A DNA stretch of 64,000 nucleotides from the NCBI GenBank assembly GCA_029070965.1, contig JAIEBI010000022.1:1-64000 (forward strand), written 5' to 3'. The notes under the pieces are model-generated. The model saw nothing but the letters and a program-made list of their open reading frames with translations, was not told the origin of the DNA and did not search any database. The DNA comes from Clostridiales bacterium (GTDB taxonomy: Bacteria; Bacillota; Clostridia; Christensenellales; Pumilibacteraceae). Position numbers and translations under genes: made by a program. Positions 1 to 64,000 of the stretch are shown here, one piece after another; positions within the stretch are counted from its first letter, which is position 1; every line of letters begins with the position of its first letter.

Positions 1-43
1 ATCGAGCTGACGGAACAGTTAAAGAACTTAATCTAACAACACA

Positions 44-70
44 AAAAGGAAGCCTGCGGGCTTCCTTTTT
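44..70. terminator. Intrinsic terminator, possibly bidirectional
   Basis: AAAAGGAAGCC-tgcg-GGCTTCCTTTTT hairpin. Confidence 0.75.
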
Positions 71-80
71 AATTCGGAAT

Positions 81-851
81 TTATTTTATATCATACATTT
101 TTCTGAGCGCGTACAGCTTTATTCGCCACGGGAGAATACGGTATGCGAACAGCATAAGCTTGTTTTTTGTGCCTACCGTCACTTTTGGCGGTGGGTTGCT
201 TTTGCCGACAATGGCAGCTATGCGCTTTGCCACGTATTCGGCGGAATAACCTGTTTGCTCCATTTTTATAAGCGAGTCCGACGCGGCTTTCAGATTGCCG
301 TTGTACTCGCCGCAATCGGTGTAGATTTTGCGCTTGAACGAAAACTCGGTCTGCGTAGCCGGTACTGCAACCGCCGTGCATTTGATTTTGGGGTTTTCCG
401 TTCGCACCGCCACGGCAAGCGCAAACAGTCCCGCCTTTGTTGCCGAGTAAAATCCGTCGAAGGGTATTGGCGCAATCCCGCCCGACGACGACAACAGCAC
501 CACATGCGGATTGTCGCTTTCGTTCAGCTTTGGCATTGCTGCCTTTATGCACTCGGTCGCGCCTATAATATTCACGTCAAACATGTGTTTTACGTCGCTG
601 TTTTTGGCGTATTCCACGGGCGCGGCAAGAGAACAGCCCGCGCAGTATATCAGCGCGTCAATGCGCTCAACCGCGTTTACCGCCGCGTGAAGCTCGAATA
701 TATCGCTCACGTCCGCCGTTATATTTGTTACGCCGCTCACCGCGCACGGCGACCGCGATATATTGGTTATTTGAGTTTGCTCGTCCAAAAGGTTTTGCGC
801 CATTGCAAGCCCTATTCCTGACGATCCGCCTACTATTACAATGCTTTTCAT
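81..851 (-). CDS. Short-chain dehydrogenase/reductase family protein
   Basis: N-terminal GGSSGIGLAMA Rossmann motif, SSSGG...YSATKAG catalytic pattern. Confidence 0.9.
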   Translation of the reverse strand: MKSIVIVGGSSGIGLAMAQNLLDEQTQITNISRSPCAVSGVTNITADVSDIFELHAAVNAVERIDALIYCAGCSLAAPVEYAKNSDVKHMFDVNIIGATECIKAAMPKLNESDNPHVVLLSSSGGIAPIPFDGFYSATKAGLFALAVAVRTENPKIKCTAVAVPATQTEFSFKRKIYTDCGEYNGNLKAASDSLIKMEQTGYSAEYVAKRIAAIVGKSNPPPKVTVGTKNKLMLFAYRILPWRIKLYALRKMYDIK

Positions 852-962
852 ATAAGTAGTTTTTGCAAATACTATTATAAATATTGCAATAATATGTTGA
901 TTTTAATGCCTTTCGGTGTTATACTACATATATCTAAATAATTAGATTTCCAAGGAGAAAGT

Positions 963-2402
963 ATGAATAAAGAATACGTTTACGAGGACGAGCAGGAAAC
1001 CGAGGGCATAACCTTTAAAAAGATAGGCAGGTTCTTTCAAAAGAGCTGGCTGCGCATGGTTATTTATCTTATTATCGCAGCGTTATTGACCACGGTTATA
1101 GCTGTGCCTATCAAGGTGTACGTTCAGTCCGAACCGATAGCGCAAACGTCTGTCGAATTTATTTACGAGGGTATCGAAAAGGGACTTGATCCCAACGGCG
1201 CGCCGCTTGACACGGACAATATAATAAGCCCCACCGTGCTTGCGCAGGCGGTCAAGGAAGCCAACCTCCAAAAGAAAATCAAAGACATATCTACCCTTCA
1301 CGCTGCAATGCGCGTTGAGGGAGTGCTTACCGACGAATACGTAAAGCTTACGGAAGCTGCGGCAAACGGCGACAAAACCGCGTCGGACAGGCTGCGCAAT
1401 TACGTTATGCGTCCTACGCGCTTTAACATAATAATATCCGACCCTGCGGGATTGGATTTGTCGGACGATCAAGCCAAGCTACTGCTCAACAAGGTTGTCG
1501 CTTGCTACTACAAGGATTTTCAAAAGCGCTACTCGGTGACAAACATGTTCGCGGAAAATGCGTACGCCCTGTCCCAAAACGACAATATGGAGTTTACCGA
1601 TATCTACGATATATACTCGCAGTCGCTGGAATCGGTTAAGGTGTTCTTGCAGGAAATGTCGGAAATCGGCGCGAGCTTTGTGTCCACCGAAAACAACACG
1701 ACGTTCACGCAGCTGCTCAGCGAGCTTAACATCTTGCGCAACAACTACACGCTTTTCAACGCGTATATACTTTCCAACAACGTGTGGCGCGACAAGACTA
1801 CGGCTCGCGACGCGCTTTTGTCCACGCAGACAGAAATTCAAAACCGCCTCGAAGCGCTCGACGGCGAAAACGGTTCTATCCAAAGACTGAAAGCCCAAAT
1901 TGCCACTATCAATCCGACAACGTCGTCCAGTGACGTAAGCGGCGTGCATACCGAAAAAACCGAATATCCCGAAATTTACGAAACGCTGCATCTCCGTTTG
2001 GACGAAGCCAACCGTCAAGTGGAGGAATACACCATTCAGCTTAAAAACATCGAAACGCGGCTTGAAAAGTTAAAGGACGAAGCGCAAACGGACGAGGTAG
2101 CCATAAATAAAGCATTGAGCAATTTGGGCGCATTGGAAAGCCAGACCGAATTGTTTGTTCAAAAGGTGAACGCCACCGTGGCCGATTACTACGACACCAC
2201 GTTTGTGTCGTCGTCCGTAAGCCAAGTGCAGCCGCCCGTCGTCACGCGCAAGAGCATCGACTTTAACCTTTTGATCGTATACGCCGTCGCGCTTATTGTC
2301 GCATTGCTTGCTGCGGGCGTCGTAACCGGCGTAAAGATGGCAAAGGCGGCTTCGGCAAAAGCCGAGGAGCAAGCGCCCGCCGACGAAAAGTCGGATAAGT
2401 AA
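963..2402 (+). CDS. Wzz/chain-length-determinant-like membrane protein with two terminal TM segments and a coiled coil
   Basis: N-terminal TM, long coiled coil, C-terminal TM; SD aaggag before ATG. Confidence 0.55.
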   Translation: MNKEYVYEDEQETEGITFKKIGRFFQKSWLRMVIYLIIAALLTTVIAVPIKVYVQSEPIAQTSVEFIYEGIEKGLDPNGAPLDTDNIISPTVLAQAVKEANLQKKIKDISTLHAAMRVEGVLTDEYVKLTEAAANGDKTASDRLRNYVMRPTRFNIIISDPAGLDLSDDQAKLLLNKVVACYYKDFQKRYSVTNMFAENAYALSQNDNMEFTDIYDIYSQSLESVKVFLQEMSEIGASFVSTENNTTFTQLLSELNILRNNYTLFNAYILSNNVWRDKTTARDALLSTQTEIQNRLEALDGENGSIQRLKAQIATINPTTSSSDVSGVHTEKTEYPEIYETLHLRLDEANRQVEEYTIQLKNIETRLEKLKDEAQTDEVAINKALSNLGALESQTELFVQKVNATVADYYDTTFVSSSVSQVQPPVVTRKSIDFNLLIVYAVALIVALLAAGVVTGVKMAKAASAKAEEQAPADEKSDK

Positions 2403-2433
2403 TATTCCCGCATAAAAACATTAAGAGGTTAAT

Positions 2434-3969
2434 ATGAGTAATTGGTTGAAAACGGCAATATTTTACGAAATCTATCCCAATTCGTACATGGACTCTAACG
2501 GCGACGGATATGGTGATTTTAAAGGCATAACGAGCAAGCTCGATTATATTAAGGAGCTGGGCGCCAATGCTATATGGCTCAATCCGCATTACGATTCGCC
2601 GTTTATGGACGGCGGCTACGACGTGCGCGATTACTTTAAGGTTTCGCCGCGCTTCGGCACGGAGCAGGATTTCGACGAGTTTATCGCCGCGGCGCATGCA
2701 AAGGGTATTCGCGTCATTTTGGACTTGGTCCCCGGGCACACTTCCGAGCAAAACCCCGACTTTTTGCGCAGTGCGGAAAACGTCCGTAACGAAATGTACG
2801 ACCGCTTTATTTGGACCCATCACGAATGGCATTTCCCCGAAGGGTTCAAGGCGATATCCGGTCGGCACAACCGCAAGGGCAATTACATAGTCAATTTCTA
2901 TTCCACTCAGCCGTCGCTCAACTACGGCTTTAACAACATTACCGAGCCCGATTGGCAAATGTCGTACAAGTCCGAGGCGGCAAAAGCCACGCGCGAGTGG
3001 CTGAAATCGGTCATGCGGTTTTGGCTGGACAAGGGCGCGGACGGCTTCCGCGTGGACATGGCGGACTCGCTTGTCAAAAACGACGGCGGCTTTGGCGAAA
3101 AGCCCGCCACAAGCGAGATATGGCGCGACATTCGCGCAATGCTGGATAGCGAGTATCCCGACGCCGTGCTGGTTTCCGAATGGTCCAACCCGCAGGCGAT
3201 ACGCGCGGGCTTCCACGCCGACTTTATGCTCGACCACTGGGGTAATCCGTACAACAGGCTTGTGCGGTACGAGGAAGCGGGCGAGCATAGCTATTTCGAT
3301 TTACAAGGGCGCGGCGATGCGGCTGAGTTTGCCAAGGGCTTTGCTGAATGGCACGACGCCGTCAAAGATAACGGCAGTATCGCAATTATATCCTGTAACC
3401 ACGACACGCCGCGGCTTGCCCCGCACTACAATACAGATCAGCTAAAAGCGATATACACCACACTGTTCACACTCCCGGGCGTGCCGTTTATGTACTACGG
3501 CGACGAGATAGGCATGAAATACCAAGCCGACTTGCCGTCGGTGGAGTGCGGGTTTGCACGCACAGGCTCGCGCACGCCTATGCAGTGGAATACCGGAAAG
3601 AATGCAGGCTTCTCGACCGCCGAGCAAACCTTCTTGCCCACCGAAACGGACAAGGTTGTCAACGTCGAAGCTCAGCAAAAGGACAAAAAGTCGCTGCTCA
3701 ATTTTGTAAAATCGCTGTTTGAATTCCGCAAGGCGAACAAGGAGCTTAGCTCCACCGATTTGGAATTTGTTCACGCCGTCGGCGCGGAGCCGCTGGTGTA
3801 CAATCGCGGCGGGCTTACCGTGATTGTCAACCCGCTTAACGTCAAGCAAACGGTGGCATTGGACATTCCCGTCAAAGCGCAGGTTGTATTCTCCACGGGC
3901 AAGGAAGCTAAGCCCAACAAAAACGGCACAGTCGCCGTTCCGCCTATATCGGTCACAATCTTTAAGTAA
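2434..3969 (+). CDS. Alpha-amylase family (GH13) glycosidase
   Basis: AIFYEIYPNSYMDSNGDGYGDFKGI, DGFRVDMADS, PFMYYGDEIGM motifs. Confidence 0.92.
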   Translation: MSNWLKTAIFYEIYPNSYMDSNGDGYGDFKGITSKLDYIKELGANAIWLNPHYDSPFMDGGYDVRDYFKVSPRFGTEQDFDEFIAAAHAKGIRVILDLVPGHTSEQNPDFLRSAENVRNEMYDRFIWTHHEWHFPEGFKAISGRHNRKGNYIVNFYSTQPSLNYGFNNITEPDWQMSYKSEAAKATREWLKSVMRFWLDKGADGFRVDMADSLVKNDGGFGEKPATSEIWRDIRAMLDSEYPDAVLVSEWSNPQAIRAGFHADFMLDHWGNPYNRLVRYEEAGEHSYFDLQGRGDAAEFAKGFAEWHDAVKDNGSIAIISCNHDTPRLAPHYNTDQLKAIYTTLFTLPGVPFMYYGDEIGMKYQADLPSVECGFARTGSRTPMQWNTGKNAGFSTAEQTFLPTETDKVVNVEAQQKDKKSLLNFVKSLFEFRKANKELSSTDLEFVHAVGAEPLVYNRGGLTVIVNPLNVKQTVALDIPVKAQVVFSTGKEAKPNKNGTVAVPPISVTIFK

Positions 3970-3985
3970 ATAAGAATTAATAATT

Positions 3986-4019
3986 ATAATGGACGCTCGC
4001 TATGTAGAGCGTCCATTAT
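3986..4019 (+). terminator. Intrinsic terminator after GH13 gene
   Basis: ATAATGGACGCTC / GAGCGTCCATTAT inverted repeat. Confidence 0.6.
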
Positions 4020-4073
4020 TCTTTGCTTGACAAAACTCTGTAACTTTTTATATAATTAAAAAAAGGAGTTGTT

Positions 4074-5780
4074 ATGGTTAAAAAGATATCCGAGTATAAG
4101 TATGAGCGTGCGGATTTAAAGAAAGCCGCCGAATATTACGACAATGCTACGACGCGCGTAAAGCAGGCTAAAAGCGCGAGGGAGCTCGCCGACATCCGCG
4201 CCGAGGTAAACGAATATTTTGCGCAGTTCGTCACGCAAATCAATCTTGCGTTTATTCGCCATTCGCTCGACGTGCGCGACGAGTTTTACGCCGCCGAAAA
4301 GGATTATTACGATGAAAACCTGCCCGCGCTTTCGGCAAAGAGCACGCAGTTTAACAGTGCGCTTATGTCGTCGCCGTATGCGGGCGAGCTGGACAAGGTT
4401 ATCAATCCCATAATCGTGCAAAACACCAAAGCGAGCTTGCGCGTTATGGACGAAAAGATAATAGCCGATTGCATAGAGGAGAACAAGCTGGTCACCGAGT
4501 ACGACAAGCTGCTCGCGTCGCTTGCCTATCCGTGGGAGGGCAAGACGGTCACGCTGAGCGAAATGCACGGATTTTGCAAGGACGCCGATAGGAATGTGCG
4601 CAAAAAGGCGTTCACCGTTATAGGACAAACGCTCGCTACCGTCGGCGACAAGCTGGACGATATTTACGACAGAATGGTAAAGGTGCGCACGGCTATGGCG
4701 CGCAAAATGGGCTTCGATAACTTTGTGGAAATGGGCGATTTGCGCATAGGTCATATCGGCTACGGCAGGAAGGAGATTGCCGTGTTCCGCAATTCTGTGC
4801 TCAACGACGTCGTGCCCGCGCTTAAAAAGCTCAAATCCGAGCTTGCCGAGCGGCTGGGCTTAAAGGGCGGCATACACCTTTACGACAACGACAACTATAT
4901 TGTGGGTGGAAACATAGACCCCGTAGGCAACGCCGAACAGCTTTTTGCCGCCGCGCAAAATATATACGACGATATGGATCCCGCGCTCGGCAAGTTCTTT
5001 AACGATATGTGCGCGGCGCAAGCAATAGACTACGTAGCGCGCGAGGGCAAAATGGGCGGCGGCTATGCCGAAATGCTGTACGACTTCGGTCAGCCTTTTA
5101 TCTTCGCCAACTTTAACGGCACAATGGACGACGTGGGCGTGCTCACGCACGAGTTCGGCCACGCATATGCGTTTAACCGTGCTGCAGCCAACAACGTGGA
5201 TATAGATTTGTTTGTGGGCGGTATGGAAACTGCCGAAACCCATTCCATGAGCATGGAAGCGCTGTGCAACAGTTACAACAAATATTTTTACGGCGACCGC
5301 GCCGTAGCCGCAACGTACCAGCAAATATTCGACGCGTTCAACTTTTTGCCGTACGGCGTGACGGTGGACTATTTCCAACAGCTTGTATACGAAAATCCGG
5401 ATATGACTCCCGCCGAGCGGCGCGCGCTGTGGCTCAAATTAGAGGGCGAATTCCGCCCGTACGTGGATATGAGCGACATACCATTCATCGAGGGCGGCGG
5501 CAGGTGGCAGTACCAAAAGCATATTTACGAATCGCCCTTCTATTATATAGATTACTGCTTGTCCACATGTTTGGCGTTGCAGTTCGGCGAGCTTGCCGCA
5601 GTCGACTTTAAGACGGCGCTCAAAAAGTATTTGAATTTAGTGGAAGCGGGCGGCACCAAGTCCATAGTCGATTTGGCGCACGAAGCGGGACTTAAAAGCC
5701 CGTTCGACGAGGGTGCGCTAAGCGACGTTTGCAAGCAGATTGTGGCACACTTAACTAAGCTTCAAAAGGAAATCAAATGA
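4074..5780 (+). CDS. M3 family oligoendopeptidase
   Basis: Zn-binding LTHEFGHAYAF (HExxH) motif; SD aaaggag. Confidence 0.9.
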   Translation: MVKKISEYKYERADLKKAAEYYDNATTRVKQAKSARELADIRAEVNEYFAQFVTQINLAFIRHSLDVRDEFYAAEKDYYDENLPALSAKSTQFNSALMSSPYAGELDKVINPIIVQNTKASLRVMDEKIIADCIEENKLVTEYDKLLASLAYPWEGKTVTLSEMHGFCKDADRNVRKKAFTVIGQTLATVGDKLDDIYDRMVKVRTAMARKMGFDNFVEMGDLRIGHIGYGRKEIAVFRNSVLNDVVPALKKLKSELAERLGLKGGIHLYDNDNYIVGGNIDPVGNAEQLFAAAQNIYDDMDPALGKFFNDMCAAQAIDYVAREGKMGGGYAEMLYDFGQPFIFANFNGTMDDVGVLTHEFGHAYAFNRAAANNVDIDLFVGGMETAETHSMSMEALCNSYNKYFYGDRAVAATYQQIFDAFNFLPYGVTVDYFQQLVYENPDMTPAERRALWLKLEGEFRPYVDMSDIPFIEGGGRWQYQKHIYESPFYYIDYCLSTCLALQFGELAAVDFKTALKKYLNLVEAGGTKSIVDLAHEAGLKSPFDEGALSDVCKQIVAHLTKLQKEIK

Positions 5781-6619
5781 TGAAAAACACGCTTACTGTG
5801 GACGGCGAAACGTTTTTGCGCCTGCCCGTGGTCGACACCTCGTTGGCGGTCGAAATTTGCGATATTACGCCCGAAAATTTTCCGCGCATAAAGGATAAGC
5901 TTATATCGCTGTACGGAGAAAATCAAGAGCTTTTGAGTATCGAAAGAGCCGAAACAATTACAATGCCGCCGCAAAGCGACTTTGACAAACAGCGGTACAA
6001 CGCCGCCGACGCGATGCGCGTAATTACGCGGCTTACGCGCGAGGGCGACGGCTGTCCGTGGGACAGAGCGCAAACGCACGAGAGCATTCGCATAAATATG
6101 ATAGAGGAAGCTTACGAGGCGGTGGACGCCATAGATAAGCACGATATAGCGAACATGCGCGAGGAGTTCGGCGACGTGCTTTTGCAGTCTCTGCTCCAAT
6201 CGGATATGGCAAGGCGTGCGGGCGAATTTGACTTTGACGACGTGTGCGACGGACTGTGCAAAAAGCTGATAAGCAGGCACACCTTTATATTCGGCGCCGA
6301 CAGCGCGGGCAACGCCGAGGAAGCACTTAAATTGTGGGACAAGGCAAAGGCGACAGAAAAGCATTACGATTCGGTCAAGACCATACTCAATAAATTGCCC
6401 GACACTTTCCCCGCATTACTGCTTGCGCAAAAGCTGCACAAAAAGCTTAAAAAAGCGGGGTATAAATCCGACCCGTCAGCGGCACTCGACAGCGCGATAC
6501 AAAACAAGGACTACGCCGCCGCAATAGTCGCCTGCGCTGCATTGCTTTCCGATAACGGCAAGGACGCCGAGGTCGAAGTGAACAAGCTGGTCAAGGCAAA
6601 GATCGACGGTGTTAAATAG
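5777..6619 (+). CDS. mazG: MazG family nucleotide pyrophosphohydrolase
   Basis: LTREGDGCPWDRAQTHESIRINMIEEAYE...EEFGDVLLQ motif; overlaps upstream stop by 4 nt. Confidence 0.9.
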   Translation: MMKNTLTVDGETFLRLPVVDTSLAVEICDITPENFPRIKDKLISLYGENQELLSIERAETITMPPQSDFDKQRYNAADAMRVITRLTREGDGCPWDRAQTHESIRINMIEEAYEAVDAIDKHDIANMREEFGDVLLQSLLQSDMARRAGEFDFDDVCDGLCKKLISRHTFIFGADSAGNAEEALKLWDKAKATEKHYDSVKTILNKLPDTFPALLLAQKLHKKLKKAGYKSDPSAALDSAIQNKDYAAAIVACAALLSDNGKDAEVEVNKLVKAKIDGVK

Positions 6620-6624
6620 GTAAT

Positions 6625-7524
6625 ATGTTGCAATTAGGCAAGTACACAATAACGGGCGCAATACTCGCGCCGATGGCGGGGTATACCGACGTAGCGTTTC
6701 GCACTCTGTGCAAGGAGTGTGGCGCGGGACTTACCGTCACGGAAATGGTATCCGTGCGCGGGCTTGTTCACGACAGCCAAAAGACCGAGCAGTTAATGCG
6801 GCTTTCGGAGGTTGAACGCCCGTCGTGTATTCAGCTGTTCGGTAACGACCCCGCAGATTTCGCGGCCGTAGCCAAAACGCTGGACTGCGACATAATAGAT
6901 ATAAATATGGGCTGTCCCATGCCTAAGATAGTCAACAACGGCGACGGCGCGGCACTTTTGAACAACCCCGAGCGCGCGGGGCAAATAGTGCGCGCAATCA
7001 AGGACGTTACGGACAAGCCTGTCACAGTCAAAACTCGACTGGGCTATATGATTGACGAAAACCAAGCCGCGGCGCTTATAGAAAGCGTGGCAGCAGCGGG
7101 CGCGGCGGCAGTGACAGTACACGGCAGGTATGCCAAGCAACGATATGCGGGCTTTTCGGACAGCGGCGAAGTGTTGAAGCTTGCAAAAAGCTCGCCCATA
7201 CCGATAATCGCAAACGGCGATATAGGCGAGGTTTTCCCTCCCGATCCGCATATAGCCGCCTTGATGATAGGCAGAGCTGCGTTAAGCAATCCGCACGTGT
7301 TCGAGGATAAGCCCGCAGATCCGTTCGGCACGGCGCGGCGGCATATCGAGCTGCTTACGCAGTACTTTGATGAACGGTATACAATAAATCAAGTGCGCAA
7401 GTTTTTTGTGCATTACTTTCGCAGGGTAAACGGCAGCAAAGCGCTTAGAAGCGCGGTTAATATTGCGGAATCGGTAAGCACAGTGCTACATGCTGTCGAT
7501 TATTGCGAAAAATTAAATCAATAA
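6625..7524 (+). CDS. dus: tRNA-dihydrouridine synthase
   Basis: APMAGYTDVAFR, DINMGCPMPKI, TVHGR, IANGDI motifs. Confidence 0.92.
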   Translation: MLQLGKYTITGAILAPMAGYTDVAFRTLCKECGAGLTVTEMVSVRGLVHDSQKTEQLMRLSEVERPSCIQLFGNDPADFAAVAKTLDCDIIDINMGCPMPKIVNNGDGAALLNNPERAGQIVRAIKDVTDKPVTVKTRLGYMIDENQAAALIESVAAAGAAAVTVHGRYAKQRYAGFSDSGEVLKLAKSSPIPIIANGDIGEVFPPDPHIAALMIGRAALSNPHVFEDKPADPFGTARRHIELLTQYFDERYTINQVRKFFVHYFRRVNGSKALRSAVNIAESVSTVLHAVDYCEKLNQ

Positions 7525-7544
7525 ATATCAAATAGGAGATAATC

Positions 7545-8063
7545 ATGGAAAACAAAATCTACGCAACAATCGAGTTCACCGACGGCAACGTCATCAATCT
7601 TGAATTGTATCCCGACGAAGCGCCGATTACGGTAGCCAACTTTGTCAAGCTGTGCAATGCACACTTTTACGACGGATTGTGCTTTCACCGCGTAATAGAC
7701 GGATTTATGATTCAAGGCGGCGGGTTCGCATGGGACGAGCGCCGCGGACTCGTGCAAAAGGAAGCGCCCACCATCAAGGGCGAGTTCAAAAGCAACGGCG
7801 TAAACAACACCATAAGCCACACCAAAGGCACCATATCTATGGCGCGCACCAACGTTAAGGACAGCGCGTCCAGCCAGTTCTTTATTTGCGTTGCAAACAC
7901 GCCCCACCTCAACGGCGAGTACGCCGCTTTCGGCAGGTGCGCCGACGAGCAAAGCATAAAGACGGCGGTAGCTTACGGCAAGGTCAGGACGGGCAGGTGG
8001 CAGTACTATTCCGACATTCCGCTCAATCCTATTGTTATCAAGACGATTACGGTTAAGCAATAA
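7545..8063 (+). CDS. Cyclophilin-type peptidylprolyl isomerase
   Basis: FHRVIDGFMIQGGG ... SSQFFICVANTPHLNGEYAAFGR. Confidence 0.95.
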   Translation: MENKIYATIEFTDGNVINLELYPDEAPITVANFVKLCNAHFYDGLCFHRVIDGFMIQGGGFAWDERRGLVQKEAPTIKGEFKSNGVNNTISHTKGTISMARTNVKDSASSQFFICVANTPHLNGEYAAFGRCADEQSIKTAVAYGKVRTGRWQYYSDIPLNPIVIKTITVKQ

Positions 8064-8132
8064 AGGGCATAATAACTTTGCTTCTTGTTAAGAGTTAAGC
8101 AAGAATATTCAACCTCAATCAGCGGTTTAGAA

Positions 8133-8177
8133 ATCGGTGTAAAGTTTTCTTGCTTACTTCTTTTTCAAAAGAAGTAA
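8133..8177. repeat. Palindromic intergenic repeat, family B (TTACTTCTTTTTCAAAAGAAGTAA core)
   Basis: Reverse complement matches 44134-44172 closely, including the flanking GCAAGAAA(A)CTTT segment. Confidence 0.7.
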
Positions 8178-8307
8178 TAATTGTTGGCAAAAGATATAGT
8201 AAATCGTTTGATTTTTTCCAAGCGATTTAGTATAATTAAAGATACGGTATTCTATTCCTCGTAGTATCGGGGTTGATACCCATTCTAATCGGTATAGGTG
8301 TAAACAA

Positions 8308-10095
8308 GTGTTAAAACGCATTTCAGTATTAATATTGGCTTTGGCCATTACGGCGAGTATGCTTTTGGGCTGTTCGTTCTTCAGCCACGACGACGAGCGC
8401 GACATGCAGCAAGAGGTCGCGGTTGTCAATTCGTACAACATTTCCAACGTCGTTCTTAACGAAGATGGCGAGGGCAAGGAATACGAATACAAAACGCAAA
8501 AGAAAATTATCTACAAGCGCGATTTGTTGGAGTACGTTCAAAACAACGCAAGCACGCTTTCATCGTCCTATGCGGGCGACGCCGAAGGCTTGTACAAGTA
8601 CGCTATGCGTATGCTTATAACCATAGAGCTTGTTACCAACGAGGTTGACGCCCTTATCGACTGCAACAAAGTGGAATGGGGTGTTAAGCAGCAAAACGAC
8701 ATTCGCCGCAATGTATACAGCATAATGGATAACACGCTGCGCACCCTTCAAAACAACATACTTTCCGAGCGCGGACAAGAACAAATTACCGAGATAGGCA
8801 GCGACAGTTCTACTGCAAGCACGACTTATCCCGTCAAGCCCGACGTAACGGACGATGCCGACGACGAAATAGAGGAGACCGAACCCGAAGTTTGGGCGCC
8901 CGACAAAGTGTCGTACCCCGGCGTAAGCGGGGACAGCGACAAGCGCAGTTTGGAGCGCGAAGCTATGACGCGTTTTATAGCGCTTATCAAGTCGCGCGTA
9001 AAGGACGATTTCCGTTTGGACAAGCCCGCGCGCAAGTGGCTTAAAGACAAAATCAACGCCGAGATAAAAGCTATCGACAAGCTTATCGACACGCAGGGCA
9101 TAGAAGCGGTTTATCCCAAGCTCGGCGAATATTCTTACCCTATGAACGAAAGCACGAGCGAGTTCGGGTATATCATGTACTACCTTAGCGGCGAAAACTT
9201 AGAGCGTTCGCAAAAGATTACCGCTATGCAAACGTACTTGACGGATAGCGTTACCGTTCAGTACGACGAGGTGGAAAAAAGCTACAACACTACGCTTAAC
9301 GATCAGCGCAGCAAGTACGAAGCGGATATTTCCGCGTACGACAGCGCGATGAGCGGCGGCAACACCACTGTGCTTTATCACGCCAACAACAATTATTTCT
9401 ACGTCAAGCACATTTTGCTTCCCTTCTCGGACGACCAAAAGGCCGCGCTTACCGAGTTCAAGAACAGGCCCGAAATAAAGAATTTGCACGAAGACGAGCA
9501 AAAAGAAAAAATCGAGCTGTTCCGCGAACAGCTTGTCGAGTCCATCAAGTGCTATCCGCACGTGGACGGCGAGGACGATCTTAATCATCTCATGACGGTT
9601 GACGAGGTTATGGCGCACGTGCGTTCGGTTATGACCCCGCTTGCGGGCAACGTGCAGCGCGCCAACGACGCGTTTACCGACCTTATCTACTTGTACAACA
9701 CCGACCCCGGCGCGTTCGACAACGACACCGGATACGTGGTTAAATATCAGGTGGAAGAAGACGAAGCAAGAACGTATATGGAGGAGTTCGAGGACGCCGC
9801 GCGCGAAATGCGCAAGACGTTAGAGGTCGGTCAGGTTTACGCCAAACCGGTAATAACGGACTACGGCGTGCATATTATGTACTTGTCGTCGGTGGTGCAA
9901 AAGGGTGCAGTCGGATTGAACGACGTAACCTCGCCCAACGGCTCGCAAACATATTACGATTTGCTCGAAGCGCCCATCAAGAGCGACCGCGAAAATAAGT
10001 CCTACACCAATTGGTCGAACAATGTTTTCACTTACAACTACAAAAAACATTCCAAAACTTATACGGACAATTTTAAAAATCTCTGGGAAGATTAG
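8308..10095 (+). CDS. PrsA/SurA-like lipoprotein with parvulin-like domain
   Basis: Signal peptide with lipobox (MLLGC), FYVKHILLPF ... YGVHIMYL rotamase-like motifs; GTG start. Confidence 0.7.
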   Translation: MLKRISVLILALAITASMLLGCSFFSHDDERDMQQEVAVVNSYNISNVVLNEDGEGKEYEYKTQKKIIYKRDLLEYVQNNASTLSSSYAGDAEGLYKYAMRMLITIELVTNEVDALIDCNKVEWGVKQQNDIRRNVYSIMDNTLRTLQNNILSERGQEQITEIGSDSSTASTTYPVKPDVTDDADDEIEETEPEVWAPDKVSYPGVSGDSDKRSLEREAMTRFIALIKSRVKDDFRLDKPARKWLKDKINAEIKAIDKLIDTQGIEAVYPKLGEYSYPMNESTSEFGYIMYYLSGENLERSQKITAMQTYLTDSVTVQYDEVEKSYNTTLNDQRSKYEADISAYDSAMSGGNTTVLYHANNNYFYVKHILLPFSDDQKAALTEFKNRPEIKNLHEDEQKEKIELFREQLVESIKCYPHVDGEDDLNHLMTVDEVMAHVRSVMTPLAGNVQRANDAFTDLIYLYNTDPGAFDNDTGYVVKYQVEEDEARTYMEEFEDAAREMRKTLEVGQVYAKPVITDYGVHIMYLSSVVQKGAVGLNDVTSPNGSQTYYDLLEAPIKSDRENKSYTNWSNNVFTYNYKKHSKTYTDNFKNLWED

Positions 10096-10145
10096 TCGGT
10101 CAATAATTAACTATCAACAATCACGAATTTAATTTGGAGAGCGTA

Positions 10146-10478
10146 ATGGCAAGATTCGGCGGATACGGTCGCGGTGGCGGCGGCGGAATGAATATGCAGC
10201 AAATGATGCGCCAAGCGCAGCAGTTGCAAGAGCAAATGGCGCAAGCCAAAGAGCAGTTGGAGGAAGCGCGCGTTACGGGCACTGCCGGCGGCGGCGCGGT
10301 AACGGTTACCGTGTCGGGAACCAAGCGTTTTATTTCCATTTCCATCAAGCCCGAGGTTGTCGATCCCGATGACGTGGAAATGCTGGAAGACCTTATCACC
10401 GCGGCGGCTAACGAGGCCTATGCGGAAGCGGACGAGCTGTACAAAAACAGCCCGCTCGGAAGCTTAGGCGGACTTTAA
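10146..10478 (+). CDS. ebfC: YbaB/EbfC nucleoid-associated protein
   Basis: [23 protein letters not shown] ... [14 protein letters not shown]; directly upstream of recR. Confidence 0.9.
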
Positions 10479-11062
10479 TGCGCGATATCAAATGCGTGGC
10501 CGCACTGGCAAGCAGGTTTTCCATGCTGCCGGGGGTGGGCAAAAAGACCGCGTTACGGTATGCTTATGCGGTTATAGATATGAGCGAGAGCGACGTGGAC
10601 GCCTTTTGCGAGGCGTTAAAGGACGTCAAGCAAAACGTCAAGCTTTGTTCGGTGTGCGGCAACTTTACCGAGGACGACGTTTGCGAAATTTGCAAAGCTC
10701 GTTCGGCCAAACAAATTTGCGTAGTGGCATACCCCAAGGACGTGATAGCAGTGGAAAACACAGGCGCGTTCGACGGCGCGTACCACGTGCTTCACGGCAC
10801 GCTAAGCCCCATGAACAACCGCACGCCCGACGACCTTAACATAAAAAGCTTGCTCGCAAGGCTTAACGGAGTGGAGGAGGTGATAATAGCGACCAACCCC
10901 GACGTGGAAGGTGAAGCGACCGCGGTGTACCTTGCAAGGCTCATCAAACCGATGGGCGTAAAGGTAACAAGGATAGCGCAGGGCATATCCATGGGCTCGG
11001 AGCTCGAATACGCCGACAGCATAACATTGACGCAAGCGCTCGGACGTAGAACGGCGCTGTAA
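10478..11062 (+). CDS. recR: Recombination mediator RecR
   Basis: LPGVGKKTALRYA, CSVCGNFTEDDVCEIC zinc finger, Toprim ATNPDVEGEATA. Confidence 0.95.
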   Translation: MRDIKCVAALASRFSMLPGVGKKTALRYAYAVIDMSESDVDAFCEALKDVKQNVKLCSVCGNFTEDDVCEICKARSAKQICVVAYPKDVIAVENTGAFDGAYHVLHGTLSPMNNRTPDDLNIKSLLARLNGVEEVIIATNPDVEGEATAVYLARLIKPMGVKVTRIAQGISMGSELEYADSITLTQALGRRTAL

Positions 11063-11172
11063 ATTACATAAAGCTAAATCGCAAAAACGTGTCGCAAACG
11101 TTTGCAAAACAAATAAATATATGCTATAATTTTTAAGCACTCGGGAAACCAAGTGCAAAAAACAATAGCTAT

Positions 11173-11248
11173 GCTACTGTGGCTCAGTTGGTAGAGCAGC
11201 TGATTCGTAATCAGCAGGTCGGCGGTTCGAGTCCGCCCAGTAGCTCCA
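11173..11248 (+). tRNA. tRNA-Thr (CGT anticodon), CCA encoded
   Basis: Cloverleaf folded by eye: acceptor GCTACTG/CAGTAGC, anticodon arm GCTGA-TTCGTAA-TCAGC, T arm GGCGGTTCGAGTCCGCC. Confidence 0.93.
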
Positions 11249-11291
11249 AACGCCCCCTCATAAAGAGGGGGCGTTTTTAGCTACTGGGCGG
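11233..11291. repeat. Long palindrome spanning tRNA-Thr 3' end, terminator and inverted copy of tRNA 3' end
   Basis: CCGCCCAGTAGCTCCAAACGCCCCCTC / GAGGGGGCGTTTTTAGCTACTGGGCGG, 25 of 27 positions paired. Confidence 0.9.
11250..11278 (+). terminator. Intrinsic terminator after tRNA-Thr
   Basis: ACGCCCCCTC-ataaa-GAGGGGGCGTTTTT. Confidence 0.9.
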
Positions 11292-11324
11292 TATGACCGT
11301 GCGCCGCGTGTGCTTTGTTTAAAG

Positions 11325-12134
11325 TTAAGGTTTAATCGGAGGAAAGGGCGGGTGGTCGCTGTATTTCGGGTTGGTTACTTTTGTCATCGCAGCGAATGCG
11401 GCGTAATCATAGGGCATATATGCGTAAGGGTTGCGCTTTTTGTTTGCACCCGACGGCCCCAATCCGCCTGCGTCCGCGCCCGATAGAAAGTCACCGCCGC
11501 CGTCGGATATTATTGCCAATACTATCAAAGCGACGATTACGCCAGCAAACGAGCTATACGCTACTCGTTCTATATGTTCCTTTGCGTCGTGCGCACTGTC
11601 GGCAAGCGTTATAAAGAAGGCTATAAAAATTATCATATACAGTATCATCATCAACGACACCGGTCGTACCGCCTTGCTCGCCATAACGCACAATGTTATA
11701 CCTAAGCCGACAATCAACAGCAAGTAAATAGCCATGCATATTATATAATGCTTGCGTGCAAACGGTATATATGTAAGCGCCAAGTACAACGCAAATAAGC
11801 CTATTAGCACAGCCGCAGCTTCTGCCGATTGCCAAAGCGCGGGGAATCTGCCCAAATATACAAACAAGCTGCTTAACGCCATTCCGTCGGCTATAGCGTT
11901 TACGGCAATCGCAATGCACCGCACCGTATGTACATGTTTTCTCGGTTTTATGTGGTTTTTAGCCCTTACGGTTACTACCGCAAGCAATACGCCCATTACT
12001 ACAAACAGCGACAAAGCGACAGATACGCCCACCCATTTGTTGGTTGTCAGCAGATGCATTATATGTACCGTCGCAAAGCTCAACACAGTTGACGCTCCGA
12101 ATAGACATAATGATAACAAACTCTTTTTGTTCAT
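11325..12134 (-). CDS. Multi-pass membrane protein of unknown function
   Basis: Long ORF with about 7-8 hydrophobic segments. Confidence 0.6.
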   Translation of the reverse strand: MNKKSLLSLCLFGASTVLSFATVHIMHLLTTNKWVGVSVALSLFVVMGVLLAVVTVRAKNHIKPRKHVHTVRCIAIAVNAIADGMALSSLFVYLGRFPALWQSAEAAAVLIGLFALYLALTYIPFARKHYIICMAIYLLLIVGLGITLCVMASKAVRPVSLMMILYMIIFIAFFITLADSAHDAKEHIERVAYSSFAGVIVALIVLAIISDGGGDFLSGADAGGLGPSGANKKRNPYAYMPYDYAAFAAMTKVTNPKYSDHPPFPPIKP

Positions 12135-12357
12135 ACCTGCATTGTAGCATAAAAGATTAATGAATGTACCGTTGTTGATTACTTTTAATGAAATTCTAAT
12201 GTGCCTTTAATGTTTCGGCTTGATTAGAAAAAGTTAAAAAGTCGATAGCGACACGAAGCTAATATGGCGATACAAAAATCAAGCTATTCGGCGAGCACAC
12301 GAAAGTAAAAAGACTTGCATTTTTCTCTGCCTTGTGGTATACTGTAATCGTGGAATT

Positions 12358-13185
12358 ATGGTCGATATCGAGCAAATTTTAACTAAGCATAAGTTCAAGT
12401 ACAAAAAGGCGTTGGGGCAGAATTTCATTTTTGACGACGGCTTGCTTGACGAGATAGCCGAGGCGGGTGGCGCCGACGGCAAATGCGTTGTGGAAATCGG
12501 CGCGGGCAGCGGCAGTCTTTCGCGTGCCATTGCTAAGCGCGCTCACAGCTTGTGCGCGTTCGAGATCGACGAAACGTTATTTCCCATACTCGGCGAAACG
12601 CTGGAAGGCTTTGACAACGTTCGGTTGTTCAGCAACAACGTGTTGGAGCTTGGTATCGAAACGGTGGATATGCTGATAGGCGAGCCGTATATCGTAATAG
12701 CTAACTTGCCATACTACATTACCACGCCGCTTATATTTTTGTTTTTAAAGTCCGTTATGTGCGGCTCCATAACTTGCCTTGTGCAAAAAGAGGTTGCGGA
12801 TAGGATTTGTGCGACATGCGGCAGCGATTTCGGCGCGCTTTCGGCGTCGGTGCAGGCGGTTGCCGTGCCGCGTAAAATTCGGGATATCAAGTCATGGGAC
12901 TTTACGCCCATGCCCGAGGTGGACAGCACGCTCATTCGACTTGACCGCATAGAGGGCGCTTCGCTCACCGACGAGCTGGACGCGTTCATAAAAATATGCT
13001 TTACGCAAAAACGCAAAACGCTTGTAAACAATCTTACGACGGCGGGCATAAATAAACAGGACGTCGTTACTGCGCTCGACAAGCTCGGTTTTGCGGCTAC
13101 GGCGCGCGCGGAGGAGCTCGGTGCGGTAAACATAAGATTACTCGGAGAGGCGCTCGGGCGCGTTCCGACGTCGGTTGTCGAATAA
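12358..13185 (+). CDS. rsmA: 16S rRNA dimethyladenosine transferase RsmA/KsgA
   Basis: KKALGQNFIFD, VVEIGAGSGSLSRA, IANLPYYITTPLIF motifs; ATG at 12358. Confidence 0.95.
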   Translation: MVDIEQILTKHKFKYKKALGQNFIFDDGLLDEIAEAGGADGKCVVEIGAGSGSLSRAIAKRAHSLCAFEIDETLFPILGETLEGFDNVRLFSNNVLELGIETVDMLIGEPYIVIANLPYYITTPLIFLFLKSVMCGSITCLVQKEVADRICATCGSDFGALSASVQAVAVPRKIRDIKSWDFTPMPEVDSTLIRLDRIEGASLTDELDAFIKICFTQKRKTLVNNLTTAGINKQDVVTALDKLGFAATARAEELGAVNIRLLGEALGRVPTSVVE

Positions 13186-13236
13186 GCATTAAATCACAGT
13201 CAATAATTTATGCGCGGTAAGCGCAAAGGAGTATAT

Positions 13237-14814
13237 ATGCAAACCTTCGGAATTGAAAAGTACGGGATTAAAAATCCCAAAAAAGTAGCTCGCAATCTTG
13301 CTCCCGCGGTACTCACCGAGGAGGCGCTTGCCACCGAGCCGTGTCAGCTTATGGACACGGGCGCGCTTTTGGTGGAGACGGGTGCGTATACCGGTCGTTC
13401 GCCCAAGGACCGCTTTATAGTGGACGAGGCGGGCGTGTCCGAAAAAATCGGCTGGGGCACGGAAAACAAAAAGTTCCCGCTTGATAAATTCGAGCTTATT
13501 TATAAAAAGGTGGGTGAGTACCTGTCCGGCAAAAACGTTTATCTTTTTGACGGCTTTGCGGGCGCAGATCCCAAGTACCGCGTGGCGGTGCGCGTAATAA
13601 ACGAGTACGCATCCGAAAACCTGTTTATGAACAACATGCTCATTCGTCCTACCGAAAAAGAGCTGGACGTCTTTAAAGAGGACTACACGCTTATCGCCGT
13701 GCCCGGGCTCAAACTCGACCCCAAAGAGTGCGGCACCAACAGCGAAGCGGCTATACTGCTTTGCCTTAACAAAAAGATAATTCTCGTCGTCGGCTCCAAG
13801 TACGCGGGCGAAATGAAAAAATCGGTATTCAGCCTTATGAACTACCTGTTGCCGCAAAAGGGTGTTTTGGGTATGCACTGCTCGGCCAACATGGCGCTCG
13901 ACGGCAGCGGCGACACTGCGTTGTTCTTCGGTCTTTCGGGCACGGGTAAAACCACGCTGTCCGCCGACCCCAAGCGCGGACTTATCGGCGACGACGAACA
14001 CGGCTGGTCGGACGACGGCATATTCAATATCGAGGGCGGCTGCTACGCCAAGTGCATCGATTTGAGCAAGGAACACGAACCCGAAATCTACGGCGCTATC
14101 CGCTTCGGCGCGCTTGTGGAAAACGTGGTTATCGACCCCGAAACCCGTCAGCCCGATTACAAAAACCGTTCGCTTACCGAAAACACGCGCGTGTCTTACC
14201 CGATAGACTTTATCCCGAATAAAGTTGTGCCGTCGGTAGGCAAGCATCCCAAAACTGTTATATTCCTCACAGCGGACGCGTTCGGCGTGCTTCCGCCTGT
14301 GGCTAAGCTCACCAAGGAACAGGCTATGTTCTACTTTGTGTCCGGCTACACCAGCAAGGTGGCGGGCACCGAGCGCGGCATAACCGATCCCGTCAGCACC
14401 TTCTCGACTTGCTTCGGCGCACCGTTTATGCCGTTGCCTTCGTCCGAGTACGCAAAGCTTTTGGGCGAAAAGATAGAAAAGCACGGTTCCGACGTATACC
14501 TTATCAACACCGGTTGGACGGGCGGCGCGTACGGCGTAGGCAAGCGCATGAGCCTGCCCGCGACCCGCGCGATAGTGACCGCCGCGCTCGACGGCACTCT
14601 TGCTGACGTGGAGTACGAGGTTGAACCCTTCTTCGGACTTGCTATACCCAAGACCTGCCCGAACGTGGAAAGCAATATCCTCAATCCCAAAAACGTGTGG
14701 AAGGACAAAGCAGAGTACGACCGCCTTGCCAAAAAGCTGGCGCACGACTTTGCCGAGAACATCAAAAAGTACAACCTTGACGCGGCAATCGTCGCGGCAG
14801 GGCCTAAGGCGTAA
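13237..14814 (+). CDS. pckA: Phosphoenolpyruvate carboxykinase (ATP)
   Basis: GLSGTGKTTLSADP, GRSPKDRFIVDE, INTGWTGGAYGVGKRM; SD aaaggag before 13237 ATG. Confidence 0.96.
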   Translation: MQTFGIEKYGIKNPKKVARNLAPAVLTEEALATEPCQLMDTGALLVETGAYTGRSPKDRFIVDEAGVSEKIGWGTENKKFPLDKFELIYKKVGEYLSGKNVYLFDGFAGADPKYRVAVRVINEYASENLFMNNMLIRPTEKELDVFKEDYTLIAVPGLKLDPKECGTNSEAAILLCLNKKIILVVGSKYAGEMKKSVFSLMNYLLPQKGVLGMHCSANMALDGSGDTALFFGLSGTGKTTLSADPKRGLIGDDEHGWSDDGIFNIEGGCYAKCIDLSKEHEPEIYGAIRFGALVENVVIDPETRQPDYKNRSLTENTRVSYPIDFIPNKVVPSVGKHPKTVIFLTADAFGVLPPVAKLTKEQAMFYFVSGYTSKVAGTERGITDPVSTFSTCFGAPFMPLPSSEYAKLLGEKIEKHGSDVYLINTGWTGGAYGVGKRMSLPATRAIVTAALDGTLADVEYEVEPFFGLAIPKTCPNVESNILNPKNVWKDKAEYDRLAKKLAHDFAENIKKYNLDAAIVAAGPKA

Positions 14815-14865
14815 AAAGCACAAGCAACGTTACTTACGACAAACGGGAATTTAGCGAGGACATTT

Positions 14866-15270
14866 ATGAGTAAGTTTTCCGAAAAAGGATATTTTGTAAA
14901 AGAAAATGCGCCCATCTACCTAACGGAAGACATGGATAAAACCGTTAGGTGGTTTGAAGAAGTGATGGGCTGGTACAGCAACATTGTTGAAAGAGATGAC
15001 GCCGGCAACGGCTGTTACGGGGTAGTCTTTGACATACTTCCCGAAATTGAAATCACGCATTTAGCGCCTTTTACGGGCTTTCAACTGTTCAAGGATAAGC
15101 CCGAACCACGCGCAATCTCATTTATGCAAGTGCAAGACATCGACAAAATGTATGCTTACATCAAATCGAAAGGTTGGGATAAAATTACAAAAGTCGTAAC
15201 TCAACCGTGGGGCGGCAAAACTTGCAGTATTACAACAATAGACGGATATATCATAAACGTATTTCAGTAA
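14866..15270 (+). CDS. VOC/glyoxalase superfamily protein
   Basis: YLTEDMDKTVRWFEEVMGW ... TTIDGYIINVFQ. Confidence 0.75.
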   Translation: MSKFSEKGYFVKENAPIYLTEDMDKTVRWFEEVMGWYSNIVERDDAGNGCYGVVFDILPEIEITHLAPFTGFQLFKDKPEPRAISFMQVQDIDKMYAYIKSKGWDKITKVVTQPWGGKTCSITTIDGYIINVFQ

Positions 15271-15473
15271 AATTCGGTCCGTTCAATAAAAGCATAGCCC
15301 GCTATACTTCGCTTGCGAATGTGGCGGGCAATTTGTTATCTACGAGAAAATTCTATATGAAAGATAATTTGCAGTGTGAATTGTTAAAAAGAAATTTGAC
15401 GAAACATATTGAAATCCAAAAAGGGATGTGCTATACTTACGCTGTAAATACTACATTGTGAGGAAGGTGTATT

Positions 15474-16916
15474 TTGGAAAGAAAAGCGGGTGTTTTGATG
15501 CACATATCGTCGCTACCCAACGAGCGCGGAATAGGCTCGTTCGGCAAGTCGGCGTACGAGTTTGTTGACTTTATGGAAAAGTCGGGTTTATCGTTGTGGC
15601 AGGTTTTGCCGCTGTGTCCCACATCGTACGGTGATTCGCCGTACCAGTCGCCCAGCGCGATTGCGGGCAATCCGTACTTTATAGACCTTGATACGCTCAT
15701 CGACGAGGGCTTGCTTAAAAAAGCGGAAGTGCCTACGTACGAGCTTAAACACATAGACTACGCCGAAATTTATTACGAGCGCTTTGACACGTTGCGCAAG
15801 GCATTCCGTCGGTTCAAAAAAGCGCCACCTGCCGATTACGAAGCGTTCAAAGCGGAAAACGCGTTTTGGCTGGACGACTATGCGCTGTTTATGGCGCTTA
15901 AAGAATCTCACGACATGCAGCCGTGGTACACGTGGGAGCCGAAATATATGCACCGCACCGGTTCGGTGACAAAGTTTGCAAACGCGGCGGAGTTCCATAA
16001 ATTTTTGCAATACGAGTTTTTCCGTCAGTGGCTTGCGCTCAAAAACTACGCCAACGCTCACGGCGTGAAAATTGTGGGCGATATGCCCATTTACGTTGCA
16101 CATGATTCGGTTGAGGTATGGAGCAATCCCAAGCAGTTCTTGCTCAACGAGGACCTGTCCAAAAAGGTGGTTGCTGGTGTTCCGCCCGACTACTTCTCGG
16201 CCGACGGTCAGCTTTGGGGCAACCCCATTTACGATTGGGATTACATGCGCGAAACCAATTACGATTGGTGGGTTATGCGCATGACTATGGCGCTCAAGCT
16301 GTACGACGTCGTGCGTATCGACCATTTCCGCGCGTTCGCCGACTACTATGTAATTCCCGCCGATCGCACCGACGCGCGCGTGGGCGAGTGGAAGCCGGGA
16401 CCCGGTATGGCGCTGTTCAACGTTATTAACGAAAAGCTCAATCACCCTGCAATCATTGCCGAGGATCTCGGCGAGTTGCATGAATGCGTGCGCCAGCTTG
16501 TGCGCGAAACGGGCTACCCGGGCATGAAGATTATGCAGTTTGCATTTGACGGCAATCCATACAACGATTTCTATTACACCAACTACAACACCAACTGCGT
16601 GGCGTACACGGGCACGCATGACAACGATACCACGCGCGGCTGGTTCGAGGCGCTTAACGGCGGCGAAAAGGATTTGGTGCGCCGCACGCTCGGCTACTAC
16701 GGCAACGACGTAGCGGGCGAAATCGTAGATCGGTTATTTTCGTCGGCGGCCGATACGGTAATCATTCCCATGCAGGACTTTTTGGACCTTCCCACCTCGG
16801 CGCGTATGAACATTCCGTCCACGCTGGGCGGCAACTGGGCGTGGCGCTCCTATCCCGATTGGGAACAGCTTTCGGGCAAGATAAAGGACATGCTCACAAA
16901 GTACAACCGCCTGTAA
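15474..16916 (+). CDS. malQ: 4-alpha-glucanotransferase
   Basis: RKAGVLMHISSLPNERGIGSFG, SPYQSPSAIAGNPYFID, EDLG; TTG start with SD. Confidence 0.95.
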   Translation: MERKAGVLMHISSLPNERGIGSFGKSAYEFVDFMEKSGLSLWQVLPLCPTSYGDSPYQSPSAIAGNPYFIDLDTLIDEGLLKKAEVPTYELKHIDYAEIYYERFDTLRKAFRRFKKAPPADYEAFKAENAFWLDDYALFMALKESHDMQPWYTWEPKYMHRTGSVTKFANAAEFHKFLQYEFFRQWLALKNYANAHGVKIVGDMPIYVAHDSVEVWSNPKQFLLNEDLSKKVVAGVPPDYFSADGQLWGNPIYDWDYMRETNYDWWVMRMTMALKLYDVVRIDHFRAFADYYVIPADRTDARVGEWKPGPGMALFNVINEKLNHPAIIAEDLGELHECVRQLVRETGYPGMKIMQFAFDGNPYNDFYYTNYNTNCVAYTGTHDNDTTRGWFEALNGGEKDLVRRTLGYYGNDVAGEIVDRLFSSAADTVIIPMQDFLDLPTSARMNIPSTLGGNWAWRSYPDWEQLSGKIKDMLTKYNRL

Positions 16917-16940
16917 TAATTCTGAATTAAGTAAATACAA

Positions 16941-16979
16941 AAATCGACCGATAGCACAAAGCTGTCGGTCGATTTTTTG
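16941..16979. terminator. Intrinsic terminator between malQ and veg (convergent)
   Basis: AAATCGACCGATAGC / GCTGTCGGTCGATTTTTT. Confidence 0.85.
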
Positions 16980-16980
16980 T

Positions 16981-17217
16981 TTAGCCGTTACTATAACCTA
17001 TCTTTATGTCACCGCATATAATATCGGAGTACGAGAAGGACACCAGATCGCCCGCTGCGGCGCGAAAGGTGAATACCGACGGAAACAAGTCTTCTATTTG
17101 TCCGTTCAGCTTGGTTATTCTGTTCCTGCCCTTGTTGACCGCAAGCGACAAATCCTTGCCGCGAAGCGAAGCGATTTTTTGTTTGACCTCTTGTATATTT
17201 ATCGCACGACGGCGCAT
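16981..17217 (-). CDS. veg: Veg family protein
   Basis: VKQKIASLRGKDLSLAVNKGRNRI ... LFPSVFTFR ... VSFSYSDIICGDIKI resembles the Bacillus Veg pattern; SD gggagg before 17217. Confidence 0.78.
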   Translation of the reverse strand: MRRRAINIQEVKQKIASLRGKDLSLAVNKGRNRITKLNGQIEDLFPSVFTFRAAAGDLVSFSYSDIICGDIKIGYSNG

Positions 17218-17467
17218 AATATCCTCCCAAGACACGCCGATTACGTTCGTGCGGCAATCTTGCCGCGTCACTCCATCAACGTGTCTTGTTGCAAATTTGT
17301 TGCCGTCAATAATTGTCGCCAAAACGCATGAAATTTATACGTGGCAAAGTTTTTTGAAATTCGTTAGATAAATTTTTGCAAAACGGCGTCAAAACAGTTT
17401 ACAAACTCGAACAAAACGCATATAATAGGTGCGATTTACAGGCAATCTAATACACGGAGATACATTC

Positions 17468-17974
17468 ATGAAAAAAGTCGAAAAGAACAACAAGGACGAG
17501 CGCCCCGTCTACATCCTTTGCCCGCGTTGTGAAATCAACTATATAGATAAGCGCGAAAAGCTTTGCCCTGTGTGCAAAGCCGAAATGGGCATTGGCGATT
17601 CGTCTTTCCTGCTGCCCGACGAGGAGGACGAAACGGACAACCGCATTTGTCCGATTTGTCACGTCAATCTTTTGGGCGAGGACGAGGAGGTGTGCTTCGA
17701 GTGCCTTAAAGAGCGCGAGGAAAAGGAAAAGGAATCCAAGGAAATCACCGATACCGACGACGAGGAAAACAACAGCTGGGATCCGTTTGCCGACGACGAG
17801 GAGGAGGAAGTACCCGACGGCATGCAGGAAATCCTAGAAGAGGACGAGGAGGAAGAGGAAGAAGACGAGGACGAAATGGAAGAAACTATTTCCGACGAGC
17901 CCGATGACTTCGACTTTAACGTAGACCCCAACGACTATGAGGATGACGAAGAATTCGAGGACGACGAAGATTAG
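17468..17974 (+). CDS. Double zinc-ribbon protein with highly acidic C-terminal tail
   Basis: CPRC/CPVC and CPIC/CFEC pairs, then a roughly 90-aa Asp/Glu-rich tail. Confidence 0.7.
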   Translation: MKKVEKNNKDERPVYILCPRCEINYIDKREKLCPVCKAEMGIGDSSFLLPDEEDETDNRICPICHVNLLGEDEEVCFECLKEREEKEKESKEITDTDDEENNSWDPFADDEEEEVPDGMQEILEEDEEEEEEDEDEMEETISDEPDDFDFNVDPNDYEDDEEFEDDED

Positions 17975-17976
17975 TC

Positions 17977-18002
17977 AAAAACCGCCTGCGGGCGGTTTTT
18001 TA
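17977..18002 (+). terminator. Intrinsic terminator
   Basis: AAAACCGCCTGCGGGCGGTTTTTT. Confidence 0.9.
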
Positions 18003-18192
18003 ATTAAGAATTAAGAATGCAGAATTAAGAATTATGGGTGGTGTGGACTGTTCTATTGAATAGATAACTCTGTCTTCCCATCATTTCGACCGAAGCGCGC
18101 AAGCGCGTAGCGGAGAAATCTAGGCGAAGCCGCACAATAAATTAATTTAACCTTATTATAATTCTGCATTCTGCATTCTTAATTCTGAATTT
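18001..18192. repeat. MITE-like intergenic element, family A, with AATTAAG-type terminal inverted repeats
   Basis: Left taattaagaattaagaatgcagaattaagaattat; right ataattctgcattctgcattcttaattctgaatt. Confidence 0.75.
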
Positions 18193-18264
18193 GCTTAATG
18201 TCTTGCATTTATCGATATTTAATGCTACAATAAACTGTAAACCAATTCACACGGCGGAAAGACG

Positions 18265-19758
18265 ATGGCAAAACACAAGTACATACTCGCGCTCGATCAG
18301 GGTACTACCAGCTCGCGCGCAATAATATTCGACGGTAATGGGGAAATCAAAGCCCGCGCACAAGCGGAGTACGCGCAAATCTACCCGCGCGAGGGCTGGG
18401 TGGAGCATGACCCCGTAGAGATATTTTCGTCCGTTGCGGCAACCGCGTCGGAAGCTATTGCGCGGCTGGGCATTAACCGAGCGGATATAGCGGCTATCGG
18501 CATAACCAACCAGCGCGAAACGACTATCGTATGGGACAAGCGCACGGGCGCGCCTGTGTATAACGCCATAGTGTGGCAGTGCAGGCGCACAGCGGAAATG
18601 TGCGATAAGCTCAAAGCGGACGGCTTGTCCGAAACTATTTACAAAAAGACAGGACTGCCTATCGACGCATACTTTTCGGCGACTAAGATAAAATGGATAC
18701 TGGACAATGTTGACGGCGCGCGGCAAAAAGCGCAAAACGGCGAACTGCTGTTCGGCACGGTAGATACATACCTTATGTGGAAGCTGTCGGCGGGCGCAAT
18801 TTTCGCCACCGATTACACCAACGCTTCGCGCACGCAGCTGTTCAATATTCATACGCTCAAATGGGACGACGAGCTGTTAGCTCTATTCGACATTCCTCGC
18901 TGTATGCTGCCCACCGTATTGCCGTCAAGCGGTATTTTCGGCTTTACAGACGAAAGCGTGTTCGGCGCGAAAATACCCATTGCGGGCGTTGCGGGCGACC
19001 AGCAGGCGGCGCTGTTCGGTCAGCGTTGTTTTACGCGCGGGGCGGTTAAAAACACGTTCGGCACGGGCTGCTTTTTGCTTATGAACACAGGCGGCGAGGC
19101 GATTGAGAGCAAGCATGGGCTTATTACCACGCTGGCGGCAATGCGCGACAATACGCCGCGGTATGCATTGGAAGGCAGCGTGTTTGTGGGCGGTGCGGTG
19201 GTGCAATGGCTGCGCGACGAAATGCAGCTTGTTCGCACAGCGGCGGAAACTGAAAAATACGCTATGAGCGTGCCCGACACTTTGGGCATGTACCTCGTTC
19301 CCGCGTTTGTCGGCTTGGGCGCACCGTACTGGGATCAATACGCGCGCGGTACGGTCACGGGCATAACGCGCGGCACAAACAGGGAACACTTTATTCGCGC
19401 GGCGTTAGAGAGCATTGCGTATCAGGTGAACGACGTGCTGTGCGCTATGGAAAAGGACTGCCCGCCGCATGGCGGTAAACGGCTTGCTGTGGACGGCGGC
19501 GCGTCTGCCAACAACTTTTTAATGCAATTCACTGCGGATATTACCGGATATAACGTTGTGCGCCCTGCGGTTGTGGAATCGACTGCGCTCGGCGCGGCGT
19601 ATCTTGCGGGGCTGGCGACAAGCGTATACGACGACAAATTCCTTGCTTCGCCGCAAAGCGGGGATAGCGTTTTCACGCCGAATATGGCGAATGATACCCG
19701 CAATCGGCTTATAGACGGTTGGCGCGACGCGGTCAAAAAGACGATGTACAGAGATTAA
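18265..19758 (+). CDS. glpK: Glycerol kinase
   Basis: [44 protein letters not shown]. Confidence 0.96.
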
Positions 19759-19847
19759 AACTCCATTAAAAATTCGGTAAAGGCGGCAAAACGCTTGTAC
19801 AATTCCTTTGAGTGTGGTATACTAATCATTATGCGGAGGATTCCACG

Positions 19848-22010
19848 TTGAAAACAAGTACTAAGGTATTAATCGCGGTTATAAGCGTTATTCTTATCGG
19901 AGTAATAATTTGGGTAGTGGTTTATGCCGCCACGGGAGTGGACGACAAAACCTATACTCAGCTTGAACGCGATATCAATAAAGGCAGTGTTGTAGAAATC
20001 TATTTGGAGAACGACACGGCGTACGTCAAAACCGCCAAGAGCGGCAACAAGGTCGCTTACAAAGCTTATACTCGTTACGAGAGCTTGACCAAAACTATCG
20101 ACGATTATTATGCTGCTTGCAAGGAAGAGGGCAAGGAACCCACTATAATAAATCTTTCGTTTAACGATCGTTACGCAACGTCCATAACGGATTATATTAT
20201 TCCCGTGCTCGCGCTTGTCTTGCTTGTGGTGCTTATGGTATTTATGTTCCGCGCCATGAGCAACAGTACACGCACGACCATGGACTTTGGCAAGACCAAA
20301 GCCAATATGCAAAACCAGCTTAAAGTGCGGTTTACCGACGTTGCGGGCGCGGAAGAAGAAAAAGAGGAACTCAAAGAAATCGTCGAGTTCTTGAAGAACC
20401 CGCAAAAGTTTACCGCTGTCGGCGCGCGCGTGCCGCACGGTGTGCTGCTTGTCGGCCCCCCGGGGACGGGTAAAACCTTGTTTGCCAAGGCTGTTGCGGG
20501 CGAGGCGAACGTGCCGTTTTTCAGCAAGTCCGGTTCGGACTTTGTGGAAATGTTTGTCGGCGTTGGTGCGTCGCGTGTACGCGATTTGTTCGACCAAGCC
20601 AAAAAGAATATGCCGTGCATAGTATTCATCGACGAGATTGACGCAGTCGGTCGTCAGCGCGGCGCCGGTATGGGCGGTGGCAACGACGAGCGCGAGCAAA
20701 CGCTCAACCAGCTGCTTGTCGCAATGGACGGCTTTGAATCCAACGAGCACATTATCGTTATGGCGGCTACCAACCGTAGCGACGTACTCGACCCTGCGCT
20801 TATGCGCCCTGGGCGGTTCGACCGTCAAATATACGTTCATCTTCCCGACGTGCGCGGTAGGGAAGCGATATTCAAGGTACACGCGCGCAACAAACCGCTT
20901 GCGTCCGACGTTGATTTCCAAACGCTCGCACGCATTACCAGCGGTTTTTCGGGCGCGGATATAGAGAACATGCTCAACGAGGCGGCAATCCTTGCCGCGC
21001 GCGCCGACCGTACGCGTATAAGCATGGAGGATATGTACGAGGCTATCGACAAGGTGGAAATGGGCCCGCAAAAGAAATCGCGGCTTGTCACTCCCTTCGA
21101 TCAGCGCATAACCGCTTACCATGAGGCAGGACACGCAATAGTTTCCTGTTTGACAAAGGGCTGCGATCCCGTTCACGAAGTCACCATTATTCCGCGCGGT
21201 CAAGCGGGCGGCTACACAATGTACCGTCCCGACAATGACAACAACTTTATTACCGTCAACCAGCTTTTGGGCAGGCTTGCCAGCGCTATGGGCGGCAGAG
21301 CGGCGGAGGAGCTTGTTATTGAGGACTACACCACCGGCGCGGTGGGCGACCTTCAACAAGCCACCAACATTGCGCGCAAAATGGTTACCGAATGGGGCAT
21401 GTCCGACAAGGTGGGCACGGTATTCCACGGCGGCAGTCAAGAGGTGTTCTTGGGTCGCGACTATCAGGCGCAGCATTCCTATTCGGAAACGGTTGCCGCG
21501 CAAATCGACGCGGAAATCAAGCGGTTGATTGACGAGGCGCATGCCACCGCCGTAAAGGTGCTTACCGAAAACCGCCAAATTTTGGACACAATGGCGCGCG
21601 TGCTTATCGAGTGCGAAACCATTTACTCCGAAGAGGTAGAAATGATTATAAACGGCGCAACGCCGGAAGAGGTTAAGAAAGCGCTTAACGAGCGGTTGGA
21701 CCGCAAGGCTGCGCAACGCGAGGCAATGGAAAAAGCGCCCGTCAAAAAGCTCTCTGACTTTGCACCCGTAAAGGGCACGGAAAAGCCTGCGCCTATTGAA
21801 AATACGGTTAAGACACAGCCCGCCGAGCCCGAGGTAAAACCCGAGCCTACAAGCGAACCCGAGCAGCCGACGACGGAGCAAAACGAAACCGCGCAAGCGG
21901 AATCCGACAAGCCGACGGAGCAGGCGGGGACGGAAGTGTCCAAAAAGCCGACGACGCGTAAGCGCACGACCAAAAAGGCGGACGACGGCGACAACGGCGA
22001 CAACAACTAA
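19848..22010 (+). CDS. ftsH: ATP-dependent zinc metalloprotease FtsH with long charged/Pro-Thr-rich tail
   Basis: [16 protein letters not shown] region, HEAGHA; TTG start with cggagg SD. Confidence 0.96.
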
Positions 22011-22053
22011 GTAGTACAAAAGATACAAACCATTTTTTCGGACGGAAAACAAT

Positions 22054-22776
22054 ATGGCAAAGAAGAACAAAAAGAACGACGTATCGGTTGCCGAGGCGGT
22101 AAAGACCTCGCACAGAAGAGCGAACATAGCGGTTATAATAGTAGCCGCCATTACAGCGCTGTTGCTTATAGCGATAGCGGTAATGTGCAGTGTGCGCGTC
22201 GATCCGCTGGACGGACTTAAAACTCCCGACTCCAATAAGTCGGAGCGCTACGAGCTGTACGATTTGGACACCTCGGCGCCGCTTATGACGACAAGCAAGG
22301 CGCAAAGCAAAATACGCGCCGCGTTGGGCACGATGGATTTCAGCGTAATGAACGCCGTTTTGCAATGGAACTGGGATTATTCGTACAACTTTGCGCGCAA
22401 CAGCGAGGGCAAAAAGATAACGCTTACCGCGAGCGAAATCAACGAAAAAACCGCCACTGCAAAGGAGTATATGATAGAGTACGTTTACGCCGATGCGGTA
22501 GTGAACGGCGAGCTTAACAAGTCGCTTGCGCATAAGCTCGAGGTGGACGGCGAAACCATTTATTTCGACCGCGTAAAGGTGCTTATAGGCAATACGGATA
22601 ACAGCGTAGGAGAAATTTACTTGTACCCGTACGTTTACGAGTACGCTACCAACCAAGCCGCAGAAGACGGCGTGCGTTACCAGTCCTACAAAATAACGCC
22701 CGTCAAGGTCAGAGCCAACACGACCGAAGCGTACAAGGCTCTTGCCAAGCTTGTCACGGAAATCAAAAACGGCTAA
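22054..22776 (+). CDS. Single-TM membrane-anchored protein of unknown function
   Basis: Lys-rich N-terminus, one TM, extracytoplasmic domain; downstream of ftsH. Confidence 0.6.
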   Translation: MAKKNKKNDVSVAEAVKTSHRRANIAVIIVAAITALLLIAIAVMCSVRVDPLDGLKTPDSNKSERYELYDLDTSAPLMTTSKAQSKIRAALGTMDFSVMNAVLQWNWDYSYNFARNSEGKKITLTASEINEKTATAKEYMIEYVYADAVVNGELNKSLAHKLEVDGETIYFDRVKVLIGNTDNSVGEIYLYPYVYEYATNQAAEDGVRYQSYKITPVKVRANTTEAYKALAKLVTEIKNG

Positions 22777-22784
22777 ACAAAATA

Positions 22785-22810
22785 AACCCGACGGAAACGT
22801 CGGGCTTTTA
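22785..22810 (+). terminator. Intrinsic terminator
   Basis: AACCCGACGGAAACGTCGGGCTTTT. Confidence 0.8.
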
Positions 22811-22833
22811 GTATAAAAAAGGAATACATAATT

Positions 22834-23562
22834 ATGATTAGGTTTATAGACGAGGAAGGGTTAATTGCGCCGCGCGGCGAACATATTAAAGCGGATATTG
22901 CAATCACCACTTTCAGTATGTTCATATTTGATACGCTGTTAAAGTACACCGGCGCAAGGCAAACGGGAGTTATGCGCGGGTCGGTGGATATTCCGATTTA
23001 CACGTTTGACAACAACGGCAAAACGACTGCTGTATATCTTACGCCTGTCGGCGCGCCTGCTGCGGTTTCCGCATTGGAGGAGATTTTGGCGTGCGGCGTT
23101 AAAAAGGTTATCGCGTTCGGCATTTGCGGCGCGCTCACCGAAGCATCGCCGCACCTGTTTGTAGTGCCTACGCGCGCGTACCGCGACGAGGGAACAAGCT
23201 ATCACTACATGCCCGCATCCGAGTACATAGATATCAAAAACGCGCAAAAGGTTCAAGCCGTACTAGAAAGCGTGGGGATAAACACTCTTGTAGGCGGCGT
23301 TTGGACTACGGACGGATTTTACCGCGAAACGCGCACAAGGCTGAATGAAATGCGCGGGGTCGGTTGTGTAGCCGTGGATATGGAAAGCGCGGCATTGCAG
23401 GCGTGCTCGAATTTTCGCGGTACGGAGTTTTACACGTTTTTCATAACCGCGGACAGCCTTTCGGGTGAAAAGTGGGAGCCGAATACAATTCTTGACTTAA
23501 AGGCAACCGATTCAACCCATGTCGCCGTCGCCGCAGCAGTAAAGCTTGCAAGCGAGATATAA
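22834..23562 (+). CDS. Nucleoside (purine/uridine) phosphorylase family protein
   Basis: IAFGICGALTE, VAVDMESAALQA motifs. Confidence 0.85.
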   Translation: MIRFIDEEGLIAPRGEHIKADIAITTFSMFIFDTLLKYTGARQTGVMRGSVDIPIYTFDNNGKTTAVYLTPVGAPAAVSALEEILACGVKKVIAFGICGALTEASPHLFVVPTRAYRDEGTSYHYMPASEYIDIKNAQKVQAVLESVGINTLVGGVWTTDGFYRETRTRLNEMRGVGCVAVDMESAALQACSNFRGTEFYTFFITADSLSGEKWEPNTILDLKATDSTHVAVAAAVKLASEI

Positions 23563-23565
23563 ATT

Positions 23566-23600
23566 TAATTCAGAATTAAGAATTAAGAATGCAGAATTAT
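23566..23600 (+). repeat. Family A terminal repeat, left copy
   Basis: aattcagaattaagaattaagaatgcagaattat. Confidence 0.75.
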
Positions 23601-23690
23601 AAAAGAGGTTGGGATTCTTCACTGCGTTCAGAATGACAAAAATAATTTTTTTGTCATTCCGAGCAACGCGAGGAATCTCAACCTTTTTAT
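23601..23690. repeat. Palindromic REP-like element (TTTGTCATTCCGAGCAACGCGAGGAATCTCAACC type), imperfect inverted repeat
   Basis: Arms aggttgggattcttcactgcgttcagaatgacaa / ttgtcattccgagcaacgcgaggaatctcaacct. Confidence 0.8.
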
Positions 23691-23739
23691 TATGTCTTTT
23701 TTGCACACTATTGTATTTGTCGGCATAAAAACTATTACT

Positions 23740-24150
23740 ATGGATGAACTGGAACTTTTGGCAAGGCTAATCAAGTGCGAGGCGGGCGGCGAGGGCGAAA
23801 GCGGCATGCGCGCCGTAGCTTCCGTCTTGATGAATAGGGTAAACATGGATAGGGGCGAATACGGCAGGTACAACACCATACGCGACGTTATTTTTGCGCC
23901 GCGTCAGTTCGAATGCGCTACCGACCAGCCGCAAAGCATATTCAACCTGACGCCTGAACCCATTCACTACGACATTGCGCAGTGGGCGATAGAGGGCGGC
24001 AGGTTGTCCGACACGGCGGACGCGCTGTGGTTTTTTAATCCGTATTCAGCTACATGCCGCAGCAACTTTCCCAATCAAAACGGTTACCTACGCACCCGCA
24101 TCGGCGACCATTGCTTTTACTCACCGACAAGCAGCTACTACAATACATAG
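23740..24150 (+). CDS. CwlJ/SleB-type cell wall hydrolase
   Basis: ELLARLIKCEAGGEGESGMRAVASVLMNRV ... ALWFFNP ... TRIGDHCFY. Confidence 0.88.
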   Translation: MDELELLARLIKCEAGGEGESGMRAVASVLMNRVNMDRGEYGRYNTIRDVIFAPRQFECATDQPQSIFNLTPEPIHYDIAQWAIEGGRLSDTADALWFFNPYSATCRSNFPNQNGYLRTRIGDHCFYSPTSSYYNT

Positions 24151-24160
24151 TAACTACTAA

Positions 24161-24217
24161 GACAAAATAATCTTTTGTCACTCCGAGCATTTTTTGCTCA
24201 CCGAGGAGTCTCGACCT
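24161..24217. repeat. Partial REP-like element
   Basis: ttttgtcactccgagcattttttgctcaccgaggagtctcgacct resembles 23651-23690. Confidence 0.65.
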
Positions 24218-24223
24218 TATTTG

Positions 24224-24258
24224 CAATTCTTAATTCTGCATTCTTAATTCTTAATTAT
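24224..24258 (-). repeat. Family A terminal repeat, inverted copy
   Basis: caattcttaattctgcattcttaattcttaatta. Confidence 0.75.
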
Positions 24259-24276
24259 TTAAAAGGAGATACATAT

Positions 24277-24543
24277 ATGGACTGCGAAAACAGACCGGTG
24301 GACATCAACATTCCCGACCCGTTGCCTGATTACAATTCGGAAAACAACGTCGGACTTTGGAAGCAACTATTTGCGGCAAACATAGGCAAGCGCGTCAAGA
24401 TAGAGATATCTTTGTTTGACGGCACGGTGCGCTCCATTTGCGGCGACCTGTATCTTGTCGGCAACGCATACGTGGGCGTGTCGTGCGGCGACAAGCTTTG
24501 CTTCTGCGACATATACTCGATCAAGTTTGTCACGTTCTATTGA
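24277..24543 (+). CDS. Small protein, possible divergent GerQ-like (spore coat/germination) protein
   Basis: LWKQLFAANIGKRVKIEISLFDGTVRSICGDLYLVGNAYVGVSCGDKLCFCDIYSIKFVTFY; adjacent to cwlJ-like gene; strong SD. Confidence 0.5.
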   Translation: MDCENRPVDINIPDPLPDYNSENNVGLWKQLFAANIGKRVKIEISLFDGTVRSICGDLYLVGNAYVGVSCGDKLCFCDIYSIKFVTFY

Positions 24544-24557
24544 TAACCGACAAAAAT

Positions 24558-24596
24558 AAACAGCGTGGAAATCTTAATGCTCCACGCTGTTTTTTA
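24558..24596 (+). terminator. Intrinsic terminator
   Basis: AACAGCGTGGA...TCCACGCTGTTTTTT. Confidence 0.9.
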
Positions 24597-24606
24597 TTGG
24601 ACGATA

Positions 24607-24900
24607 TTATGATTTTAAGCTGTTTAAGAATGCGTTTAATAACTCGATTTGCTTTGGCGTCAAATCCGCAACATAGTCGGTTTGCTCGACTGTTACGTCC
24701 GCATCGAAAAATTCTTTAATAGAAATTCCCAAGCCCCAGCAAATATGTCCTAAATATTCAACTGTGGGGCTTTTTTCGTTGCGTTCCAACTGATATATAT
24801 ATGTCGGGGAAACCCCAGCCTGCTGAGCAAGCGCATACTGCGTCATCTTTTTGCGCTCTCTAAAAAACTTAATTCTGTCGCCGATATTCTCCCATTCCAT
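24607..24900 (-). CDS. HTH (XRE-type) transcriptional regulator
   Basis: IKFFRERKKMTQYALAQQAGVSPTYIYQLERNEKSPTVEYLGHI. Confidence 0.92.
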   Translation of the reverse strand: MEWENIGDRIKFFRERKKMTQYALAQQAGVSPTYIYQLERNEKSPTVEYLGHICWGLGISIKEFFDADVTVEQTDYVADLTPKQIELLNAFLNSLKS

Positions 24901-24919
24901 GATTATTACCTCTTACTAT

Positions 24920-25004
24920 CACTATAGTAAAATATTTCCTAATTTTATTTTACAATAGTGTTGACATATTTAAACAATAGTGCTATAATTATTTTACAAT
25001 AGTT
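24920..25004. promoter_or_regulatory. Promoter TTGACA-17-TATAAT with repeated ATTTTACAATAGTG operators
   Basis: Operator cores at 24952, 24974, 24996 (+) and an inverted copy at 24920-24933; -35 at 24961, -10 at 24984. Confidence 0.75.
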
Positions 25005-25018
25005 TAGAGGGGTAGATT

Positions 25019-25693
25019 ATGGAGGGTGTAACTATCGAAAACCATGATGGGGTAAAGGCGTGGCGGAAAGATTTTACTGCATGGCGCTTCGTGCAGCTGG
25101 GAATTCTCGGCACATTTGTGTGTTTATTTTTTGCTTGGTATGCTCTATCTCCGGCTTTACTTTTTAGTAATGGCTATGCCGTATTAAAATATTATTCGAG
25201 GAACATGGATATGTTCTCTATTATGGATGAAAGTTTAAACCCGATTATGCTGGCTATGTTCATAATGAATATGATTGTTTTGCTGCGCATTATGCTTATG
25301 GCGTTGTTGCCTATATTTACTCCGCGTAGCGAACGGCGCCTTGGCAAGATGTTTTACGGTGTTCCGGTTATCGAATATTTGGCGTTTATAGTTTTATCCA
25401 TAGGACTTATGGTAAGAATCATTTCACTTAAGTTGGTAGTGTGGCTATTTCCTATATTTCTTTTGGTATTTTCTATAATTTGCTTATTGGCGGCTGTTAT
25501 AACCATGATTGTTATATACATAAAAAAATACCGCAAATTAAATACTGCTCATCACAATGCGGAAGCAGGAACGAGCATAAATAATATCGAAAACGGTTTG
25601 CAAACAAATGACAAGCAGCTTACGATAGAAGCGTTGATATGGATACTTGACGCACTGTTTCTTATCGCGGCCGTGGTTGTGGTGTTTATATAA
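25019..25693 (+). CDS. Multi-pass membrane protein divergent from HTH regulator
   Basis: About 5 hydrophobic segments; SD gaggggtag. Confidence 0.65.
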   Translation: MEGVTIENHDGVKAWRKDFTAWRFVQLGILGTFVCLFFAWYALSPALLFSNGYAVLKYYSRNMDMFSIMDESLNPIMLAMFIMNMIVLLRIMLMALLPIFTPRSERRLGKMFYGVPVIEYLAFIVLSIGLMVRIISLKLVVWLFPIFLLVFSIICLLAAVITMIVIYIKKYRKLNTAHHNAEAGTSINNIENGLQTNDKQLTIEALIWILDALFLIAAVVVVFI

Positions 25694-25750
25694 TTATTGC
25701 ATAAAATACATGAAAAACCAAGCCGCTCGAAGATTAATCGGGCGGCTTCC

Positions 25751-25787
25751 GTAATTCTTAATTCTTAATTCCGAATTCTGAATTATT
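25751..25787 (-). repeat. Family A solo repeat overlapping the 3' end of ppx
   Basis: gtaattcttaattcttaattccgaattctgaattatt. Confidence 0.7.
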
Positions 25788-26606
25788 CAGCACGGCTTCG
25801 AGGTTGCTTGCGTCGGACACATAAAACTCTACTGCGCCGAGGTAGTTCAAAAGCGTTTGGAACAGTATTGCGCCGTAGGGTAGCGTGTCGGCGCGCTTTG
25901 TGCAAATCGGGCGGAGCACAGATAGCCTTTTGCTAAGCAGTATGGGCATAATATCGTCCAGCTGTCTTGCGGTAAACTTGGTGCTTACCGCGTTTTTGTC
26001 GTACACTTTTAGGTTTAGCATTGCGGCGGCAATATTGCACGCGCTACCGCCGCACAGTACTACCGTGTTATTTCGCGGAACGCTGCTGCATTCGGTAAGC
26101 ATTTTCGGCATTTCGTCTATCGCTTGACGAAAGTCGCCGTTAAACATATTTTTGAGCACCACCACGCCGAGCGGCAAGCTGTTTATATAATCGGGATTTT
26201 TGCCGTCGCGCGAGCATATTATTTCAAGACTGCCGCCGCCGAGGTCGCACACGGTTACGGGTCCGTCGGGCTTGGTTACGCCGCGTAGCGCAAGCTCGGC
26301 TTCTTGTATTCCTGACAGCACGTTTACCGTCAGTCCGGTGGCTTGCTTTACCTTATCGCAAAACTCGTCGCCGTCCTTAGCGCGCCGTACCGCCTCGGTG
26401 GCGAACACATAAATATCGCTTACGCCTTGCGCGTCGCATGTTGCCTTAAACTGTTTTAACGCCTCTATCGTCGCCGTAACGCCGACAGGGGAAAGCACTC
26501 CGCTGTCTTGTATACCGAAAGCAAGCTGTGTTATTTGCGACGTCACCGTACCGTCGGGCAGTGCGAGTCGCACCGAATTGGAGCCTATATCTATTGCCGC
26601 GCGCAT
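25758..26606 (-). CDS. ppx: Ppx/GppA family exopolyphosphatase
   Basis: MRAAIDIGSNSVRLAL ... VCDLGGGSLEI; ATG at 26606. Confidence 0.88.
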   Translation of the reverse strand: MRAAIDIGSNSVRLALPDGTVTSQITQLAFGIQDSGVLSPVGVTATIEALKQFKATCDAQGVSDIYVFATEAVRRAKDGDEFCDKVKQATGLTVNVLSGIQEAELALRGVTKPDGPVTVCDLGGGSLEIICSRDGKNPDYINSLPLGVVVLKNMFNGDFRQAIDEMPKMLTECSSVPRNNTVVLCGGSACNIAAAMLNLKVYDKNAVSTKFTARQLDDIMPILLSKRLSVLRPICTKRADTLPYGAILFQTLLNYLGAVEFYVSDASNLEAVLNNSEFGIKN

Positions 26607-26668
26607 AAGTGTTCTCCTTGTAAAAAATAAAAGGTCGTAGCAATTTTTGCCGCGACCCTTGATTGTTG

Positions 26669-26974
26669 TTAGTCTTCCTCGTTTTTGCCGCCGATAACCG
26701 TCTCGCCGCGATACACCATATCCAAATATTCGCGTGCGTATTCCTCGATAAACTCGGTGGAGCTGCAATACTCTATCATATTTTCGTTTTTGTCTATAAG
26801 CCGATCGAGCTTTGCGCTCTGTGCTTCCAAAGCTTCCTTGCGGTCGTTTGCCGCGCTCAGCCTGACAAGATTTACGATAAGCGCCACAACGAGCAACACA
26901 AACAACAGCGCAAGCGCCGCGCCTATCAGTTTTGCGACCGAACTATTATTGTTGTTTTTTTCGGTGTTTTTCAT
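26669..26974 (-). CDS. FtsB/DivIC-type septum formation initiator family protein
   Basis: Short protein: TM, coiled coil, EEYAREYLDMVYRGETVI. Confidence 0.78.
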   Translation of the reverse strand: MKNTEKNNNNSSVAKLIGAALALLFVLLVVALIVNLVRLSAANDRKEALEAQSAKLDRLIDKNENMIEYCSSTEFIEEYAREYLDMVYRGETVIGGKNEED

Positions 26975-27039
26975 AACGATATAATTCTACCCCTTTTTAC
27001 TCGACTTGTCAAGCCCCAAAATTATATTTTAATTCGAGA

Positions 27040-28494
27040 TTATGCGCCGAGTATCTTTTTAACCTCGTTCAGCCGCCTGAGCGCTTCCGCCTTGCCGAAA
27101 AGCTTTACCATTTCCTCGCCGCCGCCGGGGGTAGCCGCCGCGCCCGTCAAAGCTATACGGTATATCCACAGCACTTGACCTTTTTTCAGCCCCTTGCGTT
27201 CGGCAAGCTGTTCGAGCGCCGTATTAAGTCCACTTAATTCAGTCAGTAGTGCCAAATCGGTATTATCAGTGTTCTCGCTATCGGTCGCCGCTATGCAATC
27301 GTCAATAAGCTCGCGCGCCATGTCCACAGTGGTCTTCCACTTTTTGTTTACAAACAGCTCGATATCGAAGTTGTCGAACGCGTTCAAAAACGCCGCGCGC
27401 TCCTTTATGTCTGACAGCACTTCCACGCGCGACTGCAACAGCTCGGAAAGATATTTGTAGTCGATGTCCTTGTTGGGGTAATACACGTTGTAGTAGGGAA
27501 GGGCGGCGGCGTGAAAATCCTCCGCGCTCATTTCCTTAACGTACAGCGAATTCAGCCAACGCATTTTGGTTTCGTCGAATATGGACGACGATTTTTGCAA
27601 GCCCTCAATCGAAAACTTGTCCGTAAGCTCCGCCATCGACATCTTTTCGTTGTTGTCCTTGGGGTTCCAGCCGAGTAGCGCGATATAGTTGACTATCGCG
27701 TGCGGGAGGAAGCCTTTGCGCAAAAAGTCCTCAAAGCCCGCGTCGCCGTCGCGCTTGCTCAGCTTGTGCTGGCTGTCGCGCATTATCGGTTGCAGGTGAA
27801 TGTATACGGGGCGTTCCCAGCCCAGCGCGTCGTACAGCAGGTTGTACTTGGGTGTGGACATAAGGTATTCCACGCCTCGTATGCAGTGCGTAATGCCCAT
27901 AAGGTGATCGTCTATAACGTTGGCAAAGTTGTACGTGGGCATGCCGTCCGACTTGATAAGAATATTGTCTTCAAGGTCTTTGTAGTCCACCGTCACGTCG
28001 CCGAACACCTCGTCGTGATAGGTGTGCGTGCCGCTTTTGGGTATGTTCTGACGAATAACATACGGCTCGCCGCGAGCAATGCGTTCCTGCACCTCTTGCT
28101 TAGACAGGTGCAAGCAGTGCTTGTCGTACTTGGTCGCGCCCTTTTCGTGCATTTCAGCAAGCCGCTCCTTGGAGCAAAAGCAGCAGTACGCGTCGCCGCT
28201 TTCCAGTAGCTGCTGCGCGTATTTAAGATAAATCTCTTTGCGCTCGGACTGAACGTACGGACCGTAGTCGCCGCCCACGATAGGACCTTCGTCGTAGTGA
28301 ATGCCCGCCTTGTCCAGCGCGGAAATTATAATATCCACAGCGCCCGCCACCTCGCGGTTTTGGTCGGTGTCTTCTATGCGGAGTATGAATTTGCCGCCGT
28401 TCTTTTTGGCGAAAAGGTAGGCGTAAAGCGCCGTGCGCAAGCCGCCTATGTGCAAGTACCCCGTGGGGCTGGGTGCAAATCTCGTACGAACCAT
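27040..28494 (-). CDS. gltX: Glutamyl-tRNA synthetase
   Basis: RFAPSPTGYLHIGGLRTALYAYLFA, KLSKRDGD (KMSKS-like). Confidence 0.96.
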   Translation of the reverse strand: MVRTRFAPSPTGYLHIGGLRTALYAYLFAKKNGGKFILRIEDTDQNREVAGAVDIIISALDKAGIHYDEGPIVGGDYGPYVQSERKEIYLKYAQQLLESGDAYCCFCSKERLAEMHEKGATKYDKHCLHLSKQEVQERIARGEPYVIRQNIPKSGTHTYHDEVFGDVTVDYKDLEDNILIKSDGMPTYNFANVIDDHLMGITHCIRGVEYLMSTPKYNLLYDALGWERPVYIHLQPIMRDSQHKLSKRDGDAGFEDFLRKGFLPHAIVNYIALLGWNPKDNNEKMSMAELTDKFSIEGLQKSSSIFDETKMRWLNSLYVKEMSAEDFHAAALPYYNVYYPNKDIDYKYLSELLQSRVEVLSDIKERAAFLNAFDNFDIELFVNKKWKTTVDMARELIDDCIAATDSENTDNTDLALLTELSGLNTALEQLAERKGLKKGQVLWIYRIALTGAAATPGGGEEMVKLFGKAEALRRLNEVKKILGA

Positions 28495-28589
28495 ATTCTC
28501 TCCTTGACTTATCTGTAAGGTAGTAGTATAATAACTATTAATAATTGTAATGCTTTTGCGCTCAAAACGCAAGCAAAAAGGATAGTATT

Positions 28590-30002
28590 ATGGACGAAAT
28601 GTTGACCCGTGAAATTTTGGACGACCTTGCGGAAATCGTTGCTATACCCAGCGTGTACTCGCAGCCGACCGACGGCGCGCCGTACGGACAGGCTTGTTTG
28701 GACGCGCTTAATTGGTTTGTCAACAAGGCGCGCAACTACGGACTGAAAGCCGAAATCATGGACGGATATTGCGCGTACGCCGAAGTCGGTTCGGGCGAGC
28801 AATGTATCGGCATATTGGGACACTTGGACGTCGTGCCCGCAGGCAACGGCTGGGCGAGCGATCCGTTCAAAATGGTCGAGGAAGACGGCAAGGTGTACGG
28901 CAGAGGCGTTGGCGACGACAAGGGCGCTGTGGTCGTATGCTTGCACGCGCTTAGGACGCTCAAGCTCCAAGGCGCGCCGCTTAAACGCCGTGTACGGCTA
29001 ATCGTCGGCGCGGACGAGGAACGCGGTAGCTCGTGCATAAGATACTATCTTGCCAACGGCGGCGAGGTGCCGGTAGCCTCGTTTGTGCCGGACAGCGAGT
29101 TTCCGCTTATAAATGCCGAAAAGGGCATAGCGCATATCATACTCAACTTTAAGGACAAAAAGCTGGCAAAGAATTTAACGGCGATTACAGGCGCGGAGTG
29201 TGCCAACGCCGTGCCCGATAAGTCCACTGTCGGCATTGTGGCTAACAGTCCGCTCGCCAAGTATTTGGAAGAATTGTGCGGCGGCACGGTCACTGCCGAG
29301 CTGTTCAAAAAACAACCGATTGCCGCGCGCATAATCGAGGGCGGGAATAGCTTTACCGATTATGAAATCTACAACGGCAAGCAAATAGACGTGACGGCGC
29401 TCGGAACTGCCGAACATGCGTCTACGCCAGACAAAGGCGACAACGCGCTGTGGAAAACGCTCGGACTTTTGGCGGTGTGCAACGATGCGATAGGCACGGA
29501 ATGCTTGCCTAAGATATACGAATATCTTTGCGCCAAGGACGCGGCGCAGCGTTTGGGCGTATACGTGGACGACCCTAAAAGCGGCGTAACCACTATGTGC
29601 CTTTCGCAAGCTGAGCTTGACGGCGATACGCTTAAACTGCTTATAGACTTCCGTTTACCGCTCGGCGTGACTGCCGACTTTGTCGCAAAACAGTTAGAGG
29701 AAAAAACCGGTTGTGTCGCTACCGTGCGCGACTATCACGAAAATCTTTATATCGCCGAGGACGCGCCGCTTATCACCGCATTGCTTGAAGTATACAGAGG
29801 CTTGACAGGCGATATGACCCCGCCGTTGCAAGTGGGCGGCGGCACGTACGCAAGGGAGTTGCCCAATGCAGTGGCGTTCGGTTGCACGCCGTTGAATATA
29901 GATATCAATATGCACCGTGCGGACGAAAACTTCCCCGTGCGCCAGCTGTTCAAGAACTACGAAATCTACCTCGCCGCGGCAAAAAAATTGGCGAACATGT
30001 AA
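28590..30002 (+). CDS. pepV: PepV-type dipeptidase (M20 family)
   Basis: GILGHLDVVPAGNGW, GRGVGDDKG, GADEERGSSCIRYY. Confidence 0.92.
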   Translation: MDEMLTREILDDLAEIVAIPSVYSQPTDGAPYGQACLDALNWFVNKARNYGLKAEIMDGYCAYAEVGSGEQCIGILGHLDVVPAGNGWASDPFKMVEEDGKVYGRGVGDDKGAVVVCLHALRTLKLQGAPLKRRVRLIVGADEERGSSCIRYYLANGGEVPVASFVPDSEFPLINAEKGIAHIILNFKDKKLAKNLTAITGAECANAVPDKSTVGIVANSPLAKYLEELCGGTVTAELFKKQPIAARIIEGGNSFTDYEIYNGKQIDVTALGTAEHASTPDKGDNALWKTLGLLAVCNDAIGTECLPKIYEYLCAKDAAQRLGVYVDDPKSGVTTMCLSQAELDGDTLKLLIDFRLPLGVTADFVAKQLEEKTGCVATVRDYHENLYIAEDAPLITALLEVYRGLTGDMTPPLQVGGGTYARELPNAVAFGCTPLNIDINMHRADENFPVRQLFKNYEIYLAAAKKLANM

Positions 30003-30046
30003 GAAAACGCAACGCCGTGGAATACTAAAAATAAGGAGAAAACATA

Positions 30047-30349
30047 ATGGAAATTCAAAACCCTACGATTGACGAATTTAACGAAATCACTGGAAGCGGC
30101 AAAACGCTTGTTGACTTTTGGGCGAGCTGGTGCGGTCCGTGCAGAATGCAGGCGCCCATAGTGGAGGAGCTTGCCAAAACCACCGACGTCAAGGTAATCA
30201 AAATCGACGTCGACAAGGAAGACGATTTAACAATGGACTTTCAGGTCAGCAGCATCCCCACGCTCATACTGTTCGAGGACGGCGTAGTGGTGGAAAAGTT
30301 TATCGGCTTGACTACGCTCGACGAAATCAAAAAAGCGTTCGGACTGTAA
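30047..30349 (+). CDS. trxA: Thioredoxin
   Basis: LVDFWASWCGPCRMQAPIVEELA. Confidence 0.95.
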   Translation: MEIQNPTIDEFNEITGSGKTLVDFWASWCGPCRMQAPIVEELAKTTDVKVIKIDVDKEDDLTMDFQVSSIPTLILFEDGVVVEKFIGLTTLDEIKKAFGL

Positions 30350-30366
30350 ACTAAAAAAGACTAAAC

Positions 30367-30400
30367 AAAACCGCGACATTGCAAAGTGCCGCGGTTTTTT
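30367..30400 (+). terminator. Intrinsic terminator
   Basis: AAAACCGCGACATTGCAAAGTGCCGCGGTTTTTT. Confidence 0.8.
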
Positions 30401-30421
30401 GTGCGAAAAATAATTATTACG

Positions 30422-30982
30422 CTATTTTTTCAACTCATAATACGAATAATATTTTGTGCCGTCGGAGCCGATAAGGGGCTTGTCGGACGGAGTAAAGCCG
30501 AGTCTTGTAAGCGCCTTTATGCGTTCGGTTGCTATGGCGGGCGCTTTGGTCGCAACCTTGCTGCACCCGAACAAATCGAAAGAGGGCAGGGCGATAAGCG
30601 ACAGTATACTCGCTATTTTGTCGCCCACCTCGTAGTCGCTACGCAAGTCCAAGCGCAGCAGTCCGCAGTCGGTAAAGTAATCGCCGGCGTCGCGGTGAAA
30701 TTCCTCTATCGTTCCCACGGCCTCGTTTGTCATTTTGTCCACGATAGACCAACGCACAAACCAACCGTTGCGGTATGCTTCTTCCCAAAAATCGTATGCT
30801 TGCTGCATGCGTTCAAGCGTGGTATAGTGAAAATCGTCGCCGTGGCAATTATCGCTGTTAAACAGCGGCACGGCTTTCTCGTCACTGTAAACTTTTAATA
30901 GGTCGGCAATATCGCGCTCGACGGTTAGGCGGAGCATAAATTTATCGTTTTCCAACGTCGGGCAATCTTTGTATACGTCCAT
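30422..30982 (-). CDS. GNAT family N-acetyltransferase
   Basis: LENDKFMLRLTVERDIADLLKVYSD ... GCSKVATKAPAIATERIKALTRLGF. Confidence 0.75.
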   Translation of the reverse strand: MDVYKDCPTLENDKFMLRLTVERDIADLLKVYSDEKAVPLFNSDNCHGDDFHYTTLERMQQAYDFWEEAYRNGWFVRWSIVDKMTNEAVGTIEEFHRDAGDYFTDCGLLRLDLRSDYEVGDKIASILSLIALPSFDLFGCSKVATKAPAIATERIKALTRLGFTPSDKPLIGSDGTKYYSYYELKK

Positions 30983-30998
30983 GTCGTTTTCCTTGTAA

Positions 30999-31457
30999 TT
31001 ATATTAGTTTGTTTAATTCGGTCAGTAACGCGGTTTTCATGCTGTTCAGCTCGTCGGGGGTGGGGCGGCACTCGTCGGAATACATTTTATCTTTGGGATA
31101 CCACCAAACAGGACCGTTGCCGTTCACTCCGTATTCGCCGAGATCGCCGAACGCGCGCGGGTATAGGTGCCAATGCATATGACTGTCGCCCATGCCGAGT
31201 AGCTCGTAATTCATTTTTTGCGCGCCGAATGCCTTGCTTGCCGCCTCGGCGACGATCGACATTTCTTTCAAGAATAAAGTGCGTTCTTCCATGTCGAGTT
31301 GAAAAAGCTCGGTCTTGTGCTGTTTGTAAAGGAACAGCGTGTAACCTTTAAAGTACTGGTGGTCGCCTATGACAACGTAGCCCGTTTGCAGCTCTTTGAC
31401 GAAATACGGATTTGTTCCGTTTTTTATCATATTTATTCTGTCGCATATAAGACACAT
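30999..31457 (-). CDS. HIT family protein
   Basis: GDSHMHWHLYPR histidine-triad-like motif. Confidence 0.85.
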   Translation of the reverse strand: MCLICDRINMIKNGTNPYFVKELQTGYVVIGDHQYFKGYTLFLYKQHKTELFQLDMEERTLFLKEMSIVAEAASKAFGAQKMNYELLGMGDSHMHWHLYPRAFGDLGEYGVNGNGPVWWYPKDKMYSDECRPTPDELNSMKTALLTELNKLI

Positions 31458-31463
31458 AACGTT

Positions 31464-31790
31464 TTACCACCTCGTTAAATTCTTTTGCTGTTTTTCTACG
31501 TAAATCTTTTTCAGTTCTTCGATGGAAATATTATAGCACAGCATAATGTCGTTAAAATACATGAGCACGTCGGCTAATTCTTCCGTAAAGTGTTCGCGCG
31601 TTTGGGCGTCGGTCATTATGGCGTCGTGCCCGCGCTTTTTTATTACGTCCGCAACCTCGCCAAGCTCGATCATTAGCCATAACAGCTTGTTTTTGCCGTT
31701 TTCGGGCGAAACGCTTTCCCACTTGTCTTTGTACTTTTCTTGCAAGCGCTTTTGCATATCCTGCATTTGCACAAAACCGAAATCTTCCAT
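31464..31790 (-). CDS. MazG-like nucleotide pyrophosphohydrolase
   Basis: LLWLMIELGEVADVIKKRG ... EELADVLMYFNDIM. Confidence 0.8.
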   Translation of the reverse strand: MEDFGFVQMQDMQKRLQEKYKDKWESVSPENGKNKLLWLMIELGEVADVIKKRGHDAIMTDAQTREHFTEELADVLMYFNDIMLCYNISIEELKKIYVEKQQKNLTRW

Positions 31791-31940
31791 AGCTCAGCAC
31801 TCCGTAAAATAATAACGTTAAGATAGATTGTAACACAGTCAAAGCGATATTGCAATACGCTCCAAAAAGAAAATTCCGCAAAAACATTGTTAAAATCTCT
31901 TGCCAAACAAAATAATCTTTGATATAATACATATTGCTAT

Positions 31941-32017
31941 GGCGGCATAGCTCAGCTGGCTAGAGTACTCGGTTCATACCCGATTGGTCACTGGTTCGAA
32001 TCCAGTTGCCGCTACCA
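31941..32017 (+). tRNA. tRNA-Met (CAT anticodon), elongator-like, CCA encoded
   Basis: GGCGGCATAGCTCAGCTGGC...TCGGTTCATACCCGA...ACTGGTTCGAATCCAGTTGCCGCTACCA. Confidence 0.93.
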
Positions 32018-32065
32018 ATACAAGGGCGTCCTACGGGACGCCTTTTGTATTGGTAGCGGCAACTG
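32003..32065. repeat. Long palindrome spanning tRNA-Met 3' end, terminator and inverted copy of tRNA 3' end
   Basis: CAGTTGCCGCTACCAATACAAGGGCGTCC / GGACGCCTTTTGTATTGGTAGCGGCAACTG. Confidence 0.9.
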
Positions 32066-32314
32066 TTTGCGCGAAACACCCGCAGTCTTGTTTGTAAATA
32101 TAGCGATAAATATTAATGATACAGTTTATTATGATAAACGACAAATATTATTCTGCGGGGGTTCGCTAGGCGCTCGGCGGAACGCCGAAGCCCGCCCGCG
32201 CAGTTCGCGGGCAATCCAGTTGCCGCCGTATCGTTTATGTACACGCGTTAATTCGAGCTTTATAATGTGCTTGCATTTATGCCGTGAATGTGATAATCTT
32301 AACACGAGGTAACA

Positions 32315-32686
32315 ATGAACAGCGAACTGTTGGATTACATACAAGACACGGGAATACTCGATTACTGCTTGCAAAAAAGCGGCGCGTACGTCGATTATCC
32401 GTTCGGCAAAGATTACGTAACGGTTAAGGTTAAGAATTCGCGCAAAAGCATAATATTCGCGGAAATCTTTGTGCTTGACCGCGAACTGAAACTGACGTTT
32501 TCGACCGACGAGGGGACGGCGCAAAAGCTGCGGAGCGATTATGCGGGTGTCATTGTCAGGGGTTGGCATTGTCCGCCCGTTCAAGCCAAGTATAAAAGCA
32601 CGGTTTCGGTATACGGCGTGCCAAACGAAGTCTTGCAACGTCTTATCGATATGTCGTACGACAGAGCGATTTCAAAACTGAAATAA
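32315..32686 (+). CDS. MmcQ/YjbR family protein
   Basis: YVDYPFGKDYVTVKV ... Length and pattern of YjbR-like proteins. Confidence 0.7.
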   Translation: MNSELLDYIQDTGILDYCLQKSGAYVDYPFGKDYVTVKVKNSRKSIIFAEIFVLDRELKLTFSTDEGTAQKLRSDYAGVIVRGWHCPPVQAKYKSTVSVYGVPNEVLQRLIDMSYDRAISKLK

Positions 32687-32774
32687 TGTAATAAGCGCAT
32701 GCAACAAAACGGTTACAGCATAGGTATTTACTTTAAATCGCTATCATGATATACTTTTACCGTAGGAGTGCGTT

Positions 32775-33614
32775 ATGTTTGGCGATAATCTAAAAAAGTA
32801 CCGAATAGAAAAAGGCTATTCGCAAAACGATTTAGCCGAAAAACTGTTTGTCACCAGACAGTGCGTATCCAAATGGGAAAAGGGCGTAACGCAGCCCGAT
32901 CTGCAAACGCTGTCCAAGATAAGTGAACTTTTAGGCGTGTCGGCGGACGAGCTTATTGCCGACTGCGGCGGCGAATGTCAAACTAAAGCAGCCGACAAAT
33001 CTATGTTCCTTTTTGTAATGAACATTATTGTCGCGGCATTTTGCGTGATTGCGTTTCTCATACTTTGGCGGTTTTTGCCGTCCCGCATTCCCGCACATTG
33101 GACGCACGGCGCAATCGACAGGTACGGTAGCCGCAACGAAATTTTTATAAATCTTGTGACAGTCGCCGTATTTTTGGTAACCGACTTAATAATGTTTTTT
33201 GCATTGAAGCGGTTGAGTGACAAAAGAGTCGTATATGTTTGCCATATTGTATTTATATTATGCCAAATCGCAAATTTCATTTTGATATTCGCATTGTATG
33301 ACGAATATTTAAGCGACGATATTTCCGTGGCGACTTGCTGGGTTGCCGATATTTTCGGATGCTTGTCGGTTGCAATGCATCCCAAAATAAATAAGCAAAA
33401 CTGCTTTTTGGGCATAAGAACGGTAGAAACGCTCAAATCGAAAACCGTTTGGAAAAAGGCAAACGCATTGGCGTGCTATTTGTTTTCGGCATGCTCGGTT
33501 GTAGTTTTTGTCGCTAATATGTCGGTGATATTCGAGTATTCTTATTTGTGTTTGTTGGCATATTTGGTTTTGGCGGTTGTCGTTATCGTGTATGCCAAAA
33601 AAGTAAAGGAATAG
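32775..33614 (+). CDS. HTH regulator fused to SdpI/DUF1648-like membrane domain
   Basis: N-terminal XRE HTH (GYSQNDLAEKLFVTRQCVSKWEKG), then IPAHW motif and TM segments. Confidence 0.82.
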   Translation: MFGDNLKKYRIEKGYSQNDLAEKLFVTRQCVSKWEKGVTQPDLQTLSKISELLGVSADELIADCGGECQTKAADKSMFLFVMNIIVAAFCVIAFLILWRFLPSRIPAHWTHGAIDRYGSRNEIFINLVTVAVFLVTDLIMFFALKRLSDKRVVYVCHIVFILCQIANFILIFALYDEYLSDDISVATCWVADIFGCLSVAMHPKINKQNCFLGIRTVETLKSKTVWKKANALACYLFSACSVVVFVANMSVIFEYSYLCLLAYLVLAVVVIVYAKKVKE

Positions 33615-33689
33615 TTTGTTAAGCTAAATCATTTTTGAATACATTCTGTCACTGTGTATTTATATCGCGCAATAACGCAAGATATAAAT

Positions 33690-34772
33690 ATGTATAATAA
33701 GATTTGTATTTATAAACGGCGAATTTTTGCGGCGGTGATTTTTGCTATAATCGCGGCGTGTTTTATTTTGGGTTTCGGGCTTGCGGGCAAAACATTCGCG
33801 GACACAACGGAGCTTGCGGAATACGGCGGAAAGGTTGAACACATATTTACGCACGAGCTTGTGTTCGATACGACAAAGGCGTATTCGCCGAACAACCCCG
33901 TGCGCGACTGCTTCGACAAAGACCACTTGACGGCTAAGGAATTCAAGGCGCTGCTCGGTGAATTGTACAAAAACGGTTACGTGCTTGTGTCGCTTGAAAG
34001 CGCAATGAGTGGCGATAAAATTGCAGTGCCGAGCGGCAAAAAGCCGCTCGTTATGTCGTTTGACGATATGACTTACGACACGTTTAACCGCGGGTGCATA
34101 GACAAGATTATTTTATCGGACGGCAAGATTTGCGACTACACCAAAAATGCCGAGCCGCAAATATCGCGCGAGCGCGAAAACGTTACTATACTCGAAAGCT
34201 TTATCGAGGAGCATCCCGACTTTTCGTGCGGCGGGGCGCGTGCTACGTTGTGCGTAAACGGTTACAACGGCATTCTCGGTTATAGATGTACGCCCGACTG
34301 TAAGGTGTCGGAGAAAAGGCAAGCCGAGGAAATGGAGGAGTGCAAAAAGGTAGTTACCGCGCTTAAAGAACTCGGCTACACCTTCGCTTCGCACACCTAT
34401 TACCACAAGTATTTTAACAGTTGCACGGCAAATATGATAGAAAAGGATTGCGCCAAGTGGCAAAAGTATATTCAGCCGATAGTTGGCGAAACACGGGTGC
34501 TGTGCTATCCGGCGGGCGAGCATAAGGCAAAGAATGCCAAGAACAACATCTTTAAAAAGTACGGCTTTAATGTGTTCTTGTGCGTGGGCAACTTTGCGGG
34601 GACGGACTACGAGCGCGCAAGTGCGGACGCCAAATATTTATACCGCTTGCCGTTTGACGGCACGGCGTTAAGGCTGTACCAAAAGTCGTATGCACACCTC
34701 GCCGACACGCGCGCCATTTACGACGAAACCCGCTTCCGCCCGTTTTCGTACAAAGGCGGATATTATAAATAA
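33690..34772 (+). CDS. Polysaccharide deacetylase family protein with N-terminal TM
   Basis: KKPLVMSFDDMTYDTF, FASHTYYH, LCYPAGEH motifs. Confidence 0.82.
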   Translation: MYNKICIYKRRIFAAVIFAIIAACFILGFGLAGKTFADTTELAEYGGKVEHIFTHELVFDTTKAYSPNNPVRDCFDKDHLTAKEFKALLGELYKNGYVLVSLESAMSGDKIAVPSGKKPLVMSFDDMTYDTFNRGCIDKIILSDGKICDYTKNAEPQISRERENVTILESFIEEHPDFSCGGARATLCVNGYNGILGYRCTPDCKVSEKRQAEEMEECKKVVTALKELGYTFASHTYYHKYFNSCTANMIEKDCAKWQKYIQPIVGETRVLCYPAGEHKAKNAKNNIFKKYGFNVFLCVGNFAGTDYERASADAKYLYRLPFDGTALRLYQKSYAHLADTRAIYDETRFRPFSYKGGYYK

Positions 34773-34804
34773 TTAAGAATTAAGAATGCAGAATTAAGAA
34801 TTAT
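34769..34804 (+). repeat. Family A solo repeat overlapping the deacetylase stop codon
   Basis: ataattaagaattaagaatgcagaattaagaattat. Confidence 0.75.
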
Positions 34805-34884
34805 AATTGCCAAATAACATAATAGCGGGTGGTTGACAGCGCGGCAGTTCTATGTTATCATAGCGGTCAGCGAGGTGCGAGAAT

Positions 34885-35205
34885 ATGTTTGAGGAAAAGT
34901 TAATCAAATACACCGAGGAAATACGCGATTTGTTTTCGCGGCTTAACGATTTGGTTTTTGCCGCCGTGCCGACCGTTCAGACTAAGCTGTGGGCAGGTCT
35001 GCCCAGCTATTACGTAGGGGAAAAGTTTGTGCGCCTAATACCGTTTAAAGACCATATCAATATCGAGGCGGCGGCGTTGATAAACTACAAGGCGCAACTG
35101 CCGGACTATAAGTTTACGCCCAAAAACATGCTGCAAATATGTATTGGACAAGTAATACCGAGCGAAATATTGACAAAAGTGTTCTGCGAAACACTGTCTG
35201 TGTGA
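34885..35205 (+). CDS. DUF1801/YdhG-like small protein
   Basis: VQTKLWAGLPSYYVGEKFVRLIPFKDHINIEA pattern. Confidence 0.65.
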   Translation: MFEEKLIKYTEEIRDLFSRLNDLVFAAVPTVQTKLWAGLPSYYVGEKFVRLIPFKDHINIEAAALINYKAQLPDYKFTPKNMLQICIGQVIPSEILTKVFCETLSV

Positions 35206-35257
35206 TATTGACAGCTCAGCGTTTTTATGTTATTATTCAGCATAAAGAGAGGTGAGT

Positions 35258-35881
35258 ATGAAGGTATTATTGTTTAACGGAAGTCCGAGGGCGAACGGTT
35301 GCACGTTTACCGCATTATCCGAGGTGGCGACAACGCTCAACGCCGAGGGTATAGAAACGGAAATCGTTTGGCTGGGCAACAAGCCGGTGCGCGACTGTAT
35401 AGGCTGCAATGGGTGCGTAGGCAAGGGTAAGTGCGTGTTTACCGACGACGACGTGAACGAGTGGATAGAAAAAGCCGCGGGGGCTGACGGGTTCGTATTC
35501 GGTTCGCCCGTATACTACGCCCATCCCGACGGACGTATATTGTGCGTTATGGACAGAATGTTCTACGCGGGTGGCGCTAACTTTGCGCAAAAGCCTGCGT
35601 CGGTTGTAGTGTCTGCGCGGCGCGCGGGCACAACGGCGTCGCTGGACGCGCTTACTAAGCACCTTACCATAGCGCAAATGCCCGTGGTGTCGTCTACGTA
35701 TTGGAACATGGTTCACGGTAAAACGCCCGACGAGGTAAAGCAAGACCTCGAAGGCTTACAGACAATGCGCAATCTCGGTCTCAACATGGCGTGGTTGCTC
35801 AAATGCATAAAAGCGGGCGAGAGCGTTGGAATAAATAAACCCAAAACCGAAAAGAAAATTTATACCAACTTTATTCGTTAG
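35258..35881 (+). CDS. Flavodoxin-like NAD(P)H-dependent oxidoreductase
   Basis: KVLLFNGSPRANGCTFTAL, CIGCNGCVGKGKCVFTDD, FGSPVYYAHPDG. Confidence 0.9.
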   Translation: MKVLLFNGSPRANGCTFTALSEVATTLNAEGIETEIVWLGNKPVRDCIGCNGCVGKGKCVFTDDDVNEWIEKAAGADGFVFGSPVYYAHPDGRILCVMDRMFYAGGANFAQKPASVVVSARRAGTTASLDALTKHLTIAQMPVVSSTYWNMVHGKTPDEVKQDLEGLQTMRNLGLNMAWLLKCIKAGESVGINKPKTEKKIYTNFIR

Positions 35882-35903
35882 TAAAATCGAAAAACTCAAA
35901 AAT

Positions 35904-35931
35904 AAATCGGCGCTTTATAGGCGCCGATTTT
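35904..35931. terminator. Intrinsic terminator between convergent genes
   Basis: AAATCGGCGCTTTATAGGCGCCGATTTT. Confidence 0.8.
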
Positions 35932-35946
35932 GTGTGCGTAATACAA

Positions 35947-36429
35947 TTAATTTAGTTTGTAGCAGTTGGCTATTTCGCCGACGAACAGGGTATGGGAGGA
36001 AATTTTAGTATCGTTATACGTTGTTATACCGTCGGGCGGGATTTGCGCTATTACGTTGCATTCAACAATAAGTCCGCATTCGCCCAGTACGTACGCTTCT
36101 ATCGACTTGGCGCGCTTGGCGTGCAAGCCCAGTTCTTGAAATTTGTTGCAGCTATATCCCGAAATGGCGTCGCACCGCGATATTTCTCCGCGCATGTCGT
36201 GCGCGGGCACGTTTAGTGCAAAGCTCTTAGTTTGAGTGATTATTTGGTACGAATATTTGCTGCTGCGTATGGGCAGGACGAATACGTCGCGCCCCCACAT
36301 TTTGCCGAACATTCCCCAGTGCGCAACCATAACGTTTGGCGTTTTTTGTCCAAGCGTTACGAATATTCCCGTATTGTTCATGTGGGACATTAATAATGTT
36401 CTATCTTTATCTGTCAAAACGTTCCCCAT
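35947..36429 (-). CDS. Flavin reductase family protein
   Basis: NVMVAHWGMFGKMWGRDVFVLPIRSSKYSYQIITQTKSFALNVP. Confidence 0.82.
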   Translation of the reverse strand: MGNVLTDKDRTLLMSHMNNTGIFVTLGQKTPNVMVAHWGMFGKMWGRDVFVLPIRSSKYSYQIITQTKSFALNVPAHDMRGEISRCDAISGYSCNKFQELGLHAKRAKSIEAYVLGECGLIVECNVIAQIPPDGITTYNDTKISSHTLFVGEIANCYKLN

Positions 36430-36492
36430 ATTTACTCCTTTTATCCATTATATCATATGTTCGATAAAAGTTTCAATATGTTACGAAAAATT

Positions 36493-36711
36493 TTAGGTGA
36501 GAATATTATCGAAAGACTCGTCAAAAATCTCGCACAGCTTGGCGAGCATTGTAAGGCTGGGTTCGCACACCTTGTTTTCCCAAGCGCTTATGGTGCGCTT
36601 GTCGACGTTCAGCATTTGAGCGAGTTCATGTTGCTTTAAGTTTTTGCTTTTTCTCAAATTCCTCAGGTTTTCGGCAAAGTGTATATCCTTCAAGTTCGAT
36701 TTATCTCTCAT
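36493..36711 (-). CDS. HTH (XRE-type) transcriptional regulator
   Basis: LRNLRKSKNLKQHELAQMLNVDKRTISAWENKVCEPS; ATG at 36711. Confidence 0.9.
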   Translation of the reverse strand: MRDKSNLKDIHFAENLRNLRKSKNLKQHELAQMLNVDKRTISAWENKVCEPSLTMLAKLCEIFDESFDNILT

Positions 36712-36720
36712 AATTGTATT

Positions 36721-36773
36721 TTGCCAAAAAATTTGGTAAAATACTTGACAAACCAAGTTTTTTGGTTTAGTAT
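36721..36773. promoter_or_regulatory. Divergent operator/promoter region with palindromes
   Basis: TTGCCAAAaaaTTTGGTAA and AAACCAAgttttTTGGTTT; TTGACA 36745-50 and TAGTAT 36768-73. Confidence 0.7.
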
Positions 36774-36779
36774 GGTATT

Positions 36780-36855
36780 ATGCAATATCCGTAAATGGGA
36801 CGGAAGAATAAGATTGCAAGGGGAAAAGGGAACGCATATTATTGCGTTCCTTTTT
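36780..36855 (+). ncRNA. Candidate small RNA ending at an intrinsic terminator
   Basis: Promoter at 36745-36773 and hairpin GGAACGCA-tattat-TGCGTTCC-TTTTT at 36829-36855. Confidence 0.45.
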
Positions 36856-36922
36856 ATCTGCTATTTATCTTGTTGACTGTTTGGGTAAAATATGGTATAT
36901 TGACAGTAACATTGGAGGGAGT

Positions 36923-37987
36923 ATGAGAATAGGTATACTTACATCGGGCGGGGATTGCCCCGGACTCAACGCCGTTATCCGCGGATTCGGCAAGTACGCT
37001 TTCGAGAACATCAAAAACGTCGAGCTTATCGGCATTGCCGACGGCTACGGCGGACTTATTCGCGGCGAGTGCCGCAAAATGTCGCCCGCCGACTTTACGG
37101 GCATACTCACGCTGGGCGGAACCATACTCGGCACTTCGCGCCAGCCGTTCAAGCTGATGACCGTCGAGGACGAAAACAGCACGACGCGGCTCGACCTAAT
37201 GAAAAAGAATTACAAAAAGATGGGGCTTGATTGCTTGCTCACGCTTGGCGGCGCGGGTACGCATAAGACGGCGGCATTACTTTCCGCCGAGGGCTGCAAC
37301 GTTATCGGCTTGCCCAAAACTATCGACAACGATATTTGGGGCACGGACGTAACGTTCGGCTTCCATACCGCTCTTGATATTGCGACCGACTGCATAGACA
37401 GAATACACACCACTGCGGCGAGTCACGGCAGGACTATGCTTGTTGAAATCATGGGCAACAAAGCGGGCTGGCTTACGCTGTTTGCGGGCATCGCCGGCGG
37501 CGCGGACGTAATACTTTTGCCCGAAATTCCGTTCTCACCCGAAAAGGTCGCAAAGGCCGTCGAGCGGCGCGCCGACGCCGGAAAGGCGTTCAGCATTGTC
37601 GCAGTCGCCGAGGGCGCAATGACGGTAGCCGAAAGCAAAATGAAAAAGAAGGAGCGGGCGGCGGCGCGTGGCAACGACACCACCATAACCAACTCGCTCG
37701 CTAAGATAATAGCCGAAAAGGCCAAGGTCGAAACGCGTGTTGTCGTGCCCGGGCATATCCAGCGCGGCGGCAGTCCTTCGCCGTACGACCGCGTTCTTTC
37801 CACCGAGTTCGGAAGCTTTGCGGGCAGGCTGGTTGAGGAGGGCAAGTTCGGCGTGACGGTTGCGCTTGTGGGCGGCAAGGTTACGTACAACGCGCTTGCC
37901 GACATAGCAGGTAAAGCCAAGCTTGTGCCCGTCGATTGTCAGGAGATTAAGGCTGCCGAGAGCATCGGAGTGTCCTTCGGACGCTAA
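36923..37987 (+). CDS. pfkA: 6-phosphofructokinase
   Basis: IGILTSGGDCPGLNAVIRG, GLPKTIDNDIWGTD, GHIQRGG; own promoter TTGACT-17-TATATT. Confidence 0.93.
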   Translation: MRIGILTSGGDCPGLNAVIRGFGKYAFENIKNVELIGIADGYGGLIRGECRKMSPADFTGILTLGGTILGTSRQPFKLMTVEDENSTTRLDLMKKNYKKMGLDCLLTLGGAGTHKTAALLSAEGCNVIGLPKTIDNDIWGTDVTFGFHTALDIATDCIDRIHTTAASHGRTMLVEIMGNKAGWLTLFAGIAGGADVILLPEIPFSPEKVAKAVERRADAGKAFSIVAVAEGAMTVAESKMKKKERAAARGNDTTITNSLAKIIAEKAKVETRVVVPGHIQRGGSPSPYDRVLSTEFGSFAGRLVEEGKFGVTVALVGGKVTYNALADIAGKAKLVPVDCQEIKAAESIGVSFGR

Positions 37988-38105
37988 TTCAGAATTCAGA
38001 ATTAAGAATGCAGAATTGTGGACTGCGCTTCGCGCCCTTATTTAGTAATTTAGCGCGCTTGCGCGCAAAACAATAATTCCGAATTCCGCATCCGAATTCA
38101 TAATT
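37985..38105. repeat. Family A MITE-like element with terminal inverted repeats
   Basis: Left aattcagaattcagaattaagaatgcagaatt; right aataattccgaattccgcatccgaattcataatta. Confidence 0.7.
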
Positions 38106-38120
38106 AAAAACGGAGTTTTT

Positions 38121-39125
38121 ATGAAATACGCAGTTATAGACCTTAGCTCGACGGGCGTGTCGATAGTTGTTGCCGAGGGCGACAAAGCTACGGGTATTTT
38201 TACGGCGGTATACAAGGACCGCGCGAACATTGCCGTTGCCGATTACTTTGAGGGACATTCCATATCCCGTCGCGGCATCGAAAAGCTTATCGACGCGCTT
38301 ATAACGGCGCGCTCCACCGTCAAGGCGATGGGCGTGGACGAATGCTATTGCATTTCCACGGCGGCGTTGCGCAACATAGACAATATAGAAGAGGTTGCGG
38401 AAAAAATCCGTATGCGCACGGGTATTGTCATCAACTATCTTGACGGCGTTACCGAAGCGTACTGCGACTTTTTGTCCAACCGCAAATATATGGCGTACGA
38501 AAAGGTCATTCTTATCGACATAGGCGGCGGCAGCGTCGAGCTTTGCGACTTTAAAAAAGAGCGCAAGGACGAAATGGTGTGCTTGGACTTCGGACCCATT
38601 AAGCTGCGCAACAAGTACGCGGTGGACATTTACCCGACAGACGAGCAAGCTAAGAGTATAAAAAAGTACGTCCGCAAAAAATCGGACGAGGTGGGGCTTG
38701 CAGGCAAAAACGAGTTCACCACGGCTGTGCTTGTCGGGTCTATTAACGACGCCATTTACGCGGCGTATAGCGAGTATTGCGAAAAGGAGCGGTTTAGCAC
38801 CGAATTCGACTATACTAAATATAAGCAGTTTTGCAAGTGGCTGTTGACGTCGTCCGACCGCACTCGGCTTATAATGAAGGTGGCGCCCGAAAAGATTCAT
38901 GTTTTGCCGGTCGCTTCCATAGTACTTAAAGAAATGCTGAAAAGGTTCAAGCCTAACAGCGTAATGATAAGCGACTGCGGCGTTAAGGAAGGGTACTTGT
39001 CGCTTGTCGCCTTGGGTGAGGAAAAGGGCGTTCCCATCGATCTCAACGAGAGCATTCCCACGTATATGCCCGAACCGCCGCAACCCAAGCGCAAAAAGAA
39101 AAGCAACGGAAAGAAATCGAATTAA
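38121..39125 (+). CDS. ppx: Ppx/GppA phosphatase family protein with basic C-terminal tail
   Basis: MKYAVIDLSSTGVSIVV, ILIDIGGGSVELCDF; tail PKRKKKSNGKKSN. Confidence 0.82.
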   Translation: MKYAVIDLSSTGVSIVVAEGDKATGIFTAVYKDRANIAVADYFEGHSISRRGIEKLIDALITARSTVKAMGVDECYCISTAALRNIDNIEEVAEKIRMRTGIVINYLDGVTEAYCDFLSNRKYMAYEKVILIDIGGGSVELCDFKKERKDEMVCLDFGPIKLRNKYAVDIYPTDEQAKSIKKYVRKKSDEVGLAGKNEFTTAVLVGSINDAIYAAYSEYCEKERFSTEFDYTKYKQFCKWLLTSSDRTRLIMKVAPEKIHVLPVASIVLKEMLKRFKPNSVMISDCGVKEGYLSLVALGEEKGVPIDLNESIPTYMPEPPQPKRKKKSNGKKSN

Positions 39126-39149
39126 ATTCAAATAATATTAAGGGCTGTT

Positions 39150-41216
39150 ATGTCAAGCGAAAATAAGTTTATAAAGGATGTATACATAAATCGCGAGTAT
39201 TCGTGGTTAATGTTTAATAAACGCGTGTTGGATCAGGCGACGGACGCCACTAATCCATTGCTCGAAAAGTGCAAGTTTTTGTCCATATTCCATTCCAATT
39301 TGGACGAATTCTTTATGGTGCGCGTAGGCAGCTTGTTGAGCGACGCCAAGGTAAACGGCGACGCCAAGGAGAACAAGACCGACCTTACCGCGTCGGAGCA
39401 GGTGGACGGCATACTCAAGCTGACCAAGGATTATTACAAAACCGCCGACGCGGTGTACGTAAAGCTCAAATCGGAGCTTAACAAGAACGGGCTGAAAATA
39501 CGTTCGGGCAAGGAGCTTTCGCAAAAGCAGTACGCTAAGTGCAAGCAGTATTTTACGCAATCGGTATTGCCGCTGTTGTCGCCGATGGTGCTTGACGCCA
39601 AGCACCCTATGATTAAGTTCGAGAACATGAACAGCTATATGATGTTCGAGCTGACCAAGTCCGACAGGCTTATGTACGGCGTTATGGCTATCAACCAAAA
39701 GCTTCCGCGCGTGTACAAGATAGACGGCGGCAAAAAGGTGAACATAATCACGGTGGAGGAGCTTATCCGCACGTTCGGCTATATGGCGTTTGAGGGGTAT
39801 AAGATTCGTAGTCAAGCCATGCTCAGGCTTACGCGCAACGCCGACTTTGACGCCAACTTAGACGACAACGATATAGAACGCGATTTCGACTTTTCCAAGT
39901 TCTTAAAGCACAAGGTGGAGCTGCGCGGCACGCAGGACGCGGTAAGGCTCCAGATAGACGACGGCGCGCCCGACATTAAGGCGTTTTTGCTCAAGCTGTT
40001 GGGCATTAAAAAGCAACACTGCTTTACCGCGCGGCACGGGTTTGATTTTAAATTTCTGATGTCGCTCGGCGGATATTTCAACCCCGAGTTTGTTCCCGCG
40101 CTCAAATACAAGCCGCAACGCCCGATTATGCCGCCCGTTTCGCCCGACTGCTCGGTGCTGGAAGCGGCGTTAAACCATGATATATTTCTGGCGTATCCGT
40201 ACGACAGCATGGATACGCTGGTACGGTTATTGGACGAGTGTGCCGTAGACCCGCGCGTCGCTTCGATTAAGATAACCATTTACAGGCTCGATCACCGCTC
40301 CCGCATTGTGGAGGCGCTAAAAAAGGCGAGCGAAAACGGCAAAGAGGTTACGGTCGTCATAGAGCTTTGCGCTCGGTTCGACGAGGAAAACAATTTGTAT
40401 TTTTCCGAAGTGCTCAAAGACGCGGGCTGTACGGTAATTTTCGGTTGCGGCAATTACAAGGTTCATTCCAAAATAATTTCGGTCGTGCTTACTGACGGCG
40501 ACAAGCTACGGTACGTCACGCACCTCGGCACGGGCAACTACAACGAGCAAACGAGCAAGCTGTACACCGACCTCAACATAATCACTTCGGACGAGCGGGT
40601 AGGGGCGGACGCGGTAGCGTTCTTCCGCAACCTCGCCATATGCAATATAGAAAGCGGCGATTATTCCAAGCTGCTCATTGCGCCCAAGTCGCTCAAAAGC
40701 GGAATTATAAAGTATATCGAGCGCGAAACGCAAAAGGCGGAAAGCGGCAAGCCGGCATACATTTCCGCCAAAATGAACAGCCTTACCGACAAAACGATTA
40801 TCGACAAGCTGATAGCTGCAAGCAAGGCGGGCGTTAAAATCAAGCTTGTGGTTCGCGGCATTTGCTGCCTTGTTCCAAACGTAAAGGGCAAGACCGAAAA
40901 CATTTCGGTAATAAGCATAGTGGGCAGGCTGCTCGAACATTCGCGCATATACAGCTTTGGAGATAAGGACGACAGGGCGGTGTTCATAAGTAGCGCCGAT
41001 CTGATGACGCGCAACACCGATAAGCGCGTGGAAATAGCCACTCCCGTGCTGGACGGAGAAATAGCCGACAAAATTTACGGTATGCTGAATGTCATGCTAG
41101 CCGACAACGTAAAGGCGCGCAGGCTGACCGAACTCGGCACGTACACGCCGGTGGACGTTATTGGCGATGAAGTAAACAGCCAAGAGCGCTTTTTAAAGGG
41201 CAAATTCACGCTGTAA
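39150..41216 (+). CDS. ppk: Polyphosphate kinase 1
   Basis: YINREYSWLMFNKRVLDQA, FHSNLDEFFMVRV, HLGTGNYNE, RFDEENNL. Confidence 0.95.
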   Translation: MSSENKFIKDVYINREYSWLMFNKRVLDQATDATNPLLEKCKFLSIFHSNLDEFFMVRVGSLLSDAKVNGDAKENKTDLTASEQVDGILKLTKDYYKTADAVYVKLKSELNKNGLKIRSGKELSQKQYAKCKQYFTQSVLPLLSPMVLDAKHPMIKFENMNSYMMFELTKSDRLMYGVMAINQKLPRVYKIDGGKKVNIITVEELIRTFGYMAFEGYKIRSQAMLRLTRNADFDANLDDNDIERDFDFSKFLKHKVELRGTQDAVRLQIDDGAPDIKAFLLKLLGIKKQHCFTARHGFDFKFLMSLGGYFNPEFVPALKYKPQRPIMPPVSPDCSVLEAALNHDIFLAYPYDSMDTLVRLLDECAVDPRVASIKITIYRLDHRSRIVEALKKASENGKEVTVVIELCARFDEENNLYFSEVLKDAGCTVIFGCGNYKVHSKIISVVLTDGDKLRYVTHLGTGNYNEQTSKLYTDLNIITSDERVGADAVAFFRNLAICNIESGDYSKLLIAPKSLKSGIIKYIERETQKAESGKPAYISAKMNSLTDKTIIDKLIAASKAGVKIKLVVRGICCLVPNVKGKTENISVISIVGRLLEHSRIYSFGDKDDRAVFISSADLMTRNTDKRVEIATPVLDGEIADKIYGMLNVMLADNVKARRLTELGTYTPVDVIGDEVNSQERFLKGKFTL

Positions 41217-41372
41217 TTAAATATATATCGATAAAATTATTGTACGGATTTTCTTAAAGTACTTGACATAAAGGGCGCGCAACATATATAATACAATAGT
41301 ATATATGTATGCGCGTATTTTGTCGTTTCCAAAAACGGCCTATGCGTACCAAACGTTTACGGAGGTATTACC

Positions 41373-44126
41373 ATGACGTTTAAACTTAAAAAGACCAAGC
41401 TGTTCGGTGCGCTTATTGCGGCGCTTTGTACGCTTGCCGTCGCTTTTGCGGTTGTATTATTTATGCCGCGCGGCGCGGCCTCGGCGGACGAGCCCGAAAC
41501 CGAAGGTTACACCGTGACTTGGGAGTATAAGACCTCGGAAGACGGGCAGTGGCAGACGTTCGTAAACGGCAGGACGCTTTTTACATACGAACGAGACGAG
41601 GACAACCGAGACAAGGATTACAGCGCGCTGGTGCGTGCCAAAATCGATCTCGGCGCCGACACCGATGCCGAAGAGATTTATTATAGTGCGGACGGAAGCT
41701 CTGCCAACGGCTTGTATTTGTCTTACGCAGGCACGTTGTACAAGGGCACTACCGACGAGATTGCTTTGACTACGCTCGTCAACGCTGCCGAGTACACGAT
41801 TACCATAAACGGTGAGTTTGCCGACGGCGTGACTGTTGCCGACGCGGACAGAGTAATAACAATAAAGATTGCGCCGCGCGTATTCGATATGCGCGAAATC
41901 GATTTGGTTGATTATTCGGGCGGAACCGAATCAGATAGACTGTGGATGCTTAACGACGGTTCGGAATTGATCGACCGTGCTACGTATTTCGATCCCGACG
42001 CGGCTTTCAACAGCGAGTACGGCGCCAAGGTTACAACCGGCGAGCTTTATAACGCATACGTGCGCTATACCGGCAAACCTCATACTATCGTTCTTAACGA
42101 CGATTACGAGATTAACGACAACGCGTTCAAAAATTACAAGTACGCTATAAAGTCTATCGAGTACGACAACGGCTCGTCGACCGGTTATGCGAATACGGTA
42201 AACAAAATAACCACTACCGTTACTATTACTCTCACCGCCAACTGGACGTTTGACGACAGCAAGACCGCCGTTGTGTTGACAAAGGACTGGTACATAGTCA
42301 CAATTAACAACGCGCTCAGAACGCTCGACGGCGACGAAAGCACAACGGTCGAGGGGTGGATGTTTGGCGCGACGGCGCCCGAATTGTCGCTTCGCCCCGA
42401 GCATGGCGACCACGCCATATTTACGCTCGGCAAAGATAACGCCGTGCTTGGCCGCTTTGCTGTCAAGTACAGCGGTAACGGCAGCAACACAGTATTGGAA
42501 TACTATGACGTAAAATCCGACGACAACGGCTATGTAATAGACACCGATAAGGCGTTGGACGACGATTACCCGACCGAGCTGTTTGCCGAGCTCCGTGTCG
42601 GCGCGTACACGCTCAACGTGTCGGTGCCCTCTTACAGCGCCGACTTAGATCATGAGCATTGGTGGGATGACGCCGTTGAGGAAGCGACGAGCGTCGTATT
42701 CTATCCCATTTCCCGCACGTATCACTTTACCGTCGCTTGCTACGAGGCGAATGCCGAAAATGTAAGCGTCAACGAAGACGACGACAAAGACATAATTATT
42801 AAGCTGTTGACCGACCATGTGGAATATAACGGGTTGGACAACAACGTTCCGGACGCGGTTGTTACATTCCGTGGCGTCGAGCTTGTGCACAATGTGGACT
42901 ACGAGCTTATAAGCAGTAACGTAAAAGTAGGCAAAGCGTCGTTTATGTTTGTCGGCAAGGGCAGCTTTGCGGGCACGGTTTTGTTCGACGACATGTACGA
43001 TATCGACCCTGCGGTCAATTCGTGGAAGGACGTGCCGAGCATAATGTATTGGACGTACGGCAACTACGATAAGAACATGAATCTTATTAACGGCATGCCG
43101 ACATATCTTGACAATCCCAACGATTTATCGTTTAGGATAACGATGGATATGATGGGCGAGATTCCTGCGTCGGACGCGCTTGCGTCGTTTATCTTGACGG
43201 ACGGCATTGTTTCGGACGACGTGGAAAAAGCGCTTTCCGCTCTTAACGTAGGCACATACTATTTGTTTGCAGCCGTCAAGGAAAGCACCAATTACAAAGC
43301 GCTTGCCCCGCGCGGCATTGCGTTTAAGGTTTTCAAAGCCTCCAATGTTTGGGAGGCTGCGCCCACAATAGATACGTGGGCGGAGGGATCGTACAAGGCG
43401 GACAACTTGCCCACGTGCAAGCCGCTGCACGGCACTGCTACGATTGTCATTACTGACAGCAAAAATAATGTCGTGTACAGCACTGTTACCGGCGTGAACA
43501 AGCTGAGCGCCGCAAAAGCAGGTACGTATACGCTTACCGCAACGGTAGTGGGCTCTAACGACTACGACGGCTTGGTATACAGCTCGGTATTCACCGTCCA
43601 CGAAAAACCGGGTATTCCTGTATGGGCGGTTTTAGTGATAGTGTTTGGCGTGTTGGCGCTGCTTGCAATAGTCGTGATCATACTCCTCAAGACCAAAGTA
43701 TTGCGTATTCTCACCGAAAAGATAGCTGTAAGCATTCGTACACAGGCTGCGGTTGACGCGACGGTTGCCTCCGTTCGCGCCGCCAAAAAGAACGACGAAT
43801 ACAAACGGCAACTTGCCGAGGCCAAGGAAAAACGGGAAGCGGAAGCCCTGCGTCAGGAAAAACGCGAAGCACGCAAAGCCAAGGCCGCGTTGGAAAAGGC
43901 TATGCCGGTAGAACAAAAGATCGCCGCGCTCGAGGAAAAAGCGCGCAAGGCCGAGGCTCGCGCCGAAAAAGCACGCGTGCGTGCCGAGCTGATGCAGCAG
44001 CGCGTCGAGCGCATGAAGGAAGCGACAGCCGAACCGCAGCCTACGCCCGAGCCGACCGAACAGCCCGCAACCGCGCCTACGGCCGAGGCAGCCGCAACAG
44101 ACAACGGAACTTCGTCGGAAGAATAA
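41373..44126 (+). CDS. Large signal-peptide/TM surface protein with cytoplasmic coiled-coil tail
   Basis: N-terminal signal, long beta-type ectodomain, TM WAVLVIVFGVLALLAIVVIILL, Lys/Glu/Ala coiled coil. Confidence 0.7.
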   Translation: MTFKLKKTKLFGALIAALCTLAVAFAVVLFMPRGAASADEPETEGYTVTWEYKTSEDGQWQTFVNGRTLFTYERDEDNRDKDYSALVRAKIDLGADTDAEEIYYSADGSSANGLYLSYAGTLYKGTTDEIALTTLVNAAEYTITINGEFADGVTVADADRVITIKIAPRVFDMREIDLVDYSGGTESDRLWMLNDGSELIDRATYFDPDAAFNSEYGAKVTTGELYNAYVRYTGKPHTIVLNDDYEINDNAFKNYKYAIKSIEYDNGSSTGYANTVNKITTTVTITLTANWTFDDSKTAVVLTKDWYIVTINNALRTLDGDESTTVEGWMFGATAPELSLRPEHGDHAIFTLGKDNAVLGRFAVKYSGNGSNTVLEYYDVKSDDNGYVIDTDKALDDDYPTELFAELRVGAYTLNVSVPSYSADLDHEHWWDDAVEEATSVVFYPISRTYHFTVACYEANAENVSVNEDDDKDIIIKLLTDHVEYNGLDNNVPDAVVTFRGVELVHNVDYELISSNVKVGKASFMFVGKGSFAGTVLFDDMYDIDPAVNSWKDVPSIMYWTYGNYDKNMNLINGMPTYLDNPNDLSFRITMDMMGEIPASDALASFILTDGIVSDDVEKALSALNVGTYYLFAAVKESTNYKALAPRGIAFKVFKASNVWEAAPTIDTWAEGSYKADNLPTCKPLHGTATIVITDSKNNVVYSTVTGVNKLSAAKAGTYTLTATVVGSNDYDGLVYSSVFTVHEKPGIPVWAVLVIVFGVLALLAIVVIILLKTKVLRILTEKIAVSIRTQAAVDATVASVRAAKKNDEYKRQLAEAKEKREAEALRQEKREARKAKAALEKAMPVEQKIAALEEKARKAEARAEKARVRAELMQQRVERMKEATAEPQPTPEPTEQPATAPTAEAAATDNGTSSEE

Positions 44127-44233
44127 GCCGTCACCTACTTCTTTGAAAAGAAGTAGGCAAGAAACTTTTAAACACCAACGTTTAAATTCCAAAACGGAAC
44201 CACTCGAAACACCGACGGAAGATTAAGCCGTCA
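44113..44233. repeat. Family B palindromic repeat bracketed by a 21-bp near-perfect direct duplication
   Basis: CGTCGGAAGAATAAGCCGTCA (44113) / CGACGGAAGATTAAGCCGTCA (44213); palindrome CCTACTTCTTTGAAAAGAAGTAGG at 44134-44157. Confidence 0.75.
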
Positions 44234-44264
44234 AAAAATAAAAAAATAAATAAGGAGAAATATT

Positions 44265-44489
44265 ATGTCTTTCAAAAAGGAACTTGCTAAGGAAATCAAC
44301 TCCCTTGAAGAAGAAATCAAACAGCTGGAAATCAAGCGTTCCAGATCTCAGGCTTCTATCATTGATGCGTTTATCAGCAAGCAAGACCCCGACGAGCAGG
44401 ACGTGCAGTTCTTCCGCACCTATTCGGCGGAGATAGAGCTCAAACGCGAACAGCTTGCAAAACTCAGCCGTAAGCTTGAAACACTGTAA
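44265..44489 (+). CDS. Small coiled-coil protein (74 aa)
   Basis: Strong SD (aaggag), heptad-like pattern, terminator immediately downstream. Confidence 0.65.
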   Translation: MSFKKELAKEINSLEEEIKQLEIKRSRSQASIIDAFISKQDPDEQDVQFFRTYSAEIELKREQLAKLSRKLETL

Positions 44490-44500
44490 AAACTCAAAAC

Positions 44501-44527
44501 AAAAAACCACCTTAAAGGTGGTTTTTT
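44501..44527 (+). terminator. Intrinsic terminator
   Basis: AAAAAACCACCTTAAAGGTGGTTTTTT. Confidence 0.9.
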
Positions 44528-44545
44528 GTTGCCGTTACTTTTGTA

Positions 44546-45151
44546 TTAAATTGCGGGCGATAGAATTTTCAATCGCGTTTTTTCGTCGAACTCGTACAGT
44601 CCCTTGCATAGCGATAGTAGCTTTTGCGCGTTTTCCTCGACGGATAGGTTGTACGCCGAGCGCACGTAGTCGTACCCAAAAACGTCCTCGGGGCGGCTTA
44701 GCATTGCCGTACCCATATAACTCTTTTCAAAGGTAAGGCATAGATATGTCTTGTTTTGCAGCGACGTGATTACGCCGTCGCAGCCTTTCATGTTCAGCGA
44801 TTGTTTAAGCTTATACGACCGCGTGGGCTGTGTGCCGACTGCGGACATAAGCTCTATTTCCCGTCTCGGCGCTCTGCCTTCGTCGGACAGCGAATCAAAG
44901 TCGTACCCGTCGCGGCGGAGCGCGCACAGGTAGGGGAACGCTTCAAGCGACACGAAAGTCGCTTTTTTGTTGACGAATTTGCCGTACGCAATCTTTTTGG
45001 AATTTATCGCTTTTTCGCGCAGATTCCACAGCTTCATAAAGCTTACTCCGCTCATTTGCCATGCGGAAAACTCGTCTTCTGCCCAAAACGGAAGTATGCC
45101 GTACTCGTTTACGCAGTCTATTATGTCGTCAACAGTGAATATTCTTTCCAT
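44546..45151 (-). CDS. Hypothetical protein
   Basis: Long ORF, no recognisable motif. Confidence 0.55.
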   Translation of the reverse strand: MERIFTVDDIIDCVNEYGILPFWAEDEFSAWQMSGVSFMKLWNLREKAINSKKIAYGKFVNKKATFVSLEAFPYLCALRRDGYDFDSLSDEGRAPRREIELMSAVGTQPTRSYKLKQSLNMKGCDGVITSLQNKTYLCLTFEKSYMGTAMLSRPEDVFGYDYVRSAYNLSVEENAQKLLSLCKGLYEFDEKTRLKILSPAI

Positions 45152-45273
45152 ACAACTATTCTATATTATATTGCGAATTTTGTCAAACATGGACAAGGTT
45201 TGTCGAAAGGCATTTTGGCATTTTACCTTTGTTGACAAATCGCTTGGTGTGTAGTAAAATTTATATAAATATT

Positions 45274-46464
45274 ATGGACGACATGCACAAGCTTTATTTA
45301 CAATACAAATCGGTGTCGGTATATTCGGCAGTGGCAATGGCGGCGCGCCCGCTTGCCGAGCTGATTACCGCGCCCGACCCGTCCCGTCGCGTAAGCTGTG
45401 CGGCGGAGGTTTTTCGCGCCGTTGCGGACAGCGGCTGCGACAGCACGGGCGAGTGGGTAAAAAAGCTTGTGCTTGCCGACGACAATCCGTTCAGCCGCGC
45501 CGCGGCAAGGGGCGAGCGCATTTCGCCAAAGATAAAGACGCAGGTGCAAAACGAGCTACTTACCTTTAAGCAACTGTCGCTCGTAAAGCCGAGCGAGTTC
45601 GCAGGCGACGAAGCGACGTTTTTTCCGCAGTTCGGTTTCGGCGGTTTTTCGATAACTTACGACGGACTGCTGCAATCGTACGCAAATAACGGCTGCGGGA
45701 TTCTTAGCGGCGGGGACTCCTTTGTATACCGCGACGGAAATTTCAAAGCGGCGGCGACACGGAGTGAAAAGCTGTCCGACCTAAAAGGGTACATAGAGGA
45801 AAAATACGAGATAGAAAAAAACACCAAAAGCTTTGTAGACGGATTGCCCGCATTTCACACACTGCTGTACGGCGAACGCGGCATGGGCAAGTCGGCAACG
45901 GTGCGCGCGGTGGCGGGCGAGTTTGGCGGCAGGCTGAAGCTGATAGAGATAGCCGATATATCCGAGCTTACAGAGCTTGTCAAAAAAATACGCGGACTCA
46001 AACAAAAGTTTATCATATTTGCCGACGCGGTCGACCTTGATGCATGGCAAAGTAGCCGTGCCGCTACGGACAGAGTGCTGGACGGCGCGCCCGACAACTT
46101 TTTGGTGTATTGCACGATAGACCGCGCCCGCGACAGCGAGGGGCGGATAGACCGCGCCCGCGACAATGAGGGGCGGATAGACCGCGCCCGCGACAATGAG
46201 GGGCGTGACGCGCTATCTTACAGTCAGTCCGAGCTTGCTTTGTTCGATAGGTTCGGGCTTGTGGTTACGTATCTAAGTCCCGACAGCGACGGCTTTGTCG
46301 ATATATTAAAGCAAATACTAAGGTCGCGCGCCATTAAGTGGCGGGACGAATACGGCTCGATTGCCGAGCTTGCCGCGCGCAAAAAGGGCGGGCGCAGTCC
46401 GAGAGCGGCAAAGCAGATTGCCGATCTTATAGAATGTACGTATGCGCAAAAGAGGTGCGACTGA
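45274..46464 (+). CDS. DUF815-type AAA ATPase
   Basis: LLYGERGMGKSATVRAV Walker A, KFIIFADAVDLD Walker B region, LALFDRFGL. Confidence 0.82.
   Translation: MDDMHKLYLQYKSVSVYSAVAMAARPLAELITAPDPSRRVSCAAEVFRAVADSGCDSTGEWVKKLVLADDNPFSRAAARGERISPKIKTQVQNELLTFKQLSLVKPSEFAGDEATFFPQFGFGGFSITYDGLLQSYANNGCGILSGGDSFVYRDGNFKAAATRSEKLSDLKGYIEEKYEIEKNTKSFVDGLPAFHTLLYGERGMGKSATVRAVAGEFGGRLKLIEIADISELTELVKKIRGLKQKFIIFADAVDLDAWQSSRAATDRVLDGAPDNFLVYCTIDRARDSEGRIDRARDNEGRIDRARDNEGRDALSYSQSELALFDRFGLVVTYLSPDSDGFVDILKQILRSRAIKWRDEYGSIAELAARKKGGRSPRAAKQIADLIECTYAQKRCD
46117..46205 (+). repeat. In-frame 30-bp tandem repeat (3 copies) inside the DUF815-type ATPase gene
   Basis: atagaccgcgcccgcgacarygaggggcgg x3, encoding IDRARDxEGR. 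Confidence 0.95.
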
Positions 46465-47474
46465 TGGGCGAAGTTTTTTTAGACGCATTTCTCGATACGC
46501 TGAAAGTGCTGCCGTTTTTGCTGATAATGAAGTTCAGTATCGAGATTTTGGAGTACAAATCCAACGTAAGAGTTCAAAAAGCTATGAGCGGCGGGTTCGC
46601 TCCGCTAATCGGCGCGACGGTCGGCATGGTGCCGCAGTGCGGGTTTTCGGTGGTGGCAACCGAGCTGTACACAAAACGCAAAATCGCCTTGGGTACGCTC
46701 CTTGCCGTGTACATAGCCACAAGCGACGAGGCGCTGCCCATAATGCTGTCCAGCTACGCCGGCGTTACCAAAATACTGCCGGTAATAATAATCAAAATAA
46801 TCTTTGCGCTTGTTGTCGGGTATATAGCATTTGCCGCACAAAAGCTTATGCAAAAGCGTAGTACGGCAACAGCCGAACAGACCGCCGCAACCGACGTGCA
46901 CGTAGACGAGCAGAGCCAAGAACATAGCCACGACGATGAGCATGACCACGAGCATGACCACGACGAGGAAACGCCACTACACATACACGGCTGTCACCAC
47001 CACAATATAGACGAGGACGAGTGGGATAGCAAGAACGCTACAAAAAAGCAAAAGGCAAAGCGCGTATTCGACTTGTACATAAAGCACCCGCTGTTGCACA
47101 CCGCAACCGTTATATTCTTTATATTTATCGTCAACGTGATTTTCGGCATAGCTGTGTATTACGTAGGCGAAAAGCGCATAGCGGAATTTATAGGTTCGAC
47201 GGGATATTTCCAGCCCGTGCTGGCGGGATTGGTGGGGCTTATACCCAACTGCGCCGCGTCGGTGGTGATTACCGAGCTGTACGTGGTAGGCGGGCTATCC
47301 TTGGGCGGCGCGGTAGCGGGATTGTGCGTGGGCGCGGGCATAGGCTACGCCGTGCTTGCCAAGCAAAACAAATCGGTAAAAAACACCGTGCTTGTAATCG
47401 CGATTATGTACGTCATTTCCGTCGCGCTGGGCATGATTATAAACGCCATGCCGCAAAGCATATTCGGACTGTAA
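46464..47474 (+). CDS. Putative 10-TM heavy-metal/manganese permease (ArsP-like) with His-rich loop
   Basis: Two repeated halves (VGMVPQCGFSVVATELY / VGLIPNCAASVVITELY), central HSHDDEHDHEHDHDEE...HIHGCHHH. Confidence 0.75.
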   Translation: MGEVFLDAFLDTLKVLPFLLIMKFSIEILEYKSNVRVQKAMSGGFAPLIGATVGMVPQCGFSVVATELYTKRKIALGTLLAVYIATSDEALPIMLSSYAGVTKILPVIIIKIIFALVVGYIAFAAQKLMQKRSTATAEQTAATDVHVDEQSQEHSHDDEHDHEHDHDEETPLHIHGCHHHNIDEDEWDSKNATKKQKAKRVFDLYIKHPLLHTATVIFFIFIVNVIFGIAVYYVGEKRIAEFIGSTGYFQPVLAGLVGLIPNCAASVVITELYVVGGLSLGGAVAGLCVGAGIGYAVLAKQNKSVKNTVLVIAIMYVISVALGMIINAMPQSIFGL

Positions 47475-47502
47475 TTGCACGTCGCTAATTACAATCTTTG
47501 TC

Positions 47503-47540
47503 TTGACAATAAAAGCGTTTTATATTATACTGTGCGTATG
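47503..47540 (+). promoter_or_regulatory. Consensus promoter placing the TSS at the dnaX ATG (leaderless)
   Basis: TTGACA 47503-08, 17-nt spacer, TATACT 47526-31, ATG 47538. Confidence 0.65.
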
Positions 47541-49286
47541 GCTACATTGTACAGAAAATATCGGTCGCAAAGGTTTGAGGACGTTATTGGGCAAGACCCA
47601 ATCGTCACCACGCTGACCAACCAAATCAAGCTCAATCGTATCGGACACGCGTATTTGTTTACCGGCAGTCGCGGCGTTGGCAAAACGTCGTGTGCGCGTA
47701 TTTTTGCGCGTGCTGTCAACTGCCTGCATCCCGTAAACGGCAGTCCGTGCGGGGAATGCGAGGCGTGTAAAAAACTCGCTTCCGACAACGTGGATATTAT
47801 TGAAATGGACGCCGCGTCCAACAACGGCGTGGACGACGCGCGCGATATTAGGGAGAAGGTAAAGTACCTGCCCGTTGCGTGCAAGTACAAGGTGTACATT
47901 ATCGATGAGGTTCATATGCTGACGGGCGGTGCGTTTAACGCGCTGTTAAAGACGATAGAGGAGCCGCCCGAGCACGTTATATTCATACTAGCAACCACCG
48001 AGCCGCAAAAGCTGCCGCAGACCATTTTGTCGCGGTGCATAAGGTTCGATTTCAGGCTTGTTCCCACCGATATTCTTGCCAAGCACATAGCGCGCATTTA
48101 CGACGCGGAAGGCATTATGTACACATACGAGGCCGCCGAGGAAATTGCGCGGTTGGGCGAGGGCAGTGTGCGCGACGCTCTGTCCGTTGCCGACACGCTC
48201 GCTTCCGCCGCCGAAAAGATTACGCCCGAGGTAGTGCTTGCACTCACCGGCGCGGGCGACAACGCGGCAATCGCGGGGCTGTTCGACAATACCGCGTCGC
48301 GCGACCTTACGGGCGTGCTTACCGTTATCGATAAACTCGTAAAAAGCGGCAAGTCCATGTCGGCGGTGTGCCGTCAGCTAATCGACTACACGCGCAACGT
48401 TTTGGTGTGCAAGTCGGTAGGCAAGGACAAGGCTGTCGCGGGCGGACTGATAAACGCCGACAAAGCCACCGTGCAAAGCATAGCGCAGTCGGCGGACAAG
48501 TATACTATGTCCGAGATTTCGCGCATACTTACCGAGCTGGGCAACGCCGAGAACGGACTTAAATATTCGGTCAACCCGCGCGTGTTTTTGGAAACGGCGC
48601 TCATCAAGACGGTGTGCGGCGGACAAAAAGAAGACGATATTTTGCGCAGACTTACCGCGCTTGAAAACTCCGTAGGCAATCCTACGGAGCAAAAAAAAAA
48701 TATTGAAGTAACACCGCCTACGGCGACTGCCGCACCTATTAGTGCGCCGCAAAAGCCGTCGGCGCCAAAGCCTGCGGAAAACAAAGCGATGCCGCGTGAA
48801 TACGAACCCGAGCCGCCGCCCGACATATACGCACCGCCGCCGCCCGAGCCTGCGCCTATGCGCACTGTCGAAAAGCCGCGGGCAAAATTTGCGGCTGCGG
48901 GCAGGGATGTTGTTGCCGCCGACGAGGGCGAGTTTTGGCATTTAAAGGCTACGGCGGAGCAGGGGTTGGAGCTTCAAGGCAAAATAGTGCGTTCTTTACG
49001 TAAGTCGGACGCGCCCGCCTCGGCGCGCGTCATGCGGCTGTTGTCGCACGGCGTTACCGTGCGCGAGCGCGACGAATATATTGCGTTCGTTTCGCCCGAC
49101 GACGTGTTTTTGGCGATGGGCGATCCGAGCGTAAAGGGCGTGCTCGAGCAGACGCTTGACGCTTTGGGAGTGAAAAAGCGCGCCCGTATAGAACGCACCG
49201 AGGATGACCTGTATCAGCAGGACATAGCAAAGGCTAAAATTTTATTTTCGCGTGACGGCGTGTTTGAAAGCACATTCATCGCGTGA
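47538..49286 (+). CDS. dnaX: DNA polymerase III subunit gamma/tau
   Basis: YRKYRSQRFEDVIGQ, GSRGVGKTSCARIFA, IDEVHMLTGGAFNALLKTIEEPP. Confidence 0.96.
   Translation: MATLYRKYRSQRFEDVIGQDPIVTTLTNQIKLNRIGHAYLFTGSRGVGKTSCARIFARAVNCLHPVNGSPCGECEACKKLASDNVDIIEMDAASNNGVDDARDIREKVKYLPVACKYKVYIIDEVHMLTGGAFNALLKTIEEPPEHVIFILATTEPQKLPQTILSRCIRFDFRLVPTDILAKHIARIYDAEGIMYTYEAAEEIARLGEGSVRDALSVADTLASAAEKITPEVVLALTGAGDNAAIAGLFDNTASRDLTGVLTVIDKLVKSGKSMSAVCRQLIDYTRNVLVCKSVGKDKAVAGGLINADKATVQSIAQSADKYTMSEISRILTELGNAENGLKYSVNPRVFLETALIKTVCGGQKEDDILRRLTALENSVGNPTEQKKNIEVTPPTATAAPISAPQKPSAPKPAENKAMPREYEPEPPPDIYAPPPPEPAPMRTVEKPRAKFAAAGRDVVAADEGEFWHLKATAEQGLELQGKIVRSLRKSDAPASARVMRLLSHGVTVRERDEYIAFVSPDDVFLAMGDPSVKGVLEQTLDALGVKKRARIERTEDDLYQQDIAKAKILFSRDGVFESTFIA
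48668..48711 (+). promoter_or_regulatory. Candidate programmed slippage/frameshift element in dnaX
   Basis: CTCCGTAGG-caat-CCTACGGAG stem, then A10 (48691-48700), with stops in both other frames at 48704 and 48709. Confidence 0.65.
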
Positions 49287-49422
49287 TACGGGCTACGTGC
49301 GACAATCCGCCTCGGTCACGTAGGTGGGTCTACGCTCCCTTCGGCGGCTCGCCGCCTGTTGCCCGTCTGACGCGCGACTGAGCTTTCAAAGCATTACGAT
49401 AAGGAGGTCTCATTCATATAAT

Positions 49423-51261
49423 ATGCAATACGGAATGGTAAGAGTGGGTGCGTACACGCCCGAAATAAAGGTAGGTAATCCCGATTACAACGGCAAAGCG
49501 ATAATAGAGCTGATTAAGCGCGCCGCGGAATTAGGTGTGGAGATTGCCGTATTCCCCGAACTGTGCATATGCGGCTACACGTGCGCCGATTTGTTTTTTA
49601 CGCGCGAGCTTTTGAAAAAGACGGTGAAGGCGGTAAATGCTGTCGCCGCCGCCGTGCCCTCCGATATGGTTGCGGTTGTAGGTGCGCCGGTAGAGCAAAA
49701 CGGCAGACTGTACAACTGTGCCGTCGTTATGGCGGACGGAAAGATTTTAGGCATTGTGCCCAAGACCGAATTGCCCGATTACGGCGAGTTTTACGAAAAG
49801 CGGTATTTTACTCCCGCCTTTGACGGAGTTATAACAAGCGACGATTACGGCGTGCCTATGGGTAACGTTTTGTTTAAGTGCAAGGATTATTCCGACCTCG
49901 TACTCGGCTGCGAAATTTGCGAGGATATGTGGACGGACGTTCCGCCGTCGGTGCAAATGTGTCGTGCGGGCGCGACGGTTATTGCCAATCTTTCGGCGTC
50001 CGACGAGGTTGTCGGCAAAGCCGAATACCGCGAGCTGCTTGTAAAAAGCATATCGGGCAGGCAACATTGCGCATACGTTTATGCGGACGCCGGCGCGGGC
50101 GAATCGTCCACCGACGTGGTGTTTTCTGGTCACAACATAATAGCCGAAAACGGCGGCATAATTGACGACAGCGATCCCTTTGATGGCGACAACGCTATGG
50201 CGGATATAGATATCGAGCGGCTTATATACGATCGTCGCAAGATAGGCGTTAAGCCCTCCGACAAGCATTACGAGCTTATAACCTTCAAGCTGGGCGACAA
50301 AATGCGCGGCGAGCGCATTTGCCGTCAAGTATACCGTTATCCATTCGTTCCCACGGACGAGTTCCATTACCGTGCCGAGCTTATTATATCAATGCAGGCG
50401 GCGGGCCTTAAAAAACGCTTTGCCGCAACCAAGGCTGACGCGCTTGTTTTGGGCGTGTCGGGCGGACTGGATTCGGCGCTTGCGCTGCTCGTTTGCAACA
50501 ACGCTGTCGGTAGGGACAAGATAACGGCGGTTACAATGCCGTGCTTTGGCACGACCGCGCGCACAAAAAGCAATGCCGAAAGGCTGTGCGCCGCGCTCGG
50601 CATAAAGATTAAAGTAATAGATATAAAGGACACGGTAAACAGTCACCTCGCCGACATAGATCACAAAAAGACGGACGTGGTGTACGAAAACGCGCAGGCG
50701 CGCGTGCGCACCATGACACTGTTCGACCTTGCCAACAAGATAAACGGCTTGGTTGTGGGTACGGGGGACATGAGCGAGCTTGCGCTCGGCTGGTGTACGT
50801 ACAACGGCGACCATATGTCGTCGTACGGCGTGAACGCAGGCGTGCCCAAAACTCTTGTAAAGCACCTTATCGCATACGAAGCGGAGCGTTTGGGCGGCGA
50901 AGCCAAGGCTGTGCTTACCGACATATTGAACACCGATATTTCGCCCGAGCTGTTGCCTGCGGACAAAGACGGAAAGATCGCGCAAAAGACCGAGGACATT
51001 TTGGGTAAGTACGACCTTTTGGACTTTATAATGTACTATTACTGCCGTTACGGCTTTACGCGTAAAAAGATAGAGTTTTTGTTAAAGACCGCATTCTACG
51101 ACGTGGCGGACGAACAAATACAAAAGGCGCTCGACACATTCTTTAAGCGGTTTTTCATGTCGCAGTTCAAGCGTTCTTGTATGCCCGACGGCGTTAAAAT
51201 CGGCTCGGTGTCATTCTCGCCGCGCTCGGATTTTAGGTTGCCGAGCGATATAGAGAATTAA
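49423..51261 (+). CDS. nadE: Glutamine-dependent NAD+ synthetase
   Basis: Nitrilase domain (FPELCICGYTCADLF) plus LGVSGGLDSALALLV synthetase motif. Confidence 0.94.
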   Translation: MQYGMVRVGAYTPEIKVGNPDYNGKAIIELIKRAAELGVEIAVFPELCICGYTCADLFFTRELLKKTVKAVNAVAAAVPSDMVAVVGAPVEQNGRLYNCAVVMADGKILGIVPKTELPDYGEFYEKRYFTPAFDGVITSDDYGVPMGNVLFKCKDYSDLVLGCEICEDMWTDVPPSVQMCRAGATVIANLSASDEVVGKAEYRELLVKSISGRQHCAYVYADAGAGESSTDVVFSGHNIIAENGGIIDDSDPFDGDNAMADIDIERLIYDRRKIGVKPSDKHYELITFKLGDKMRGERICRQVYRYPFVPTDEFHYRAELIISMQAAGLKKRFAATKADALVLGVSGGLDSALALLVCNNAVGRDKITAVTMPCFGTTARTKSNAERLCAALGIKIKVIDIKDTVNSHLADIDHKKTDVVYENAQARVRTMTLFDLANKINGLVVGTGDMSELALGWCTYNGDHMSSYGVNAGVPKTLVKHLIAYEAERLGGEAKAVLTDILNTDISPELLPADKDGKIAQKTEDILGKYDLLDFIMYYYCRYGFTRKKIEFLLKTAFYDVADEQIQKALDTFFKRFFMSQFKRSCMPDGVKIGSVSFSPRSDFRLPSDIEN

Positions 51262-51342
51262 GAATTAAGAATTTGATAATGTCTTGATTTTTTCTTGATA
51301 ATAGTGTACAATGTAAAGGAATATTGATATAGGAGAAAACAG

Positions 51343-52545
51343 TTGGAAATAGCAAAGCGCGCAAAACAGATTTCGCCGTCGTTGACGTTGGAGATAACGG
51401 CGCGAGCGAAAAAGATGAAAGCGGACGGTATGCGCGTGGTTTCGTTTGCGGTGGGCGAGCCCGATTTCGACACGCCCGATTATATCGTTAACGCGGGGCG
51501 GGAGGCGCTGGACAAGGGTTTTACCAAGTATACGCCCGTCGCCGGTATACCCGCGCTCAAAGCCGCTATTTGCCAAAAGCTGAAAAACGACAACGCGCTT
51601 GATTACGAGCCCGCCGATATTGTGGTGAGCAGCGGCGCCAAGCATTCGCTGTTCAACGCGTTTATGGCGATACTCGACCAAGGCGACGAGGTGATTATTC
51701 CGTCGCCGTACTGGCTTAGCTATCCCGAAATCGTCAAGATGGCGGGTGGCGTTCCCGTATTTGTTCAAACCAAACCCGAAAACAGCTTTAAGATAACACC
51801 CGCCGAGCTCGAGAGTGCGATAACCGATAAGACCAAAGCGTTTATACTGAACAACCCCAACAACCCGACGGGCGCGGTGTACACCCAAAGCGAGATTAGC
51901 GGGCTGGCACAGATACTGGAAAAGCACGATATTTTTGTCGTGTCCGACGAGATTTACGAAAAGCTTACGTACAGTGGCAAGCACTGTTCGATAGCGGCGT
52001 ATTCGGATATTCTTAAAGAGCGCACAATCCTGATAAACGGATTTAGCAAAAGCTATGCTATGACGGGCTGGCGTATGGGATATGCGGCCGCGGCGGGGCA
52101 TATTGCTTATGCTATGTCGTCCATGCAAAGCCACAGCACGTCCAACGCCAATTCCATAGCGCAGTACGCTTCGGTGGCTGCGCTTACCGACAAGGTCCAC
52201 GGCGAAGCCTTTTTAAGCGAGATGAAAGCGACCTTTGCAGCCCGTCGGGATTTGATGACGGCGCGGCTTAAAAAGCTTGGCGTTGACTTTATACAGCCCG
52301 AGGGCGCGTTTTACGTTATGGCGTCGGTGGGCAAGTTTATAGGTAAGCAATGTGACGGACGGCTTATAACTTCGGCGTTCGACTTTGCCTCGGTATTGCT
52401 CGAAAAAGCACTGGTCGCCGTCATTCCGTGCGAAAGCTTCGGCGCTCCCGAATACATTCGGTTTTCTTACGCCGCGTCGGAAAGCGATATCGAGCATGGG
52501 CTTGACGCCATCGGCGAGTTTATATCCAAGTTACAAGATAAATAA
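51343..52545 (+). CDS. Class I pyridoxal-phosphate aminotransferase (AspC-like)
   Basis: FNNPNNPTG-type LNNPNNPTGAVY, INGFSKSYAMTGWRMGY; TTG start. Confidence 0.93.
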   Translation: MEIAKRAKQISPSLTLEITARAKKMKADGMRVVSFAVGEPDFDTPDYIVNAGREALDKGFTKYTPVAGIPALKAAICQKLKNDNALDYEPADIVVSSGAKHSLFNAFMAILDQGDEVIIPSPYWLSYPEIVKMAGGVPVFVQTKPENSFKITPAELESAITDKTKAFILNNPNNPTGAVYTQSEISGLAQILEKHDIFVVSDEIYEKLTYSGKHCSIAAYSDILKERTILINGFSKSYAMTGWRMGYAAAAGHIAYAMSSMQSHSTSNANSIAQYASVAALTDKVHGEAFLSEMKATFAARRDLMTARLKKLGVDFIQPEGAFYVMASVGKFIGKQCDGRLITSAFDFASVLLEKALVAVIPCESFGAPEYIRFSYAASESDIEHGLDAIGEFISKLQDK

Positions 52546-52566
52546 CCATAAAGGAGTGTATATATT

Positions 52567-52968
52567 ATGATTTCTGTTATCTACGGTACCAAAGGAACGG
52601 GCAAAACCCAGCGCGTCATGGACGCCGCCAATGCCGCCGTCGAAAACGCAACCGGTCAGGTGGTTTTTATCACCGACAACAACCAGTCGCTCGGGCTTAA
52701 TCCCAACATTCGGTTTGTAAACGTTGCGGAGTACGGCGTAAGAAATACATACGAGCTTAGCGGGTTCTTAAAGGGCATGCTCGCCACCAATTTCGATATA
52801 CAGTTTGTGTTTATAGACGGGCTTAACAGGCTGCTTAACGTCGATCCCGAAACGCTCAAACCCATTTTCGACACGATGGAAAAGTTTACCGAAACCGAAT
52901 TTACGGCCACCGTTTCGGGCGATAAGCTTCCCAATTTCTTCAATAAGTTCAATATAATCAATGCTTAA
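52567..52968 (+). CDS. Small P-loop protein of unknown function
   Basis: VIYGTKGTGKTQRV Walker A, IQFVFIDGLNRLL Walker B-like. Confidence 0.65.
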   Translation: MISVIYGTKGTGKTQRVMDAANAAVENATGQVVFITDNNQSLGLNPNIRFVNVAEYGVRNTYELSGFLKGMLATNFDIQFVFIDGLNRLLNVDPETLKPIFDTMEKFTETEFTATVSGDKLPNFFNKFNIINA

Positions 52969-54397
52969 TTACACTTCAACCCGCGACGCGTCGGTGAGCG
53001 TTGACGGAGCGACCGCGGTGCTGAACGGCTTTGCGCCCGACGGCGGACTGTACGTGCCGAGCGGGCTCCCCGTGCTTAATTACACGGATATGCTCGACCT
53101 CGATTACGCGGCGCGCGTAGAAAAAACGCTCAAAGCGTTTTTCGATTTCGACGTAGGCGGGATAGCCAAGCAAACGTTCGGCGGTGAGGACGACCCCGCG
53201 CCCACCGTCAAAGTTGACGACAACGCGTTTGTGTCCGAGCTGTGGCATGGCAAAAGCCATTCGTCCAAGGACATGGCGCTTGCGCTTTTGCCTGAGCTTA
53301 TCAGGCGCGCCAAAGCGGCAAAGAATATAACGTCTACCACGCTGATACCGATAGCCACTGCCGGCGATATAGGCAAGGCGGCGGCGCTTGCATTCGACAA
53401 AGCGGAGGATATGCGGCTATGCGTGTTTTATCCGCAGGACGGAATGAGCGATTTGCAGCTGCGCGAGCTACGGTCTATCGACCAAAGTAACGTTACCATT
53501 GTGGGCGTAAGCTCGGACTACGACGGGCTGCAAGCGGCGGTCAAATCGGTGTTGACCGACGGCAGTTTAAACGCCGCGCTCGGTGAGAATAATATTACCT
53601 TGTCGTCGGCTAACTCCGTCAATATCGGCACGGTAGTGCCGCAAATCGCTTACTATTATTCGGCGTACTGCGACCTTGTAAATTCGGGCGAAATATCGGC
53701 GGGCGACAAGATAGATTTTGTAATGCCCGTCGGCAATTTCGGCGGAATGATAGCAGGCTACTACGCATCCAAAATGGGCTTGCCTATCAATAAGCTGGCG
53801 ATTGCGGCAACAAATTTTACCGCGCTTATCGACTTTATAAATTCGGGCGGGTACGACATAAACAGCATGACGAGCCGCCACGACGCACCCTTGCTCGGCA
53901 ACCTCGAACGGTTGATTTTCGGCATAAGCGGCAACGACGCACCGCTTACCGCCGCACGCATGGACGAGTTAAGGTCCAACGGCAGGTTTTCGGTAACGGA
54001 AGAGGAAATACACACGCTGCGCTCCTATCTTGCCGGCGGCACAGCGGACATGGACGACGCGCTGGACGTTATAGCGGACTTGTTTGAGGAATACGGATAT
54101 CTTGCCAACACCCACACCGCGGCGGCATACGCCGTTGCAATCGACAGGGATTTTGTTCATCCCACGGTAGTGCTGTCCATATCCAGTCCATACAGGTCGG
54201 CAAAGTACGTAATGACAGCGCTCGGTGAAAAAATTCCGCATGACGGTGGCAAGCTTATGCGGCAAATGGAGGACGTGACAGCCCTTCCCGCGCCCGAGGA
54301 CTTGATAGCCGTGTATTCGGCAAAGCAAATACACAACGACGTCATACCGCCGCAGGATATATTTAAGTTTTTGACCGAGCGGTATTGCAAAAATTAA
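52961..54397 (+). CDS. thrC: Threonine synthase
   Basis: YTSTRDASVSVDGATAVLNGFAPDGGLYVP, ELWHGKSHSSKDMALALLP. Confidence 0.93.
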   Translation: MLNYTSTRDASVSVDGATAVLNGFAPDGGLYVPSGLPVLNYTDMLDLDYAARVEKTLKAFFDFDVGGIAKQTFGGEDDPAPTVKVDDNAFVSELWHGKSHSSKDMALALLPELIRRAKAAKNITSTTLIPIATAGDIGKAAALAFDKAEDMRLCVFYPQDGMSDLQLRELRSIDQSNVTIVGVSSDYDGLQAAVKSVLTDGSLNAALGENNITLSSANSVNIGTVVPQIAYYYSAYCDLVNSGEISAGDKIDFVMPVGNFGGMIAGYYASKMGLPINKLAIAATNFTALIDFINSGGYDINSMTSRHDAPLLGNLERLIFGISGNDAPLTAARMDELRSNGRFSVTEEEIHTLRSYLAGGTADMDDALDVIADLFEEYGYLANTHTAAAYAVAIDRDFVHPTVVLSISSPYRSAKYVMTALGEKIPHDGGKLMRQMEDVTALPAPEDLIAVYSAKQIHNDVIPPQDIFKFLTERYCKN

Positions 54398-54420
54398 ATT
54401 TTATAAATATTACAACCATT

Positions 54421-55443
54421 ATGAACGAACAAAATTTACAGCAAAATACGGAAAAGCGCAAGCGCGTGTTTTCCGCCATAAAACCCACGGGCAACCCCAC
54501 GCTCGGCAACTACCTCGGCGCTATGAAATACTGGGGGGATATGGGCAAGGATTGCGACACCTTGTTTGCCGTTGCCGATTTGCACGCCATTACCGTTGCC
54601 ATCGAGCCCAAAGAGCTCAGGGAAAACAGTAAGCGGCTTTTTGCGCTATTGATTGCCGTCGGTATCAATCCCGAGCGCGACGTAGTCTTTTTGCAGTCGC
54701 ACGTAACCGCGCACGCCGAGCTCAGCTGGTTGTTGAACAACTACACAATGTTCGGCGAAGCGAGCCGCATGACGCAGTTCAAGGACAAGAGCAAAAAGAA
54801 CCCCGACAATATCAACGTCGGGCTGTTTGATTATCCCGTGCTTATGGCGGCGGACATATTGCTGTACCAAGCGGATATCGTGCCTGTCGGCGAGGACCAG
54901 CTTCAACATGTCGAGCTTTGCCGCACGATAGCCAATAGATTTAACAACCGTTACAGTCCCACCTTTACCGTGCCCGTGGGCAAGATACCCACGTACGGCG
55001 CGCGCATACACTCGCTGTCCGACCCCACGGCTAAGATGGGAAAAAGCGACGGCGAGGGCGACGGCTCTATATTCATACTGGATACGCCCGACGCAATTAT
55101 GCGTAAGTTCAAGCGCGCCGTCACCGACTGCGGTACCGAGATAAAGGCGAGCGAGGACAAGGCGGGTATAAGCAACTTGCTCACCATTTATGCGGCGGAA
55201 AACGACATCACTATCGAACAAGCGGAGCGCGAGTTCGCAAACTGCTCGTACGCCGAATTTAAAAAGCGGGTGGGCGAGGCGACTGTGGAAACGCTCAGGC
55301 CGATACGCGAAAAGTACGAAAAGCTGCGCAGCGACGACAACGCGCTTTGCGAGCTTATGAAAATGGGCGCGCAAAAGGCGGCGTACCTCGCGCGCAAAAC
55401 GCTCGACAAGGTTTACAAAAAAATCGGGTTTGTACGCGTATAA
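54421..55443 (+). CDS. trpS: Tryptophanyl-tRNA synthetase
   Basis: SAIKPTGNPTLGNYLGAMKYW, KMGKSDGE. Confidence 0.95.
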   Translation: MNEQNLQQNTEKRKRVFSAIKPTGNPTLGNYLGAMKYWGDMGKDCDTLFAVADLHAITVAIEPKELRENSKRLFALLIAVGINPERDVVFLQSHVTAHAELSWLLNNYTMFGEASRMTQFKDKSKKNPDNINVGLFDYPVLMAADILLYQADIVPVGEDQLQHVELCRTIANRFNNRYSPTFTVPVGKIPTYGARIHSLSDPTAKMGKSDGEGDGSIFILDTPDAIMRKFKRAVTDCGTEIKASEDKAGISNLLTIYAAENDITIEQAEREFANCSYAEFKKRVGEATVETLRPIREKYEKLRSDDNALCELMKMGAQKAAYLARKTLDKVYKKIGFVRV

Positions 55444-56312
55444 TGTACGGCTACGTTGTTCCCGACAAATCGACGCTTCGGGCAAGCGATTTTGTGCTGT
55501 ACCGATCGTTCTATTGCGGAATGTGCTGTCAAACGGGTGTGCTGTACGGCAATATGCCGCGGTTTACCACCAACTATGACTTTGCCTTTTTTTCGGCATT
55601 GCTGCACGACTATTCCGCGCAAAACGTGGTTATAGAGGAGCACGGCTGCATACTCAATCCCAAAAAGAAGGCGATACTCCAACCCAATCCGCTCTTGGAA
55701 CGGCTTGTTGCCGCCAACATACTTTTGTCCTACCAAAAGGCGGACGACGGCGTTATCGACGGCGACGGCGTTAAGTATAGGATTGTGCGGCGTATGCTGA
55801 AAAAGCCGTTCCGCGCGGCAAAAAAGGCGTATCCGCAAATTTACGAAGCGATAGAAAAGGCGTATGCGGCGCAGCGAAAAGTGGAAAAATCGGGTGTAAA
55901 CAGCATAGACCGCGCCGCCGATCCGTTTGCGTCGCTGCTCAAAAAACTGCCCGAATTGATTTTGGGCGTGCAAACAGATGACAATCTTAAAGGACTGTGT
56001 TATAATATAGGTAAGTTTGTTTACCTTGCCGACGCGCTGGACGACATAACCGAGGACAGCAAGCACAAGCGGTACAATCCGTTTTTGGCGGCGTACGGCA
56101 ACTTTACAAACAGGAAAGGCTTTATTGCCGAACACAAGGACAAGCTGGAATTTTGCTTTAACGGTATTTGCGCGCGTGCGCAGGAATGTTTTAGCGGAAT
56201 GAGGTTTACGCAAAGCTACGGATTGCTTCGCAACATAGTTTTCGACGGACTGCCGAGCAAAGCAAAAGAGTTGCTTAATTCAGAAAAAAAGCTAAAAAGT
56301 CCTCGTGTTTAA
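55443..56312 (+). CDS. DUF5685-like protein
   Basis: MYGYVVPDKSTLRASDFVLYRSFYCGMCCQTGVLYG...RFTTNYDF; ATG overlaps trpS stop. Confidence 0.7.
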   Translation: MYGYVVPDKSTLRASDFVLYRSFYCGMCCQTGVLYGNMPRFTTNYDFAFFSALLHDYSAQNVVIEEHGCILNPKKKAILQPNPLLERLVAANILLSYQKADDGVIDGDGVKYRIVRRMLKKPFRAAKKAYPQIYEAIEKAYAAQRKVEKSGVNSIDRAADPFASLLKKLPELILGVQTDDNLKGLCYNIGKFVYLADALDDITEDSKHKRYNPFLAAYGNFTNRKGFIAEHKDKLEFCFNGICARAQECFSGMRFTQSYGLLRNIVFDGLPSKAKELLNSEKKLKSPRV

Positions 56313-56324
56313 AAGGAGTTGACT

Positions 56325-56969
56325 ATGAAAGATCCTTACAAGGTTTTGGGACTGGATAAATCCGCCGACCCCGAAACGATAAAAGCCAAATATCAAGAGC
56401 TTCACGACCTGTACGGCGAACAACGGTTCCGTTCGGGCGAGGAGGGCAACGAGGGCGCGCGCAAGCTCCAAGAGCTTGAAGAAGCGTGGGTTTTGATTTC
56501 CTCCGATTTAAGCCGTGATACGGTAAGCGGCGGCAACGTCGGCGATTTCGGCACTGTGGACGGGCTTATCCGTCAGGGCAAGTACGACGAGGCGCAGGAT
56601 ATACTCGATTCCATTCAAAACCGCAACGGCGAATGGCATTATATGCAGGCGATTATTTTTTACAAGCGCGAATGGTTGACGGATTCCAAAACGCAGCTCG
56701 AAATGGCTATTAGGGAAGACCCCAACAACGCCAAGTACCGTTCGTCGCTGGATAAGCTCAATCTCTCTATGGGCGGCGGCCAGAGCACGGCGCAAAACCA
56801 ACAAAACCCTAACGTCAATCCCAACAACTATGGCGGTCAGTACAACAACCAACCCCCGTACAATGATTACGGCGGCGGTCAACAGCAGGACATGTCCAAC
56901 TGTCTGTCCACGTGCTGCTGCGCGTACTGCCTTACCGACTGCCTTTGCAATGCTATGCGTTGCTGCTGA
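56325..56969 (+). CDS. J-domain protein with Cys-rich C-terminus
   Basis: DPYKVLGLDKSADPETIKAKYQELHDLYG; tail CLSTCCCAYCLTDCLCNAMRCC; the HPD motif is not canonical. Confidence 0.75.
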   Translation: MKDPYKVLGLDKSADPETIKAKYQELHDLYGEQRFRSGEEGNEGARKLQELEEAWVLISSDLSRDTVSGGNVGDFGTVDGLIRQGKYDEAQDILDSIQNRNGEWHYMQAIIFYKREWLTDSKTQLEMAIREDPNNAKYRSSLDKLNLSMGGGQSTAQNQQNPNVNPNNYGGQYNNQPPYNDYGGGQQQDMSNCLSTCCCAYCLTDCLCNAMRCC

Positions 56970-57637
56970 TGAAGGTTCAAACCAAAAAATTGACGACGGC
57001 GGCGGTTTGCACCGCGCTTGCCGTAATAATGTGCGCCGCCACGGCGTATCTTCCGCTTAGCTTTATGCCGTTATACTTAGCGGCATTTTGCATATTTTTG
57101 GCGTGCAAGCGCGGCAGTATCGTATACGGACTGCTTTGCGCCGCCGCGTCGATAGGACTTATGTTCCTTATGAGCGGGCTTTCCGTCAAGTGGCTTATGT
57201 TCGTACTCATATTCGCACCGTACGGCGTGCTTACCGTTGCTTTGGACAAGCTATCTTACTTTAAGTGGAAAACGGCGCTTATTCGCGCGGCGATCGCAAT
57301 AGTGTTTTTCAACCTGACCGTCGGAGTGGTGTACCTTATCGTAACCAACGTGCTTACGGTGGGCTTGGATATAGACGTAAACGTTTGGGTGAGCAAGGTG
57401 GGCGGATATGCGGTGCTCGCCGTTATTGCGACGGTCGTGCTTGTTTCGCTCGACTTTATGTTTTGCGCATTGTCTGTTACAGTGCTCAAAAAGATTCCGG
57501 CAAATACCACCAAAGCCGAGTTGATTAAGCAGAAGAAACAAGCGGAGCAAAAACCGAACGACGAAAAAAATCAACCCGAATACGATATTTTCGGGTACGA
57601 GATAAATCATGACGATAGCGATAAGGGCGATAAATAG
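56969..57637 (+). CDS. Multi-pass membrane protein (ECF S-component/DUF2232-like)
   Basis: About 6 hydrophobic segments; ATG overlaps upstream TGA. Confidence 0.6.
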   Translation: MKVQTKKLTTAAVCTALAVIMCAATAYLPLSFMPLYLAAFCIFLACKRGSIVYGLLCAAASIGLMFLMSGLSVKWLMFVLIFAPYGVLTVALDKLSYFKWKTALIRAAIAIVFFNLTVGVVYLIVTNVLTVGLDIDVNVWVSKVGGYAVLAVIATVVLVSLDFMFCALSVTVLKKIPANTTKAELIKQKKQAEQKPNDEKNQPEYDIFGYEINHDDSDKGDK

Positions 57638-57727
57638 CAATCGCCCTTATTGTATTTGACAAATACGCATATATATGTTACTATGCACAAGTGAATATTT
57701 TCACATTATGTACTTTCGGAGGAAATT

Positions 57728-58627
57728 ATGAACAAAGTTAAAGTAATTACCGATTCCTGCGCAGATCCTTGCAAGGAATTGCGCGAAAAATACGATTTCG
57801 ACTACGCTCTTATGAGCCTTGTGTGGGACGGCAAGGAAGTGCCTGCCTCCTGCGATCAGGACGTATTCACCTTTAAGGATATGTACGACGCAATGCGCGC
57901 AGGCAAGCGCATAATAACCCAGCAGGTTTCCGGCCCCGAATTCGAACGCGTGTTTACGCTGTACTTAGAACAAGGCTACGACATAGTGTACGTTGCGTGT
58001 TCGTCGGCGCTGTCCGGTTCGTACAACCTCGGTATGCAAGAAGCAAAGCGCTTGATGGAAAAATATCCCGATCAAAAGATAATTTGTGTCGACCCCAAAA
58101 ACTCGGTGTGCGGCGAATTGATTGTGGCTATCGAGGCGGCTAAGCTTGCCGCGCTCGGCGCGAGTGTGGAGGAGGTTGCGGCGCATGCCGAGGCTATTTC
58201 GCCCAAAGCAATGCAGTTTGCCGCTATCGGAGATTTGTCGTACTTAAAACGCGCCGGCAGGGTAAAGGCTACCGCAGCGTTCTTCGGCAATCTGTTCGGC
58301 ATTAAGCCCATTCTCATCAGCAACAGAATAGGCGAAAACGAGGCAGTCAAAAAGGTTAAGGGGCGTAAAAACTCGCTCGACGAAATCGTCAACATGCTTG
58401 CGGCTTCGCTCACCGACGAGGAGTATCCCGCATCCGAGCAAACTATTTTCGTCGCGCACGCCGATTGCGAAGCGGACGCACAATATCTTGCCGAGCAGGT
58501 CAAGGCAAAAATCAATCCCAAAGAAATCGTTATCAACGAAATAGGCCCCACCATAGGCGCGTCGGTAGGTCCCGAAACGGTTGCTCTTTACGCATTCGGC
58601 GACCAGTACGCCACACTCAATAACTAA
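57728..58627 (+). CDS. degV: DegV family fatty-acid-binding protein
   Basis: VKVITDSCADPCKEL ... SSALSGSYN ... GDLSYLKRAGRV. Confidence 0.92.
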   Translation: MNKVKVITDSCADPCKELREKYDFDYALMSLVWDGKEVPASCDQDVFTFKDMYDAMRAGKRIITQQVSGPEFERVFTLYLEQGYDIVYVACSSALSGSYNLGMQEAKRLMEKYPDQKIICVDPKNSVCGELIVAIEAAKLAALGASVEEVAAHAEAISPKAMQFAAIGDLSYLKRAGRVKATAAFFGNLFGIKPILISNRIGENEAVKKVKGRKNSLDEIVNMLAASLTDEEYPASEQTIFVAHADCEADAQYLAEQVKAKINPKEIVINEIGPTIGASVGPETVALYAFGDQYATLNN

Positions 58628-60303
58628 TGGGTGAGCGCATGGCAGCTACTTACAAGTTGGACGGCTACGCCTTTGCCGATATGGTCAAGAGCGGAGCGGT
58701 CAATCTCAGAAACAACGCGCAGACGGTAAACGAGCTCAACGTTTTTCCCATACCCGACGGCGACACCGGCGAGAACATGGCGCGCACCATTGAGGGGGGT
58801 ATATCCGCGCTTGCGGCGGTGGACAGCGGAGATATTTCCGCAGTGGCGGCCGAGCTTGCCCGCGGCATGCTTTTGTCGGCGCGCGGCAACAGCGGCGTAA
58901 TACTGTCGCAGTTTTTCGAGGGAGTGCGGCGCGGCCTTGTCGGCGTAAAGCAGGCGGGTATAAGGGAGCTTAAAGCGGCGTTTACCGCGGGCGTAAAGCA
59001 AGCGTATTCGGCGGTTGTTCAGCCCACAGAGGGCACGATACTTACCGTAATGCGCGAGGCTACCGACGGCGCAAGCAAGGTAGGCGACGACGAGAGCACC
59101 GACAAATACTTCTCCGTGTTTATCGACGAAATGTATGCGTCGCTCGAACGCACGCCCGAGCTGCTGCCCGTACTGAAAGAATCGGGCGTTATAGACAGCG
59201 GCGGCGCGGGGTTTGTGTACATAGTGGAAGGAATGAACCGCGCATTGCTCGGCGAGGCTGACAGCGCAATGCAAAACCACGCGCACACCGAGGTCGCGGC
59301 GGCTGCGGATACCGACAAGTTCGACGAAAACAGCGAAATGAAGTTCGGCTACTGCACCGAGGTTATTGCGCAATTAACAAGCAAAAAGACGGACGTAGAA
59401 GCCTACGACGTAAAAACGCTTATAACGTATTTGGAATCGATTGGCGGCGACTCCATAGTCGCGTTCAAAACGGGTACGCGCATAAAGGTGCACGTACATA
59501 CATTCGAGCCCGACAAGGTGCTTAGCTACTGCCTGACGGTGGGCGAGCTTGTAGCGGTCAAGGTGGAAAACATGTCCGTTCAGCACACCGAAGTGGTGGT
59601 GCGCAATCGGTTTGTGCGGCAAACGCCCAAAAATGCGAATAGACAAAAGTACGCGTGCGTGGCGGTTGCCGACGGCGACGGCATTATAGAACAGTTCAAG
59701 TCGCTTGGCGCCGACTACGTTGTGGACGGCAAGCAAACTATGAACCCTTCGGCGCAGGACTTTATAGCGGCGTTCGACGAGGTAAATGCGCAGGTTATAT
59801 TCGTGTTGCCCAACAATTCCAACATAATACTCACCGCCAAGCAGGCAGCGGAGCTGTACACAAAGTCGCAGGTGGTTGTAATCGAAAGCAAGACGCTTGC
59901 CGAGGGATATTCGGCACTGTCCATGCACGACTACACTGCGGACGATGTAGACAAAATCAAAGCGATATTCGAGGACGCCGTAAACACGGTGGAAACGGGG
60001 CTTGTAACGTACGCCGTGCGCGACAGTCACATATGCGGAAAGGATATTAAAAAAGGCGACTTTTTGGGGTTTGCGGGCAAAGACCTGCTTGCGTGCAACG
60101 GCGATATGATAGTTGCCGCATGCGAGTTGTTGGACAAGATAGACAAGACGGACAAATCGGTGATTATAGCAATGCGCGGCAAAGCCGCAAGCGACGAGGA
60201 CGTAGCCAAGATAGCGGCGCATGTGCGCAACACGACCGACTTGGAATTCTACGACTTCGACGGCGGTCAGGACGTGTACTCGTTCATATTCGTTGTTGAG
60301 TAG
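58627..60303 (+). CDS. DAK2 domain (FakA-like) kinase
   Basis: ELNVFPIPDGDTGENMARTI, ARGNSGVILSQFFEG. Confidence 0.92.
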   Translation: MGERMAATYKLDGYAFADMVKSGAVNLRNNAQTVNELNVFPIPDGDTGENMARTIEGGISALAAVDSGDISAVAAELARGMLLSARGNSGVILSQFFEGVRRGLVGVKQAGIRELKAAFTAGVKQAYSAVVQPTEGTILTVMREATDGASKVGDDESTDKYFSVFIDEMYASLERTPELLPVLKESGVIDSGGAGFVYIVEGMNRALLGEADSAMQNHAHTEVAAAADTDKFDENSEMKFGYCTEVIAQLTSKKTDVEAYDVKTLITYLESIGGDSIVAFKTGTRIKVHVHTFEPDKVLSYCLTVGELVAVKVENMSVQHTEVVVRNRFVRQTPKNANRQKYACVAVADGDGIIEQFKSLGADYVVDGKQTMNPSAQDFIAAFDEVNAQVIFVLPNNSNIILTAKQAAELYTKSQVVVIESKTLAEGYSALSMHDYTADDVDKIKAIFEDAVNTVETGLVTYAVRDSHICGKDIKKGDFLGFAGKDLLACNGDMIVAACELLDKIDKTDKSVIIAMRGKAASDEDVAKIAAHVRNTTDLEFYDFDGGQDVYSFIFVVE

Positions 60304-60333
60304 TAATAGAGATTTATTATAAGGAGATATATC

Positions 60334-61500
60334 ATGCTCGGAAATTTTACGTACTGCAATCCCACAAAGCTGTATTTCGGCAAAGACGCGCTGGACGGAC
60401 TTAACGAGGAGCTGCCTAAGTACGGCAAAAACGTACTGCTTGTGTACGGCGGCGGGTCTATCAAAAAGAACGGCATATACGACAAGGTGGTCGCCATACT
60501 CAAAGCCAACGACAAGAACGTTTACGAGGACGCCGGCGTAATGCCCAATCCCACCTCGGACAAGCTTAAAGAGGGGATAGAGCGCGCCAAAAGCGCCAAG
60601 GCGGATTTGATATTAGCCGTCGGCGGCGGGTCGGTGTGCGACTACGCCAAGGCCGTGTCCGTTTCGGTCAACTGCAACGACGACGCGTGGGATAAATACT
60701 TTATCCGGTTCGAGGACGTTACTTGCGACATTATACCCGTCGGGTGCGTGTTGACAATGGTGGGCACGGGCAGCGAAATGAACGGCGGCTCGGTAATAAC
60801 CAACCACGCACAAAAGCTGAAAATCGGGCACGTGTTCGGCGAGAATGTGTTCCCCAAGTTTTCTATACTCAATCCCGAATTTACTTACACGCTGCCCAAG
60901 TACCAAATGGTATCCGGCATATACGACATAATGTCGCACATACTCGAGCAGTATTTTTCGGGCGAGGACGACAACACCAGCGATTATATAATGGAAGGGC
61001 TGTTGCGCTCGCTCATACACAGCGCGAATATAGCGGTAAAGAACCCTACCGACTACGAGGCGCGCAGCAACATAATGTGGATAGCGACGTGGGCGCTTAA
61101 CACACTTGTCGCCAAGGGCAAGACTACCGACTGGGAAGTGCATATGCTCGGTCAAGCGGTAGGCGCGCACACCGACGCCACGCACGGAATGACGCTCGCG
61201 GCGGTATCGATGCCCTATTACAGGTATATCATGCCGTACGGAATAAAAAAGTTCGCGCGGTACGCCGTAAACGTTTGGGGCGTCAACCCCGACGGCAAGA
61301 CGGAACAGCAGACCGCCGAACAAGGCCTTGCGGCAATGGAAAGTTGGATGAAGAGCATAGGACTTGTAATGAACATAACCGAGCTCGGCGCGACCGAGGA
61401 CATGCTGGACGGCATAACCGAAAGCACGCTGATTATGGACGGCGGCTACAAGGTTTTGGACAAATCCGAGATCCGCGCCATATACAAAAAAAGCTTGTAA
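60334..61500 (+). CDS. Iron-containing alcohol dehydrogenase
   Basis: NPTKLYFGKDALDGL, VYGGGSIKKNGIYDKV, AVGGGSVCDYAKAV. Confidence 0.94.
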   Translation: MLGNFTYCNPTKLYFGKDALDGLNEELPKYGKNVLLVYGGGSIKKNGIYDKVVAILKANDKNVYEDAGVMPNPTSDKLKEGIERAKSAKADLILAVGGGSVCDYAKAVSVSVNCNDDAWDKYFIRFEDVTCDIIPVGCVLTMVGTGSEMNGGSVITNHAQKLKIGHVFGENVFPKFSILNPEFTYTLPKYQMVSGIYDIMSHILEQYFSGEDDNTSDYIMEGLLRSLIHSANIAVKNPTDYEARSNIMWIATWALNTLVAKGKTTDWEVHMLGQAVGAHTDATHGMTLAAVSMPYYRYIMPYGIKKFARYAVNVWGVNPDGKTEQQTAEQGLAAMESWMKSIGLVMNITELGATEDMLDGITESTLIMDGGYKVLDKSEIRAIYKKSL

Positions 61501-61551
61501 AATTTTTCCAAGGAAGCAAAAATTTTCTCAAATTTATTTTTTTGTAAACTC

Positions 61552-61617
61552 TTGACAAAGATAAATGCATATAGTAATATGAACATGACAACGGCGTCGT
61601 AATTATTACGACGCCGT
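61552..61617 (+). promoter_or_regulatory. Promoter plus 5'-terminal mRNA hairpin
   Basis: TTGACA-17-TAATAT, then ACGGCGTCGTAA-tta-TTACGACGCCGT (12-bp perfect stem). Confidence 0.7.
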
Positions 61618-61651
61618 TTGCTTTGAAATAATTTCTCGGGAGGAAGAAAAC

Positions 61652-63055
61652 ATGCCGACACAAACACTATCGTTAAAAGCACGCATAAGCGCAATAATCA
61701 CGGCATTGGTGCTGTTTATTACCGCGCTTTGCTGCACGGCTCGCCCTACAGTTGCAACTGCGGACGGCTGGAGCGAAGACGAATTTTTTATCGATCCCGA
61801 CCATGTTTGCACCAATGATTGCTATAGGAACATATACTACCTAACCGACAATATGAAATCGCAAAACTATGTAAACGGTTTTTTGGGCGATTTGGTGGAT
61901 ATATATGCACAGCAGCATACTGCGTTTAATGAGTTTAAGTATTACGATATAAAAGCGATATACAAGGATGTGTGGCGCGAATCCGTTCCGAGCCAAGAAC
62001 GCTTTGGCGAACCTATTTGGTTGTACAACGAGGACTCCATAAAAAACGCCTTGGTAATATACGAGCTAAACGAATTGTTGCCACTTCAATTTGCGGACAA
62101 TGAACCGTACCAGCCTACAGCTGAATTGTACGATAGGTTTTTGAAGTTTAAACGCAATAATTGCAGGATTTTGTTTATTTGTAATACCGACGAATTGAAC
62201 TTTAACGACTATGACGAAAGCAATAGGTTTTTGGACCTTGTGGACGCACATGTCAATACCGACATTTACTCGTATTTTGCGGAAACGGTTCTGACAGAGA
62301 TTGCAGAGGGTCCTATCAGCGGCACGACAATAATACTGGATAGGAGCCTGTGTCCTTCTTCCGTATGGTTTGAGGCTTATCACGAAAACCACTATAAGCG
62401 TATATACGGTAATAACATCTATCCGCGGTACGGAAGCAGGTACGAATTTTTGGACGGCATGCTTATTCCGCGAATAAGAGAGGTAATCGGACAAATAAGA
62501 CCGGGATTCTATGACGACAACATAAATTTTTTGGACAACAACAATATTAATATACTGTGCTATCTCGGTAACAATTTATTTTACGATATAGGGCGCGGCG
62601 GCGGTATGTATTATTATGAGGATGATATTTTCACCTTTTTAGATAGATACCAAAGCAACGAATATTACTATGTCGGGTCTACGCGGTACGGCAATGATCA
62701 AACGGAATTGCGCGAGTTGTTAATTGCCATAGAATACGAAGCCGGCATTGAAGGCATGTTTAAAAAATACATGTTTGTAGAACACGGCTCTTACTATGCA
62801 GTTGACGGTGAAAGTAATATGCGCGCTGCCGGCTTGGATAGTCGCGCCGTGGAAAAATTTATATCGCCTATAATAGCTTGCTTTTTGTTTGAAGATATAT
62901 ACGAGGTTGATTTGTGGGCATTTTGCAACTGGTCGGGACGGTGTCCGATTACAATAAAGCCTACGGGCACCTACACTTGGCTGTTGCCGTTGGCCGATCC
63001 GATAGACTCGATAGGCGAAACCGAGGAGCGGGAATATTATGACGACTTGGATTAA
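61652..63055 (+). CDS. Secreted protein of unknown function
   Basis: Signal peptide; no recognised motif; gggagg SD. Confidence 0.65.
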   Translation: MPTQTLSLKARISAIITALVLFITALCCTARPTVATADGWSEDEFFIDPDHVCTNDCYRNIYYLTDNMKSQNYVNGFLGDLVDIYAQQHTAFNEFKYYDIKAIYKDVWRESVPSQERFGEPIWLYNEDSIKNALVIYELNELLPLQFADNEPYQPTAELYDRFLKFKRNNCRILFICNTDELNFNDYDESNRFLDLVDAHVNTDIYSYFAETVLTEIAEGPISGTTIILDRSLCPSSVWFEAYHENHYKRIYGNNIYPRYGSRYEFLDGMLIPRIREVIGQIRPGFYDDNINFLDNNNINILCYLGNNLFYDIGRGGGMYYYEDDIFTFLDRYQSNEYYYVGSTRYGNDQTELRELLIAIEYEAGIEGMFKKYMFVEHGSYYAVDGESNMRAAGLDSRAVEKFISPIIACFLFEDIYEVDLWAFCNWSGRCPITIKPTGTYTWLLPLADPIDSIGETEEREYYDDLD

Positions 63056-64000
63056 ACGAATATTCACATTAATAGTTATTACACTGCTTGCAGTGCTTTG
63101 TATGGCGGTTGTTGTGGCATGCGGGCCGTCCGACAGTTCGCCGCAAAAGCTGCCTACGCCCGACGGACTTGCAAGAAGCGGTGGCATAGTTACATGGAAC
63201 GACGACCCGCTGCATGTAGACTTTGTCGTAAGTGTTGACGGAACAGAATACAAAACTACCGAAAATTTTTTTGACGTTAAGTTTGCCGTAAGGGAAGGTA
63301 AAGCTATTGAAATAAAGGTAAAGGCGTTGGGCGACGGCAAGTACTACGTAGATTCCGAGTGGTCGAAGGCGTTGACGGTGGCTCCTATGTCATTAACCAT
63401 GGAATTGATGACGAACAAAAACGAATACCAAATTAAAAAATGTAACAAGGCGTCGGGGGATATAGTTTTGCCGCAAACGTACGGCGGTCTTTTTGTTACG
63501 CAAATAGGCGTCGGTGCATTCAGTGGCTGTAACGACGTAACAAGCGTTACAATTCCCGACGGTTTTACGTATATAAGTACCGCCGCATTTAAAGGTTGCG
63601 CCAATCTCGAAAGAGTTGTTATTCCCGATACGGTGGAAAAAATCAACGCCGGTGCATTTGAGGGTTGCGAAAAGCTGAAAGCAATACACATACCCAAACA
63701 CGTATCTTTTATAAACGATAATATATTCAGTCAATCGGGAATGGAAAATTTGACGGTAGACGCCGACAATCAATATTACAGGGCAGAGGGTAATTGCTTG
63801 ATACGAAGGAGCGACAACGCAATTACTTTCGCAAACGAAAATAGCACAATTCCGTCGGACGTCGATACAATAGCACAATGGGCAATATATTCCGACAAGC
63901 TTGAAACAATGACAATACCCGACGGCGTAAAAAAGCTTGCCCAATATTCTTTTAGCTGCGCTAACTTAAAACGTGTGCAAATACCCGAAAGCGTGATTGA
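63039..64000 (+). CDS. BspA-type leucine-rich-repeat lipoprotein (truncated by window end)
   Basis: Own translation: MTTWIKRIFTLIVITLLAVLCMAVVVACGPS (lipobox) then IGVGAFSGCNDVTSVTIPDGFTYISTAAFKGCANLERVVIPDTVEKI repeats. Confidence 0.85.
   Translation, partial: MTTWIKRIFTLIVITLLAVLCMAVVVACGPSDSSPQKLPTPDGLARSGGIVTWNDDPLHVDFVVSVDGTEYKTTENFFDVKFAVREGKAIEIKVKALGDGKYYVDSEWSKALTVAPMSLTMELMTNKNEYQIKKCNKASGDIVLPQTYGGLFVTQIGVGAFSGCNDVTSVTIPDGFTYISTAAFKGCANLERVVIPDTVEKINAGAFEGCEKLKAIHIPKHVSFINDNIFSQSGMENLTVDADNQYYRAEGNCLIRRSDNAITFANENSTIPSDVDTIAQWAIYSDKLETMTIPDGVKKLAQYSFSCANLKRVQIPESVI

Follow-up and report, generated by a model that had tools for sequence, protein, structure and literature searches.

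Why should a tRNA gene be followed, beyond its own terminator, by an inverted copy of its own 3' end? This question is raised by the tRNA-Thr(CGT) gene located at positions 11173-11248 (+ strand), which was found by both ARAGORN and Rfam in the 64,000-nucleotide stretch of DNA analyzed here, referred to below as the window.

Palindromes behind tRNA-Thr(CGT) and tRNA-Met(CAT)

The inverted repeat described in a first-pass annotation of the locus was found to be real. Its 27-nt arms (11233-11259 and 11265-11291) are separated by a 5-nt loop and are 93% complementary (25/27), the two mismatching positions being the CC of the CCA. The 3' half of the tRNA, including the T-loop, the 3' strands of the T-stem and acceptor and the CCA, constitutes the left arm of a hairpin termed H1, the first hairpin of the element described below. 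The inner part of H1 is the tRNA-Thr terminator hairpin AACGCCCCCTC-ATAAA-GAGGGGGCGTT with its T-run (11249-11278, +), which is in register with the flanking tRNA arms, and it is followed by the inverted copy of the acceptor and T-stem 3' strand (AGCTACTGGGCGG; 11279-11291, +). The next nucleotides (11292-11308, +; TATGACCGTGCGCCGCG) are a remnant of the 5' strand of a second hairpin, H2, and match complete copies from sister genomes, such as GGCATGACCGTGCGCTGCGG.

A similar arrangement is present at tRNA-Met(CAT) (31941-32017, +), which carries the near-complete element of the window. The trailer and terminator hairpin ATACAAGGGCGTCC-TACG-GGACGCCTTTTGTAT (32018-32050, +) form the inner part of H1, followed by a perfect inverted copy of the tRNA 3' end (TGGTAGCGGCAACTG; 32051-32065, +), and the palindrome arms 32003-32023 and 32045-32065 match at 21/21 positions. 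An ungapped palindrome scan of the whole window has revealed that the tRNA-Thr and tRNA-Met sites are its two best palindromes, tied with each other. When 200,000 random 27+5+27 placements were scored, five reached 21 matches and the maximum, 25, was the score of the Thr site itself. Another long imperfect palindrome with 41-nt arms (23602-23688), of the GATTCTTCACTGCGTTCAGAATGACA type, lies away from tRNA genes and resembles an ordinary MITE.

The tRNA-tail analysis was extended to the genome of the window (1.81 Mb, 71 contigs, 32 tRNAs) by comparing the reverse complement of each acceptor plus T-stem with the 110 nt downstream of the same gene. A score of at least 8 against the own tail was obtained for 11/32 tRNAs, and for 2.4% of the non-cognate pairings (permutation p ≤5e-5). 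Cognate scores therefore exceeded non-cognate ones in the permutation test proposed in the first-pass annotation as a way of refuting the observation, and its statements that each inverted copy matches its own tRNA, and that the arrangement is common to several tRNAs, hold beyond chance. A chance match was thus ruled out by the palindrome scan, the random placements and this genome-wide permutation.

Anatomy of the complete element

In the less decayed copies, the inverted tail belongs to a compact, gene-less element that measures about 180-270 bp. The CCA-terminated 3' end of the tRNA, the terminator and the inverted copy are followed by H2, a GC stem with an AT-rich loop, by the motif GTTCGCTA, by the hairpins H3 and H4 and by a further direct copy of the 3' end of the tRNA, which begins in the T-loop. 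Thus, a functional tRNA is followed by the element and then by a direct T-loop-to-acceptor copy, and elements of this length have no room for an integrase gene. The element lies between G57 and A58 of the T-loop and brings with it a new 3' end for the tRNA (A58 to CCA), a terminator and the inverted version of this end. Where decay is least advanced, the inverted copy extends through the T-loop (..GGATTCGA) ahead of H2, and GAGTAG stands before H2 in many copies.

In the near-complete Met copy, H2 spans 32078-32159 (+), with an AT-rich loop between the stem strands ACCCGCAG (32078-32085) and CTGCGGG (32153-32159). The core (32161-32212) comprises the motif GTTCGCTA (32161-32168, +), H3 with an internal loop (GGC-GC-TCGGCG-GAA-CGCCGA-A-GCC; 32169-32192, +) and H4 (GCCCGCG-CAGTT-CGCGGGC; 32194-32212, +), both hairpins showing covariation across copies. 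The right direct copy of the tRNA-Met 3' half, from A58 of the T-loop (AATCCAGTTGCCGC; 32213-32226, +), is read as the displaced original tRNA end. The Thr copy of the window is a truncated left half of the element, in which H1 and part of H2 have been kept; it ends at 11308, after the first strand of H2, and the H2 3' strand, H3, H4 and the right copy are missing.

Complete copies with direct and inverted tRNA parts are found behind the same tRNA-Thr in sister genomes, recR-linked as in the window. Their order is CCA, terminator, reverse complement of the tRNA tail, ACCGTGCGCYGCG..GCGCACGGTTCGCTAGGCGCTTGCG..CGCAAAG.. hairpin and AGTCCGCCC, the latter being the second direct tRNA copy from the T-loop on. 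The element is present at the Thr site in some species and absent in others. In G004, tRNA-Thr and the element appear inverted relative to recR and a downstream ORF when compared with the window (L051/L079, G004:C5), an arrangement that possibly arose by inversion at the palindromes.

Copy number and distribution

The first-pass annotation had considered that the Thr and Met copies were not one repeat family inserted twice. This was wrong, and both belong to one family with a conserved, covarying core and tRNA-specific arms. A pattern scan of 84,980 species yielded 34 copies in 32 stretches, carried by uncultured Clostridia, Clostridiales and 'Christensenella' MAGs, two contigs labelled Roseburia and Anaerocaecibacter muris (Pumilibacteraceae). 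Invariance within GTTCGCTA..CGCTTGCG is by construction because the pattern fixed part of it, and the covarying pairs 19-44 and 20-43, together with the whole of H4, were left free. The core pattern had no match in IMG/VR viral contigs, and a simple 'GAGTAGCRCGGCG' motif search gave a background too high to be used.

With a covariance model, five well-scored members of the genus, a group of gut bacteria, were found to have 8-16 copies per genome, with 12 in the genome of the window. A sister genus had a single copy, and the rest of the 297 genomes sampled from the order had none; elsewhere, a phylum sample of 399 genomes gave only two weak matches. For ten of the 12 copies of the window's genome, a tRNA gene of the same orientation lies no more than about 250 nt upstream. 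A full tRNA on the same strand precedes 36 of the 61 distinct cores by 60-190 nt; the remaining cores are placed at contig edges, behind tRNA fragments or in tandem units. Many copies form such tandem units. An assembly artefact was ruled out because many separate assemblies, among them that of an isolate, contain the same structure, and plain unrelated terminators were ruled out by the shared core. Such an element was not described in the literature reached by keyword searches of incomplete coverage. In this sequence-only study, confidence is limited by copy number, phylogenetic dependence and MAG quality.

Match of the arms to the host tRNA

In the 36 copies with a full tRNA, cognate scores were higher than non-cognate scores for the inverted copy (7.9 versus 5.2) and for the right copy (11.1 versus 4.8), and H2 stems matched their own partner better than others (7.6 versus 5.2), with p ≤2e-4 in the three cases. 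The CC-to-AA mismatch at the CCA, whose recurrence had been raised as a question in the first-pass annotation, recurs in part: the TGG was changed or unalignable in about one third of 36 related copies, with variants that include TTA, TAA and TTT. A one-base deletion in the inverted copies clusters at positions 65/66, the acceptor/T-stem junction, in 8/15 tRNA kinds, a count in which copies from related species are not independent; neither window copy has this junction bulge.

Two orthologous loci are informative about how the arms relate to the neighboring gene. At the recR-linked Thr locus of G002 the acceptor is different (GGAAGC) and the inverted copy differs correspondingly (GCTTTCGGG). 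A clean pair of empty and filled sites was sought at tRNA-Met and none was obtained; the search found the ortholog of the Met locus in the sister species G004, where tRNA-Met is a degenerate pseudogene and the inverted and right copies are unchanged. The arms are therefore not continuously rewritten from the adjacent tRNA.

These data bear on a purely replicative origin, in which fold-back (template-switch) errors at the terminator hairpin would copy the tRNA 3' end in inverted form and keep correcting it, with no mobile element involved. Such copying would automatically account for each copy fitting its own tRNA, and it agrees with the perfect register between the window arms and the terminator stem and with the in-register T-run that stands in place of TGG. 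However, the conserved covarying core and the second direct tRNA copy come after the inverted copy, the G004 inverted copy did not track the decay of its tRNA, and copying would not predict a bulge at one fixed tRNA position, so that this origin is considered unlikely.

Covariation and folding

The analysis of H3 and H4 revealed that 98.7% of the cells were paired and that 11/16 pairs were changed on both sides, with 74 cells showing double changes versus 19.7 in shuffles; slid controls collapsed. Only 5 of about 295 free cells (1.7%) were G-U pairs, counting for the element only pairs left free by the search pattern, versus 22/235 (9.4%) in tRNA acceptor and T-stems (p about 1e-4). From this scarcity we infer hairpins that are folded as DNA, the pattern not being the one expected of a functional RNA. 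When the Met element was folded as DNA (z = -6.5), the inverted copy paired with the right direct copy, and H2, H3 and H4 were arranged around one junction. DNA folds of four other copies resemble that of the Met copy. The inverted copy can pair with both direct copies, often leaving an unpaired base at the acceptor/T-stem junction.

The first-pass annotation had turned to RNA, suggesting a comparison of terminated and read-through transcripts for processing by RNase P or RNase Z. A device of this kind, in which the 3' end of the tRNA and the inverted copy would base-pair within a read-through transcript and so block or direct 3' processing or control termination, fits the complementarity to the tRNA tail and the covarying hairpins, but it is rather improbable. 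Besides the scarcity of G-U pairs, the inverted copy sits behind a strong terminator, many copies are decayed, just 11/32 tRNAs of the genome score 8 or more, the taxonomic range is narrow, and no family other than tRNA reached its gathering score at the element in an Rfam scan, which also argues against such a device. A processing or read-through role is unsupported by copies that stand behind the terminator and are often decayed or truncated, by the unchanged inverted copy next to the G004 tRNA-Met pseudogene and by other genera that, except for one copy, lack the family.

Proposed mechanism and candidate enzymes

Taking these results together, the inverted copy is best read, with a probability of about 0.55, as the 3' arm of H1 in a non-autonomous element that integrates into tRNA T-loops and is recognized as a folded DNA strand. 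From the distribution and folds described above, we infer both mobility and folded-strand recognition. A recombinase acting in trans would integrate the element into the T-loop, recognizing a single DNA strand that is folded, through pairing of the inverted copy with the direct copy of the 3' end of the tRNA, into a four-way structure of P1, H2, H3 and H4. The tRNA-like arm would be used twice, rebuilding the tRNA and providing half of the recognition hairpin, and the inverted copy would have to match the tRNA arm because this arm serves both purposes. Copies would decay once inserted, the Thr copy of the window being left with H1 and part of H2. The right copies at L124, L137 and L140 end in the host's own terminator, unlike the left one, and look like displaced native tRNA ends. 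Against this reading, several copies at a single locus look vertically inherited, both window copies lack the junction bulge, and ordinary crossover in the T-loop fails to explain one core family with arms fitting many tRNAs.

None of the recombinases, Y1 transposases and reverse transcriptases searched was linked to the element as its mobilizing enzyme. Tyrosine recombinases were present in 13/13 genomes searched. Only one of them is widely conserved, being shared by almost every member of the genus, and it is an XerS-like housekeeping protein; tyrosine recombinases of comparable length are also encoded by element-free families of the order.

Single-strand transposition by an IS200/IS605-like Y1 transposase or a REP/RAYT system could also move hairpins, with GTAG before H2 and CTA before H3 as guide-like tetranucleotides. 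Bulged hairpins and DNA-type covariation would suit recognition of a single strand, and GAGTAG lies ahead of H2 in many copies. Nevertheless, this route seems doubtful, since a Y1 transposase was found in only 4/20 genus genomes, G000, G006 and G012 lack it and yet have 12-14 copies or pattern matches (12 copies in G000), and a restored tRNA with a second copy is not a normal product of such elements. Being absent from 16/20 genomes, the Y1 transposase was rejected as a universal mobilizer.

A retroelement-like origin has been considered as well, in which the inverted copy would be a tRNA primer-binding site like that of LTR retrotransposons, or the terminated tRNA transcript would self-prime a reverse transcriptase. 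TGG and the adjoining complement of the tRNA 3' end together have the form of a primer-binding site, and a purine stretch such as AAAAAGAAA recurs, by eye, in the H2 loop. This origin is very improbable, as the element is devoid of coding capacity, the inverted copy also spans the trailer and terminator, and the window's genome contains no reverse transcriptase; found in just 3/20 genomes, this enzyme was rejected as a universal mobilizer.

Comparison with known systems

The element resembles the tRNA 3'-end integrative elements and genomic islands of the tyrosine-recombinase type, including tycheposons, in its insertion in the tRNA 3' half, the restored tRNA, the displaced fragment present as a direct repeat and the tRNA 3' ends arrayed in tandem. 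An additive island with repeated tRNA-Lys tails has been described, and such islands are large and carry cargo, tycheposons being 4-200 kb (PMC10872708). In contrast, the element has about 180-270 bp and no gene, and a single family, with an inverted copy and four hairpins, occurs on many tRNAs.

Integron attC sites present an unpaired base, a variable terminal loop and RYYYAAC ... GTTRRRY core sites (PMC3053210). A similar fold-based recognition would explain the variable yet self-complementary arms, the unpaired base and the variable terminal loop of the element. Self-complementary arms with an extrahelical base are present in the family, although the window copies have no bulge. Unlike attC, the element does not conform to GTTRRRY/RYYYAAC, its invariant GTTCGCT within GTTCGCTA being partly fixed by the search pattern; it has two extra side hairpins and the tRNA T-loop as target, and there is no integron integrase above the cut-off, the two tyrosine recombinases of the genome (XerS-like and phage-type) scoring far below that of TIGR02249.

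MITEs and REP-BIME repeats are likewise short, gene-less, palindromic, lineage-restricted and present in several copies per genome; the element differs in lacking a fixed terminal inverted repeat, in having arms of host-tRNA sequence and in being strongly tied to tRNA genes. The primer-binding sites of LTR retrotransposons have in common with it a TGG that leads into sequence complementary to a tRNA 3' end, whereas the element adjoins its own tRNA gene and has neither LTR nor reverse transcriptase.

Other small units at tRNA ends

A second cassette type occurs in the same tRNA arrays (L245, G006:C15; L249, G006:C12; L246, L247, L113, L117 and L142), with a left end CGGCGCACTTGTTATATATCAAGCACCCGCCATAGTGCC and a right end ATTCGTTTTAGGTTAYGAYTGCTC joined to the acceptor tail and CCA. 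It carries 1-3 genes, encoding an HNH nuclease, an HTH protein plus ATPase or a UvrD-like helicase with PD-(D/E)XK, which look like defense cargo. Repeats of the TTTTTACTTATTCACTCTTCACTC type, found directly behind tRNA terminators at L085, L109 and L117, represent one more small repeat associated with the ends of tRNA genes. At L074 (G017:C1:219400-221400), from a different family of the order, three units of about 157 bp stand in tandem behind tRNA-Thr(CGT); each finishes with 33 nt that repeat the 3' end and terminator of the tRNA, and the units look unrelated to the core family. Duplicates of tRNA-Thr at L075 and L077 (G010:C31 and G001:C12) have their anticodon region interrupted by an inserted palindrome (TAATACTCGCTTCGCTCGTGCTWCGTAGCAGCAG), another small element inside a tRNA pseudogene. 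As a speculative proposal of low probability, the tRNA T-loops of the genus could be platforms for structure-recognized, integron-like recombination, with the small elements as empty cassettes and the 1-2 kb neighbors as cargo of the same enzyme.

Biological meaning

Transfer RNA genes are classic docking sites for mobile DNA, and the known elements are usually each tied to one tRNA. The inverted tail behind tRNA-Thr is probably explained by a previously undescribed family of minimal, tRNA-anchored elements. One minimal family with host-tRNA arms would imply either structure-based targeting of the universal T-loop or acquisition of tRNA sequence on insertion, a question that the cultured relative Anaerocaecibacter muris makes testable. 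As a caution, inverted tRNA tails located past terminators can be scars of mobile elements and not RNA regulation.

Follow-up and report, generated by a model that had tools for sequence, protein, structure and literature searches.

The tRNA-Met gene of the window (the whole stretch of 64,000 nucleotides analysed here, from a Clostridiales bacterium) is followed by a compact element with a characteristic anatomy, which recurs in the same genus at tRNAs of about 20 isoacceptors. Its ends match the tRNA that it follows, its hairpins covary, it forms tandem arrays at several loci, and one copy with foreign ends is found in another genus. We favour, with moderate confidence, the view that this is a miniature, gene-free integrative element that inserts in the T-loop of tRNA genes, regenerates the tRNA, works as folded DNA, and is moved, or was formerly moved, by a trans-acting recombinase.

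Genes for tRNA are the main docking sites of mobile DNA in prokaryotes, and the elements known to reside there are usually kilobases long, carry an integrase and use a single tRNA. If our reading is correct, the element would represent a new kind of tRNA-site passenger, 200 bp long, devoid of genes, fitted to some 20 isoacceptors and maintained as a fold. It would provide a compact natural test of the dependence of integration specificity on tRNA sequence, and of folded-DNA recombination in cells free of integrons; it would also account for recurring inverted tRNA ends that are otherwise taken as oddities of terminators. Among the papers searched, no described element of this form was found.

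Anatomy of the element at tRNA-Met and tRNA-Thr

The window contains only two tRNAs, Met and Thr. The Met locus has the following features.

31941-32017, + strand: intact tRNA-Met(CAT) (ARAGORN; Rfam RF00005), whose 3' end, nt 58-76 (31999-32017), has copies at other places in the element
32018-32050, + strand: T1, the element-side terminator hairpin, ATACAAGGGCGTCC TACG GGACGCCTTTTGTAT (from sequence, with position compared over loci)
32051-32065, - strand: A', tRNA nt 62-76 in inverted form (TGGTAGCGGCAACTG), directly adjoining the T1 palindrome (match to own tRNA established genus-wide)
32079-32159, + strand: P2, CCCGCAG (32079-32085) pairing with CTGCGGG (32153-32159) around an AT-rich loop (sequence reading and RNA fold; family-wide P2 covariation)
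32161-32168, + strand: near-invariant box GTTCGCTA in the interval between P2 and P3 (alignment; catalogue of copies)
32169-32193, + strand: P3 hairpin, GGCGCTCGGCG gaa CGCCGAAGCCC (compensatory changes)
32194-32212, + strand: P4 hairpin, GCCCGCG cagtt CGCGGGC (compensatory changes)
32148-32219, + strand: match to R1, the covariance model of the right half of the core, 82.4 bits
32213-32226, + strand: displaced A, direct copy of tRNA nt 58-71 (AATCCAGTTGCCGC), the right edge of the element (sequence; junction statistics)

Comparison of the same tRNAs across the genus gives the same order: T1, A', P2 with its long AT-rich loop, the box, P3, P4 and the direct copy A. The element is about 200-270 bp long, with no protein gene or ORF. 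In class A elements the strands of P2 are usually spaced by 69-72 nt, with an A-rich box in the loop at a fixed register, and P2 of the window is a variant of this type. The GTTCG inside the box equals tRNA T-loop nt 53-57, and may represent the second half of a T-loop that was split in two.

An earlier reading of the Met locus, made from the sequence alone, reported a palindrome of the tRNA 3' end, its terminator and an inverted copy, broken by a single bulge. The palindrome is real: an exact inverted repeat of 21 nt (32003-32023 with 32045-32065) extends through the terminator stem, where there is one extra base and one mismatch in place of the bulge. It is only the left edge of the feature, and the core and the direct copy at 32213-32226 had gone unnoticed. 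When the tRNA and the element are folded as single-stranded DNA, z = -11, to which the palindrome contributes much. The suggestion that the inverted copy is a relic of a convergent, tail-to-tail tRNA is disfavoured, as the minus strand beyond the copy has no tRNA body; the sequence there consists of the core, with its three covarying hairpins, and then a direct copy. Upstream of tRNA-Met, CATAGCTCAGC at about 31789-31799 is an 11-nt match to tRNA-Met nt 6-16, which may be a remnant of a 5' tRNA copy, or chance.

The same reading noted an inverted repeat at the other tRNA of the window, and this was confirmed at the Thr locus: 27 nt, 93% complementary (11233-11259 with 11265-11291). Here the element is truncated, and no R1 match representing the right half was found at this place when the window was searched.

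11173-11248, + strand: tRNA-Thr(CGT), carrying a truncated class B element
11249-11310, + strand: the remnant, consisting of the terminator (11249-11278), inverted copy AGCTACTGGGCGG (11279-11291) and 5' strand of P2, CCGTGCGCCGCG (11297-11308)

Recurrence across the genus and fit to the tRNA

The model R1 has 148 matches in 17 of the 20 genomes of the genus and no detectable match in the other three. Beyond the genus, a search of 297 genomes of the order found a single copy, in another genus of the same family. The catalogue comprises 146 distinct copies. For 74 of them an intact tRNA is found at most 200 nt upstream, and these tRNAs cover 20 isoacceptors. Another 16, mostly second or third copies, lie at 200-450 nt; 26 are at contig starts; and 27 have no tRNA within 700 nt, though for several of these the matching tRNA is located 0.8-3.2 kb upstream, with genes intervening. 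The assemblies are fragmented, and their breaks are often at tRNAs. Between tRNA and core there are in most cases 123-133 nt for class A and 90-96 nt for class B. Tandem arrays were observed at the tRNAs for Ile (L137, with units of about 267 nt), Leu (L143), Thr (L106/L149) and Tyr (L133). Searches for similar DNA in phages and plasmids found none, and a simple motif search with AGTAGCRCGSCG did not rise above its control.

Both ends of the element follow the tRNA at which it resides. In tests partly chosen post hoc, as were those on spacing, the inverted copy is closer to its own tRNA than to others in 67 of 74 cases, and the direct copy, which is at times too short to name the tRNA type unambiguously, in 73 of 74. 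The direct copy starts sharply: tRNA nt 54-57 are matched in 0-1% of cases, nt 58 in 97%, and nt 60-66 in 92-100%, with identity falling to the control level by nt 71-76. This places the junction at the 57|58 step of the T-loop. In the inverted copy, acceptor positions 67-76 are the better kept.

The genome of the window (1.81 Mb, 71 contigs, 37 tRNA matches) illustrates the relation between the inverted copy and the core. The core word has nine matches, each located either at a contig start or downstream of a tRNA. Six tRNAs, Ala-GGC, Glu-CTC, Met, Ser-TGA, Thr-CGT and Val-GAC, have an inverted copy of 11-17 nt directly past the terminator hairpin; the copies at Pro, Lys and Trp tRNAs are weaker. 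The sequence-only reading expected several unrelated tRNAs to have arms covarying with their own sequence, and would have given up its case had other tRNAs lacked inverted copies or had the copies not covaried; the six strong cases here and the 67 of 74 across the genus bear out the expectation. The inverted-copy score averages 10.0 at tRNAs with a core (n=10) and 5.6 at those without (n=23; p=0.0004). Three tRNAs have a high score without a core: Thr carries the truncated element and Val the left part only, whereas Pro-AGG is not assigned to the element. Inverted copies thus mainly accompany the element, since core-bearing tRNAs score higher and the Thr and Val cases are visibly truncated elements.

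These data bear on two earlier explanations. One is that template switching at the terminator hairpin (quasi-palindrome extension) inverts the tRNA 3' end, everything else being secondary. The terminator and inverted copy do form one contiguous palindrome, as in template-switch quasi-palindromes, and the better preservation of positions 67-76 agrees with such an origin. Yet the strong tie of inverted copies to the core or its remnants speaks against it, and template switching, which can make the A-terminator-A' palindrome, is unable to yield the core, the fixed spacing, or a direct copy with an abrupt beginning at nt 58; the palindrome here makes up no more than the left edge of the conserved element. 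As an account of the whole we regard it as highly unlikely; it may nevertheless help to keep the A-T1-A' palindrome perfect.

The other, a fail-safe in which the inverted copy pairs with the 3' half of the tRNA in a read-through transcript and blocks its folding, seems to us more improbable still. The single-strand fold of tRNA plus element does contain a long hairpin in which the inverted copy is paired to the tRNA 3' end. However, the inverted copy is weak or absent in half of the elements of the window's genome, and poor in many elements whose core is conserved (for example L027, L214, L226 and L245, with scores of 4-5 out of 17); most element-free tRNAs have no inverted copy, and the constrained part is the core. 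The fail-safe is disfavoured because the core is conserved where the inverted copy is weak.

Conservation of the fold

In the founding alignment of P3 and P4, two-sided changes are seen in 7 of 15 pairs. Over 143 distinct copies, Watson-Crick pairs make up 97% of the P3 and P4 cells; 24 cells are G-U and 13 are A-C. P2 was tested separately: among 103 nine-pair helices, 849 of 927 cells are Watson-Crick, 16 are G-U and 5 are A-C. The share of G-U is 7.8% in the acceptor and T stems of tRNAs at the same loci and 1-2% in P2-P4, i.e., about five times lower, which points to folding as DNA. G-U is somewhat more frequent than A-C (16:5 and 24:13); this fits the + strand as the folded one, and is compatible with RNA as well.

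The main competing explanation for a conserved fold is a structured RNA or transcription element, linked in cis and serving the host: read-through of the terminator would produce a P1-P4 RNA that acts on tRNA supply, on processing or on downstream genes. It is consistent with a core that is kept in place while the loops diverge, with copies mostly inherited at the same tRNA, with the G-U excess in the + strand sense, and with the RNA fold of the window core including the A'/A stem, which gives z = -4.8 and a structure of the P1-P4 type, P1 being A' paired with displaced A. Against it stand the rarity of G-U relative to tRNA stems of the same genomes, the location of the element behind a terminator, the three genomes of the genus with no detectable copy, and the Rfam search of the loci tested, where only tRNAs reached the gathering score. 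The set of Rfam families included T-box and group I and II introns, and likeness to a T-box or a group II intron was dismissed on the same ground. On balance we consider a host RNA unlikely.

Proposed integration and movement, and relation to known systems

In the mechanism that we prefer, integration into the tRNA gene, the element would lodge between tRNA nt 57 and 58. Its left end would bring a copy of nt 58-76 together with its own terminator, keeping the front tRNA whole, and would be followed by the inverted 3'-end copy and the P2-P3-P4 core, with the original nt 58 onward displaced to the right edge. The core would be recombined as folded single-stranded DNA, the T-loop identity block would be the site of crossover, and a recombinase supplied in trans would move, or would have moved, the element. 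The identity block would tie each lineage to one tRNA, and the sharing of core sequence within a genome would come from a common trans-acting factor or from gene conversion.

There is precedent for parts of this scheme. In tRNA islands (PMC4383910), a regenerated tRNA lies on one side and a displaced fragment on the other. For phage Ms6, crossover in the T-loop with regeneration of the tRNA is supported, and a 26-base core must be identical to the tRNA (PMC1762012). The element shares with such tRNA-targeted islands and prophages (the Islander rule; the Ms6 class) the regenerated tRNA at one end, the sharp displaced 3' fragment (nt 57|58) at the other, the T-loop junction and the tandem units. 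It differs from them in being about 200 bp long and gene-free, with no integrase of its own, in using about 20 isoacceptors, and in possessing, in addition, an inverted copy and a core of three covarying hairpins.

The copies might be deletion derivatives or att-site remnants of ordinary islands, inactive in themselves. This would suit the anatomy, which fits the island rule, and the defence and mobile genes that separate tRNA from core at several loci; but covarying hairpins and fixed spacing across many species require continued selection, and neither a full-length island combining this core with an integrase nor any other autonomous relative was found. Such an origin therefore appears improbable to us, somewhat more so than a host RNA.

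Genes between tRNA and core are seen at L222, L223, L233, L265, L241 and L219, and include a Thg1-like protein, an HNH protein resembling IscB, Shedu SduA, a radical SAM maturase, and, as judged by eye, a large serine recombinase and a peptidase. This gives the tRNA loci of the genus the look of hotspots for defence and mobile genes.

Integron attC sites are similar to the element in that structure is kept rather than sequence, in folded sites with covarying, nearly pure Watson-Crick arms, in tandem arrays, and in intervening genes at some loci. The element is, in contrast, anchored in tRNA T-loops and not at attI, and no integron integrase was found in the genus. A more specific version of our reading, which we put forward tentatively and hold to be doubtful, is an integron-like cassette system that recognises folded DNA and docks at tRNA T-loops, with one trans factor per genome, possibly a house-keeping XerS-like protein, serving about 20 parallel tRNA-specific lineages. 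MITEs and REP/REPIN sequences are likewise short, non-coding, palindromic, multicopy and presumably moved in trans. The element is distinguished from these by being bound to tRNA 3' ends instead of dispersed, by an inverted copy and direct repeats that are derived from the tRNA, and by the scarcity of Y1 transposase, which most carriers do not have.

Across the 20 genomes of the genus, no dedicated recombinase common to all carriers was found. A XerS-like tyrosine recombinase is present in nearly all of them, non-carriers too, and it is the sole tyrosine recombinase in G017 (15 copies), G014 and G031; the other proteins sampled are XerC-like. A tyrosine or integron integrase was rejected as the mover, as only the XerS-like protein is near-universal and the integron model scored far under its cut-off. 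Serine recombinases were rejected because they are absent in carriers G031, G011 and G013. The A58 boundary and the A-rich box in the P2 loop brought up the idea of a tRNA primer, as in a retron or tRNA-primed retroelement, and the GTAG before P2 that of a RAYT/REP system; both were rejected on the rarity of the enzymes, reverse transcriptase being present in 3 of the 20 genomes and Y1 transposase in 4 of 20, and the window's own genome has neither.

Most copies look inherited in place, because the nearest P2 loop nearly always sits at the same tRNA in another species. For P3 and P4, sequences at different tRNAs of one genome resemble each other more than they resemble those of other genomes (permutation p=0.001). 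The Met copy of the window and L213 have similar P2 loops (score 0.92) and different P3 stems, which suggests that parts are exchanged or converted. The only copy outside the genus (L188, genome G131) is behind a tRNA-Thr, and its direct end is identical at 16 of 19 positions to a tRNA-Arg(CCG) of the focal genus, while no tRNA of G131 matches at more than 13 of 19; this copy was probably acquired together with its ends. No clean empty/filled orthologous pair was found among the loci compared. One downstream module lies directly behind the tRNA at L068 (cf. L112) and behind displaced copies at L237 and L264, none of these being an exact orthologous pair.

Elements of class D (L227, L238, L230, L258, L259, L260, L169) have a left part of their own, CTCGTGAATACTGCG..AAAATG..CATTTT... 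This left part is common to different tRNAs (Thr/Ala 0.84 and Pro/Arg 0.74 alike), and these elements are the strongest candidates for having recently moved from one tRNA to another.

Several further arrangements of partial tRNA sequences were observed. A junction, ATTCGTTTTAGGTT followed by about 10 nt and the last 6-8 nt of the tRNA (CTACCA, CTCCGCCA), recurs ahead of second units at L182, L137 and L223, and would mark a further point of insertion, located in the acceptor end. On the 5' side there is a mirror feature: some intact Thr, Arg and Ile tRNAs have, 70-170 nt upstream, a partial copy of nt 1-18/19 that breaks off in the D-loop (L001 and L020 in the window's genome, and L099, L101, L103, L105, L108, L112, L115, L137, L173, L242 and L267). 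Such copies are found at 18 of 141 tRNAs, compared with 0.6% in the null, and at 12 of 65 tRNAs with a 3' element and 6 of 76 without (p=0.08). Possibly, they belong to an outer, split tRNA around the intact one. At L114, L107, L115 and L103, degenerate copies of tRNA-Thr contain the module ACTCGCTTCGCTCGTGCT(A/T)CG, inserted in the anticodon loop.
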